DNA of 45,324 bases from Desulfobacterales bacterium (GCA_018432925.1 JAHDSC010000136.1:1-45324); one strand, 5' to 3'; positions 1 through 45,324 are shown, counted from the first letter of the stretch. Numbers and translations: made by a program. The notes: generated from the letters alone by a model not told the origin.

Positions 1-1
1 C

Positions 2-2635
2 CGATTGATGGAAAAGGGTGCTGAGTATCCGGCTTAAAAACACGTCCAGCTGCTGAAGCCCCAGCGAAAGCGCGATCTTGTCGCGAAAAAATATCTCCGA
101 TATCCGGTGCTTCAGCTTTTCATCCTCCACCAGGTCTTCCTGGGGAAGGTATTTCGGCAGGATCTGGTCCACAGGGACCTGGGACAGAATCCGGGCAAGA
201 TTCTGCTCATGAATATTGTTCAAGTAGTCAACGATGATGTTTTTGACGGCCCGGGTTAAGCCTTTGAAAATATCGAGGTACTGCGTGAAGCTGAATCCCT
301 TTACCTCCAGCGAATGCGCTAACAGATCCAGCTGGCTTTCGATTTCAAACGATCGAATTCCATCCAGTTTCAGCGCCTTGTCAAACAGCGTCAAGAGGTC
401 GTAAATCTGATAAAAGGTGGCTTTGGTGATCAAACTCAGATCAATATTGCCGATCAGATCCTCAAAAAGAACATTGACCAGCGATTCGATTCGAAAGGTA
501 AGCCCCAGCGCATCGAACTTCAATTCATGATACGTCCCGTACATGGATGGAATATCGATGGTAAAATGTCTTTTTTTGTAAATGTCTTCCCTGATTTCAT
601 AGGTATCGGGAGATAAAATCAGATCTCGGAGCCGTTCCAGGTAATCGAGCAGCATAAAAAGTTTTCTTTTTAAAACCGGTTCAACGAGCGCTTTCTTGAG
701 AATATTCAAATCCGGAAAAGCTTCGGATTTCAGCTGGGCGAGATGAAGGCTCATCTCGGTGAAACCGAGATTGTATTTCTGATTCAAAAGCTTGTAGAAA
801 GCCGCGGCGAGTTCCACCCGTTCCATGTCCATCTTGGATAAGCCCGGAACATCGGACAGGTGCTCTCTCAGTTTTTCCCATGGAATGGAAAGTAAATCAT
901 GGGGCAAGGAAATCTCTTTCTGTTTCAAGTGGGAAACCGCCCGGTGAACCCCTTCGATGTAAACTCCTTCGGTATCGATCTGACGATAAATATTGGGGGG
1001 GACAAACGGCTCGAGCGGATTTTTTTCCCGGGTCTCCCAGAACTTGAGAACCGCTTCCATGAAACCGACGATGCGGTTGCTGCTTTCAACGTGGCTTTGT
1101 TTTCTTAAAAAATGAATCAGCACATCCTTCCGGTGTGTAATTTCATCAATTTGGGTGGATATTTCCCTCAGCTCCCCTTCCGCGCCGATTTCATTGAAAT
1201 AAACGGGAAAAAGCTTTGCGAGTTGCTTCGCCAGATTATATATCGGATCGATATCGCTGTTCAGGAATCGCGTCACGTCCCGGGGAAACAGGTCGGTGTC
1301 CTTGATAAAAACGCCGCACAGGGAAAGGTGGATAATCATGTACGAAAGAAGCCGGATCGACCGCTTGGGGTCTAATTCAATCAGCTCCAGCCATGTTCTG
1401 ACATTCTGAATGTGGGCGCTGTTGACCTGAATCTGCCAATCGTTTCCGACGCCGCTGATCCGAGGCGCCTGAAATCCCAAGTCGATAACGGAATCGATGA
1501 AAAAGTTGACAAGATCGTTTTCATCGGTTTTGTAAACGCTTTTTCCCATGTTCAGGACGCAGTTCATCGCCGTTATGGGAAAACGATTGGTTCGTGTTTT
1601 TAAAATGGAAAAGGTTTTCTCAATCAATTGCTTGATATTGCGTATCGTTTCATGCTCGATGATCCAGGTGAGCGTTCGGTTGATTTCCCGGAGTGCTTCC
1701 TCGTGTATCGAACATAACCCGGAGATATTCATGATATGGAAAAGAAACAACAGCTTCCACCGGTTGCCCTGGTCGATTTCCGCGCCTGCCGCGTAGAGTT
1801 TCCGGGGCATCTCCCGGTACCATTCGACAATCTGATTGTACCCGGGCAGTTCCAGCAGGCTTCGGGATACCTTTTCCGAGTTGATGCCCCGGTCGCGATC
1901 GTTTTTCTCAAGTTCCGTATTCCATCTTTGAATTTCTCCGTGGGATATGGTTTGGAAAATTTCTTTCAGTTCGACCGTACGGGCCGATTCACCGGCTTCC
2001 TTTTCGAACCATTCCTGAGGGTCATCCTCTTTCAGCCAGCAGGAATACGAATGTTTAAAATATCGTAACAGAAGCTGATTGATGGTTTGAAAACCGTTTG
2101 TGAAGGTCGATGAATAATTCAGAAGTGCCTCGACTAGTTTTTTTAGCTGATAGGGGCTCTTGACAAACAGGAAGAAATCGTCGTCCGGATAATGCGTGAT
2201 CCGTTGAAACGTATTTTCGATCACCGTCATGAATCGTTCGATGTCGGGCCCCGAGTCTTTAATGATTTTCAGGAGGAAAAGAAGAAGGTTGTCCACGGCC
2301 TCGATTTTAACGTCCGTATTGTTTCCCGACTCAATGGCATTGTCAAAGATATCCACGAAAAGCTCCGCCGCTTCATGCCCCTTCGGATGATTTCTGAGAA
2401 GATGGAAATAATCCAGGGAATAACTTCTTGCCTCCTTGACGATGAAATGCCAGTTCTTGTAAGGATGCGAAAGCTCCTTCAAAAACGTTTTCAGCCCATC
2501 CATCAACCCGTAATACTTCGACATAACCTCGAGCAAAACGGAATACTTGGGATCGATCTCCACTTCGATCCGATAACTGTTGATATTTATTTCAAGAGCT
2601 TTTGATTTGATCTGCAACCCTTCCTCCTTCTTCAT
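2..2635 (-). CDS. Large protein, N-terminal part; probable PEP/pyruvate-binding (PPDK-like) protein, cut by left edge
   Basis: Reading leftward from ATG at 2635, this frame stays open for about 878 codons to the window edge, so no stop is visible. The visible part is rich in predicted helices and Leu/Ile/Phe and has no signal peptide. Around residues 690-760 it reads KKRHFTIDIPSMYGTYHE, then a segment ending LITKATFYQIYDLLTLFDKAL, and near the edge GFSFTQYLDIFKG and SLGLQQLDVFLSRIL. From memory these match the long front region of large delta-proteobacterial proteins that end in a pyruvate phosphate dikinase PEP/pyruvate-binding domain. That catalytic domain would lie outside the window, so the assignment is inference. 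The ATG at 2635 has no good ribosome site. A strong AGGAGG lies just inside the frame, five bases before a TTG at 2617, which is an alternative start. Certain as a gene, moderate as to family. Confidence 0.85.
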   Translation of the reverse strand, partial: MKKEEGLQIKSKALEININSYRIEVEIDPKYSVLLEVMSKYYGLMDGLKTFLKELSHPYKNWHFIVKEARSYSLDYFHLLRNHPKGHEAAELFVDIFDNAIESGNNTDVKIEAVDNLLLFLLKIIKDSGPDIERFMTVIENTFQRITHYPDDDFFLFVKSPYQLKKLVEALLNYSSTFTNGFQTINQLLLRYFKHSYSCWLKEDDPQEWFEKEAGESARTVELKEIFQTISHGEIQRWNTELEKNDRDRGINSEKVSRSLLELPGYNQIVEWYREMPRKLYAAGAEIDQGNRWKLLFLFHIMNISGLCSIHEEALREINRTLTWIIEHETIRNIKQLIEKTFSILKTRTNRFPITAMNCVLNMGKSVYKTDENDLVNFFIDSVIDLGFQAPRISGVGNDWQIQVNSAHIQNVRTWLELIELDPKRSIRLLSYMIIHLSLCGVFIKDTDLFPRDVTRFLNSDIDPIYNLAKQLAKLFPVYFNEIGAEGELREISTQIDEITHRKDVLIHFLRKQSHVESSNRIVGFMEAVLKFWETREKNPLEPFVPPNIYRQIDTEGVYIEGVHRAVSHLKQKEISLPHDLLSIPWEKLREHLSDVPGLSKMDMERVELAAAFYKLLNQKYNLGFTEMSLHLAQLKSEAFPDLNILKKALVEPVLKRKLFMLLDYLERLRDLILSPDTYEIREDIYKKRHFTIDIPSMYGTYHELKFDALGLTFRIESLVNVLFEDLIGNIDLSLITKATFYQIYDLLTLFDKALKLDGIRSFEIESQLDLLAHSLEVKGFSFTQYLDIFKGLTRAVKNIIVDYLNNIHEQNLARILSQVPVDQILPKYLPQEDLVEDEKLKHRISEIFFRDKIALSLGLQQLDVFLSRILSTLFHQS

Positions 2636-3060
2636 TCAATCGCCGGTTTCTTGCCTGAACCGGAAAAACGCGTACCCGGGACACGAAATGAGTTTGTTTT
2701 CCGGGCAGCCGTGAAAATATCCCTGACTGCGTGAAACCGCAAAATGAAGACGTGAGGAATATGACCACGGGCTTTGAAATCGCGGTTCAGCGAATAGACG
2801 GCTTCCGGAGATTTTCAACCGAACGGGGACAGTGGGATTTGAAATCATTCGTTCCATTTGCTCTCATTGCGGCAAGCAACATCCGAGCATTGCATTCCTT
2901 TTTTCAGTAATCACAAGGTACCAGAAATAATCCGTATTTTCAAGGTGATTAGCAAATCACCGGGAAGCGGAGGCACCGCGACAAAACAACCGTTCCGGAC
3001 AACGACAAGGTTTTCCGCCCATAGATCCGGCCGACGGAATGGGCCCCGCGGAGAAACCGC
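2636..3060. other. Intergenic region, 425 bp, with one hairpin and a weak promoter candidate
   Basis: No convincing gene lies here; the short open frames have no ribosome site and no recognisable composition. A perfect 7-bp hairpin (GGTGATT / AATCACC, loop of four) lies at 2944-2961. Just downstream of it on the minus strand is TTGAAA (2943-2938), 17 bases, then TACCTT (2920-2915), a weak sigma70-like candidate for the large gene ending at 2635. The hairpin could end recD2/DUF1847 transcription, but no U-tract follows it. Confidence 0.4.
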
Positions 3061-3735
3061 TTATTTCAAGTAACGATAATAGCTGTCGATATTATAGACG
3101 GCCGCGAGCGGATTGTGGCCCAGCATGCGGTCTTTTACCGCAAGAACGGTACAGGGCGCTTCGGCATATTTCAGGAACAGGGAATCATGGCCCACGCACA
3201 ATCCCATCAGGACATTCAATTCCGTCTTTTCATCATTCAGAATCAATGCCTGGAGAATCGGGTTACACATCGATTCGAACTGACCGATGGAAATCTTCTG
3301 ATCATCCCGAACCGCGATTTCCTCTTTGGGCAAACGGCCGACCTTGCAGATGACGGAAACAACGTCAAATCCCTTGCTGGAAAAAATTTTTTCAACGACG
3401 GCGGCCTCCTTTCGAAGTCCCACGCAAAAAACAAGCCCCAGACGATTGTATTTCATCTTCCGGGCGAATTCAATCACCTCTTCGATTCGTGGTTTGATGG
3501 GTCTTACATGATTGTATCCGAGTTCCTTGAATCCGTATCCCTCCCCTTCCTGGATGGATGCCTGCCGGGCAAATTCCAGAATATCCGGGTCTTGAAACGC
3601 CTCCCGGCATTTTTCAATGAGCTGCGGTTTGTTTTTGGTGGGGCAGGATGCAGGTGCCTTGCCGTCTTCTCTTTTGCACAGCCGATCCGGCATATCGAAA
3701 GGGCATTGCGCGCAATTAATCCGATTGTTTTTCAT
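3061..3735 (-). CDS. DUF1847 family cysteine-rich putative metal-binding protein
   Basis: A 224-residue soluble protein recognised as DUF1847. Its front end carries a cysteine cluster (INCAQCPFD, then RLCKRED and ASCPTK), which suggests a bound metal. The middle has GLVFCVGLRKEAAVVEKIF and the back half has MCNPILQALILN and GLCVGHDSLF, both typical of the family. No reaction is established for DUF1847. The longest frame starts at 3741, but its AGGAG directly abuts that ATG. The second ATG, at 3735, is spaced six bases from AGGAG and is preferred. The start overlaps the end of recD2 (stop at 3716), so the two are translationally coupled in one operon. Any role beyond binding metal is unknown. 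Confidence 0.85.
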   Translation of the reverse strand: MKNNRINCAQCPFDMPDRLCKREDGKAPASCPTKNKPQLIEKCREAFQDPDILEFARQASIQEGEGYGFKELGYNHVRPIKPRIEEVIEFARKMKYNRLGLVFCVGLRKEAAVVEKIFSSKGFDVVSVICKVGRLPKEEIAVRDDQKISIGQFESMCNPILQALILNDEKTELNVLMGLCVGHDSLFLKYAEAPCTVLAVKDRMLGHNPLAAVYNIDSYYRYLK

Positions 3736-5941
3736 TTCCATCTCCTTTTAACCGATTTTTTAAACAGGTGAAGCGTTTTTGCGTCCGGTCGTTTCCAAGC
3801 CCGATTGCCAGTGCTTTTTGGGTGCCGACCAGCACGACCAGCTTCCGGCCCCTTGTAACCGCCGTGTAAATCAGATTCCGCTGCAAAAGCATATAATGTT
3901 GCGGAAGGAGAGGTATCACCACCGCAGGATACTCCGAACCCTGGGATTTGTGAACCGAAATGGCATACGCCAGAACGATTTCATCCAGATCCGCAAAGTC
4001 ATATCGCACCTTCCGACCGTCAAATGATACGATCAGCGACTGATCATCCGCGTCGATATCGGTGATTCTTCCGATATCGCCGTTGAAGACCTCTTTTTCA
4101 TAGTTGTTTCGAATCTGCATCACCTTGTCGTTCATTCGAAAGTTTCTCCCGCCGCGTATCACTTCATCCTCTCCCGGATTCAGCGCCTCTTGCAGTCGGG
4201 CGTTCAGATTTCCGGCGCCGACGATCCCCCGGTTCATGGGCGTTAAAATTTGAATATCGTCAACGGGGTCCAGATGAAACCTCCGGGGTATTCTTTCCGT
4301 GGTTAATTTAAGGATCAGTTTTACCACCTCGTCGGGATCTTCGTTTTCGATGAAATAAAAGTCGCCGGCCGACCCGGAATCCGTCGACTGGAATTGAGGA
4401 AAAAGCCCCTTGTTGATCCGGTGGGCATTTACAATGATCCGGCTTTCCTTGGCCTGCCGGAAAATCTCGTCGAGCTCGATCACGGGTACCGCTCCCGAAG
4501 CGATGATGTCCTTGAGAACGTTGCCAGCTCCTACGGAAGGAAGCTGGTTGACGTCTCCCACCAGAATCAAGGTTGCGCCAAGCGGTATGCCTTTCAGCAG
4601 ATGATCCATCAAAACCGTGTCAATCATCGAGGCCTCGTCAACAATCAGCAAGCCGCAATCCAGCGGATTTTCCTCGTTTTTCTGAAAGCCTCTCTTCTGC
4701 AGGCTGAATTCCAGCAACCGGTGAATCGTTTTTGCCTCGTAACCCGTAGTTTCGTTCATCCGTTTCGCCGCCCTTCCGGTAGGAGCGGCCAGCATGATTT
4801 TTACACCGAGCCGGGAACTAATTTTTAAAATTGCGCCGATCAGAGTGGTTTTCCCCGTACCGGGTCCGCCGGTAATCACCATTACCTTGTTCCGGAGAAA
4901 ACCTTTAATCGCATCGGCCTGTTTTCCGGCCAGTGTAAAAGCCAGTTGCCGTTGCAACCGTTCCAGGGCTCTTTCCGGCTCGATGGGACGGATGGACCGG
5001 GCAGCGGTCAGCAAGCGCTTCAACCGGTCCGCGATTCCGGTTTCACAATCGTGAAATTTCTCGAGGTAAACCGCCGGATTTTTTCCTTTCGACGGCCCCA
5101 GGTCTTCATTTACATCCTCAATCACGATTTTTTTTCCGGCCGCGATTTTTCCCATGGCATGAACGATGATTTTCCGTTCAACTCCAAGAATTTCCCAACA
5201 TTTTTCAACGAGAGGTTCGAAGGGATAATAAACATGTCCGTCGTCTGCGAACCGACCCAGTATGTACAGAATCCCCGCCTCCGCTCTGACTTCGGAATCC
5301 GGAGGAAACCCCAGCTGTTCCGCGATACGATCGGCGGTGGCAAACCCGATTCCATGAATGTCCGTCGCCAGACGATAAGGATTTTCCTTCACCACCCGGA
5401 TGGACGAATCGCCGTAGCGTTTAAAAATCCGGGTCGCATAGCCCGGTCCGACCCCATGGTCCTGCAGGAATATCATCACCCGGCGGATATCTCGCTGATC
5501 CTCCCATGCTTTTTTAATCATTTCGATGCGCTTGCTTCCGATCCCATCCACTTCGGCTAATTTTTCGATGTTCGATTCAATCACATCCAGCGTCTTTTTC
5601 CCGAATCGATTCACAATTCGTCCGGCCATCTCCGGGCCGATCCCCTTTATAAGACCGGATCCCAGGTATTTTCGAATGCCATGGACCGAGGCCGGGACGA
5701 CGGTTTCATATCTTACCACCCGGAATTGCCGGCCATATCGGGGATGATTAACCCATTCGCCTTTCATGTTCAGAATTTCTCCCGGCAATGGGACGGCAAG
5801 ATTCCCGATCACCGTCACCAGGTCCCGTTGTCCGCGTACTTTTAACCTGGCGATGGTAAATCCGTTATCTTCGGCGGAATAGGTAATTCTTTCGATCTGT
5901 CCGGAAAGATCGGTCAGTATCGCTTCATCCGGTCGCATCAT
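3716..5941 (-). CDS. recD2: RecD2-type ATP-dependent DNA helicase (RecD-like, superfamily 1B)
   Basis: A 741-residue protein of the RecD2 family, the stand-alone 5'-3' helicase that works without RecB and RecC. The N-terminal ~90 residues form the OB-like region (ITYSAEDNGFTIARLKV). Helix-hairpin-helix motifs follow (GIGPEMAGRIVNRFG, DGIGSKRIEMI, GIGFATADRIAEQLG, residues ~100-220). Walker A GGPGTGKTT is at about 358-366, Walker B-like LLIVDEASMID near 435, and motif VI-like SVHKSQGSEYPAVV near the end. Length and order fit the family (usually 720-800). Start: MM at 5941, behind AAGG at a loose distance. A TTGAAA-18-TATATA promoter lies upstream at 5998-6027. The DUF1847 gene overlaps its end. 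Confidence 0.95.
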   Translation of the reverse strand: MMRPDEAILTDLSGQIERITYSAEDNGFTIARLKVRGQRDLVTVIGNLAVPLPGEILNMKGEWVNHPRYGRQFRVVRYETVVPASVHGIRKYLGSGLIKGIGPEMAGRIVNRFGKKTLDVIESNIEKLAEVDGIGSKRIEMIKKAWEDQRDIRRVMIFLQDHGVGPGYATRIFKRYGDSSIRVVKENPYRLATDIHGIGFATADRIAEQLGFPPDSEVRAEAGILYILGRFADDGHVYYPFEPLVEKCWEILGVERKIIVHAMGKIAAGKKIVIEDVNEDLGPSKGKNPAVYLEKFHDCETGIADRLKRLLTAARSIRPIEPERALERLQRQLAFTLAGKQADAIKGFLRNKVMVITGGPGTGKTTLIGAILKISSRLGVKIMLAAPTGRAAKRMNETTGYEAKTIHRLLEFSLQKRGFQKNEENPLDCGLLIVDEASMIDTVLMDHLLKGIPLGATLILVGDVNQLPSVGAGNVLKDIIASGAVPVIELDEIFRQAKESRIIVNAHRINKGLFPQFQSTDSGSAGDFYFIENEDPDEVVKLILKLTTERIPRRFHLDPVDDIQILTPMNRGIVGAGNLNARLQEALNPGEDEVIRGGRNFRMNDKVMQIRNNYEKEVFNGDIGRITDIDADDQSLIVSFDGRKVRYDFADLDEIVLAYAISVHKSQGSEYPAVVIPLLPQHYMLLQRNLIYTAVTRGRKLVVLVGTQKALAIGLGNDRTQKRFTCLKNRLKGDGNEKQSD

Positions 5942-6286
5942 GCGGGTGCCTTTTTTATATCCTGATTATTTAATTTATAATATCTTATATGTATTCCTAT
6001 ATACTCGTTTCGTCTCCGTGTTTTCAAGCAGGATCTCGAATTTTAAGCGGTCAACGGTTCAGCAACCGCTTGAGCCGGACGCACGGCGTGTTGGAAAATC
6101 ATTTCGGCGGGGCACATGAATGCGAATTAAGATTTGACTGTCAGCCGGGTATGTGAAACGATAGCGACCTCAAGGGGCCGATTCACGACGGGTCCGGTCA
6201 TCCGGTTTCTCCCGGACGGAACGGCCCGTTTCCATTTCGATCGGCGAACGGGGCACTTTCAATCAACAGAAAAAAAGAGGAAACGG
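5942..6286. other. Divergent intergenic region between recD2 and the DUF554 gene, 345 bp
   Basis: Holds the recD2 promoter candidate. It also holds an imperfectly spaced inverted repeat AAGCGGT (6045-6051) / ACCGCTT (6065-6071) with a 13-base loop. The plus-strand open frame from 6134 to 6286 is in frame with the DUF554 gene but lies before its family start and its ribosome site, so it is treated as non-coding. No clear plus-strand promoter was seen. Confidence 0.45.
5998..6027 (-). promoter_or_regulatory. Putative sigma70 promoter of recD2-DUF1847
   Basis: On the minus strand TTGAAA (6027-6022), 18 bases, TATATA (6003-5998). The surrounding 60 bases are unusually AT-rich compared with the neighbouring genes. 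It lies about 57 bases upstream of the recD2 ATG. Match by eye only. Confidence 0.5.
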
Positions 6287-6979
6287 TTGTTTGGGACAAT
6301 TGTAAATACACTGGCAATCATTGTCGGCAGCCTGGCAGGCCTGGCATTCGGAAGCGGAATTCCCGATAAATACCATCGCACGGTGATTCATGCCATCAGT
6401 CTAGCGATTCTCTTGATCGGATTGAAAAGCGCAATGAAAACCGAGAATCTGCTTCTGATCATCTTCAGCCTGGCTATCGGAAGTGTGGTCGGAGAATTTT
6501 TAAGAATCGAAGACCGGCTGGAAAATATCGGCAAGTGGCTCGAGGTTAAACTTTCGAAAGCCGGTAAAGGAATTTCCAAAGGGTTCGTTACGGCCAGCCT
6601 AGTCTTTTGTGTCGGATCGATGGCCATTGTCGGATCACTGGAAAGCGGCCTTACCGGAAACCATCAGACCTTGTTCGCAAAATCCGTCCTGGACGGAATC
6701 TCCTCCATTGTATTCGCGTCTTCGTTCGGTATCGGGGTTTTATTATCTTCCCTATCGGTTTTCATATATCAGGGACTCATTACGATCACGGCTTCATTCA
6801 TGGAGCAGTTCCTGACCGAAGCGGTCGTGAATCAAATGTCCGCCATCGGCGGTCTGCTGATCATGGCAATCGGCATCAATCTGCTCGAAATCAAGAAATT
6901 AAAGGTGGCGAACATGCTTCCCGCCATATTGATGCCTTTGCTTTATTTTATTCTGAAACGGATCGCAATATCCGTTTGA
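6287..6979 (+). CDS. DUF554 family integral membrane protein
   Basis: A 230-residue protein, all of it family-like: the front end FGTIVNTLAIIVGSLAG is the usual DUF554 opening, and six or seven hydrophobic segments follow (for example LAIIVGSLAGLAF, LLLIIFSLAIGSVVG, SAIGGLLIMAIGINL, ILMPLLYFIL). Conserved pieces GEFLRIEDRLE and CVGSMAIVGSLESGL are present. The function of DUF554 is not established; it is a probable transporter or channel-like membrane protein. TTG at 6287 is chosen as start because GAGG sits six bases upstream and the family's second residue aligns there. The open frame extends 51 codons further upstream without a ribosome site. Confidence 0.9.
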   Translation: MFGTIVNTLAIIVGSLAGLAFGSGIPDKYHRTVIHAISLAILLIGLKSAMKTENLLLIIFSLAIGSVVGEFLRIEDRLENIGKWLEVKLSKAGKGISKGFVTASLVFCVGSMAIVGSLESGLTGNHQTLFAKSVLDGISSIVFASSFGIGVLLSSLSVFIYQGLITITASFMEQFLTEAVVNQMSAIGGLLIMAIGINLLEIKKLKVANMLPAILMPLLYFILKRIAISV

Positions 6980-7104
6980 CCCGGATCGGGAATACAAAAC
7001 GGTCGGATCGGCTTGTAAATACTTTTCTCCGGTTTGATAAACGGAAAAAAGTTTTCCGGAAGGCGGCTTCAATGATCCAAAACAGGGTTCTCCCTAAGGC
7101 AACC

Positions 7105-7338
7105 ATGCAGGTTTCAGTGGAATGCTACGCCGGATACCGCGGCGAAGAGACGCCCCGCCGCTTCCGGCTGGGAACGAGGAAAATCGAGGTCGGGGAAGTG
7201 CTGGATCGGTGGCTTTCCCCGGATCATCGATACTTCAAGGTCCGGGGGGACGATAACGCCTTATATATCCTGCGTCATGATGCGAATTCCGGAATCTGGC
7301 AACTGACGTTTTTTCAACAGGAAGAATCGCCCGGTTGA
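7105..7338 (+). CDS. Small conserved protein, 77 residues, unknown function
   Basis: A compact, soluble, charged protein beginning MQVSVECYAGYRGEETP and containing the block VLDRWLSPDHRYFKVRGDD, with ILRHD and WQLTFF near the end. I recall very similar short open frames in other delta-proteobacterial genomes, always unannotated; that recollection could not be checked. The strand order (beta-rich, with a Tyr/Phe/Trp-rich end) suggests a small beta fold. ATG 7105 has TAAGG seven bases before it. ATG 7072 in the same frame is an alternative adding 11 residues. It lies 125 bases behind the DUF554 gene and converges with the TraB gene. Confidence 0.75.
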   Translation: MQVSVECYAGYRGEETPRRFRLGTRKIEVGEVLDRWLSPDHRYFKVRGDDNALYILRHDANSGIWQLTFFQQEESPG

Positions 7339-7411
7339 ACCGCCGCGATAAGCACCGCTTTGTCCGCCGTGGAAAAGAAGAACGCGTTTTTCTGCATGGC
7401 TTTCGAAACGG

Positions 7412-8581
7412 TTAAAAAACCTTCAGCATCAGCGGAATGGCGACAAAGGTGCCCACCCCGCTGCCCAAATTCGTAAATACCACCACCAGTAGAATCCGGG
7501 TCACCTTATTTCTCCAGAATCCTTTGATCGAAAGAATATCGTCGGGCAGGCTTTCCAGATCCCTGACCTTTGGTCTTCTGGAAAGCGCTTCCACCAGTCC
7601 GGAAACCCACCCCGCCGCGATCATGGGGTTTAACGAAGTCAAAGGGGCGGCCACCATGGACGACAGGATCGTTAGCGGATGGGCCATGGCAAGCATGGCG
7701 CCGAGACCCGCCAGGATACCGTTGGCCAGGATCCACCATTTTATCATATGCGATCCGGCATCGGCTCCGCCGATGAAAAATCCGAGGATAAAAAGAACGA
7801 GGATAACCGATGGAACGATCCATTTGAAAAGTCCGGAACCTTTCTTCGGGGGAGGGAGTTTTTCGAGTGCTTCGATGTCGATATCGCTGTTCCAGTACTT
7901 TTTGATTCCGGTCAGATGACCGGCTCCCACCACGGCTACGATCTTGCTGCCGGGTGCCGTTCGGATTCTGAAGGCAAGGTAACGGTCCCGTTCGTCAATC
8001 AGGATATCCCTCAACATCGGGTGCGACCGTTCAATATCGGAAAGGAGCGTCTGCAAAACATCCTCCTGCTTCATCCGTTCGATGTCCTGGGCTTTGATAT
8101 CCTCAATATTGCCAAGGGATAAGAGGAGTTGGAACAAGAGTTTCATCTTGCTCCAGAATCCCATCAGCCGCCAGGTTCTTGACAGAGTAATTCGGATATC
8201 CCGGTCCGCCGGGTATATGGCGGCGCCAATGGCTTTGGCGGCTTCAATCGCTCTTGTCATTTCTTCTCCGGGTTTTACCCCCAGTTTTTGCGCGATTCTT
8301 TTCTGAAACGATGCCAAAAGAAGATTGGAAAGAAGAAGGAAGGCTTTTTTTTCCCGGATTACCTTGACGATATCCATCTCCTGCCACCGGTCTTTTTGCT
8401 GAATGGCCTGGCACCTGGATTCGCACAGTTCCACGCACACGGTGTCCGGTTTTTCTTCCTCGATAACCGATGTTACAAGCTCCGCACTCTCTTTGGATAC
8501 ATGGGCCGTCCCCAGGAGTATGATTTCCTTGTCCTTGAAAAAAAGGCGATGCACCATGTTCCGGTTGTCTGCCCTCTCCAT
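7412..8581 (-). CDS. TraB family protein (TraB/PrgY-type) with C-terminal membrane segments
   Basis: A 389-residue member of the TraB/PrgY group, named for a pheromone-shutdown protein of Enterococcus; the fold resembles an EreA/ChaN-like metal-dependent enzyme and the substrate in bacteria like this is unknown. Visible marks are ILLGTAHVSKES (residues ~20-32), DTVCVELCESRCQA, AAIYPADRDIRITLSR and VVGAGHLTGI (about 220-230). The last ~140 residues hold four hydrophobic segments starting at IVPSVILVLFILGFFIGG, so the enzymatic part is tethered to the inner membrane. ATG at 8581 has AAGGA about 12 bases upstream. A second ATG at residue 9 is possible. It is transcribed alone and converges with the 77-residue gene. 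Confidence 0.88.
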   Translation of the reverse strand: MERADNRNMVHRLFFKDKEIILLGTAHVSKESAELVTSVIEEEKPDTVCVELCESRCQAIQQKDRWQEMDIVKVIREKKAFLLLSNLLLASFQKRIAQKLGVKPGEEMTRAIEAAKAIGAAIYPADRDIRITLSRTWRLMGFWSKMKLLFQLLLSLGNIEDIKAQDIERMKQEDVLQTLLSDIERSHPMLRDILIDERDRYLAFRIRTAPGSKIVAVVGAGHLTGIKKYWNSDIDIEALEKLPPPKKGSGLFKWIVPSVILVLFILGFFIGGADAGSHMIKWWILANGILAGLGAMLAMAHPLTILSSMVAAPLTSLNPMIAAGWVSGLVEALSRRPKVRDLESLPDDILSIKGFWRNKVTRILLVVVFTNLGSGVGTFVAIPLMLKVF

Positions 8582-8848
8582 TCGGTATATAATCCTTCTG
8601 TCCTTTAATGGTTATCGGATTGATTCCGGCAATGGAAACCCGCGGTTTAAGAGCTTCCCGGTTTTCGCCCGGGATTTTCGGCGGATGAAACGCTCCATCC
8701 CGCGCGGTTGATTTGCGCGTGTTATGTGAAAATCCGCTTGTCGGCTACGTTTGCCGTAACACGGTTTTATAAGACATTTAACCGATCAATGCAATATGAA
8801 ATGAACGGGGGAGATTTCTAAACGGAGACGATCGCAAGGGGTGATTTT

Positions 8849-9265
8849 ATGCTTCTACACGACAGTATATACGTATGGGAGGGTTGGGAAGGTAAACGGC
8901 TTCTTGGGAAAGGCCGATGCAGAATGCGAATTTACGACATTAAAAAAACGAGCAATGAAAAACTTTCCTGTTTGCGACCTACCGTTGTAGTGGTTACCGA
9001 TATTCCCGGAAGCGAGTTGAAGATCCGGGAGTACACCGACCTGGTTGCCACCTGGGCCACGAAAGAATTCCGGATCGATCCCCATCGCATGCTGTGGATC
9101 GAATATAATCCCTCGAAAGCGGAACCGCTTTCTCCCGCAACCCGGGAAACGTATCATGCGGTTGACTTCTCATGGAGTGAAGGAAAAGCAACCCAACCGA
9201 AAAGGAGGCCGCTCAGACAGCCGATGCTGGATACGATAAAAAAACTGCTTGCGGACAGTGGATAG
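8849..9265 (+). CDS. Hypothetical protein, 138 residues
   Basis: Not recognised. It is soluble, basic towards the end (KRRPLRQPMLDTIKKLL), with no signal peptide or membrane segment. The middle reads LRPTVVVVTDIPGSELKIREY and HRMLWIEYNPSK, a pattern of beta strands and short loops. A good ribosome site, AAGGGG, sits eight bases before ATG 8849. It stands alone between the divergent TraB gene and the convergent TPR lipoprotein gene. The 267 bases upstream contain no clear promoter. Real gene by ribosome site and composition; function unknown. Confidence 0.7.
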   Translation: MLLHDSIYVWEGWEGKRLLGKGRCRMRIYDIKKTSNEKLSCLRPTVVVVTDIPGSELKIREYTDLVATWATKEFRIDPHRMLWIEYNPSKAEPLSPATRETYHAVDFSWSEGKATQPKRRPLRQPMLDTIKKLLADSG

Positions 9266-9368
9266 AAAAAAAGCGGTTCAAGGTGGCGGCATTCGAATCC
9301 GCCCGGAATCCAATCTTCATGTCACCTCAATCAACGCCCGCATGGCACCGGTTCACAACGGGTGGATT

Positions 9369-10301
9369 TTACCTGCAAAAATTTTCAAGCGCTTCCCCGG
9401 CCAACCAGCTTTTCACGAAATGCCTGGTAACGCGAATATCGATTCCGGCCCTTTTTGATGCCTCATCCAGCTTTCCCATCAAATCGGATACATTTTTCTC
9501 ATCGCCGATAAGGGCATAAATCTTGATTCCCCGCTGCCAGAATTTTACCGCAAGATCGCATTCGCCCCGGCTGAAATACACAGACCCGATGGCGGCCAAA
9601 TCATCGGCGATTCCCTTATAATATGGCACCGAACGATCCGCTTCCAGCGCCGTGCCGAAATAATCAATCGCTTTTTCAAAACGCTTTGTTTCAACCATCA
9701 GGTTTCCAAGAGCGAAATTCACGGTCGCAAGGTCTGAAAGATTCAAGGGGTCTGCTGCTGCAAGGGCTTTTGCCAGAACCTCCCCGGCACGCACGTATTC
9801 TTCTTTTCGGGTCAGGAGAACGCCCCGGTTGTTCAATACGGAAAAGGAGCGGCAACCTTTTTCCCGGGCAATATCTTCCGCCATGTCGAGAACGCCTGCC
9901 GCTTCGGCCAGCTCGCCGCCGTCGATCAATGCGGCGGCTTTGTTGGAAAGAGCCTGCACCATGCCGTCATCGTTTTTTAGATCGGAATAGATGTTGAAAG
10001 ATTCCTCAAAAAAAAGGGCGGCGTTACCGGGATCGCCCTTGATCCGGTATATATTTCCGATGTTGTTCATGCTCATGGCGACACCGCTTAAATGATCGGA
10101 GGCGGCAAAAAACTCATGCGCTTTGTAAAAGTGCTCCAGGGAACGGTCATAACATCCCTTCTGATACAGGGAGATTCCCTTCTTTATCGCCTTCAGGCCG
10201 GATAACGGGGATTCCGGCTTCTTTCCGGCGGAATTCCCCCCCGCACATGAGAACAGAAATCCGAGAAGAATCAGTAATACAGCCGTACCGTAACGTTTCA
10301 T
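9369..10301 (-). CDS. TPR-repeat lipoprotein
   Basis: A 310-residue exported protein. It has a lipoprotein signal, MKRYG followed by a hydrophobic stretch and lipobox LFSC with Cys19. From about residue 38 to 280 it is built of tetratricopeptide repeats, seen as recurring A..Y..G....A..F.E.A patterns (KGISLYQKGCYDRSLEHF, NNIGNIYRIKGDPGNAALFF, FALGNLMVETKRFEKAIDYF, AAIGSVYFSRGECDLAVKFW). Such proteins hold partners together at the cell envelope; the partner is unknown. It lies 193 bases downstream of the LOG gene in the same direction, without an obvious terminator between them, so they may be co-transcribed. Confidence 0.88.
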   Translation of the reverse strand: MKRYGTAVLLILLGFLFSCAGGNSAGKKPESPLSGLKAIKKGISLYQKGCYDRSLEHFYKAHEFFAASDHLSGVAMSMNNIGNIYRIKGDPGNAALFFEESFNIYSDLKNDDGMVQALSNKAAALIDGGELAEAAGVLDMAEDIAREKGCRSFSVLNNRGVLLTRKEEYVRAGEVLAKALAAADPLNLSDLATVNFALGNLMVETKRFEKAIDYFGTALEADRSVPYYKGIADDLAAIGSVYFSRGECDLAVKFWQRGIKIYALIGDEKNVSDLMGKLDEASKRAGIDIRVTRHFVKSWLAGEALENFCR

Positions 10302-10494
10302 AACCGAATTACCACCCTTTCCTGAGGTTATAGACGGATCGCTTCGCGCCCCCGGGCGGCACGATTTTCGAATTTGCCTTCAATCCCTGCCGTTTCCGTG
10401 AAAAACAAGTGGGTCTTTTTAAAAAAATGGCCCGGGGAGCCCGACTTTGAAATCCGAGCTTTCAGCCGTTCGCCGATTCGGCTGCCCCGCCGTT

Positions 10495-12474
10495 TCAAAA
10501 CAGCTGAAGTCGATCTCGGTATGCATCGATCACCACTTTCGGATCGTCGGTAATTACAATATTGTCTTCGATCCATTTCGGCGCTCTTCGATGTTTTATC
10601 ATTTCTCGAATTTGCTTTTCCATGCCCTCCCAGAACCTGCCGCCGCCTTCGGTATCGAAAAGGATGATCGGAACCGGATCGGATATGGAAAGCTTCATGT
10701 TGCACAGGGTAATCCCCAGTTCTTCCAGCGAACCGAGTCCGCCGACATTGAAAATCGGAAACGATGCCACTTCAAACCATTTCTGTCTGCTGTGACGGCA
10801 CGTAGCCTGAAAAACCTGGCAAAAATCAAAATCCGTGGTCATCGACTGGTCGGTGATATCCAAAAAGTTCGCGCCGGAGAGAATTCCGCGTTCTCGCGCG
10901 AGCGCGTTGGCCTGCTCCATGACGCCGCTTCCGCCGCCGGTGACAATACCGATGTTTCGCCCCCAGAATTCTATGAGTGCATCCATCAACCTCCCCAGGC
11001 ACGTGGCCCCTTCATTCGAGAGCGCGATATTGGAGCCGTAAAAGGCAAAAAGCATCGATTTGTGAAAATCCGGAAGCCGTTTCGGAAGCACAAAATATCC
11101 CTTCCCGTCACGGATGGTGTGAACCATGACGGATTGATTCAGACCCGAGAGCCAATATACATCAATCCCGTAAGCGCAGTATTCCTGGAGCCGGTTGTGA
11201 TCGAACTGGGAAAGAAACGGCCCATGCTCGCAGGACGGCTCGAAAAAATAGAGCGAGTCCACCAAACCCTTACAGGCGAGATTGATGATGTCCCGGTGTT
11301 CGATGATGTTCGGAAAGTATTTGAATACCAGAACCGCCGGATCATCTTTACAAACCTCCGGGATCCGGGATGTTGCATATATATGAGGACATTGGCTGTT
11401 GGCGGAAAAGTCGCTTCTGGCTGCCGCGCATTGCGACTTTGTAATTTTACATGGTTGGAGAGGACCGTTTAAAAATATCCGGGCGTCTTTCGTTTTTTTC
11501 GAATCGTTCGGTATCACGGCCACGGGTTTTTCCAGAAAGTGGCATGTCGACGGTCCAATGACGTTAAAACGGTTTTCAATCTCCTGCATATCTTCAAACG
11601 AATAAAGCTTCCGCCCGATAAAAGCCGCCTTCCACTGCCTGTTGGCGTCGGGTTCCGGGGCGTGGTAAATCTTTGCGGATATCAAGGGATTGACGATGGG
11701 ATGCTTGCTGCCGTTTACGATCTCGAGATAAATCCGAATCCCTCGCGTTTTGATCGGATCCAGAATGGTCGAAGGCAGATGCCCTCCGAGCTCGAATCCG
11801 CTCTGCAATACCACATAATGTTCGTGGAGGTACATGGAACAAGTGGTTACGACGCCCTGGCCGGGCGGAATGGTCATGGCGGTCACCCGTTCCTGAATCT
11901 GGTAACGATTGAGAAGGTCGCGTCCGTCCTCCCGGAGCAGAATTCTGCCAAGGGTATTCTTGTCCAACACTTCCCTGAGCCTGCAGACGACCTTGTGCGG
12001 AGCGATGAGAATGCTGCCGTCGCTTGAAATGGTCGTTGACGCCGGCAACTTCAGCTTGGCCCTCTCGATCGATTCAAGAACTTCGTCGGAGGTAAGGAGC
12101 GCTTCCGGGTCGCAAAATACCAGTCTTCCGACCGGAAGCCCGATGGCGAAAAAATCTTTCAGGTCATCCAGGCCCGGATAACCCGGAATCACGGGCGAAG
12201 CAACAAGTGTCAGATGGATGTTGTTACCGACCAGTTGGTCGGCGCGCGGAGGTTCGCAATTGATTTGAATCCCGAGGCGTGCGATTCTTGAACGCTCGCT
12301 GAAGACGAGATGTTCGGGCTGGTGCTTCAGCCGTTCGACAAGCGGTTCGGAAAGACCAAAAGCGGTTCGAAAGGTTATGGTTTGCCGGTTCGACTCAAGC
12401 ACCTTGCTGATCACGCCGTCATGTGACTGCAAAAAACCGCGAAACAAGTGGTTGTCCCAGGTCCTTTTCGCCAT
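10495..12474 (-). CDS. LOG-family (lysine-decarboxylase-like Rossmann) protein with long N-terminal extension
   Basis: A 659-residue protein. Its last ~200 residues form a LOG-type Rossmann domain: LFAFYGSNIALSNEG, TGGGSGVMEQANALARERG (motif from about 513) and VGGLGSLEELG (from about 578, matching the family PGGxGTxxE motif with Ser for Thr and no Pro). HSRQKW precedes it, where the family has a conserved Arg. LOG proteins are typically about 200 residues and cleave nucleoside 5'-monophosphates at the ribose (phosphoribohydrolase, cytokinin activation in plants). The first ~430 residues are not recognised; they include GLPVGRLVFCDPEALL, a Cys-containing ARSDFSANSQCPH segment and a conserved-looking IPPGQGVVTTCSMYLHEHY. 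ATG 12474 is preferred over the longer frame at 12501 because GGAGG lies six bases upstream. A strong promoter is at 12707-12735. Confidence 0.85.
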   Translation of the reverse strand: MAKRTWDNHLFRGFLQSHDGVISKVLESNRQTITFRTAFGLSEPLVERLKHQPEHLVFSERSRIARLGIQINCEPPRADQLVGNNIHLTLVASPVIPGYPGLDDLKDFFAIGLPVGRLVFCDPEALLTSDEVLESIERAKLKLPASTTISSDGSILIAPHKVVCRLREVLDKNTLGRILLREDGRDLLNRYQIQERVTAMTIPPGQGVVTTCSMYLHEHYVVLQSGFELGGHLPSTILDPIKTRGIRIYLEIVNGSKHPIVNPLISAKIYHAPEPDANRQWKAAFIGRKLYSFEDMQEIENRFNVIGPSTCHFLEKPVAVIPNDSKKTKDARIFLNGPLQPCKITKSQCAAARSDFSANSQCPHIYATSRIPEVCKDDPAVLVFKYFPNIIEHRDIINLACKGLVDSLYFFEPSCEHGPFLSQFDHNRLQEYCAYGIDVYWLSGLNQSVMVHTIRDGKGYFVLPKRLPDFHKSMLFAFYGSNIALSNEGATCLGRLMDALIEFWGRNIGIVTGGGSGVMEQANALARERGILSGANFLDITDQSMTTDFDFCQVFQATCRHSRQKWFEVASFPIFNVGGLGSLEELGITLCNMKLSISDPVPIILFDTEGGGRFWEGMEKQIREMIKHRRAPKWIEDNIVITDDPKVVIDAYRDRLQLF

Positions 12475-12636
12475 TGAAAACCTCCGTCCTTCCTCAGGCA
12501 TCCGCGATGCCGAAACCGATGCATTTCTGATTTTTTAAGCGTTCTCTGATTTCGACCCTATTCCATGGTGAGTCAAAAAACAATCCCACAGAAACCATGG
12601 GTTCGCAAACCGGGTTTCAGAGGATGAAGTGAACCT

Positions 12637-12656
12637 CCCCGCCTGAAAAGGCGGGG
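12637..12656. repeat. GC-rich hairpin in the leader of the LOG gene
   Basis: CCCCGCC (12637-12643) and GGCGGGG (12650-12656) form a perfect 7-bp stem around a six-base loop. There is no T-tract on either side, so it is not a standard terminator. It lies inside the predicted 5' leader of the LOG mRNA. It may be a scattered palindromic repeat (REP-like); a genome search would decide. Confidence 0.55.
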
Positions 12657-12706
12657 TATTCTGCGGGAGTTTCATAAAAAGGATATCGGTCGGAACGTGA
12701 TCGGAA

Positions 12707-12735
12707 AGTATAAGAATGTTCGAAAGTTGTGTCAA
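12707..12735 (-). promoter_or_regulatory. Strong sigma70 promoter of the LOG gene
   Basis: On the minus strand TTGACA (12735-12730), 17 bases, TATACT (12712-12707): perfect -35, 5 of 6 in the -10, ideal spacing. The predicted start is near 12700, which gives a leader of about 225 bases before ATG 12474. Confidence 0.75.
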
Positions 12736-12874
12736 GCGATAACGGGTTTGAACCGCAACGGCAAACCGATTTTTTCATGGAACCGATCGCGCACTCCGAG
12801 ACTTCGCGATCCGGTAAGCCTCATGGGGTGCACCGGGCGGGTTCAGCCTGGAAAATCGCCTTCCTTTTTTGAAC

Positions 12875-12903
12875 TTGACACACCCCGGCCTTGTTTTTAT
12901 ATT
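12875..12903 (+). promoter_or_regulatory. Strong sigma70 promoter of the activase gene
   Basis: TTGACA (12875-12880), 17 bases, TATATT (12898-12903): perfect -35, 5 of 6 in the -10. The predicted start is near 12910, which gives a leader of about 265 bases before ATG 13177. It is oriented away from the LOG promoter, with 139 bases between the two -35 boxes. Confidence 0.75.
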
Positions 12904-13176
12904 TTCAAATTATCTCCAAGTTTGATACATGCATGTAAAAAGCCACCGGGCGGATCGCCGCGTTTTTGAAAAATCGTTTGGATGCATGATCCGGGCGATC
13001 CATAAATTCTCCTGTTTTTCTGAAAACACAGGTTCTTTTTTGCATCCCGGCCGAACCGCCTTCGCTTTTAAAAGCCTGCGGTTCTCCACACCATGCATCC
13101 CGGCATTTCCCATTGAAGCGGGACCGGGTATTCCGGCAAAGACGAATAAAGGCACTTAGCCAAGAGGAAAAATCAG

Positions 13177-16100
13177 ATGGTTGGTAAGATGAGGGCATTA
13201 GGTCTATGTCTCGGCGCGTCCACCGTATCGATCGTCCAGGTTGAAGCGGGAACCGGCACGCGAAACCGGGAAAAAACCGATACTTCCTTAAAACCACATG
13301 TGATCGAATATCAGCTCCATTCTCATGAAGGAGACCCCAAACAAACACTGATTTCCGCTCTCAAACAACTGAACCTTGATTCGTTCGACCGGATCGCCGC
13401 AACCGGTCGAAGGTTCCGCAGATTCGTGAATTTGACCTCCATACCGGAGCCCGAAGCGGTGGAATATGCCTACCGGTTTACAAAACCTTCGGGGGTCCTT
13501 TGCCCCGCCGTTGTGTCCGCGGGAGGTGAAACCTTCATGGTATATGTTTTAAATCGCTTCGGACAGATATCCAACGTATTGACGGGTAACAAATGCGCTT
13601 CCGGAACCGGCGAATTCTTTCTTCAGCAGCTTCGCCGGATGAACGTATCGCTTGAGGATGCGGCGCAGTGGGCCGCCGCGGAAAAACCTTATCACGTTTC
13701 CGGACGCTGCTCGGTTTTCTGCAAATCGGACTGCACCCATGCGACCAATAAGGGCGTTCCCAAATCGCAGGTGACCGCCGGCCTGTGCAAGATGATGGCG
13801 GACAAGATCCTGGAACTGCTGACAAATATCGATAAACGCGACATTATGATTACCGGCGGCACGGCCCTCAATCGAATGATGATTGAGTATCTTAACCGGA
13901 AAATTTCCGGAATTATCGTTCCCAGGGAAGCACCTTATTTCGAAGCACTCGGTGCCGCCCTCTGGGCCCTGGAGCATGACACCCTCCCGTTCCCGGGGCT
14001 ATCCGGCCTTCTGAGATCCGAACTCACATCTTTTGACACCCTTGCACCCCTGCGAAATTTCGAAGATATGGTGGATTTCAAAACCACCGCAATCGGCGAG
14101 ATCCGGGCCGGAGATACCTGCATACTCGGTCTGGACGTAGGTTCAACCACAACCAAGGCGGTGCTCCTCCGAAAAGACGACAACGCAATGGTCGCCTCCG
14201 TCTATTTACGCACGGACGGCGACCCGGTGGGAGCTTCCCGGAATTGTTATCGCAGCATTCTCGACCAGATTAAAACAAAGATCGATCCTTCCACCCTTTT
14301 GATAGAAGGACTGGGAGTCTGCGGATCCGGACGGCAGATCGCCGGTCTCCATGCCTTGACGGACGGCGTGATCAACGAAATCATTGCGCATGCTACCGCT
14401 GCCGTCCACTTTGACCCTCAGGTGGATACGATCTTCGAGATCGGAGGTCAGGACGCCAAGTACACGTACATCACAAACGGCGTGCCATCCGATTACGCAA
14501 TGAATGAAGCATGCTCGGCCGGGACAGGATCGTTTCTGGAAGAATCCGCGTATGAAACGCTGGGAGTTCAAATGGAAGACATCGCGGACATCGCGCTTAC
14601 CGGCGAACATCCTCCGAATTTCAACGACCAGTGCGCCGCCTTCATCTCCTCCGACATCAAAAACGCCATTCACGAAGGGGTTGATCATGAAGATATCGTC
14701 GCCGGTTTGGTCTATTCCATCTGCATGAACTATTCAAACCGGGTCAAGGGCAACCGCCCGGTCGGAGAAAAGGTGTTCATGCAGGGCGGAGTCTGTTACA
14801 ACCGGGCGGTTCCTCTTGCCATGGCCTCGCTGGTGGGCAAGCCGATCATCGTACCGCCGGAACCCGGACTGATGGGAGCTTTCGGTGTTGCACTGGCGGT
14901 TAAAAAACGAATCGAAACGGGATTGATGCTGAAAAACCGCTTTGACCTGGAGATTCTGGCGAAACGGGAAGTGAAATACGGGAATCCGTTTGTTTGCGGA
15001 GGCGGGAAAGAGAAGTGCGATCGGCGATGCGAAATAGCGGTCATCGAAATCGAAGGAAAAAAATACCCCTTTGGAGGAGCCTGCAACCGTTACTATAATC
15101 TGCGCCGCAGGATAAAATGCGATGTGAAAGCCCTGGATTTCGTCCGGGTCCGGCAGCAGCTGATATTTGAAAAATACGGCGCCAAGCCGCGGGAAAGAAA
15201 GGGAAAAAAACGCGGAGGAAAAATCGGTATGAACCGGAGCTTCCTTGTCAACACTTACTATCCGCTTTATTCCACGTTTTTCTCCGAGCTGGGATTTGAA
15301 ATCGTTGTGCCGGATTCTCCTTCTCAGGAAGGAATCGATCGGAGGGGAGCTGCTTTCTGTTACCCGATGGAATTGGCCCATGGATTTTTTTATTCGCTCC
15401 TTCGGATGGAGCATCCCCCGGAAATCCTGTTTCTTCCCCACTTCAAAGCGGTACCCGCTTCCAACGGATTCACCCGTTCGGAGGTTTGCCCGCTGGTCCA
15501 GGGCGAAACATATACCCTCCAAACCACATTCCGGCCGGAACTCAACGAACTGCGGAAAAAAGGAATGAAAATTCTTGCGCCCCTGATCGATCTCAAGGAC
15601 GGGCTGCCGTCTGCAAAGGGGCCGCTGGTCCGAACCGCCATGGATCTGGGAATCTCCAGGCGGGAAGCAGAGTCGGCTTTTCGCAACGCATTGTCCCGGC
15701 AGACGAACTGCCTCGCCGAAATGAAAGAGATCGGAAAAAAGGCGCTGAAAGTCCTGGAAGAGAATCCGGATCAAACCGCGGTGATCCTGTTTGCCCGCCC
15801 GTATAACGGATTCGTTGAAGAAGCGCACATGGGAATTCCCCACAAGCTCGCATCCCGGGGGATTCCGGTGATACCGCTGGATTTTCTCGAACTCGATGCG
15901 GAAAAAGCAAAACGCCACATGTACTGGGGGATGGGGCAGATGATGATGAAGGCCGGGCGAGTCGTCCGGAGACATCCCCAGTTGTTCGGGACATACATCA
16001 CCAATTTTTCCTGCGGGCCGGATTCTTTTATTCTCGGATATTTCAGGGATCTCATGGGTCGGAAACCATCCCTTACCCTGGAACTGGACAGCCATACGGC

Positions 16101-17559
16101 GGATGCCGGCCTGGAAACCCGCATCGAGGCTTTTCTGGATATCGTCGCGGCATACCGGCAGTTGGTTGCGGACAAAAAAATCGCGCAAAAGCGGGCGGAT
16201 TTTCTTCCCGCCCGCACGATTATGGAATCCGGATCTCTTCAGGTGATTACTTCATCCGGAAAAACCCTGCCGATGAAGGATTCACGCGTCACGCTTCTTT
16301 TGCCGTCGATGGGCCGGATCGCCTCCGAATCGCTGGCCGCCATTTTTCGCGGAAAAGGATTTCACGCGGTGGCTTATCCTCCCTCGGACGAAGCGGTCCT
16401 CAAATTGGGACGTGCAAACACCTCCTGCAAGGAGTGCCTTCCGCTGATACTGACCACCGGAACGCTGCTCAGCTACATCCGCGATCGAAAGCGCGAGGAG
16501 GAAATCCTCGTTTATTTCATGCCGACCACTTCGGGGCCGTGCCGCTTCGGCCAGTATTCGGTTTTCATGGAAGATCTCATGAAAAGGCTCGAAATACCCA
16601 ACGTGGCCTTTTTATCGTTGACATCGGAAAACGGCTACGGGGGATTGGGAGGGGATTTCAAGTCCAGGGCATGGTGGGGTGTGATCGTATCCGATGCATT
16701 GGAAGATATTCGATCCATGATACTGGCCAATGCCGTGAACACGGAGGCTGCGATGCACCTTTTCAATGAGGAATTGAAGCGGATCCTCCGGGAACTGGAA
16801 AAAGGGAATTACGCCGGTCTGGAAAAACAAATTGCCCGGACCGCCGAACGATTTCGCGGGATTGCAATGAAAGTTCCACCCGGCCGGGTGCCGACCATCT
16901 GCCTTGCGGGCGAAATTTTCGTTCGCCGGGATTCCCTGTCCCGCCAGTATCTGACCGAGCGGCTGGCGAAAGACGGATTCGCCGCGCTTTGTTCGCCGGT
17001 TGCCGAATGGATCCTGTATTCCGACTATATGTATGCCGCGGGGCTCAATGATGAGAAAATGTCACCGATGGAAAGGCTGAAGTTTATAATCAAAAAAAAT
17101 GTCATGAAGCGTTATGAAAAGCGCCTCAAATCCCTATTTTCCCGCTCCGGGCTGCTTCACGCGGAACCGCTTCGCATCCGATCCATCATTGAAACGGCCG
17201 GGCCTTATATTTCACCGAATCTGGGAGGGGAAGCCATCCTGACGGTCGGAAGCTCTCTCGGCGAAGTGGCCTCGCATGCCTGCGGGGTGATTGCCATCGG
17301 CCCGTTCGGATGCATGCCGAACCGCCTGTCGGAAGCGATTCTCAAGCAAACCATGAACCGGGAAGACAAGCTGGCAACGGATCCGAACAGCAGACGACTT
17401 CAAGCCACGCTTGCCGATATGGAAGATCTGCCGTTTCTTGCCATTGAAAGCGACGGTTCGCCCTTTCCCCAGCTGATCAATGCCAAGCTGGAAGCTTTCT
17501 GCCTTCGGGCGCAGCGGCTGCATGAAAAAATGCTCGGGGTGAACGGATCGCTCGGTTGA
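13177..17559 (+). CDS. Multidomain acyl-CoA dehydratase activase-related protein (BadF/HgdC family, two ATPase modules, DUF2229)
   Basis: A 1460-residue cytoplasmic Fe-S protein. Module 1 (about 1-285) is an ASKHA ATPase with a CASGTGEFF motif (Cys140) and a CSVFCKSDC cluster (Cys178, 182, 186). Module 2 (about 315-600) is a textbook HgdC/BcrA-type activase: LGLDVGSTTTKAVLL, FEIGGQDAKY, ACSAGTG (Cys446) and NDQCAAF (Cys486). The 40-residue Cys spacing resembles the pair that holds the dimer's [4Fe-4S] cluster in HgdC. DUF2229 and a dehydratase-like C-terminal part follow (GAAFCYPMELAHGF, TSCKECLPL, GPFGCMPN). Family members use ATP to push electrons into 2-hydroxyacyl-CoA dehydratases or benzoyl-CoA reductase; what this fused form drives is not known. 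The ribosome site AAGAGG lies about 10 bases before ATG 13177; ATG at codon 5 is an alternative. A SUF-like gene pair follows. Confidence 0.92.
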   Translation: MVGKMRALGLCLGASTVSIVQVEAGTGTRNREKTDTSLKPHVIEYQLHSHEGDPKQTLISALKQLNLDSFDRIAATGRRFRRFVNLTSIPEPEAVEYAYRFTKPSGVLCPAVVSAGGETFMVYVLNRFGQISNVLTGNKCASGTGEFFLQQLRRMNVSLEDAAQWAAAEKPYHVSGRCSVFCKSDCTHATNKGVPKSQVTAGLCKMMADKILELLTNIDKRDIMITGGTALNRMMIEYLNRKISGIIVPREAPYFEALGAALWALEHDTLPFPGLSGLLRSELTSFDTLAPLRNFEDMVDFKTTAIGEIRAGDTCILGLDVGSTTTKAVLLRKDDNAMVASVYLRTDGDPVGASRNCYRSILDQIKTKIDPSTLLIEGLGVCGSGRQIAGLHALTDGVINEIIAHATAAVHFDPQVDTIFEIGGQDAKYTYITNGVPSDYAMNEACSAGTGSFLEESAYETLGVQMEDIADIALTGEHPPNFNDQCAAFISSDIKNAIHEGVDHEDIVAGLVYSICMNYSNRVKGNRPVGEKVFMQGGVCYNRAVPLAMASLVGKPIIVPPEPGLMGAFGVALAVKKRIETGLMLKNRFDLEILAKREVKYGNPFVCGGGKEKCDRRCEIAVIEIEGKKYPFGGACNRYYNLRRRIKCDVKALDFVRVRQQLIFEKYGAKPRERKGKKRGGKIGMNRSFLVNTYYPLYSTFFSELGFEIVVPDSPSQEGIDRRGAAFCYPMELAHGFFYSLLRMEHPPEILFLPHFKAVPASNGFTRSEVCPLVQGETYTLQTTFRPELNELRKKGMKILAPLIDLKDGLPSAKGPLVRTAMDLGISRREAESAFRNALSRQTNCLAEMKEIGKKALKVLEENPDQTAVILFARPYNGFVEEAHMGIPHKLASRGIPVIPLDFLELDAEKAKRHMYWGMGQMMMKAGRVVRRHPQLFGTYITNFSCGPDSFILGYFRDLMGRKPSLTLELDSHTADAGLETRIEAFLDIVAAYRQLVADKKIAQKRADFLPARTIMESGSLQVITSSGKTLPMKDSRVTLLLPSMGRIASESLAAIFRGKGFHAVAYPPSDEAVLKLGRANTSCKECLPLILTTGTLLSYIRDRKREEEILVYFMPTTSGPCRFGQYSVFMEDLMKRLEIPNVAFLSLTSENGYGGLGGDFKSRAWWGVIVSDALEDIRSMILANAVNTEAAMHLFNEELKRILRELEKGNYAGLEKQIARTAERFRGIAMKVPPGRVPTICLAGEIFVRRDSLSRQYLTERLAKDGFAALCSPVAEWILYSDYMYAAGLNDEKMSPMERLKFIIKKNVMKRYEKRLKSLFSRSGLLHAEPLRIRSIIETAGPYISPNLGGEAILTVGSSLGEVASHACGVIAIGPFGCMPNRLSEAILKQTMNREDKLATDPNSRRLQATLADMEDLPFLAIESDGSPFPQLINAKLEAFCLRAQRLHEKMLGVNGSLG

Positions 17560-17955
17560 GGACGCTTTCGATTCTCCATAGGCGATTCCCGTGCCGTATC
17601 GCCGGGATGAAAGGAAGGTATAGAAGAACTTCGCCGGCACCGCGTTTCCGAATCATGCTCCCGGCGGCAGGAATTGTATTGACGCGCATACTGAATTCCG
17701 TCATATTTCTTTTTGTTGAAGCTCTTTTATGCGGGTATCGGGGGATTTCCGATTCAAGAACTTTTGATCGGTTTTTTTGGATTCACCCATCAACTCCGCG
17801 GCAGGCCGCGTGCAATGAACTCGCCTCCGCCATTCAATCCATTATCCTCTCATCGGCTCCAACCGGCATTTCAGAAGCGACCGGGATTTTATAAACCCCG
17901 GGGCAAGACATGCGGAATGCCGAATCGTTCCGGAGAGGTCAGAAAGGCTCGATAC
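17560..17955 (+). other. Intergenic region before the SUF-like pair, 396 bp
   Basis: Holds the promoter candidate at 17679-17707. The open frame that extends upstream of the SufC start into this region lacks family similarity and is treated as non-coding. No clear terminator for the activase gene was found. Confidence 0.4.
17679..17707 (+). promoter_or_regulatory. Putative sigma70 promoter of the SufC/SufB-like operon
   Basis: TTGACG (17679-17684), 17 bases, CATATT (17702-17707): 5 of 6 and 4 of 6 matches. It lies about 250 bases upstream of the SufC start. No IscR-like operator was recognised. Confidence 0.45.
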
Positions 17956-18750
17956 ATGAAAAATGAATACCTTTTCGAGTTAAAAGACTTTCATGTCTGG
18001 GTCGGGGAAAAAGAAATTCTGAAGGGATTAAATCTTCGGATCAAACAGGGAAGCGTCCATGTTATTTTCGGGCCCAACGGCAGCGGCAAAACCACGCTGT
18101 TAAATGCGGTCATGGGCTTTTCCGGATACCGGGTCACCGGTCAGATCCTTTTTCACGGGAAAGACATTACCCGGTTGCCGGTCAACGAGCGGGCCAGGCT
18201 GGGGATCGGAATCTCCTTCCAGCGCCCCCCGGCCATACACGGCGTGAAACTCCGGCATCTGATCGCCACCAGCGCAAAAACAAACGGGCGCCTGCTGGAT
18301 GAGTATGCCCGCAAACTGAATCTCGTTGATTTCCTCGAGCGGGATGTAAACGTGGGCTTCTCCGGAGGAGAGATCAAAAGAGCCGAGTTGCTGCAGCTGC
18401 TCCTGCAAGATCCGGATCTTATTTTTCTGGACGAACCCGAGTCCGGCGTCGATCTGGAGAATATCGCGCTGATCGGAGAGTATACCAACCATCTTCTGGG
18501 TAAAAAACTCCGCCCGCAGGAAGACAAGACAATGAAAGAACTCCGTCGAGAAGTTTCCAAGTCGGGCCTTCTCATCACGCACACCGGCCACATTCTCAAC
18601 TACGTAAACGCCGATGTCGGCCATATCCTCATGGGCGGGAGGATTGCCTGTGAAGCCAATCCCCAGGAGATGCTCAATACGTTGCAGGAGTGCGGATTCC
18701 AGGAATGTTACCGATGCTTCCGAAAGGAGGAAGATCATGTCAAACGATAA
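17956..18750 (+). CDS. SufC-like ABC ATPase of Fe-S cluster assembly
   Basis: A 264-residue ATPase close to SufC in length and motifs: Walker A FGPNGSGKTT (39-47), Q-loop ISFQRPPAIHGV, signature VGFSGGEIKRAELLQ and Walker B DLIFLDEPESGVD, with switch His in LITHTGHILNYV. SufC powers the SufB-type scaffold on which [Fe-S] clusters are built. Compared with E. coli SufC it carries an extra segment after the D-loop (LLGKKLRPQEDKTMKELRREV) and a Cys pair at the end (ECGFQECYRCF). ATG 17956 is chosen because the family fold starts there (YLFELKDFHVWVGEKEILKG); upstream codons look non-coding. It overlaps the next gene by 14 bases, a sign of coupled translation. Confidence 0.9.
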   Translation: MKNEYLFELKDFHVWVGEKEILKGLNLRIKQGSVHVIFGPNGSGKTTLLNAVMGFSGYRVTGQILFHGKDITRLPVNERARLGIGISFQRPPAIHGVKLRHLIATSAKTNGRLLDEYARKLNLVDFLERDVNVGFSGGEIKRAELLQLLLQDPDLIFLDEPESGVDLENIALIGEYTNHLLGKKLRPQEDKTMKELRREVSKSGLLITHTGHILNYVNADVGHILMGGRIACEANPQEMLNTLQECGFQECYRCFRKEEDHVKR

Positions 18751-19921
18751 GAAAACGCTTGCGGATGATCTGGACCTGAGCGGATATCGCGAGGATGCCC
18801 CCGAACATGCGGAAATCGAAGACCTGTCCCGGCTTTCGCCCGAAGACCAGCAGGTGTTGCTGATGACCGGGATTGACCCGACCGGTAAACAACGCTACGG
18901 AAGCTTTTTCCAGAAGGACCATACCGTCGTTCATTGCCGGACCGACTTTGAAGGAGCGGAGATCATGTCCGTCACCGCGGCCAGGAAAAAGTATGACGGC
19001 CTGAAAGAATACTGGGGAAAACTGGTACCGGCGGATAAAGACGTTTATACCCGGAGGGCCGAAGAGCACATGGAACATGGCTATTACATCCGATCCCTCC
19101 CGGGCGCTCAGGTTCGGTATCCTTTGCAGGCCTGCCTGTACCTGACCGAAGACAAGCTCGCGCAGGACGTTCACAACATTGTCATTGCGGAGGAGGCCTC
19201 GAATCTGAATATCATTACCGGTTGCGCGACCGCACCTCATGTGCGTTCCGGGCTTCATGTCGGCGTGTCGGAATTTTATGTAAAAAAGGGAGCAACCCTG
19301 TCGTTTACAATGATTCACAACTGGGCGGAAGACATGGCCGTCAGGCCCCGATCCGCCGTGATCCTCGAAGAGGGCGCAACCTATATTTCCAATTATATCT
19401 GTCTGGTTCCCGCCCGGGATCTTCAGATGTATCCGACGGCCATACTGAAAGGGAAAGGATCGGTAGCGACTTTTCATACGGTACTGCTCGCAAGACCCGG
19501 TTCGCTCATGGATGTCGGATCCAGGGTGATCCTTCAGGCCGCTGAATGCCGGGCCGAAATTATTTCCCGAGCCGTGTCCACCGGAGGAAAAATTATCGCA
19601 AGAGGATACATATCCGGAGAATATCCAGGGGTCAAAGCGCATCTCGAATGCAAAGGACTCCTTCTTTCGAAAAAAGGAAACATTCATGCCATTCCCGAAC
19701 TGGAAGGCAAAACGCTCGATCTGGATATGTCCCACGAAGCGGCGGTCGGGAAGATCGCTCAGGAGGAAATCGAGTATTTAATGGCTCGGGGACTTTCCGA
19801 ACAGGAAGCCACCTCGCTGATCATCAAGGGTTTTCTTTCCCTTGATATCGTCGGTCTTCCGGAAAATCTGCAAAACGAACTGCAACAAATGATCGACCAA
19901 ACGGACACGGACGCCATGTAA
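18737..19921 (+). CDS. SufB/SufD-family scaffold protein of Fe-S cluster assembly
   Basis: A 394-residue SufB/SufD-family protein with the parallel beta-helix core of the family. It keeps SufB-like catalytic positions: HLECKGLLLS holds Cys305 and MSHEAAVGKI holds Glu334. They are 29 residues apart, the same distance as Cys405 and Glu434 of E. coli SufB, which are known to matter for cluster formation. It is shorter than E. coli SufB (495) and nearer to archaeal-type SufB. The ribosome site AAAGGAGG lies seven bases before ATG 18737. With SufC alone upstream and no SufS, SufU, SufE or second SufB/D gene nearby, it resembles the two-gene minimal SUF-like systems described in archaea and anaerobes; a homodimer on two SufC subunits is the inferred complex. 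Confidence 0.88.
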   Translation: MSNDKKTLADDLDLSGYREDAPEHAEIEDLSRLSPEDQQVLLMTGIDPTGKQRYGSFFQKDHTVVHCRTDFEGAEIMSVTAARKKYDGLKEYWGKLVPADKDVYTRRAEEHMEHGYYIRSLPGAQVRYPLQACLYLTEDKLAQDVHNIVIAEEASNLNIITGCATAPHVRSGLHVGVSEFYVKKGATLSFTMIHNWAEDMAVRPRSAVILEEGATYISNYICLVPARDLQMYPTAILKGKGSVATFHTVLLARPGSLMDVGSRVILQAAECRAEIISRAVSTGGKIIARGYISGEYPGVKAHLECKGLLLSKKGNIHAIPELEGKTLDLDMSHEAAVGKIAQEEIEYLMARGLSEQEATSLIIKGFLSLDIVGLPENLQNELQQMIDQTDTDAM

Positions 19922-20027
19922 GAGATAAAAATAAATAATATATTCCGGTTTCGCATCTCCGATTTCTCGGTCGTACCGATCGGACCGCGGGAAATCGACC
20001 CATGGATTCTATGGAAAGGAAACTCTC

Positions 20028-20339
20028 ATGCTTGCTCATACGGTCATATTCTGGCTGAAGGACAGTCTGTCCGACGACCAGCGAAACAGTTTTCGTGAAG
20101 GTCTGGAATCACTGAAAGGGATTCCGCATGCCAAAACTATCTGTACGGGGGCACCTGCGGGAACCGGGGATCGTCCCATCATCGATAAAACTTACAGTTT
20201 CGGCCTTACCGTGCTGTTTGATTCAATGGAGGATCATGACAAATATCAGGTCCATCCTTTACATCAGGCCTTTTTGAAGAAATTCGTTTCCCTGTGCTCA
20301 AAAATCACCGTATTTGATTTCGAGGGGGCCGGTTCGTAA
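20028..20339 (+). CDS. Dabb (stress-responsive A/B barrel) domain protein
   Basis: A 103-residue single-domain protein opening MLAHTVIFWLKDSLS, the standard Dabb start (H-x-V-x-F/W-K), with YSFGLTVLFDSMEDHDKYQVHPLH, the usual central block. Dabb proteins are small dimeric barrels; some bind small hydrophobic ligands, and most in bacteria have no assigned role. AAAGGA lies seven bases before the ATG. It is about 107 bases downstream of the SufB-like gene in the same direction and may be co-transcribed. It converges with the radical SAM gene. Confidence 0.88.
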   Translation: MLAHTVIFWLKDSLSDDQRNSFREGLESLKGIPHAKTICTGAPAGTGDRPIIDKTYSFGLTVLFDSMEDHDKYQVHPLHQAFLKKFVSLCSKITVFDFEGAGS

Positions 20340-20387
20340 AATCCGCCCCATTGAAACCTTGTCGTGAAAACGGCAATCGCTCTTTTT

Positions 20388-21431
20388 TTATGCGGAGGGC
20401 CGGAACTCGGATATCTCCACCGTGTCCTCTTCAATGGAAGGGTCCGGAAAGATTACCAGCGAGCGGATTTGAAATTTTCTTTTGAGCGTTTCGATGTTCC
20501 GGTTTTTCATCCCCCTCATTCTGGAAATATTTCGAGGGTGAACCTTGATGGTAATCGTTTGGAGAGGGGGTTTCTTCGACGCAAGGAGGGATACGGCCCT
20601 GTCGAGAAAAATCTCTGAAAAAACGAGGTGCCCGAAGGCCGGATGATAGGGCCCGGCCAGGTATTCGGCCTCTTTTTCAAGATCCTCGGAAGCCTGAAGC
20701 CCCATTCGAACCACCGGGATCCTTCGTTCACGAAATAAAAGATAAAGATCTTTCACAAGGGTAACACAGCGTTCCATCGAAAGAGGAGAATAGGTTCCGT
20801 TCCGGTACCATTTTCCCAGGACGCTGCCGGGAAGAACCACGGTGGGATAAATCCTGACAAAGTCGGGCGACAGGTCTGCGATTCGTTGCCCGGTCCGCAG
20901 GCAATTTTCATCATCGTCTCCCGGGAGTCCGACCATCATCTGAAGCCCGATCTCGTAAGATCGTTTCTTTAAAAGACCCACCGCTTTCCCGATGTCCGAA
21001 GCCGTGTGGCCCCGGTTTGACAGAGCCAGCACCCGGTCGTCCATGGACTGAACCCCGAGTTCGATCGTTTGAACCGGAAAATCCTTTATGATATCCAGGC
21101 GTTCATCGCTTATGGAATCCGGCCGGGTGGAAAACCGTAGGCTGTCAACGCTTCCTTCCGCAACGAATTTCGAAGCGGCATCCAGCAGCAACCGGATTTC
21201 CGATGCTTCGAGGCCGAGAAAATTGCCCCCGTAAAAGGAAATCTGGGCCGTCGTCCTCCGACTGCCTCGATATTTTAAATACGCTTGTATTCCTCGGCAA
21301 ACCTGTTCCGGGGACGGCATTTTATGACTTACACCGGTTATCGTCGTCTGATTACAGAATACGCAACGGTGCGGGCACCCGATATGAGGCAAAAAAACCG
21401 GAACGATAAATGGTTTTTCAGCGTTTGCCAT
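20388..21431 (-). CDS. Radical SAM protein (Elp3/HemN-like)
   Basis: A 347-residue radical SAM enzyme. The cluster motif CPHRCVFC (C-x3-C-x2-C) sits about 20 residues from the start, followed by NQTTITG. Then come ISFYGGNFLG (the SAM-binding GGE-like strand), LRFSTRPDSI, TIELGVQSMDDRVL and a long GLQMMVGLPGDDDENCL. The pattern is that of the Elp3-type radical SAM group without the acetyltransferase domain. The substrate is not known. ATG 21431 starts a typical family opening (PFIVPVFLPHIGCPHRC); a GTG at 21509 would add 26 residues without family character. It is the last gene of the fabD-dksA-PHP-rnc run. Confidence 0.87.
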   Translation of the reverse strand: MANAEKPFIVPVFLPHIGCPHRCVFCNQTTITGVSHKMPSPEQVCRGIQAYLKYRGSRRTTAQISFYGGNFLGLEASEIRLLLDAASKFVAEGSVDSLRFSTRPDSISDERLDIIKDFPVQTIELGVQSMDDRVLALSNRGHTASDIGKAVGLLKKRSYEIGLQMMVGLPGDDDENCLRTGQRIADLSPDFVRIYPTVVLPGSVLGKWYRNGTYSPLSMERCVTLVKDLYLLFRERRIPVVRMGLQASEDLEKEAEYLAGPYHPAFGHLVFSEIFLDRAVSLLASKKPPLQTITIKVHPRNISRMRGMKNRNIETLKRKFQIRSLVIFPDPSIEEDTVEISEFRPSA

Positions 21432-21543
21432 CTGTTTCCGCTCCAAATTTCCCCGGGTCGTCGCGCCGCTTCTTGATATCTTCCGGCATCCGCCCATCGA
21501 ATGAAACACGGGTGCATCCCTGGTCCAAAACGGTTCCGCGGAT

Positions 21544-22224
21544 TCACTCTTTTTTCAAAATTTCCAGGGCCTCCCTGGCCGCATCCTGTTCCGCCTTTTT
21601 CTTGCTTTTTCCGCTGCCTTCGACCTGAAGATCCCGGATATTCAAACATACCCGGAAGGTCTTGTCGTGGTCCGGTCCGCTTTCCTGGAGGACGCTGTAT
21701 ACCGGAGTGACATTGAGGGTTCCCTGAAGCAGCTCCTGAAGCCGGCTCTTGAAATCAATGCTCGAGGTATCCAGCAAATCCGAAAAATGCCTCTCAACGA
21801 GATGAAGGGCCGCATCAAAACCACCGTCCAGATAAACCGCGGCGATCAGTGCTTCAACCGCATCTCCTAAAATCGATTTTTTTGTATGCCCGCTGGTCTG
21901 AAGTTCCCCTTTGCCGAGCCGGAGAAAGGGTCCCAGATCCAAGGCTCGGGCAATGGAGGCAAGTGTTGATTCATTGACGAGATTGGCTCGCATTCTGGAC
22001 AGCTCCCCTTCTTTTAAATCCGGATAACGCTGCATAAGAATATGACCGATCGCAAGATTTAAAACGGCGTCCCCCAGGAATTCCAGGCGTTCGTTATCCC
22101 TTAGGTCCCTGTCTCCCTGTTCGTTTACATACGAGCTGTGACGAAGCGCCTCTTCAAGGAGACCTTTTTTCTTAAATTCATAAGAAATTCTATGTTCCAG
22201 CACGGAGAAATCTGTCTGTTCCAT
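21544..22224 (-). CDS. rnc: Ribonuclease III
   Basis: A 226-residue double-strand-specific endoribonuclease that matures rRNA and other structured RNA. The catalytic signature NERLEFLGDAVL is near residue 40, and the second acidic cluster GDAVEALIAAVYLDGG is near 115. A dsRNA-binding domain fills the C-terminus, ending GSGKSKKKAEQDAAREAL. Length is normal (E. coli 226). ATG 22224 matches the family start, but no good ribosome site precedes it; the frame runs further back to 22425 without family similarity, so translation may be coupled or weak. It lies between the PHP and radical SAM genes, same strand. Confidence 0.95.
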   Translation of the reverse strand: MEQTDFSVLEHRISYEFKKKGLLEEALRHSSYVNEQGDRDLRDNERLEFLGDAVLNLAIGHILMQRYPDLKEGELSRMRANLVNESTLASIARALDLGPFLRLGKGELQTSGHTKKSILGDAVEALIAAVYLDGGFDAALHLVERHFSDLLDTSSIDFKSRLQELLQGTLNVTPVYSVLQESGPDHDKTFRVCLNIRDLQVEGSGKSKKKAEQDAAREALEILKKE

Positions 22225-22372
22225 GATTTTATTTTTTAAAGAATCCCCGAAAGCGGATTTGATTCGCTCCGGTTGGGTACCCCTGATTCGTACGGCCTGC
22301 CGACGGAACCGGCATGAAATATCATTTCGTGGGAAAGTAATAACCGGTGTAAGCGGCCCGGCCATGGTCCGA

Positions 22373-23254
22373 TCATTCGATCTGAAGGGCCTTTGCCAGT
22401 TCCTCGTACACCGAATAAGGCACAAAAAACTCCCCCTTCCCCGATCCCATCCGGATATCCGGCTTTATGGAACCGTGAAAGTCCGTACCGCCGGTAATCA
22501 GCAAACCCAAACGCTTTGCCATTTGGGAGTATTGGATGATCTGCTTCGGGGAATGACCGGGATAGTAAGCTTCCAGTCCCATTAAACCGTTTTCTTTCAA
22601 GTCGAGGACCAGCTTTTCGATCGGCTGATCGCCAACGGCCTTAATAAGGCATGGGTGGGCCAGAACCGGAATTCCCCCGGCCCCCCGGATCATTTCAATC
22701 GCCTTGGCCGAATCCAACCGGTATTTGTCCACATAGGCCGGTTTGCCTCTTCCCAGGTATTTATCGAAAGCTTCATCAATCGATTGAACCCATCCTTTTT
22801 TCAACATGTACCGGGCGATGTGAGGTCTCCCAAGCTGGCAATCTCCGGCATCGAGAGCGACCTCAGTCAGGGACACATTGATTCCGAGGCTGTTCAGCCG
22901 CTCGATAATCCGGGGGTTTCGACGTTCTCTGGCTTGCTGGAGCATTTCAAGCGCATGATTCAACTCGAAATCATCCAGCCGTATCCCGTAGGCCAGTATA
23001 TGCAGACTGCCGGAGCATGGGAAGTTAGAGGGGGCCGATGTACTGACTTCAACACCGGTTAAGAATTTTATGGCAGGCGGTATGCCCGTAAGAAGGGCCT
23101 CTTTGGCGCCGTCCATGGTATCGTGATCCGTTATGGAAATGGCGCCAAGGTTAAGCTTCACGGCCAAACGGATAATTTCAGGCGGTGAAAGCGTTCCATC
23201 CGAGGCGGTTGAGTGAATATGAAGGTCAACCCTTCCGTTTTCTTTATAAGCCAA
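22373..23254 (-). CDS. PHP-domain phosphoesterase (TrpH/RNase AM-like)
   Basis: A 293-residue PHP-family metal-dependent phosphoesterase. Metal ligands are visible in VDLHIHSTASDGTLSP (residues ~9-24), ISITDHDTMDG (~40-50), the glutamate in FLTGVEVST, PVLAHPCL and GGTDFHG. The arrangement matches YciV/TrpH-type proteins, one of which is RNase AM (a 5'-3' exonuclease and 3',5'-bisphosphate nucleotidase). Placement upstream of rnc fits RNA metabolism, but this is inference. The start is a TTG that overlaps the end of dksA by 11 bases; the strong AGGAGG inside dksA is 17 bases away, so coupling is likely. Confidence 0.88.
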   Translation of the reverse strand: MAYKENGRVDLHIHSTASDGTLSPPEIIRLAVKLNLGAISITDHDTMDGAKEALLTGIPPAIKFLTGVEVSTSAPSNFPCSGSLHILAYGIRLDDFELNHALEMLQQARERRNPRIIERLNSLGINVSLTEVALDAGDCQLGRPHIARYMLKKGWVQSIDEAFDKYLGRGKPAYVDKYRLDSAKAIEMIRGAGGIPVLAHPCLIKAVGDQPIEKLVLDLKENGLMGLEAYYPGHSPKQIIQYSQMAKRLGLLITGGTDFHGSIKPDIRMGSGKGEFFVPYSVYEELAKALQIE

Positions 23255-23606
23255 GGGCTTTTTCTAAAGCCTCCTCTTTGGTTTTGCATTCGATGCAGTG
23301 AGTCGTTACGGGCCTTGCCTTCAATCGTTCCATTGAAATTTCTTCACCGCAGGATTCACAAATTCCAAACGTGCCGTTTTCAATCCTCTCCAGAGCTTTC
23401 TTGATCTTTTTTATCAGCTTGCTCTCCCGGTCCCTTATCCGCAGCATAAAATTCCTGTCTGCTTCAAGAGAGGCGCGGTCTGTCGGATCCGGAAAATTTT
23501 CTTTCTGGATGGTCATATCCGAAACGGTTCCGTCCGCCAGATTCAACAGATCTTCCAGCTGATTCGTAAGAAGTTCTTTGAAAAATTGGATATCTTTCTC
23601 TTTCAT
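23244..23606 (-). CDS. dksA: RNA polymerase-binding transcription factor DksA
   Basis: A 120-residue DksA. The coiled-coil tip motif DxxDxA is present (DPTDRASLEAD, near residue 40), and the four-Cys zinc finger reads CESCGEE ... CIEC near residues 83-107. DksA enters the secondary channel of RNA polymerase and with ppGpp reshapes rRNA and amino-acid gene transcription. AAGGG lies seven bases before the ATG. A TATAAT-like hexamer lies in the AT-rich gap between fabD and dksA, with a poor -35. The C-terminus overlaps the PHP gene. Confidence 0.94.
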   Translation of the reverse strand: MKEKDIQFFKELLTNQLEDLLNLADGTVSDMTIQKENFPDPTDRASLEADRNFMLRIRDRESKLIKKIKKALERIENGTFGICESCGEEISMERLKARPVTTHCIECKTKEEALEKALGL

Positions 23607-23744
23607 AATTTACCCTTCAACAATTATTTTATTTTTTAAATCAATGCGAGTTATCACAATTATATTTTCATGTAAAGAGCAAAAATGCTATCGCCAGGTT
23701 TTCAAAAGAGAAAAACCGTGAACAGGATATCCCTCCGGAATGAC

Positions 23745-24683
23745 TCAGGAAAGTTCCTTGAGAAATTGTTCCAGGGTTTTCATATCGCCGACATTGTATA
23801 TTTTACAGGGATAATCCCTTGGGAAAATCTTTTTCAGCAGGCCCGTCAGAACCTTTCCCGGACCGATTTCGGCAAATGTTTCCGCTTGTTCCCCTTGCAG
23901 TTTCTGCATCGAGTCGTACCATAATACGGGGCTGACGAGCTGTCGGACCATGATCGACTTGATTTCTTCCGGATCAAAGGAAAAATCGGCCGTGACATTA
24001 TGGACAACGGGTTTTTCGGGGGCGCGAAAGGTAATTGAATCCATAAAATTCGTGAATTCGGCCTCGGCTCCTTTCATCAATTCGCTGTGCCAGGCCCCGC
24101 TGACTTTCAGGGGTATGGCTCTGGCTCCCCTGCTTCGAGCCAGCGATGAAACTTTCTGAACCGCATCCGGTGCACCCGTTATGACGATCTGCTCCTCGGC
24201 ATTGTGGTTTGCCACGGATACGATCCCGTCCTTTTGAGCCTCGGATACCATTTCCTGAACGGCATCAATGGGAAGACCGATAATCGCATGCATCGTGCCC
24301 TGATGCTTCGTTGCTTCCCGGTGCATGAGTTCTCCTCTTTTAAACGCAAGCCGCAGAATATCTTCCGTCGAGACGATTCCCGCCGCACGAATCGCGCTGT
24401 ATTCGCCCAGGCTGTGTCCCGCCGCGATGTCCGGCCGGATCCCCTCGTTCTCGATTGCGGTTAAAAATCCGAGGCTTATCACCGTAAGAGCCGGTTGAAG
24501 ATGGATTGTCCGGGTCAACTCTTCCATGGGCCCTTCAAAGCAGAGTTTGGACAAATTCGTATGGGTGATTTCATTGGCCATTTCAAAAAGGTCTCTTATC
24601 GATTCAAATTCCCGATAAAGATCGAGCCCCATCCCGACCACCTGCGAACCCTGGCCGGGAAAAAGAAAAACCGTCTTTTTCAA
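23745..24683 (-). CDS. fabD: Malonyl-CoA:ACP transacylase
   Basis: A 312-residue FabD, which moves malonyl groups from CoA to acyl carrier protein for fatty-acid synthesis. The N-terminal FLFPGQGSQ, nucleophile motif GHSLGEYSA (Ser91) and catalytic SGAWHSELM (His199) are present, and length is normal (E. coli 309). TTG 24683 is preferred as start: AAGGAGG sits exactly six bases before it, while the ATG at 24689 directly abuts the same Shine-Dalgarno. The TTG start also places PGQGSQ at the same residue as in E. coli. It stands apart from fabH, fabG and acpP, leading a run with dksA. Confidence 0.95.
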   Translation of the reverse strand: MKKTVFLFPGQGSQVVGMGLDLYREFESIRDLFEMANEITHTNLSKLCFEGPMEELTRTIHLQPALTVISLGFLTAIENEGIRPDIAAGHSLGEYSAIRAAGIVSTEDILRLAFKRGELMHREATKHQGTMHAIIGLPIDAVQEMVSEAQKDGIVSVANHNAEEQIVITGAPDAVQKVSSLARSRGARAIPLKVSGAWHSELMKGAEAEFTNFMDSITFRAPEKPVVHNVTADFSFDPEEIKSIMVRQLVSPVLWYDSMQKLQGEQAETFAEIGPGKVLTGLLKKIFPRDYPCKIYNVGDMKTLEQFLKELS

Positions 24684-24883
24684 TGTCATCCTCCTTAATA
24701 TTATGGTCTGAAAAAATATACCCCGTCCACCGCCGAAGCGGTTCGAGAGGAAAGACGCCTCACGGTCCCGCTCGATAACCGCATCCTTCTTCCGGATCGT
24801 TCGGCGTTTAAAGAAAAAAAATCCATCCGCGGGGCAGGCATGCGGCGTTCCTGAATGGATTCCGCATCGAAAGCATGTAATGC

Positions 24884-24906
24884 CCCTCTCCGCAGAGGGA
24901 TTTTTT
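24884..24906 (+). terminator. Orphan terminator-like hairpin with T-tract, facing the plus strand
   Basis: CCCTCT (24884-24889), loop CCGC, AGAGGG (24894-24899), then A and six T. In form this is a Rho-independent terminator for rightward transcription, but no plus-strand gene precedes it. On the minus strand, where hemA ends at 24948, the hairpin has no T-tract behind it. It could end an unseen small RNA, or could serve hemA weakly. Confidence 0.5.
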
Positions 24907-24947
24907 ACCGGACGGAAATTTTCTATTCCGCCGATTCTACATTTCCA

Positions 24948-26222
24948 TCAATTTTCATCATCCAGTTTGAAAAGTTTTCGGGTGATGTCAAGATAAATTG
25001 AGGCATTCCCGTGGTGCCCGTTGCTTTTTAAAAAAATGGTCGGGTCATGCAAGATCTTGTTTATCATCGCGTTCGTCATTCTGCAAATCGCCTGATAGTC
25101 ATCCTCCGACAAGTGGTTTAACGAGTGAAGGGTTTTTTTGATCTCCGATCGGGCGATCATTTCCATTTTACTCCTCAGCGCAACAATGGTCGGCACCACG
25201 TCCAGGCTCTCGTACCAGCTTCGAAAACGAATGACGGCTTCGTCAACAATCCGTTCCCCCCGAAGGGATTCCTTTTTGCGATCCTCGATGTTTTCCTCAA
25301 TCACGCTTTTCAGATCGTCGATATCATAAACATATGAATTGGCAACCCGGTTTATTTCCGGATCAATGTTGCGCGGTACGGCGATATCGATAAAAAAAAG
25401 CGGCCGATTCTTCCTTCGGCGCATAATCCCTTTCACCTGTTTGCCTTTGACAATATAATCGATCGCCCCGGTTGAACTGATCACGATATCGGCGTACTGA
25501 AGACCGTTTTCAATCTCCTCGAATCGAATCGCTTTCCCATGGAATCGATTGGCAATCTCAAGACCGCGTTCAAAGGTTCGGTTTGCGACGAAGATATCGC
25601 CGGCCCGGTTCCGAATGAGATGTTCCACGGCGAGCTCGGCCATTTCACCGGCGCCGATGAGGAGCGTCTTTTTTCCTTCAAGGGTCCCGAAAATTTTCCG
25701 GCCCAGTTCAATCGCCGCGTAGCTGATGGATACCGCATGATCTCCGATACCGGTTTCGCTCCGAACCCGTTTGGCCACGAAAAACGTCCGGTGCAGCAGC
25801 CGATTCAGAATAACCCCGGATGTCTTTTTTAAGGTCGCCGTCCGGTACGCATCTTTTATCTGCCCCAGGATCTGGGGTTCTCCCAGCACCATTGAATCCA
25901 GGCTGGATGCAACCCGGAAAATATGACGAACCGCTTCATCGCCGTCATGGATGTAAAGGGCTTTTTCGAATTCGTTTTTCGGGACCTTCTTGACCCTGGA
26001 AAGAAATTCCTTGGCGGCTTCCACCGCCTCCGCCCGGTTTTCAGCGGTCATCAGGATTTCCACCCGGTTACACGTCGAAAACAGAATCACCTCGCGAACA
26101 GCCGGACACCTCTTAAAGGCCTCCAGCGCGTCGGCGATTTCATCCTTGGAAAAGGCGAGGCACTCCCTCAGCTCAACCGGCGCGGTGTTATGATTCAATC
26201 CCATTAATACGATATCGAGCAT
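24948..26222 (-). CDS. hemA: Glutamyl-tRNA reductase
   Basis: A 424-residue glutamyl-tRNA reductase, the first committed step of tetrapyrrole synthesis in the C5 pathway (glutamyl-tRNA to glutamate-1-semialdehyde). The front GLNHNTAPVELRE and catalytic FSTCNRVEI are clear. With ATG 26222 as start the nucleophile is Cys51, almost the E. coli position (50), which decides the start. The NADPH fold has GAGEMAELAVEHL. The dimerisation domain fills the C-terminus. The frame runs 25 codons further to 26297, but neither start has a good ribosome site. It is the last gene of the run with the CcsA-type protein and precorrin-2 dehydrogenase. Confidence 0.95.
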   Translation of the reverse strand: MLDIVLMGLNHNTAPVELRECLAFSKDEIADALEAFKRCPAVREVILFSTCNRVEILMTAENRAEAVEAAKEFLSRVKKVPKNEFEKALYIHDGDEAVRHIFRVASSLDSMVLGEPQILGQIKDAYRTATLKKTSGVILNRLLHRTFFVAKRVRSETGIGDHAVSISYAAIELGRKIFGTLEGKKTLLIGAGEMAELAVEHLIRNRAGDIFVANRTFERGLEIANRFHGKAIRFEEIENGLQYADIVISSTGAIDYIVKGKQVKGIMRRRKNRPLFFIDIAVPRNIDPEINRVANSYVYDIDDLKSVIEENIEDRKKESLRGERIVDEAVIRFRSWYESLDVVPTIVALRSKMEMIARSEIKKTLHSLNHLSEDDYQAICRMTNAMINKILHDPTIFLKSNGHHGNASIYLDITRKLFKLDDEN

Positions 26223-26428
26223 GGCGGAATATTTAGCGCATGGAAAAACAATGAGTTGTCTATTTTTCACTTCGTCAGAGACCGAATTTATTGTCATAAT
26301 AAAGCCCCGAAGCCGATGAGAATCGCAACTGCCTTTTCAACCCGTGACCGGAGAGGCTTTCGCCCCGGGGAAATTGGATCGAAAAACCCGTTCGATCGGC
26401 AAAAACGGCATGCATGGACAAGAACGGG

Positions 26429-27250
26429 TTACCATCTGGTAAACTCACCATGATGTCCTTTCAAAAAGAAATTCACCCCGAAAAAAGTGAATAAAAGAAC
26501 GGCGAATCCGATAATGGACAGAATCGCGGATCTCCTTCCTCGCCATCCAACGGTAAGACGTTCGTGGAGCAAGGCGGCATAAATCAGCCAGGTGATTCCC
26601 GACCAGACTTCTTTGGGATCCCAGTCCCAGAAACGGCCCCAGACGGATTTCGCGTAAACGAAACCGGTAATCAGGCCCACGGTCAGCATCGTAAAGCCCA
26701 CAACGATACTGGCGTAACCGGTGGTATCGAGCAGTTCCAGAGAAGGGAGCCGCCGGTAAAAAAAACCATGATTTTTTGCCTTTATCGCATGCTCCTGGAT
26801 AAGGTACAAAACCCCCAGCCCGCAGGCGAGCGCAAAGGAGGCTTCACCGATAAAAATCGTAACAATATGAGAAATCAACCAGAAATTGTTGAAGAGATTC
26901 TGGTCCGGCACCGGTTCCCCAGGCATCTGATAGGCAATGAACAGAACAAGGGCTGAAAGAGGCGCGGCATATATGCCCAGAATTTTAAGCCGGTATTTAT
27001 ATTGGAAAACAAGAAAAACGCAGACAATCGCCCATCCCGCCATGATCAGGGTTTCATGAAGATTACGGACCGGGATGTGCCCGGATTGAACGAAACCGTA
27101 ACCGATGATCAGCGAATGCAATAAAAATCCGACGGTCAGCATACAGCGCCCTGCCTGCTGCATATAATTTTTCTGGACAAAAAGGTAGGCGACATAGGCT
27201 GCCGTACTCAGCAGGTAAAAAAGGAGAATTATTATCATCACAATCTTCAT
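26429..27250 (-). CDS. CcsA/ResC-type cytochrome c assembly protein
   Basis: A 273-residue integral membrane protein with about eight hydrophobic segments. It carries the tryptophan-rich haem-handling motif WGRFWDWDPKEVWS (WWD domain) near residues 205-220, and His residues in flanking segments (LLHSLIIG, LISHIVTIF, LLHERL). CcsA/ResC proteins pass haem across the inner membrane to apocytochrome c in system II. No CcsB/ResB partner is in the window. Its neighbours hemA and precorrin-2 dehydrogenase supply tetrapyrroles. ATG 27250 is the natural start before the first membrane segment, although its ribosome site is weak. Confidence 0.92.
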   Translation of the reverse strand: MKIVMIIILLFYLLSTAAYVAYLFVQKNYMQQAGRCMLTVGFLLHSLIIGYGFVQSGHIPVRNLHETLIMAGWAIVCVFLVFQYKYRLKILGIYAAPLSALVLFIAYQMPGEPVPDQNLFNNFWLISHIVTIFIGEASFALACGLGVLYLIQEHAIKAKNHGFFYRRLPSLELLDTTGYASIVVGFTMLTVGLITGFVYAKSVWGRFWDWDPKEVWSGITWLIYAALLHERLTVGWRGRRSAILSIIGFAVLLFTFFGVNFFLKGHHGEFTRW

Positions 27251-27283
27251 CGATCACACCGCCGGAAATTGCATTTGCGGGGT

Positions 27284-27949
27284 TTATTCCCTTGTTTTCA
27301 TCAATTCATCATACCTGTATTGCTCCCCGAAAATTTCCCGTAGAAGACGGTTGGCCGCTTTCCTGTCCCCTTTCCGGATCCTTTCGAGAAGACCTTCGTT
27401 GATCAACCTTTCAAACAGGTGCCGGTGCGCTTCGGGTTCGTGGCCCTCGCTGAGAAGTTTTTTACGTATCGCTCCCATCAGCCGGAGAAATTCGGCGCAT
27501 TCCTCCCCGAACCGATTTTCGAGATCCTTTCGAAGATGTTTTGCAAAAGCAGGGCTTTTCCCCGAGGTAGAGACGGCAATGACCAGGTCCCCCCTCCTTA
27601 CCACCGACGGCAGAATAAAATTACAGTCCTCCGGACGATCGGCGATATTGCACAGCTTGTTCAGCGGTTCGGCATCCGCAAATATCCGATGGTTTACCTC
27701 TTTTTGATCGGTGGCGCCGATGACCAGAAACATGCCGTCAAGGTCGGAAGACCGGTATGTCCGTTTTTCCCATCGGATGAAACCCGCTTCGGCCAGTTCA
27801 AGCAGTTCCGGGCCGACAACGGGACTGACGACGGTCACGACCGCCCCGCACTCCAGCAGCGTCATGACTTTCCGCGTACCCACGGAACCGCCGCCGACCA
27901 CCAGACATTTTCGATTCATAATATCCAGATAAACCGGATAATAGCGCAT
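27284..27949 (-). CDS. Precorrin-2 dehydrogenase / sirohydrochlorin ferrochelatase-like (CysG N-domain, Met8 type)
   Basis: A 221-residue protein of the CysG N-terminal (Met8) family, which oxidises precorrin-2 to sirohydrochlorin with NAD+. It opens MRYYPVYLDIMNRKCLVVGGGSVGTRK, the usual strand plus Rossmann motif. NIADRPEDCNFILPSVVRRGD (family 'DxxxxCdFxxPa' block) and STSGKSPAFAKHLRKDLE follow. In anaerobes this leads to sirohaem (for sulfite reductases) and to haem by the sirohaem route. ATG 27949 is chosen by family start; AGGTG lies about 10 bases before it. The frame runs upstream to 28108, into the preceding gene, without family character. No uroporphyrinogen methyltransferase domain is fused. 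Confidence 0.92.
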   Translation of the reverse strand: MRYYPVYLDIMNRKCLVVGGGSVGTRKVMTLLECGAVVTVVSPVVGPELLELAEAGFIRWEKRTYRSSDLDGMFLVIGATDQKEVNHRIFADAEPLNKLCNIADRPEDCNFILPSVVRRGDLVIAVSTSGKSPAFAKHLRKDLENRFGEECAEFLRLMGAIRKKLLSEGHEPEAHRHLFERLINEGLLERIRKGDRKAANRLLREIFGEQYRYDELMKTRE

Positions 27950-28035
27950 TTTACGTGACACCTGCCCGCCCGATTCACTCCCTTCGGCCCGTTTCCGGCG
28001 ATTGAATCCGGTGATATCGCCCGCTTCATCCGGTA

Positions 28036-28827
28036 TCATCCGGGCTCCAGTTCCAGTTTCATGAGATCCTCTCCCAGCGCAAGAGGGCCAGTATACGTTT
28101 TTCTGCATTCTTTTTCAATATCCACTCCGTCACATTCCGGATAAAAATGCGTAAGAACCAACTTTCGAACATTGGCACGCGCGGCGATCTCCCCGGCTAG
28201 GGACGGAGTCAAATGGCCCTTCACCTTCCATCCATCCGGAAGGGCCGATTCGCAGATGAAAAGATCGGCATCGCGGGCCAGTGAAATCAGGTTTTCACTG
28301 AAATCCGTATCGCCCGAATAGACGATCGAAACTCCGCCGAAACCGGTAATCCGGTATGCAATGCTCTCTTCACTGTGTTCCACCGGAAGGGATTCGACCG
28401 TAAACCCATCCATCTTTCGGAAATCATAGCTCTTGTTATCGAACTCGACGATCGCCAACCGGTCTCCGAGATCGATCCAGTGACCGTAAACGCTTCGCAG
28501 GCCGTTATAAAAGGCGGAAAATCCCTTTCCGCCCGCCAGGGTCAGCGGAATCCGCCTGCGAACCACGCCCGGATACTTCGTCGCGAACAGGAAAGGAACC
28601 AGCTCGCCGGTATGATCCGGGTGAAAATGGCTGTAAAAAATAAACGAAATGTCGAAAATCCGGGTTCCGGTTTCGAGGAGTCTTCTCATGGTGCCGGGCC
28701 CCGAATCGAGGAGCATCTTCGTACCGCCGGTTTCGATCAGAACGGAACCGGCGCTTCTCCGGAGGGATGGCACACATGTGCCCGATCCAAGAATCGTGAC
28801 CGATGTTCGAATCCGTTCAGGAATCAT
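28036..28827 (-). CDS. Metallo-beta-lactamase fold hydrolase (RNase Z-like)
   Basis: A 263-residue member of the RNase Z/ElaC-like beta-lactamase-fold group. Motifs are TILGSGTCVPS (front strand), FYSHFHPDHTGELVPFL (HxHxDH, residues ~60-75), VEHSEESIAYRI, VYSGDTDFSENL and LTHFYPEC. RNase Z trims tRNA 3' ends, but related hydrolases with this fold act on other phosphodiesters, so the substrate is open. ATG 28827 overlaps the end of the DHH gene by 11 bases, suggesting coupled translation. The longer frame to 29049 lies inside that gene and is a shadow. Confidence 0.85.
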   Translation of the reverse strand: MIPERIRTSVTILGSGTCVPSLRRSAGSVLIETGGTKMLLDSGPGTMRRLLETGTRIFDISFIFYSHFHPDHTGELVPFLFATKYPGVVRRRIPLTLAGGKGFSAFYNGLRSVYGHWIDLGDRLAIVEFDNKSYDFRKMDGFTVESLPVEHSEESIAYRITGFGGVSIVYSGDTDFSENLISLARDADLFICESALPDGWKVKGHLTPSLAGEIAARANVRKLVLTHFYPECDGVDIEKECRKTYTGPLALGEDLMKLELEPG

Positions 28828-29830
28828 GGGTCGGTTGACCGGCATTTTTTTCGGCCCTTTTTTCGATTCTCGAAATGATCCACCGGAGCAGCTTCTTATG
28901 ATCCCTGGGATCCAGGATTCGCTCCAGATCGGAAAGGAGGATTTCCGCGCGGGCCGCGCTTTTGTGGCCGCCGGCCGACCCGATGGGGGCGAAACTTTCC
29001 TCCGCCACTTTTCCGGCATTTTTCCGAAGCCCGTCGTTTCGGAGAACAATTACCAGCTTTTTATCGTACAACCCGGAAATGATACTCCACCGGATGTTTG
29101 CGACCCTCATGAAAAAATCCGCGATCAGGACGCATATATCCGGATTCTTCACCGGCCCCAGGTGTACGAACACCCTTCCCTTCCGGATTCGCCGGGTCTG
29201 AAGCGCGCGCTCGAAGTATTCCAGGAAATCGAGCCGGAGATCGGACTCCTCGATTTTCCGGGCCAGGTAAATATTCGCGTGTCGAAAAAGAAACTGAAAC
29301 GCCCGAATGTCTTCAATGACGGCCTTCCGCTCAAAATCGCGGGTGTCGGTCTTGATGGCGTGAAACAGGGCGGTGGCCAGTTTGACGGACGGCTTGATCC
29401 CGGCGGCCCTCAGATATTCGGTCATGATGGTGGCGGTTGCGCCGTATTTCGGGCGGATATCCAGAAAAGGGGCCTTGGCTCCGGTGTCCGGATGATGGTC
29501 GATAATGACGTCGAACTTGAACCTGGAAAAGGCCTCGTGATGGGACGGCTGGGAGTCGACGGTGATAAACCGGCTGTACCGTTTTTCTTCGATGTTTTCC
29601 ACGGGAACGAGCTGGACTCCGAGAAGGCGGCACATGGCGATATTGTCCGGTCGTTCGATGACGTTGATACTGCACAGGGTGACACCCGCCGCCTTCCGCC
29701 AGAGCAGCCGCTTGGCGGCCATGGCGCTGGCGATGGCGTCCGGATCCGCGTTAATCAAGATCAGAACCTGGTCATCGCCTGAAAACCGGCTGTAGAATCG
29801 CCGCAGTCTTTCCGATGCGGAAATCGTCAT
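28817..29830 (-). CDS. DHH/DHHA1 family phosphoesterase (NrnA-like)
   Basis: A 337-residue DHH-family protein. Motif I reads NADPDAIASAMAA (the family DxDxxGS in altered form), motif II VDSQPSHH, and the name-giving motif DHHPDT is near residue 115. The DHHA1 domain has GSAGGHKSAARAEI near 300. DHH/DHHA1 proteins hydrolyse short oligoribonucleotides, pAp or cyclic dinucleotides; the altered motif I makes the exact substrate uncertain. ATG 29830 is preferred, with a G-rich ribosome site (AGGTG) ahead. GTG at 29842 is possible. It is the first gene of the leftward run through hemA. Confidence 0.87.
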   Translation of the reverse strand: MTISASERLRRFYSRFSGDDQVLILINADPDAIASAMAAKRLLWRKAAGVTLCSINVIERPDNIAMCRLLGVQLVPVENIEEKRYSRFITVDSQPSHHEAFSRFKFDVIIDHHPDTGAKAPFLDIRPKYGATATIMTEYLRAAGIKPSVKLATALFHAIKTDTRDFERKAVIEDIRAFQFLFRHANIYLARKIEESDLRLDFLEYFERALQTRRIRKGRVFVHLGPVKNPDICVLIADFFMRVANIRWSIISGLYDKKLVIVLRNDGLRKNAGKVAEESFAPIGSAGGHKSAARAEILLSDLERILDPRDHKKLLRWIISRIEKRAEKNAGQPTHDS

Positions 29831-29975
29831 CGAACCCCCCACCTTTCCTTTTTAATAATATTTACAATGCGTAAAACGAGAATACAAACCTTTTTTTCAT
29901 TTTCGCGCGTATCCCCCGGGCCCGCTCGGCTCCCGGGCCGTCCCGTCCTCAAACCGCCCTTTCGGCATTTTTTGC

Positions 29976-30004
29976 TTGACACGATAGCCTCATCTTTATA
30001 TATG
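29976..30004 (+). promoter_or_regulatory. Putative sigma70 promoter of permease 1
   Basis: TTGACA (29976-29981), 17 bases, TATATG (29999-30004); a TATATA at 29997-30002 gives a 15-base spacer instead. It lies about 160 bases before the permease ATG. Confidence 0.6.
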
Positions 30005-30141
30005 GGCCTTTCAGGCTCGGCATGGATAATTGTATCAATTCCCGTGTGAATCGGGATCATTATCCACCGTGCGGAAAGCGGCGAAGCGGCGTCGGATCGA
30101 AAGGCGCTTGACATCCGGATTGCCAACATCGACAAGAATTC

Positions 30142-30167
30142 AGGAGGAACAATTAGGAGGAACGATT
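30142..30167 (+). promoter_or_regulatory. Tandem duplicated Shine-Dalgarno of permease 1
   Basis: AGGAGGAACAATT (30142-30154) is followed directly by AGGAGGAACGATT (30155-30167), a 13-base tandem repeat with one mismatch. The second AGGAGG is 10 bases from ATG 30171 and the first is 23 bases away. The second permease gene has only one copy of the site. Confidence 0.7.
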
Positions 30168-30170
30168 GTT

Positions 30171-31919
30171 ATGCAAAGTACTATGAAACCTTTTCTAACG
30201 ATTATGATGGTTTTACTCGTGGCGGCATTCTTCACCACCCCAGCGCTGGCCGGCCACGGCGCCAAAAGCGCTTCGCATGCCGCCGTGATTGAAGGCGGAG
30301 ACACCATCAACATTTCCGGCATCGTCAGCGACAGTCACGGAGAGCCGGTCAATGAAGCGCGGGTGCTGATATCGGTCAACGGCAAGGAGCTCGACGAACA
30401 GCATATGGCGCATTCCGGCAAATACGTGTCGACCTTCATGATGGAAAAAGACCAGATTCAGACCGCCAGGATCCACATCGAAGGCCGAAAGGCCAGTTTC
30501 AAAACGGAGGTTCTTGAATTTTCCGGCTCCGATATGGCGCAGAGGGGAGACCACTTTTACATGCAGGAAAACATCACGATGCAACGGGTGCTGGGACCGG
30601 CCTTCTGGATCTCCACCCTGGTCTTTGTCATCGCCTATGCCCTCATTTCCTTTGAACTGCTGCACCGGACCATCGCGGCCATGCTGGGCGCCGCGCTGAT
30701 GATGGCCATTTCCTACACCATCGGAACCCTCAACCCGGAATATCGCATCGTTTCATTCGAATCCGCCATCTTCTCCATCGACATGAACGTGATCTTTCTT
30801 CTCATGGGGATGATGATCATCGTCGGGATCCTGAAAAACACCGGCGTATTCCAGTGGTGCGCCTATATTTCCTACAAGCTGGCCAAGGGAAAGGTCTTCG
30901 TTCTCGCCACCATTCTCATGATCTTTACGGCGGTATCCTCCGCCTTCCTGGACAACGTGACCACCATGCTCCTTCTGACCGGAGTGGCCATCGAAATCTG
31001 CATCTCTCTTTCCATCAACCCGCTGTACCTGCTGATCCCGCTGGTCCTTGCCTCCAATATCGGCGGCACGGCGACGCTGATCGGCGATCCGCCCAATATC
31101 ATGATCGGCTCCTACGCGGGCCTCACCTTCATGGACTTCGTGGTCGCCCTCATCGAGACCGTCATCATATCCATGGTCGCCCTGATCATCATGAGCAAGT
31201 TTGTATGGGGAAAGGACTACGCGGCGGCAAAGGTTGAAAATGTCACCGAATATGTAAAGGTACTGAAGGAAAAATACAAGATCACCGACCCCACGCTCCT
31301 GACCTACGGAATGGTTGTCCTGGGATTCGTGGTTATGCTGTTCCTCAGCCACGGTTACTGGCACATGGAGGTCAGCATCGCCGCGCTGCTGGGAGCCTCG
31401 GTTCTTTTCACCATCGCGCTGGTGACCGAAAAAGTGGAGCTGCTGGAGTTGATCGAAAAGGACATCGAATGGCCGACCCTGATGTTCTTCATCTTCCTTT
31501 TCATCCTTGTCGGAGCCGTCGAATCATCCGGCCTGCTGGCCCTGATCGCCGACTGGATTCTGGATCTTTCCGGCGGCAACTTCTATGTCGCGATGGCCCT
31601 GATCCTGTGGGTGTCGGCCATCATGTCCGCGTTTGTGGACAACATTCCGTTTACCGCCACCATGCTCCCGATCGTCGCCTATCTCAGCACCGTCATACCG
31701 GGCTCTGAAAACACCCTGTGGTGGGCGCTGGCGCTCGGCGCCTGCTTCGGCGGCAACGGCACGATGATCGGCGCCTCGGCCAACGTCGTGACCATGGGGA
31801 TCGCGGAATCCAAGGGATATAAGATCAGTTTCATCGGATTCATGAAAACGGCCTTCCCCTACATGATCATCAGCGTTGCGATCGCCCATGCCTGGCTGGT
31901 TATCTTTCGGCCGGCATAG
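30171..31919 (+). CDS. Ion-transporter-superfamily permease (ArsB/NhaD/SLC13-like), copy 1, with exported N-terminal domain
   Basis: A 582-residue protein. A signal peptide (hydrophobic 7-25, TTPALAGHG) comes first. Next is an exported domain of about 110 residues (INISGIVSDSHGEPVNEARVL) like carboxypeptidase-regulatory or Ig-like folds. Then come some 11-12 membrane segments from about residue 150. The two inverted-repeat cores are visible: DNVTTMLLLTG with NIGGTATLIGDPPNIMIG, and DNIPFTATMLPIV with GGNGTMIGASANVV. These are typical of NhaD/ArsB/P-protein relatives, which move Na+/H+, oxyanions or dicarboxylates. Substrate unknown; SLC13-type carriers have been proposed as sulfate importers in sulfate reducers, but nothing here proves that. 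A strong terminator follows. About 92 percent identical to copy 2. Confidence 0.9.
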   Translation: MQSTMKPFLTIMMVLLVAAFFTTPALAGHGAKSASHAAVIEGGDTINISGIVSDSHGEPVNEARVLISVNGKELDEQHMAHSGKYVSTFMMEKDQIQTARIHIEGRKASFKTEVLEFSGSDMAQRGDHFYMQENITMQRVLGPAFWISTLVFVIAYALISFELLHRTIAAMLGAALMMAISYTIGTLNPEYRIVSFESAIFSIDMNVIFLLMGMMIIVGILKNTGVFQWCAYISYKLAKGKVFVLATILMIFTAVSSAFLDNVTTMLLLTGVAIEICISLSINPLYLLIPLVLASNIGGTATLIGDPPNIMIGSYAGLTFMDFVVALIETVIISMVALIIMSKFVWGKDYAAAKVENVTEYVKVLKEKYKITDPTLLTYGMVVLGFVVMLFLSHGYWHMEVSIAALLGASVLFTIALVTEKVELLELIEKDIEWPTLMFFIFLFILVGAVESSGLLALIADWILDLSGGNFYVAMALILWVSAIMSAFVDNIPFTATMLPIVAYLSTVIPGSENTLWWALALGACFGGNGTMIGASANVVTMGIAESKGYKISFIGFMKTAFPYMIISVAIAHAWLVIFRPA

Positions 31920-31967
31920 GAAATGTAACCGGATTTTGATCTGAAACCCTTCTAAAAAACATGGAAA

Positions 31968-31998
31968 GCCCCGCCCGGTAAACCGGGCGGGGCTTTTT
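31968..31998 (+). terminator. Rho-independent terminator after permease 1
   Basis: An 11-bp perfect GC stem, GCCCCGCCCGG (31968-31978) with CCGGGCGGGGC (31983-31993), loop of four, followed by five T (31994-31998). Confidence 0.9.
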
Positions 31999-32012
31999 CC
32001 TTCAAAGGCGTT

Positions 32013-32459
32013 ATGGACTCACAGCTTTTCATTATCAAATCCCTTTATGTGCAGGACGGGATCATGCTTGCCGCTCTGGCGGGACTGATCTTTCTGCTGG
32101 TACGATCGATCACCCGGAAAAAAATCAAAACCACGATCGCGGTCCTCATCTGGATCGGCATTGTCCTGTGGTTTTTCAACTCCTTCTTCGGTTTCAGCAC
32201 CGTTCGGGTCGGTCCGGAAGGCATCGGGCTGAACTACGGCATCCTTTCCCCCCGGAATGCGGTGCTTCCGATAGATTCCGAATGGAAAATCGAAAACTAT
32301 CTTTCCGGAATTCGAAGAAACAAAAGACTTTTCTACATCCGGATCGACAGCCACCAGAGCATGCGGTTGAGCGGTCGTCAGGCACAGATTCTCGAAGAGA
32401 TCGGGGCTGCCATCGATTCGATGAAAGGCCTGAAACCCCGTGTCCGGGAAAGCTCCTGA
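32013..32459 (+). CDS. Small two-span membrane protein, unknown
   Basis: A 148-residue protein with two membrane segments (about 15-33 and 39-57) followed by a ~90-residue soluble tail (VRVGPEGIGLNYGILSPRNA, then FYIRIDSHQSMRLSG). The tail looks like the bacterial PH-like domains that follow membrane hairpins, but this is only a resemblance. AAAGG lies five bases before the ATG. It starts just 14 bases behind the permease 1 terminator, so it depends on read-through or its own unseen promoter. It sits exactly between the two permease copies. Confidence 0.75.
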   Translation: MDSQLFIIKSLYVQDGIMLAALAGLIFLLVRSITRKKIKTTIAVLIWIGIVLWFFNSFFGFSTVRVGPEGIGLNYGILSPRNAVLPIDSEWKIENYLSGIRRNKRLFYIRIDSHQSMRLSGRQAQILEEIGAAIDSMKGLKPRVRESS

Positions 32460-32465
32460 AATCAT

Positions 32466-32502
32466 CCCCGGTTTTTCGTTCGACCGGGGCTTGATGATTT
32501 TT
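32466..32502 (+). terminator. Probable terminator after the small membrane protein
   Basis: CCCCGGT (32466-32472) pairs with ACCGGGG (32483-32489) around a 10-base loop; the tail CTTGATGATTTTT is only partly T-rich. Confidence 0.5.
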
Positions 32503-32528
32503 CCCATGAAGCCTCCGCCATGACCCGG

Positions 32529-32557
32529 CCGGCTCGATCTCCCGGCGGTCGAGCCGG
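32529..32557. repeat. Perfect 9-bp inverted repeat
   Basis: CCGGCTCGA (32529-32537) and TCGAGCCGG (32549-32557) around 11 bases. No T-tract follows. It lies between the preceding terminator and the consensus promoter; role unknown. Confidence 0.5.
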
Positions 32558-32655
32558 GGAATGAATTCCAAAACCGGTTAAAAACCCTTTCCATCGAAGA
32601 TTTCCCCGTCCCGCAATCGCAGCGCTTCAATTTTTTTCCGGATCGTAAAATTTAT

Positions 32656-32684
32656 TTGACATCATACCATGAGAAAAATATAAT
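32656..32684 (+). promoter_or_regulatory. Perfect-consensus sigma70 promoter
   Basis: TTGACA (32656-32661), 17 bases, TATAAT (32679-32684): both hexamers match the consensus fully with ideal spacing. Start predicted near 32691. The next convincing gene downstream is permease 2 at 33263, about 570 bases away. Confidence 0.85.
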
Positions 32685-33262
32685 GCGCGGCGAATTTGAA
32701 AGGTTTTCGAGCGGATTGGAATCACGGATGGAAAAACGTCCCGCCCGAAAAAATCCGAGGTTTTTAAAATTTGCCGGCAAGGCATTCGATTTTTGTATTC
32801 GGTCTTACTGACAAACGCAGGAAGCGTGTCCATCAGGCCAAAGGATATGAAAATGACAGGCATGCGGTGTAAAACTACAGGTGTTAAGCTGCTTTATGTC
32901 AGCTCGGTAACGCGCTGCAATTTTCTGCAGTTCAAGCTTCTCTTTTTAAATTCCTATTCATACCTTCGTCACTTTTTTCCACACACCTTGAATCTGGACT
33001 CCAGTTAGTCATCCCATCTTCCGTTGTATTGAAGTTTATCGAATCCTGAAATAAAAGGGATCCGTTCGACCTAATGCGGAGTGCCCGCGCAAAGGCATTT
33101 CGTATGGATCACTGTATCATCGTGTTTGCATCGGTCGGTTTCGGCAATGCAGGATTCCGCCGAAGCGCCGGCCTGAAAAAGGCACAACCGGATAGGCGAT
33201 CGATTTCAACGTTTGTACACTCGAAGTATTTAAAAAAAACATCAAATTCAGGAGGAATGGCC

Positions 33263-35008
33263 ATGAGGCGTTTTTCATATGCATTGTTTCTTATCACGGG
33301 ATTATTCATTCTGTTTTTATCCGCCGGACCGGTGCTGGCCAGCCACGGAGGCAAAAGCGCCTCGCAGGCGGTCGCGATTGAAGGCGGGGACACCATCAAC
33401 ATTTCCGGCATCATCAGCGACAACCACGGAGAACCGGTCAATGAAGCCCGGGTGCTGATATCGATCAACGGCAAGGAGATCGACGAACAGCACACGGCCC
33501 ACTCCGGCAAATACGTGTCGACCTTCATGATGGAAAAAGACCAGGTTCAGACCGCCAGGATCCACATCGAAGGCCGAAAGGCCAGTTTCAAAACGCAGGT
33601 TCTTGAATTCACGGGCTCCGATCTGGCGCAAAAGGGAGATCACTATTACATGCAGGAAAACATGACCCTGCAGCGGACGCTGGGACCGGCCTTCTGGATT
33701 TCCACCCTTGTTTTTGTCATCGCCTACGCCCTCATCTCCTTTGAACTGCTGCACCGGACCATCGCGGCCATGCTGGGCGCCGCGCTGATGCTGGCCATTT
33801 CCTACACCATCGGAACCCTCAACCCGGAATACCGAATTTTTTCCTTTGAATCAGCCATTTCATCCATCGACATGAACGTGGTCTTTCTGCTCATGGGGAT
33901 GATGATCATTGTCGGGATCCTGAAAAACACCGGCGTATTCCAGTGGTGCGCCTATATTTCCTACAAGCTGGCCAAGGGAAAGGTCTTCGTTCTGTCCGTC
34001 ATTCTCATGATCTTTACGGCGGTAACCTCCGCCTTCCTGGACAACGTGACCACCATGCTCCTTCTGACCGGCGTGGCCATCGAGATCTGCATCTCTCTTT
34101 CCATCAACCCGCTGTACCTGCTGATCCCGCTGGTCCTGGCCTCCAACATCGGCGGCACGGCGACGCTGATCGGCGATCCGCCCAATATCATGATCGGCTC
34201 CTACGTGGGCCTCACCTTCATGGACTTCGTGGTGGCACTGGTCTGGGTGTGCATTGTTTCCATGATCGCCCTGTTTCTAACGACCAAGGTTGTATGGGGA
34301 AAGGACTATGCCGCGGCAAAGGTCGATAATGTCACCGAGTACGTAAAGGTTCTGAAGGAAAAATACAAGATCACCGATCCCACGCTTCTTACTTACGGCA
34401 TGGTTGTCCTGGGGTTCGTGGTCATGCTGTTCCTCAGCCACGGCTACTGGCACATGGAGGTCAGCATCGCCGCGCTGCTGGGTGCTTCGGTTTTTTTCAC
34501 CATCGCGCTGGTGACCGAAAAAGTGGAGCTGCTGGAGTTGATCGAAAAGGACATCGAATGGCCCACCCTGATGTTCTTCATCTTCCTTTTCATCATCGTC
34601 GGGGCTGTTGAATCGACCGGCCTGCTGGCCTTGATCGCCGACTGGATCCTGAACCTTTCCGGCGGCAACTTCTACATCGCGATGGCTCTGATCCTGTGGG
34701 TGTCGGCCATCATGTCGGCGTTTGTGGACAACATTCCGTTTACCGCCACCATGCTCCCGATCGTCGCCTTTCTCAGCGCCGAAATACCGGGCTCTGAAAA
34801 TACCCTGTGGTGGGCGCTGGCGCTCGGCGCCTGTTTCGGCGGCAACGGCACGATGATCGGCGCATCGGCCAACGTGGTGACCATGGGTATCGCGGAATCC
34901 AAGGGATATAAGATCAGTTTTATCGGGTTCATGAAAACGGCCTTCCCCTACATGATCATCAGCGTGGCGATCGCCCATGTCTGGCTGGTTATCGTTCGGC
35001 CGGCCTAA
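33263..35008 (+). CDS. Ion-transporter-superfamily permease (ArsB/NhaD/SLC13-like), copy 2, with exported N-terminal domain
   Basis: A 581-residue paralogue of copy 1. The signal peptide is different (RRFSYALFLITGLFILFLSAG, ending VLASHG), but from EGGDTINISGI onward about 44 of 542 residues differ by hand count, roughly 92 percent identity. Eleven of those differences cluster in one membrane segment (about residues 319-338 here, VWVCIVSMIALFLTTKVV against IETVIISMVALIIMSKFV in copy 1). Both transport cores (DNVTTMLLL, NIGGTATLIGDPPN, DNIPFTATML) are unchanged. AGGAGG lies seven bases before ATG 33263; an ATG two codons earlier is too close to it. The predicted transcript starts about 570 bases upstream, and a strong terminator follows. 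Confidence 0.9.
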   Translation: MRRFSYALFLITGLFILFLSAGPVLASHGGKSASQAVAIEGGDTINISGIISDNHGEPVNEARVLISINGKEIDEQHTAHSGKYVSTFMMEKDQVQTARIHIEGRKASFKTQVLEFTGSDLAQKGDHYYMQENMTLQRTLGPAFWISTLVFVIAYALISFELLHRTIAAMLGAALMLAISYTIGTLNPEYRIFSFESAISSIDMNVVFLLMGMMIIVGILKNTGVFQWCAYISYKLAKGKVFVLSVILMIFTAVTSAFLDNVTTMLLLTGVAIEICISLSINPLYLLIPLVLASNIGGTATLIGDPPNIMIGSYVGLTFMDFVVALVWVCIVSMIALFLTTKVVWGKDYAAAKVDNVTEYVKVLKEKYKITDPTLLTYGMVVLGFVVMLFLSHGYWHMEVSIAALLGASVFFTIALVTEKVELLELIEKDIEWPTLMFFIFLFIIVGAVESTGLLALIADWILNLSGGNFYIAMALILWVSAIMSAFVDNIPFTATMLPIVAFLSAEIPGSENTLWWALALGACFGGNGTMIGASANVVTMGIAESKGYKISFIGFMKTAFPYMIISVAIAHVWLVIVRPA

Positions 35009-35042
35009 CACCGGCACCGACTGAAACCGGCACCGCCTAATC

Positions 35043-35077
35043 AAACGTCCCGTCCGGGAATCCGGACGGGACGTTTT
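35043..35077. terminator. Bidirectional Rho-independent terminator between permease 2 and clpB
   Basis: A 13-bp perfect stem, ACGTCCCGTCCGG (35045-35057) with CCGGACGGGACGT (35062-35074), loop GAAT, flanked by A-rich left and T-rich right ends. It lies between two convergent genes and can serve both. Confidence 0.85.
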
Positions 35078-35105
35078 GCTTCAACGGTTTATGAAAAATG
35101 GAATC

Positions 35106-37688
35106 TCAGACATTCGTAAAAACAACGCGACCGTTTTCGAAATCCGCTTTTATGCCCGTGCCTTCCGGAAAGCTGCCGCTGAGAAATTCCATGGCCAGCG
35201 GATTTTCAATATATTTCTGAATTGCGCGCTTCAGCGGCCTTGCCCCGTACACCGGATCATATCCCTTTTCCGCCAGAAACGACTTCGCACCATCGGTAAG
35301 GGTCAAAGCGATATTTTTTTCCGCAAGCCTTTTACCGAGTCTTTTGATCTGAATTTCGACAATCTCGCCGATCTGTTCCGGCGTAAGATTTTCAAAAATG
35401 ATGATTTCATCGATCCGGTTCAGGAATTCGGGCTTGAAATTCGCCCGCAACGCTTCCATAACCCTTGCTTCCATCCTTTTGCGGTCGGCCCCGCCGATTT
35501 CCTGGATCCACTGACTCCCCACATTGGAGGTCATGATGATAATGGTGTTTTTAAAATCGACGGTTCTGCCGTGGCCATCCGTCAGGCGGCCGTCATCCAG
35601 TATCTGGAGCAGAACATTAAAGACATCGGGATGCGCCTTCTCGATCTCATCGAACAGGATCACCGAATAAGGCCTCCTGCGGACCGCCTCCGTAAGGTGG
35701 CCGCCTTCTTCATATCCCACATAGCCCGGCGGAGCCCCGATCAGCCTGGAAACGGTGTGCTTTTCCATGTATTCCGACATGTCGATGCGAACCATCGCCT
35801 GCTCCGTATCGAAAATAAAGGCCGCCAGAGCCTTGGCAAGCTCGGTCTTTCCGACGCCGGTCGGCCCCATGAAAATAAATGATCCGATCGGCCGGTTCGG
35901 GTCCTGCAGCCCGGATCGTGCGCGGCGGACCGCGTTCGAGACCGCGAAAATCGCCTCTTTCTGCCCGATCACCCGCTCCCCGAGCCGATCCTCCATGTGA
36001 ACGAGCTTCTCCTTCTCGCCTTCCAGCATCCTGCTGACGGGAATACCGGTCCACTTGGAAACGACTTCGGCGACATCCTCATCGTCTACTTCTTCCTTGA
36101 GCATTTTCCGATTCGCCTGAAGCTCCGACAGCTTCCGGTTCGCCTCTTCCAGGCGGTTTTTCAGTTCGGATGCCTTCCCGTACCGGAGTTCCGCAACCTT
36201 TTCCAGGTTGCCTTCTCTTTCGGCCTGTTGCTCTTCAATGCCGAGCCGCTCCTGTTCTTCCTTGATTTTCCGTATCGTCTGAATCAGATCTTTTTCATTT
36301 TGCCAGTGCGCCTTCATCTCATTGAGTTCTTCCCGCATCTCCCGCAGCTCTTCTTCCAGCTTGACGAGTCGTTCTTTTGAAACCGGGTCGGACTCCTTCT
36401 TCAACGCCTCCCGCTCGATTTCAAGCTGCGTAATCCGGCGTTGAACCTCGTCGATTTCCGAAGGCATGCTGTCAATTTCAATCCGGAGTTTCGACGCGCA
36501 TTCATCGATGAGATCCACGGCTTTGTCCGGAAGAAACCGGTCGGAGATATATCGGTTGGAAAGCGTTGCGGCGGCGACGATTGCCGAATCCTTTATCCGG
36601 ACCCCGTGATGAACCTCATATTTTTCCTTCAGTCCCCGGAGAATGGAAATGGTATCCTCCACACCGGGTTCAAGAACCATCACGGGCTGGAACCTTCTTT
36701 CCAGGGCCGCATCCTTTTCAATATATTTTCGATATTCATTCAAGGTGGTGGCCCCCACGCATCGCAGCGTACCCCTTGCAAGAGCCGGTTTCAGCATATT
36801 GGACGCGTCCATTGAACCCTCGGCGGCTCCGGCGCCTACCAGCGTGTGCAATTCATCGATGAAAAGAATCACCTCTCCCTCGGCACTTTCCACCTCTTTC
36901 AGCACCGCCTTGAGACGGTCCTCAAATTCGCCCCGATACTTGGCACCGGCGATCAGCGCCCCCATATCCAGAGCAACGACCCTCCGGTTCTTCAATGATT
37001 CCGGAACATCTCCCGTTACGATGCGCCGGGCAAGCCCTTCGACAATGGCCGTCTTTCCGACCCCCGGTTCACCGATAAGAACGGGGTTGTTCTTGGTTCG
37101 TCTGGAAAGAACCTGAACGATTCGACGGATTTCATCATCCCGGCCGATAACCGGATCGAGCTTTCCGAGCCTGGCAAGATCCGTCAGATCCCGGCTGAAC
37201 CTTTCAAGTGCCTGATATTTTTCTTCGGGGGTTTGATCCGTGATCCGTTGAGAACCCCGAATTTCCATGAGGACTTTTAAAATCGAGTCCCTTTTGACGC
37301 CGTGACGACCCATAATTCTTGCGGCTTCTCCGGCCGGTTCATCCGAAACGGCCAGAAATATGTGCTCGATGCTGACATACTGATCCTTCATCTTGGAGGC
37401 CTCCGCAAAAGCCGCATCGAGAACCCCCTTGGTCCGCTGGGAAATATAGACATCCCCGATTCCGCTGATCTTTGGAAATTGATCGATTGCCTGAACCAAC
37501 TCCCGGATCACCTCTTCGGAGGATACACCCAGCTTGCGCAGTATCCCCGCTGCCATTCCTTCCGGATCCTTCAGCATGGAATAAAGAAGATGTTCCGGCT
37601 CCACCTGCTGGTTGTTCCGCTCCGAGGCATAGGAGAGAGCATTTTGAATAAGTTCCTGGGATTTTATCGTAAATTTATCGAACCGCAT
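35106..37688 (-). CDS. clpB: ATP-dependent disaggregase ClpB
   Basis: An 860-residue Hsp100 disaggregase that works with DnaK to rescue aggregated proteins. It has an N-terminal substrate domain ([15 protein letters not shown]), first AAA+ module with Walker [15 protein letters not shown] and sensor region, and a long coiled-coil middle domain (about 400-530, rich in Glu, Lys and Leu). The second AAA+ module has Walker [15 protein letters not shown] and [15 protein letters not shown]; the small C-domain has [15 protein letters not shown]. Length is typical (E. coli 857). ATG 37688 is chosen because AGGAGG is five to six bases ahead and the family begins MRFDKFT. A sigma70-like promoter is at 37738-37765. 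No CIRCE or clear sigma32 site was seen. Confidence 0.97.
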
Positions 37689-37737
37689 TGAACCCTCCTG
37701 TTTTTTCATAATCTTTTTTTTGTGTTTTCAATACGTA

Positions 37738-37765
37738 ATAATAAACACGGACGATAAAGTGTCAA
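37738..37765 (-). promoter_or_regulatory. Sigma70-like promoter of clpB
   Basis: On the minus strand TTGACA (37765-37760), 16 bases, TATTAT (37743-37738). It lies about 50 bases before the clpB ATG and 14 bases from the end of the MITE-like element. A short inverted repeat AACCG/CGGTT (37765-37780) overlaps the -35 edge. Confidence 0.6.
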
Positions 37766-37778
37766 ACCGTTTCAGCGG

Positions 37779-37925
37779 TTAACAGGGTGTTGAAAAACAA
37801 GAATCAGGCCGTCAGGCAAGGCGCGCGGCGATACGACAAGCGCAGCATATTCAAGCATGAGCATTGGCGAGAGCCCCGCAACGCTGAATGGCGGCCTCAG
37901 GCGCAGTTTTTCAACACCCTGTTAA
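37779..37925. mobile_element. MITE-like element, 147 bp, with 20-bp perfect terminal inverted repeats
   Basis: TTAACAGGGTGTTGAAAAAC (37779-37798) and its exact reverse complement (37906-37925) bound the element. If the outer TTAA is a target duplication, the terminal repeat proper is 16 bp starting CAGGG. A second, inner pair AGGCCG / CGGCCT makes the whole unit foldable into a long hairpin. It has no coding capacity. This is the look of a non-autonomous transposable element mobilised in trans; no transposase is in the window. Confidence 0.8.
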
Positions 37926-38185
37926 AAGTAAAAGCATTTTTCGCTCCGTCCCGCGGTTGGGCCTTGACATTCAACCTGCGAACAAAATACATGATAACAT
38001 GATCGGATGATTCCCCGTCAAATTTTTCGGACTTACGCGTAAGAAGGATCGAAATATCTTTTCCTCCGTAAGGGATGGATTCATTCGCTTTCTTTCGCCG
38101 GACTTTTCCGCTTCTCCTTGGCGAATGCGGGCCGAAAGTCCGGAGCTCGCTTTGCGGTTCAAAAAACAACCCACGAGGCATCCAT

Positions 38186-39031
38186 ATGATTATCGACTTC
38201 CATACGCACATTTTTCCGGAAGAAATCCGTAAAAACAGGGAAAAATATTTTTCTTCCGAACCTGCTTTCCAACAACTGTACCGGTCCCCCCGGGCGGCAC
38301 TGGCCGGGGTGGAACAGATTTTACATTCGATGGATGAAGACGGAGTGGACATGTCTGTAATTTTCGGTTTCCCCTGGAAAAACTCAGACCGGTTTAAACT
38401 GCACAACGATTATATTCTGGAAGCGGTTGAAAAACACCCGAAGCGTTTAATCGGTTTTGCCTGTTTTGATTTGGAAAATAAAGATGCGGCATCGGAAGCA
38501 AGGCGATGCCTCGAGGCAGGAGCTTCCGGCGTCGGCGAACTTGCGTTTTATGATTCCGAAATGGACGCAGAGGCTTTAAAAAAGTTAGAACCGGTAATGG
38601 AGATTTGTCGGGAGATGGATCGTCCGGTCTTGATCCATACCAATGAACCGATCGGCCACATTTATCCGGGCAAAACGAGAATCACGCTGGAACAGATTTA
38701 TGATCTGATCAAAAAATTTTCAAGCAATAAAATGGTCCTCGCCCATTGGGGAGGCGGAATCTTTTTCTTTCAACTGCTGAAACGGAATGTAAAGGAATAT
38801 TTTACGAACCTGTCCGTTGACACGGCCGCATCTCCTTTTTTGTACGATCCGGATATTTATCCGATCGCCATCCGGATCATCGGGGCCGACAAGATTCTTT
38901 TCGGAAGCGATTTTCCGCTTATCAAGCCGATACGGTATTTGAAAACGCTTAAAAAAATCGGCCTGTCAAAGGAAGAAACCGATAGAATCTGCTGGCGGAA
39001 CGCCGCCGCTTTGCTGAAACAAACGTACTGA
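38186..39031 (+). CDS. Amidohydrolase family protein (amidohydrolase_2 type)
   Basis: A 281-residue TIM-barrel metal hydrolase. The opening IIDFHTHIFPEEI gives the HxH metal ligands (His6, His8). HTNEPIGHIYPG and MVLAHWGGGIFFFQLL carry the later His ligands, and LFGSDFPLIKP gives the catalytic Asp. The family includes decarboxylases and C-C or C-N hydrolases acting on aromatic and other acids; the substrate here is unknown. ATG 38186 starts directly at the first barrel strand, with GAGG about eight bases before it. The open frame extends upstream to 38075 without family character. It appears to be a single gene. Confidence 0.88.
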   Translation: MIIDFHTHIFPEEIRKNREKYFSSEPAFQQLYRSPRAALAGVEQILHSMDEDGVDMSVIFGFPWKNSDRFKLHNDYILEAVEKHPKRLIGFACFDLENKDAASEARRCLEAGASGVGELAFYDSEMDAEALKKLEPVMEICREMDRPVLIHTNEPIGHIYPGKTRITLEQIYDLIKKFSSNKMVLAHWGGGIFFFQLLKRNVKEYFTNLSVDTAASPFLYDPDIYPIAIRIIGADKILFGSDFPLIKPIRYLKTLKKIGLSKEETDRICWRNAAALLKQTY

Positions 39032-39248
39032 TTTCCTTATATTTCAAAACGGATCCCATCCATATTCAAACCGAACGGAAACCGTTGTGTTTTTATTTCC
39101 CAAAGCTCAAGAAAACCGAAATACTTCCGATAGAATTATAAATACCGCTCGTTGGTGGCTGTTGCAGCAAGTTATCATATAAAATAGCTGGAGGGCTTAC
39201 GCATGGTATCGATTGTAACACCACCGAATGCCTAAAATAGGGGGAAGT

Positions 39249-39674
39249 ATGGCTGTAAATATTTTGGTGGTGGATGATTCATTGCCCATGCGGTCCGTAA
39301 TCATTAAAACGATCAAGGTGTCCGGTTATGGATCGGCGAACTTCTTGCAGGCCTCCAATGGCAGGGAAGCAATGAGAACTCTTGGAAATGAATGGGTGGA
39401 TCTTGTGATTACGGATTATAACATGCCCGATATGGATGGCATGGAGTTGATTTCCGAAATGAAGCGGGATGAAACCTTACGCTGCATACCGGTTCTTGTC
39501 GTAACGACCGAAGGAAGCCGGACAAGGGTCGAAGAATTTATCCAAAAAGGCGCCGCTGGATATATACAAAAACCTTTTACGCCTGAAGTGATAAGGACGA
39601 AGCTGAATAACATACTGGGGGAAATAAAAGATGAAGAATCGGTTGAAAGCCGCAATGAAGAGCTCGATTTCTGA
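39249..39674 (+). CDS. CheY-like single-domain response regulator
   Basis: A 141-residue receiver domain with no output domain. The acidic pair is Asp9-Asp10 (LVVDDSLPM), the phosphoacceptor Asp56 (VITDYNMPDMDG), the switch Thr in VVTTEGS and the conserved Lys108 (IQKPFTPE). The order and spacing match CheY. GGGG lies about five bases before ATG 39249. Its end overlaps the next gene, a CheX-like phosphatase, by 44 bases in another frame, so the two are made together. No histidine kinase, CheA or flagellar gene is in the window. Confidence 0.92.
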   Translation: MAVNILVVDDSLPMRSVIIKTIKVSGYGSANFLQASNGREAMRTLGNEWVDLVITDYNMPDMDGMELISEMKRDETLRCIPVLVVTTEGSRTRVEEFIQKGAAGYIQKPFTPEVIRTKLNNILGEIKDEESVESRNEELDF

Positions 39675-40104
39675 GATACTGGAGACGATGTTCTTTGTTT
39701 CGCTGGAATTTGACGAATCCGGCAACTTTGACGATTTTATTCAATCCGCAAACGGCAACCTTTCGGCATCCCGGTTACGTTTCGGCGGTGATTTGTCCGG
39801 CAGTTTTTTCTTCTATGCGCCGGAGAGTGTGCTCCTTACCATAACCGAGAATTTTTTGGCGCAAGACAGGTATTCAATTACAAAAAATCATGTGGAAGGT
39901 ACGCTGAAAGAAATTACCAATATGATTGCCGGGAGCACGTTAAGCAGTTTTGACAAGCAGGCCTTGTTCAACCTGAACATCCCGGAAGTCATCGACACAA
40001 ATCGTAAATTCGAATCATTCGATGAAGCGGGGAATGAACAAATCTTTTTCATGATTAATTCGCTCGAGGGCCGGCTGGCTGCGAAATTAACGTTCAGCAT
40101 ATAA
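39631..40104 (+). CDS. CheX-like phosphatase
   Basis: A 157-residue protein of the CheX/CheC group, which dephosphorylates CheY-P. The active-site helix reads TLKEITNMIAGSTLSSFD, with the ExxN pair (Glu and Asn) about residues 89-92, and a Pro (NLNIPEV) follows 20 residues later, close to the family spacing. The N-terminal SSISEILETMFFVSL and C-terminal GRLAAKLTFSI also fit. GGGGGAAATAAAAG precedes ATG 39631; an ATG at residue 9 is possible. Paired with the CheY-like gene by overlap, it most likely turns off that regulator. Confidence 0.85.
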   Translation: MKNRLKAAMKSSISEILETMFFVSLEFDESGNFDDFIQSANGNLSASRLRFGGDLSGSFFFYAPESVLLTITENFLAQDRYSITKNHVEGTLKEITNMIAGSTLSSFDKQALFNLNIPEVIDTNRKFESFDEAGNEQIFFMINSLEGRLAAKLTFSI

Positions 40105-40531
40105 CCGTACCGACAGGCATCCATTCCAGATCATCAGAGGCTTGGCTTTTCATCGTAAACCCGACAGGTATATCTCACCCATCTTATCTTACCCATTGAC
40201 AGCCCATTGACTTTTTTTTATATTAGGCTGGAATTTAAGATCTTTTAATACCGGTTTCAACCGTTTAAAAGGTTTTTATAACATCCGATCCCTGAAGCCC
40301 CTTCCGCTTTCCCCTTAAGCGCCACCTTGGCGGAACAGGGCGTTTGAGCGATCAAGTTGCGGGCCTTTTTCCTGGTTTCGCATTCTGCGGTCCATTCTCC
40401 TTTTTCCAATTTTTTATAGGTTTATTCAAAAGCAAATGACTTTTTCTTCCATTCTTGAAACGCTGTCTTTTAAATCCCTGAAGAATAGAAAAATTCTCTA
40501 CCGTTGCACACCGAAACAGAAAGGATAGAAT
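40105..40531 (+). other. Intergenic region before ppdK, 427 bp
   Basis: Holds the ppdK promoter (40196-40224) and a leader of about 300 bases. A small stem GCCA/TGGC near 40321-40331 is too weak to name. No terminator for the CheX-like gene was clear and no coding frame is supported. Confidence 0.45.
40196..40224 (+). promoter_or_regulatory. Strong sigma70 promoter of ppdK
   Basis: TTGACA (40196-40201), 17 bases, TATATT (40219-40224). Start predicted near 40231, about 300 bases before the ppdK ATG. A second TTGACT at 40207-40212 overlaps the spacer. Confidence 0.7.
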
Positions 40532-43210
40532 ATGGCGAAAAAATGGGTATATTTGTTCGAGGAAGGAAATGCCGGGATGCGCGATCTTCTCGGTGGCAAG
40601 GGGGCCAATCTTGCGGAAATGGTCAACCTGGGTTTGCCGGTACCTCCCGGTTTTACGATAAGCACCGAAGCTTGCCTGTCTTTCCTGGCGAATGACTTTG
40701 TTTTTCCTACCGACCTGTGGTCACAGACCTTGGACGCAATTGAGATTCTGGGCGAAAAAATTGGGCGCAACTTTGGAGACTCAAAAAATCCGTTACTTAT
40801 TTCCGTTCGTTCCGGATCGAGATTTTCAATGCCCGGAATGATGGACACGATTCTGAATCTCGGCCTGAACGATGAGTCGGTCATTGCCCTGGCGACTCAA
40901 GCCGATGAACGTTTTGCCTGGGATGCTTACCGGCGCCTCATTCAAATGTTCGGCAAGGTTGTTCTGGATGTGGAAGGATTACTTTTTGAAGAAATCATCG
41001 ACAAAATACTGGAATCCGAAGGCGTCAAAACCGATCCCGAGATTTCCCCGGCCGGCTGGCAACGGGCGGTTGAAGAATTCAAAAAACTGATTCAACGCGA
41101 ATCCGAAGGCTCCTTCCCGCAGGATCCATGGAAGCAACTTGAACTCGCCATTAAAGCGGTTTTCCGGTCCTGGAACAACAAACGGGCGATCGATTACCGA
41201 AATGCCACCGGCATTTCGCATGGTTTCGGCACGGCCGTCAACATCCTCGCGATGGTTTTCGGAAACGTAGGCTGGGATTCCGGTTCAGGGGTGGCTTTCA
41301 CCCGCAGTCCTTCAACCGGAAAACACGATTTCTACGGCGAATACCTTACGAATGCTCAGGGGGAAGACGTGGTTTCCGGTGCGCGAACGCCTTCCGAGGT
41401 TCACCATCTTAAGGACGAGATGCCGGAAGTCTGGAACAAGCTGTTGCATATCGCCGACACGCTCGAGAAGCACTATTGCGACATGCAGGACATCGAGTTT
41501 ACCATAGAGAGAGGCAAACTCTGGATGCTTCAAACCCGGGCGGGCAAGCGAACAGCGGCGGCGGCGGTAAAAATCGCGGTTGACATGGTAAATGAAGGAC
41601 TGATTACAAAAGAAGAAGCGCTGGGTCGCATCGAAACCGATCATATCGATCACCTGCTTCACCCCCATCTGGACGAAAGAGCCCGCGCTCGCGCAACCAT
41701 GCTTGCCAAGGGGCTGAGTGCCTCGCCGGGTGCCGCGGTGGGAGCGGTATTCTTTGATGCGAATACCGCCGAAAAAAAGGCTAAAGAAGAAGGTATGGAT
41801 GTCATCCTGGTTCGGCCCGATACGACTCCCGATGACGTTCACGGAATGATCGCCGCCAGAGGAATTCTGACACAGCATGGCGGCAGGACCAGCCATGCCG
41901 CCGTGGTTGCCCGTCAGCTGGGCAAACCGTGCGTGGTGGGTTGCGAAGCGATCAAAATCAACCTTAAAAAACGCCAGTTTGCCGTCGGCGAAAAAATCGT
42001 CAAGGAAGGGGATATTATTTCCATTTCCGGCAGGAGGGGTGAAGTCTATGAGGGTTCAATTCCGACGGTTGCCCCCTCCTTTGAAAAACTGAACGAGTTG
42101 AAGGTTATCCTCCTGTGGGCCGATGAAGTCAGCCGCCTCAAGGTCTGGACCAACGCCGATCATCCCACTCAAGCCGCTCGGGCACGCAACTACGGAGCAC
42201 AGGGAATCGGCCTGTGTCGCACGGAACACATGTTTCTGGGCGAGCAGACACCCAAATTCCAAAAAGCCATCCTTGCGGAGACCGAAAAAGAGTTTCAGCA
42301 AGTGCTCGACGAAATTCTGCTGCCGCTTCAGATTGAGGACTTCTTCGGCATATTCAAGGCGATGAACGGCCTGCCGGTCATCATCCGCCTGCTGGATCCG
42401 CCGCTTCATGAATTTCTCCCCTCCAAAGAAGAGTTACTGGTTGCGGTCACTCGGATGGAAGCGCTGAACCAGACCGGTCCGGAATATGAACAGAAAAAAA
42501 AGCTGCTGGATATCGTAAGCGATATGAGCGAGTTCAACCCGATGATGGGTCTTCGCGGATGCCGGCTGGGACTGACTCGCCCCGCCCTGAACAAGATGCA
42601 GGTGCGGGCGATATTTGAGGCGGCATGCGATGCCGCCAAGGAAGGGGTGAAGGTTTTTCCCGAAATTATGATTCCGATAACCAGTCACGTCAACGAATTA
42701 AAAACCATTCAGCCGCTTCTGGAAAAAGAAGCGGAATCCGTGATGGAGGAAAAAGGTATTCGGGTTCCCTACAAGTTCGGCACGATGATTGAAATCCCCC
42801 GCGCGGCTCTCACCGCCGACGAAATCGCCCAGGTCGCCCAGTTTTTCAGTTTCGGAACCAATGATCTGACCCAGATGACCTTTGGAATCAGCCGGGATGA
42901 TGCAGAGCGAAAGTTCATATTGGATTATATTGATAAGGGCATACTCCAAAACAATCCTTTCCAGGTGATCGATGAGAAAGGGGTCGGGCAGTTGGTCGCC
43001 ATTGCGGTGGAAAAGGGCCGCAAAGCCCGTCCGGATATGGAAATGGGTATCTGCGGAGAACACGGCGGCAATCCGGCCAGCATTGATTTCTTCCATCGCG
43101 TCGGGCTGAACTATGTGAGCTGTTCACCATACCGCGTGCCGGTCGCGCGTCTGGCGGCAGCCCATGCGGCGCTGAGAAACAGCGGAAAACCCACTCCCCA
43201 GCCCGAGTAG
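40532..43210 (+). CDS. ppdK: Pyruvate, phosphate dikinase
   Basis: An 892-residue PPDK, which interconverts pyruvate + ATP + Pi and PEP + AMP + PPi in the cytoplasm, useful for energy-saving gluconeogenesis from pyruvate in anaerobes. It has the N-terminal nucleotide-binding domain (GGKGANLAEM, VSVRSGSRFSMPGMMDT), the swivelling phosphohistidine domain with GGRTSHAAVVARQLG (His455, the same number as in Clostridium symbiosum PPDK) and the C-terminal PEP/pyruvate barrel with GLCRTEHMF and catalytic GICGEHGGNP (Cys841). Length is typical. AAAGGA lies 8 to 9 bases before the ATG. It has a strong promoter and its own terminator, so it is monocistronic. Confidence 0.97.
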   Translation: MAKKWVYLFEEGNAGMRDLLGGKGANLAEMVNLGLPVPPGFTISTEACLSFLANDFVFPTDLWSQTLDAIEILGEKIGRNFGDSKNPLLISVRSGSRFSMPGMMDTILNLGLNDESVIALATQADERFAWDAYRRLIQMFGKVVLDVEGLLFEEIIDKILESEGVKTDPEISPAGWQRAVEEFKKLIQRESEGSFPQDPWKQLELAIKAVFRSWNNKRAIDYRNATGISHGFGTAVNILAMVFGNVGWDSGSGVAFTRSPSTGKHDFYGEYLTNAQGEDVVSGARTPSEVHHLKDEMPEVWNKLLHIADTLEKHYCDMQDIEFTIERGKLWMLQTRAGKRTAAAAVKIAVDMVNEGLITKEEALGRIETDHIDHLLHPHLDERARARATMLAKGLSASPGAAVGAVFFDANTAEKKAKEEGMDVILVRPDTTPDDVHGMIAARGILTQHGGRTSHAAVVARQLGKPCVVGCEAIKINLKKRQFAVGEKIVKEGDIISISGRRGEVYEGSIPTVAPSFEKLNELKVILLWADEVSRLKVWTNADHPTQAARARNYGAQGIGLCRTEHMFLGEQTPKFQKAILAETEKEFQQVLDEILLPLQIEDFFGIFKAMNGLPVIIRLLDPPLHEFLPSKEELLVAVTRMEALNQTGPEYEQKKKLLDIVSDMSEFNPMMGLRGCRLGLTRPALNKMQVRAIFEAACDAAKEGVKVFPEIMIPITSHVNELKTIQPLLEKEAESVMEEKGIRVPYKFGTMIEIPRAALTADEIAQVAQFFSFGTNDLTQMTFGISRDDAERKFILDYIDKGILQNNPFQVIDEKGVGQLVAIAVEKGRKARPDMEMGICGEHGGNPASIDFFHRVGLNYVSCSPYRVPVARLAAAHAALRNSGKPTPQPE

Positions 43211-43230
43211 CGTGCCGGGAATAAATTGCG

Positions 43231-43273
43231 AAGCCGCGTCGCCGCTTACGGAAACCGAGCGGCACGCGGCTTT
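43231..43273. terminator. Hairpin terminator after ppdK
   Basis: A 15-bp stem with one bulged C, formed by AAGCCGCGTCGCCGCT (43231-43246) and AGCGGCACGCGGCTT (43258-43272), followed by T. It lies between the convergent ppdK and YycJ-like genes. Confidence 0.75.
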
Positions 43274-43307
43274 GATGAGCGCTCGAATGAATAGCGAATC
43301 ACACGGG

Positions 43308-44129
43308 TTATTTGAGGCGCAATAAAGCACCGCATTGATGTTGGGTCGCGACCGCAAGCCGGGTCGTACCGTTTGTGATTGCCTGGCCGACTTCGCTCAA
43401 GGCTTTTTCGGGAGTGTTGTTTTTTTCGCTCAGATGGGCAAGAATCACGTGCTTGAGGCCGGCATGCGTTACTTCTTTTAAAAGCCTTTTCGATTCCTCG
43501 TTTGAAAGATGACCGGTTCTGCCTTTAATCCGCTGTTTTAAAGGCCACGGATAGGGGCCTTCGATAAGCATGTCCGGATCATGGTTGGCTTCAAGGATCA
43601 AAAGCGTCGATCCTTTCAGGTGTTCCTTGACCACGGATGTTGCGATACCGAGGTCGGTAGCGATTCCGATTTTCGCTCCATCGCATTCCATCGAAAAGCC
43701 TGCCGGGTCTTCCGCATCATGAGCGATGGAAAAGGGATGTATGGTTAATGTCTTTATCCGGAAGGCGGAACCGCATTCGAAGTTTTTCAGGTTTTGAATT
43801 CTCTTCAGTTGCGAAACAGCGGCTCCTTGAGTTTTCCGGCTCATATAAACCGGAAGGTCAAACCTCCGCGATAGAACTCCGACTCCCTGGATATGGTCGG
43901 TATGTTCATGAGACACCAGGATGGCGTCTAAATTTTCCGGGGAAAGATTTCTCATTCGAAGCCTTCGTTCAATTTCGATCCCGGAAAGGCCCGCATCAAC
44001 GAGTATGGACGTAAAACCGTCGGAAATAAAAATCGCATTGCCCTTGCTGCCGCTGGCCAGCATGCATACGGAAAAACTATATTCCCGGCGCTTCGGGGGT
44101 TCTTCTGCAAAAGGGATATCGTGCGTCAT
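43308..44129 (-). CDS. Metallo-beta-lactamase fold hydrolase (YycJ/WalJ-like)
   Basis: A 273-residue beta-lactamase-fold protein. The start SVCMLASGSKGNAIFI and the metal motif VSHEHTDHIQGV (HxHxDH) are those of the YycJ/WalJ group. AGFSMECDGAKIGIATDLG, GRTGHLSNEES and VILAHLSEKNN follow. YycJ is reported as a 5'-3' exonuclease linked to mismatch repair in Bacillus; whether that holds here is open. ATG 44129 gives a normal family length. The open frame continues to a TTG at 44258 without similarity. It is downstream of dut on the same strand, 140 bases away. Confidence 0.87.
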   Translation of the reverse strand: MTHDIPFAEEPPKRREYSFSVCMLASGSKGNAIFISDGFTSILVDAGLSGIEIERRLRMRNLSPENLDAILVSHEHTDHIQGVGVLSRRFDLPVYMSRKTQGAAVSQLKRIQNLKNFECGSAFRIKTLTIHPFSIAHDAEDPAGFSMECDGAKIGIATDLGIATSVVKEHLKGSTLLILEANHDPDMLIEGPYPWPLKQRIKGRTGHLSNEESKRLLKEVTHAGLKHVILAHLSEKNNTPEKALSEVGQAITNGTTRLAVATQHQCGALLRLK

Positions 44130-44269
44130 GTTCACCGCTTGTACATTGTAAGCGCGCTGTGCCGGAATCACGCGGCGTTTGTGGATCGATTCATTTTCAA
44201 ATCTTTCCGATCGTTTTTTCTTCGACGGATTCCTGCCACTCCAATCCACACGGGCCAAAATCTTTTATC

Positions 44270-44731
44270 TTATCTCCCTGTGTGCCCGAAACCCCCTGTA
44301 TTGCGATCGGTTTCATCGAGGTGCCTTACCGCCTCTATTTCCGCCCGATAAACTTTTTTGATGACCATCTGGGCGATCCGTTCACCCCTGCGAAATGTAT
44401 AAGGTTCTTTGCCGAGGTTTATGAGCGGAATCATGACCTCTCCTCGATAATCCGCGTCGATGGTGCCCGGCGAATTGATTAATCCGATACCGTGCTTTGC
44501 CGCCAAACCGCTCCTGGGTCGAATCTGGGCTTCAAAACCCTCGGGGAGAGCAATGGCAAAACCGGTGGGAACCAGTGCAATTTCCCCTTTGTTCAGGATC
44601 AGATCCTTTTCAATGGCAGCGCATATGTCCAAGCCCGCAGCCTGCGACGTCATGTAACAGGGCATTGGAATATCCGCATCCCGGTCCGGCTTTAAGCGAA
44701 GAATTTTAATGGTGAGTGTAACTTCTTCCAT
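44270..44731 (-). CDS. dut: Deoxyuridine 5'-triphosphate nucleotidohydrolase (dUTPase)
   Basis: A 153-residue trimeric dUTPase, which turns dUTP into dUMP and PPi, keeping uracil out of DNA. Five motifs are visible: [42 protein letters not shown] and the C-terminal arm [10 protein letters not shown] (the family usually has GGFGSTG). ATG 44731 fits family length; the frame runs 11 codons further upstream without a ribosome site. It follows the M16 peptidase gene on the same strand, an order also seen in other bacteria (pnp-M16 peptidase-dut). Confidence 0.94.
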
Positions 44732-44810
44732 ACGGTTAATTAAAAAATACCGGCTCAGAGGCATTCGGGCCGATGCTTATGGGTTGCACCGGAAGCTTCG
44801 GTTCAAGGAT

Positions 44811-45324
44811 TTAAAGGGTTAAAATATCCGCGGATATTTCCTGGTCACCGACGGGTCCGAGCATCGCCAGAGCGAGCTGATCCGTCTTCATCAGCTCTAG
44901 CGCCAAATCCAGGATCTCCTCCCGCGTAACCGATTCGATTTCGCTTACAATTTGCTTCAAGGGAATATGTTTTCCGAAATGGATTTCATTCTGTGCGAGC
45001 CGGGCCATCTGGTTGTCGGTACTCTCGGACGCAATCAGCAGATTTCCTTTGGTGAACTCGATCGCATTATGGAGCTCGGTCAAATCAACCGGAGTTTTTT
45101 TTATTTTCAACATTTCCTGTAATATGACTTCTATTGACTCGGCGATTTTTTGAGGATCGATTCCCGCATAGACGCCGAACAGCCCCGTATCCACGTGAGA
45201 AGATATAAAAGAATACACGGAGTAGGCCAGGCCCCTGCGCTCCCGAATTTCCTGGAAGAGCCTTGAACTCATGTTGCCGCCGACGATGGTATTCATCAGA
45301 GACAAAGCATATCGACGGTGATCG
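44811..45324 (-). CDS. M16 family zinc peptidase, C-terminal part, cut by right edge
   Basis: The frame is open from the right edge to a stop at 44811, giving the last ~170 residues of an M16 (processing-protease-like) peptidase. The fragment begins DHRRYALSLMNTIVGGNMSS and carries RLFQEIRERRGLAYSVYSF, the Arg/Tyr region of the second M16 half, and GVYAGIDPQKI. The zinc motif HxxEH lies outside the window. The frame does not start at 45305; it continues to the edge in the same frame with family-like residues. It is the upstream neighbour of dut. Confidence 0.92.
   Translation of the reverse strand, partial: DHRRYALSLMNTIVGGNMSSRLFQEIRERRGLAYSVYSFISSHVDTGLFGVYAGIDPQKIAESIEVILQEMLKIKKTPVDLTELHNAIEFTKGNLLIASESTDNQMARLAQNEIHFGKHIPLKQIVSEIESVTREEILDLALELMKTDQLALAMLGPVGDQEISADILTL

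Follow-up and report, generated by a model that had tools for sequence, protein, structure and literature searches.

A recent tandem duplication of CitMHS-type permeases with exported Ig-like domains, with divergence concentrated in one transmembrane helix

The two near-identical permeases described here are probably recent duplicates that work as elevator transporters of the same solute and differ in their expression and in their contacts with the membrane or with a partner protein. Their genes lie in a 45,324-nucleotide stretch of DNA from a Desulfobacterales bacterium (GCA_018432925.1 JAHDSC010000136.1:1-45324; hereafter the window), and all coordinates below refer to its + strand. Copy 1 (30171..31919) encodes a protein of 582 aa with a signal peptide and an Ig-like domain; copy 2 (33263..35008) carries a different signal peptide, and a gene for a small partner protein (32013..32459) stands between them. 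The start of copy 2 is most likely the ATG at 33263, located 7 nt downstream of an AGGAGGA motif, another ATG being present at 33257. We found no published account of the permease or of its gene neighbours, and a survey of sulfate transporters in sulfate reducers mentions neither CitMHS, ArsB nor NhaD.

Both proteins match the Pfam CitMHS family (PF03600; cut-off 31.9 bits) over the full profile (1-336), with 260.1 bits for copy 1 and 262.2 bits for copy 2. An AF2 model of copy 1 computed with 84 family sequences (pLDDT 88.7, pTM 0.82) comprises a beta domain (residues 44-132) followed by membrane helices and two hairpins. With its inverted repeats, two hairpins and two broken helices, the ten-helix membrane part is predicted to adopt the ArsB/DASS fold of the Ion Transporter superfamily. 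The structural matches of the model were ArsB, NaS1, NaDC3 and VcINDY, the top one being ArsB of Leptospirillum ferriphilum (LfArsB, PDB 10tp; Foldseek TM 0.84 by target length; VIA Z 45.2 over 420 residues, 2.6 A). The likeness to ArsB extends to the periplasmic N-terminus (both termini of ArsB are periplasmic; PMC13381914) and to the metalloid-site residues Asn111 and Asn337, which correspond to N262 and N491 of the permease. Both copies are thus predicted to be inner-membrane secondary transporters made of a signal peptide, a periplasmic Ig-like domain and the ten-helix membrane part. By analogy with ArsB and VcINDY, the HP1-TM4-TM5-HP2-TM9-TM10 unit would move as an elevator against a fixed scaffold.

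Against all functional NCBIfam models, the two copies scored far under the respective cut-offs. The best NCBIfam match, the magnetosome transporter MamN (NF040989), covers ~400 residues of the permease part only (residues 149-545) and reached 166 and 170 bits against a cut-off of 500. An ArsB arsenite pump was rejected: identity to ArsB is 19%, the scores against three ArsB models were 66-91 bits (cut-offs 415-760), and the residue aligned with the H+-coupling Asp112 on HP1 of ArsB is V263. The permease further differs from ArsB by the extra residues Asp261 and Asp490 and by the Ig-like domain fused in front. DASS/SLC13 carriers (VcINDY, NaCT, NaS1) share the fold and the elevator domain layout, but both of their Ser-Asn-Thr motifs are replaced at the hairpin tips of the permease (D261-N262-V263 and D490-N491-I492), and the scores against TIGR00785 (79.1 and 80.7 bits) are below the cut-off of 198.6. 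The NhaD Na+/H+ antiporter model (NF038006) was likewise not matched over cut-off, copy 1 scoring 34.9 bits against a cut-off of 80 and copy 2 having no listed match. The Asp-Asn pairs at both hairpin tips are invariant. Because these pairs replace the DASS Ser-Asn-Thr motifs, and because the NhaB antiporter has essential Asp residues in its hairpins (PMC9408914), we slightly favour, at low confidence, exchange of an ion or neutral solute with H+ or Na+ over the uptake of sulfate or dicarboxylates.

The exported domain (30300..30566 in copy 1; 33389..33655 in copy 2, by alignment to copy 1) had been read as Ig-like in an earlier note on this DNA. The beta-sandwich predicted by AF2, VIA matches to SlaB and to carboxypeptidase D, in its transthyretin-like domain (Z 10-12), and Pfam matches below cut-off to Big_1 and to the carboxypeptidase-regulatory family (CarboxypepD_reg) bear this reading out. 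The same note had called such a domain unusual for ArsB/NhaD carriers. This holds in comparison with characterized ArsB/NhaD proteins, but the domain is a standing architecture of the permease family and was not gained by the duplicates: it is common to the ~80 full-length relatives fetched, which come mainly from Desulfobacterota-type genomes and from Nitrospirota. The layout recalls human OCA2, the pink-eyed dilution protein (PMC10372470), in which an extracytoplasmic beta-rich domain also stands right before the first helix of a CitMHS-type permease of the Ion Transporter superfamily. Unlike the permeases, OCA2 is a eukaryotic organelle protein and its domain is described as GOLD-like, the matches of the permease domain being to Big_1 and to carboxypeptidase-regulatory-like domains.

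The copies are sister sequences in the family tree (SH-aLRT 99) and are 89.6% identical at the nucleotide level (582 codons). In L039, the locus of the closest relative, from the same taxonomic family, the gene order is hemA-ccsA-...-permease-partner-clpB with one permease, and L071 also has one permease at that site. Silent codon differences are 0.15 between the copies vs 0.54-0.55 to L039. These data support the recent local duplication proposed earlier, by which a layout like that of L039 would have become permease-partner-permease. The upstream DNA of copy 1 and its signal peptide (residues 1-27; 30171..30251) match L039 (65% over 407 bases). The signal peptide of copy 2 (33263..33340) differs from that of copy 1 at 21 of 27 residues and is not homologous to that of L039. 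The leader of copy 2 likewise has no counterpart in copy 1, in L039 or elsewhere in the genome, in agreement with the earlier description of unrelated signal peptides and leaders. The original 5' end would be missing from copy 2, either lost or not transferred in the duplication, and a different signal peptide and a separate leader would stand in its place. At the 3' side, copy 1 is followed by a terminator-like, G+C-rich hairpin of 14 bp (31965..31996), predicted on the - strand, the + strand also ending in CTTTTT; an Rfam scan gave sub-threshold matches only, around this hairpin. Because the hairpin after copy 2 (35044..35075) and a few bases following it resemble the region after copy 1, the duplicated unit may have reached into the partner gene, a weak suggestion. 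A sigma-70-type promoter-like site, TTGACA-17-TATAAT (32656..32684), lies between the partner gene and copy 2, ~580 bases upstream of the latter; it agrees with the consensus at 12 of 12 positions and is put forward as a sequence match alone. The fold of the RNA upstream of copy 2 was no better than that of shuffled sequences (z -0.31), giving no sign of a structured leader. Judged from the sequences, divergence in regulation or dosage appears to be a better reading than a change of specificity.

The mature proteins differ at 49 of 555 residues, and exact alignment over positions 41-582 returned 44 differences in 542, the very figure previously counted by hand. The cluster of 11 differences reported just after GDPPN (residues 305-309; 31083..31097), a sequence that is invariant in the permease family and forms loop L1 of the transport domain in the AF2 model, was recovered in an even narrower span of 17 residues (328-344, copy-1 numbering; 31152..31202 in copy 1 and 34241..34291 in copy 2). 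These 17 residues hold 11 of the 32 differences of the membrane part. A scan statistic under uniform placement gave p<5e-5; this control is too lenient because the segment is variable across the whole family, in which it is the least conserved membrane helix. Its site rate is 2.7x that of the rest, and the mean mismatch weight in the family is 0.53 in 328-344 vs 0.20 outside 316-345. With the family site rates as weights, 3.1 differences were expected vs the 11 observed (p<5e-5). When 167 pairs of family members differing at 15-60 residues were compared, the copy pair had the highest share of its differences in the segment (0.34), the next value being 0.26 and the mean 0.12. Other tandem or neighbouring pairs had shares of 0.19 (G068), 0.14 (G276) and 0.14 (the tandem pair of L044), and the copy pair also departed from 21 pooled sister pairs (74 of 609 differences in the segment; Fisher p=0.0014). 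The concentration is real, yet it exaggerates a tendency of the family.

In the AF2 model, the variable segment is part of TM5 (residues 320-352), which belongs to the moving domain and lies outside the predicted substrate site; the counterpart of TM5 in DASS carriers is their TM6, within the moving transport domain. The helical moment of family conservation (entropy) over TM5 (p=0.014) separates a conserved side (residues 320, 327, 331 and 338) from a variable face with residue 329 at its center, only 5 degrees off the direction of that face. When L039 is taken as the outgroup, W329E, V330T and C331V, in three adjacent codons in which 7 of 9 bases differ between the copies, are changes of copy 1, and those at residues 328, 339, 340, 342 and 344 are changes of copy 2. 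E329 of copy 1 is the sole acidic residue at positions 328-341 across 82 sequences. An acidic residue there is odd if that face of TM5 is simply lipid-exposed. The earlier note had named a position of the segment at the lipid face, off the route of the substrate, as speaking against its proposal. This applies in part: E329 sits in the middle of the variable face, but C331V and S342T are located on the conserved one.

In ArsB, the substrate As(OH)3 is bound by the hairpin tips HP1 and HP2 and by the loops L1 and L2, not by TM5 (PMC13381914). The four corresponding motifs of the permease, i.e., the HP1 tip, L1 (SNIGG...GDPPN), the HP2 tip and L2, differ between the copies at 1 of 76 positions, the conservative change S256T. 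Because these motifs are essentially identical, the different specificities suggested in the earlier note are unlikely, and because the substrate pocket is the same, the two copies would most likely carry the same solute. A switch by which the divergence of TM5 changes the solute carried by each copy would be consistent with a nonsynonymous excess concentrated in one helix, with a charged E329 in copy 1 only and with the position of TM5 within the transport domain of this fold. We nonetheless regard such a switch as decidedly improbable in view of the practically identical motifs, of the way in which ArsB binds its substrate and of the variability of TM5 even among close relatives in the family.

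The dN/dS ratio is 0.56 in residues 316-345 and 0.86 in 328-344, vs 0.17 before and 0.08 after this region in the rest of the membrane part. The nonsynonymous excess in the segment (p=4e-8), together with the segment statistics above, supports the focused divergence after duplication that had been proposed. An older duplication followed by gene conversion, in which the bulk of the genes was homogenized and the signal peptide and TM5 were left as unconverted islands, would explain why the leaders are unrelated and the rest ~90% identical. Silent differences are indeed mildly patchy along the gene (p=0.017), in line with the conversion elsewhere in the genes evoked by the earlier note, and dS is ~0.5 in the segment vs an average of 0.23. 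However, the synonymous excess in the segment is not significant (p=0.096), dS is equally high in codons 181-210 and 346-405, stretches with few or zero amino-acid changes, and each copy has its own derived segment residues relative to L039. No donor for either variable segment was found elsewhere in the genome. Conversion elsewhere in the genes may have occurred but is not needed, and we hold the history of an older, homogenized duplication to be unlikely. A compensating frameshift within the segment was sought by eye in the codon list and none was seen.

Relaxed constraint only, with copy 2 as a drifting spare in which TM5, the least constrained helix, shows the drift most, appears unlikely. 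It would fit the high site rate of the segment and the number of private changes over the mature protein, 27 in copy 2 vs 13 in copy 1 (chi-square 4.9; L039 outgroup), at equal nucleotide distance of both copies to L039. However, the rate-weighted expectation already allows for the variability of this helix and falls well short of the observed count, and copy 1 itself changed three adjacent TM5 codons. Furthermore, the overall dN/dS (membrane part, 0.17; Ig domain, 0.29) indicates that both copies are under purifying selection. By its sequence, copy 1 appears to be the conserved, ancestral-like copy. Under the preferred account of duplicates carrying the same solute, the copies would differ in how they are expressed and in how they contact the membrane or a partner; the changed part of TM5 would ride in the moving domain, largely on the variable side, which probably faces lipid or a partner. 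A point against this account is that copy 2 departs at sites that are invariant or almost invariant among the relatives (Y504F, L412F and V508E), substitutions that may reflect a changed rate or a partial loss of function.

A candidate for such a contact is the 148-aa product of the gene lying between the copies, present once in the source genome for two permeases. This protein has no Pfam match over cut-off. Its AF2 model (pLDDT 88) has two helices, predicted to span the membrane, as well as strands and a C-terminal helix in a PH-like order; VIA matched it to PH/PTB domains (Z 7-8), and Foldseek returned weak matches of PH type only (E above 0.07). Besides the window, 31 fetched loci have a homologue next to the permease, in nearly every case divergent and upstream of it. 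In the class sampled, 19 of 389 genomes have the partner gene, and 18 of these 19 also have the permease (E<1e-90). Genes next to the permease in the other large clade encode a universal stress protein, TauE/SafE proteins and a second permease of the CitMHS type, with TrkA-C domains. The two-TM PH-like protein might be a stable accessory subunit of the permease, the changed outer face of TM5 tuning the contact of each duplicate with the single shared partner, or a heterodimer contact; one partner would then serve two differently regulated transporters. We put this forward as a speculative proposal that is more probably wrong than right by a wide margin.

These results point to an undescribed and widely kept family in which an exported Ig-like domain is joined to an ArsB-type elevator transporter. 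The partner is a conserved, previously undescribed small protein and the more novel by-product of the analysis: in one clade, this unannotated small companion hardly occurs without the permease. The duplicate pair itself, with the same pocket, one changed helix and a different leader, constitutes a natural swap experiment.

Between the two copies of the permease lies an unannotated partner gene (32013-32459, forward strand), whose 148-aa product is predicted to be a two-TM, PH-like protein. In one permease clade, this protein is a nearly constant companion of the permease, as shown by 18 of the 19 partner-bearing genomes in the 389-genome sample; the gene adjoins the permease at 31 fetched loci and is present as a single copy in the source genome of the window. 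A sigma-70-type promoter-like site (32656-32684; TTGACA-17-TATAAT, 12/12 positions, by consensus match only) is separated from copy 2 by a leader of ∼570 bases, in which no special RNA fold was found. Elsewhere in the window, 13177-17559 encodes a 1460-aa protein of the CoA-enzyme activase type (BcrAD_BadFG and DUF2229 domains).

In the other clade, at loci L085, L095, L096, L098, L108 and L109, the permease lies within a conserved cluster with Usp, TauE/SafE and Alph_Pro_TM (PF09608) genes, which at several of these loci also includes another CitMHS permease, one that bears TrkA-C domains. Independent permease-family duplications, separate from the window pair, occurred at L160 (genome G068) and L161 (G276), where the repeated unit comprises the permease, a universal stress protein and a probable sensor protein. 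A permease is also encoded on a contig binned as Candidatus Heimdallarchaeota (L086); its sisters are Thermodesulfobacteriota permeases (L103, L105), and this contig is probably misbinned.
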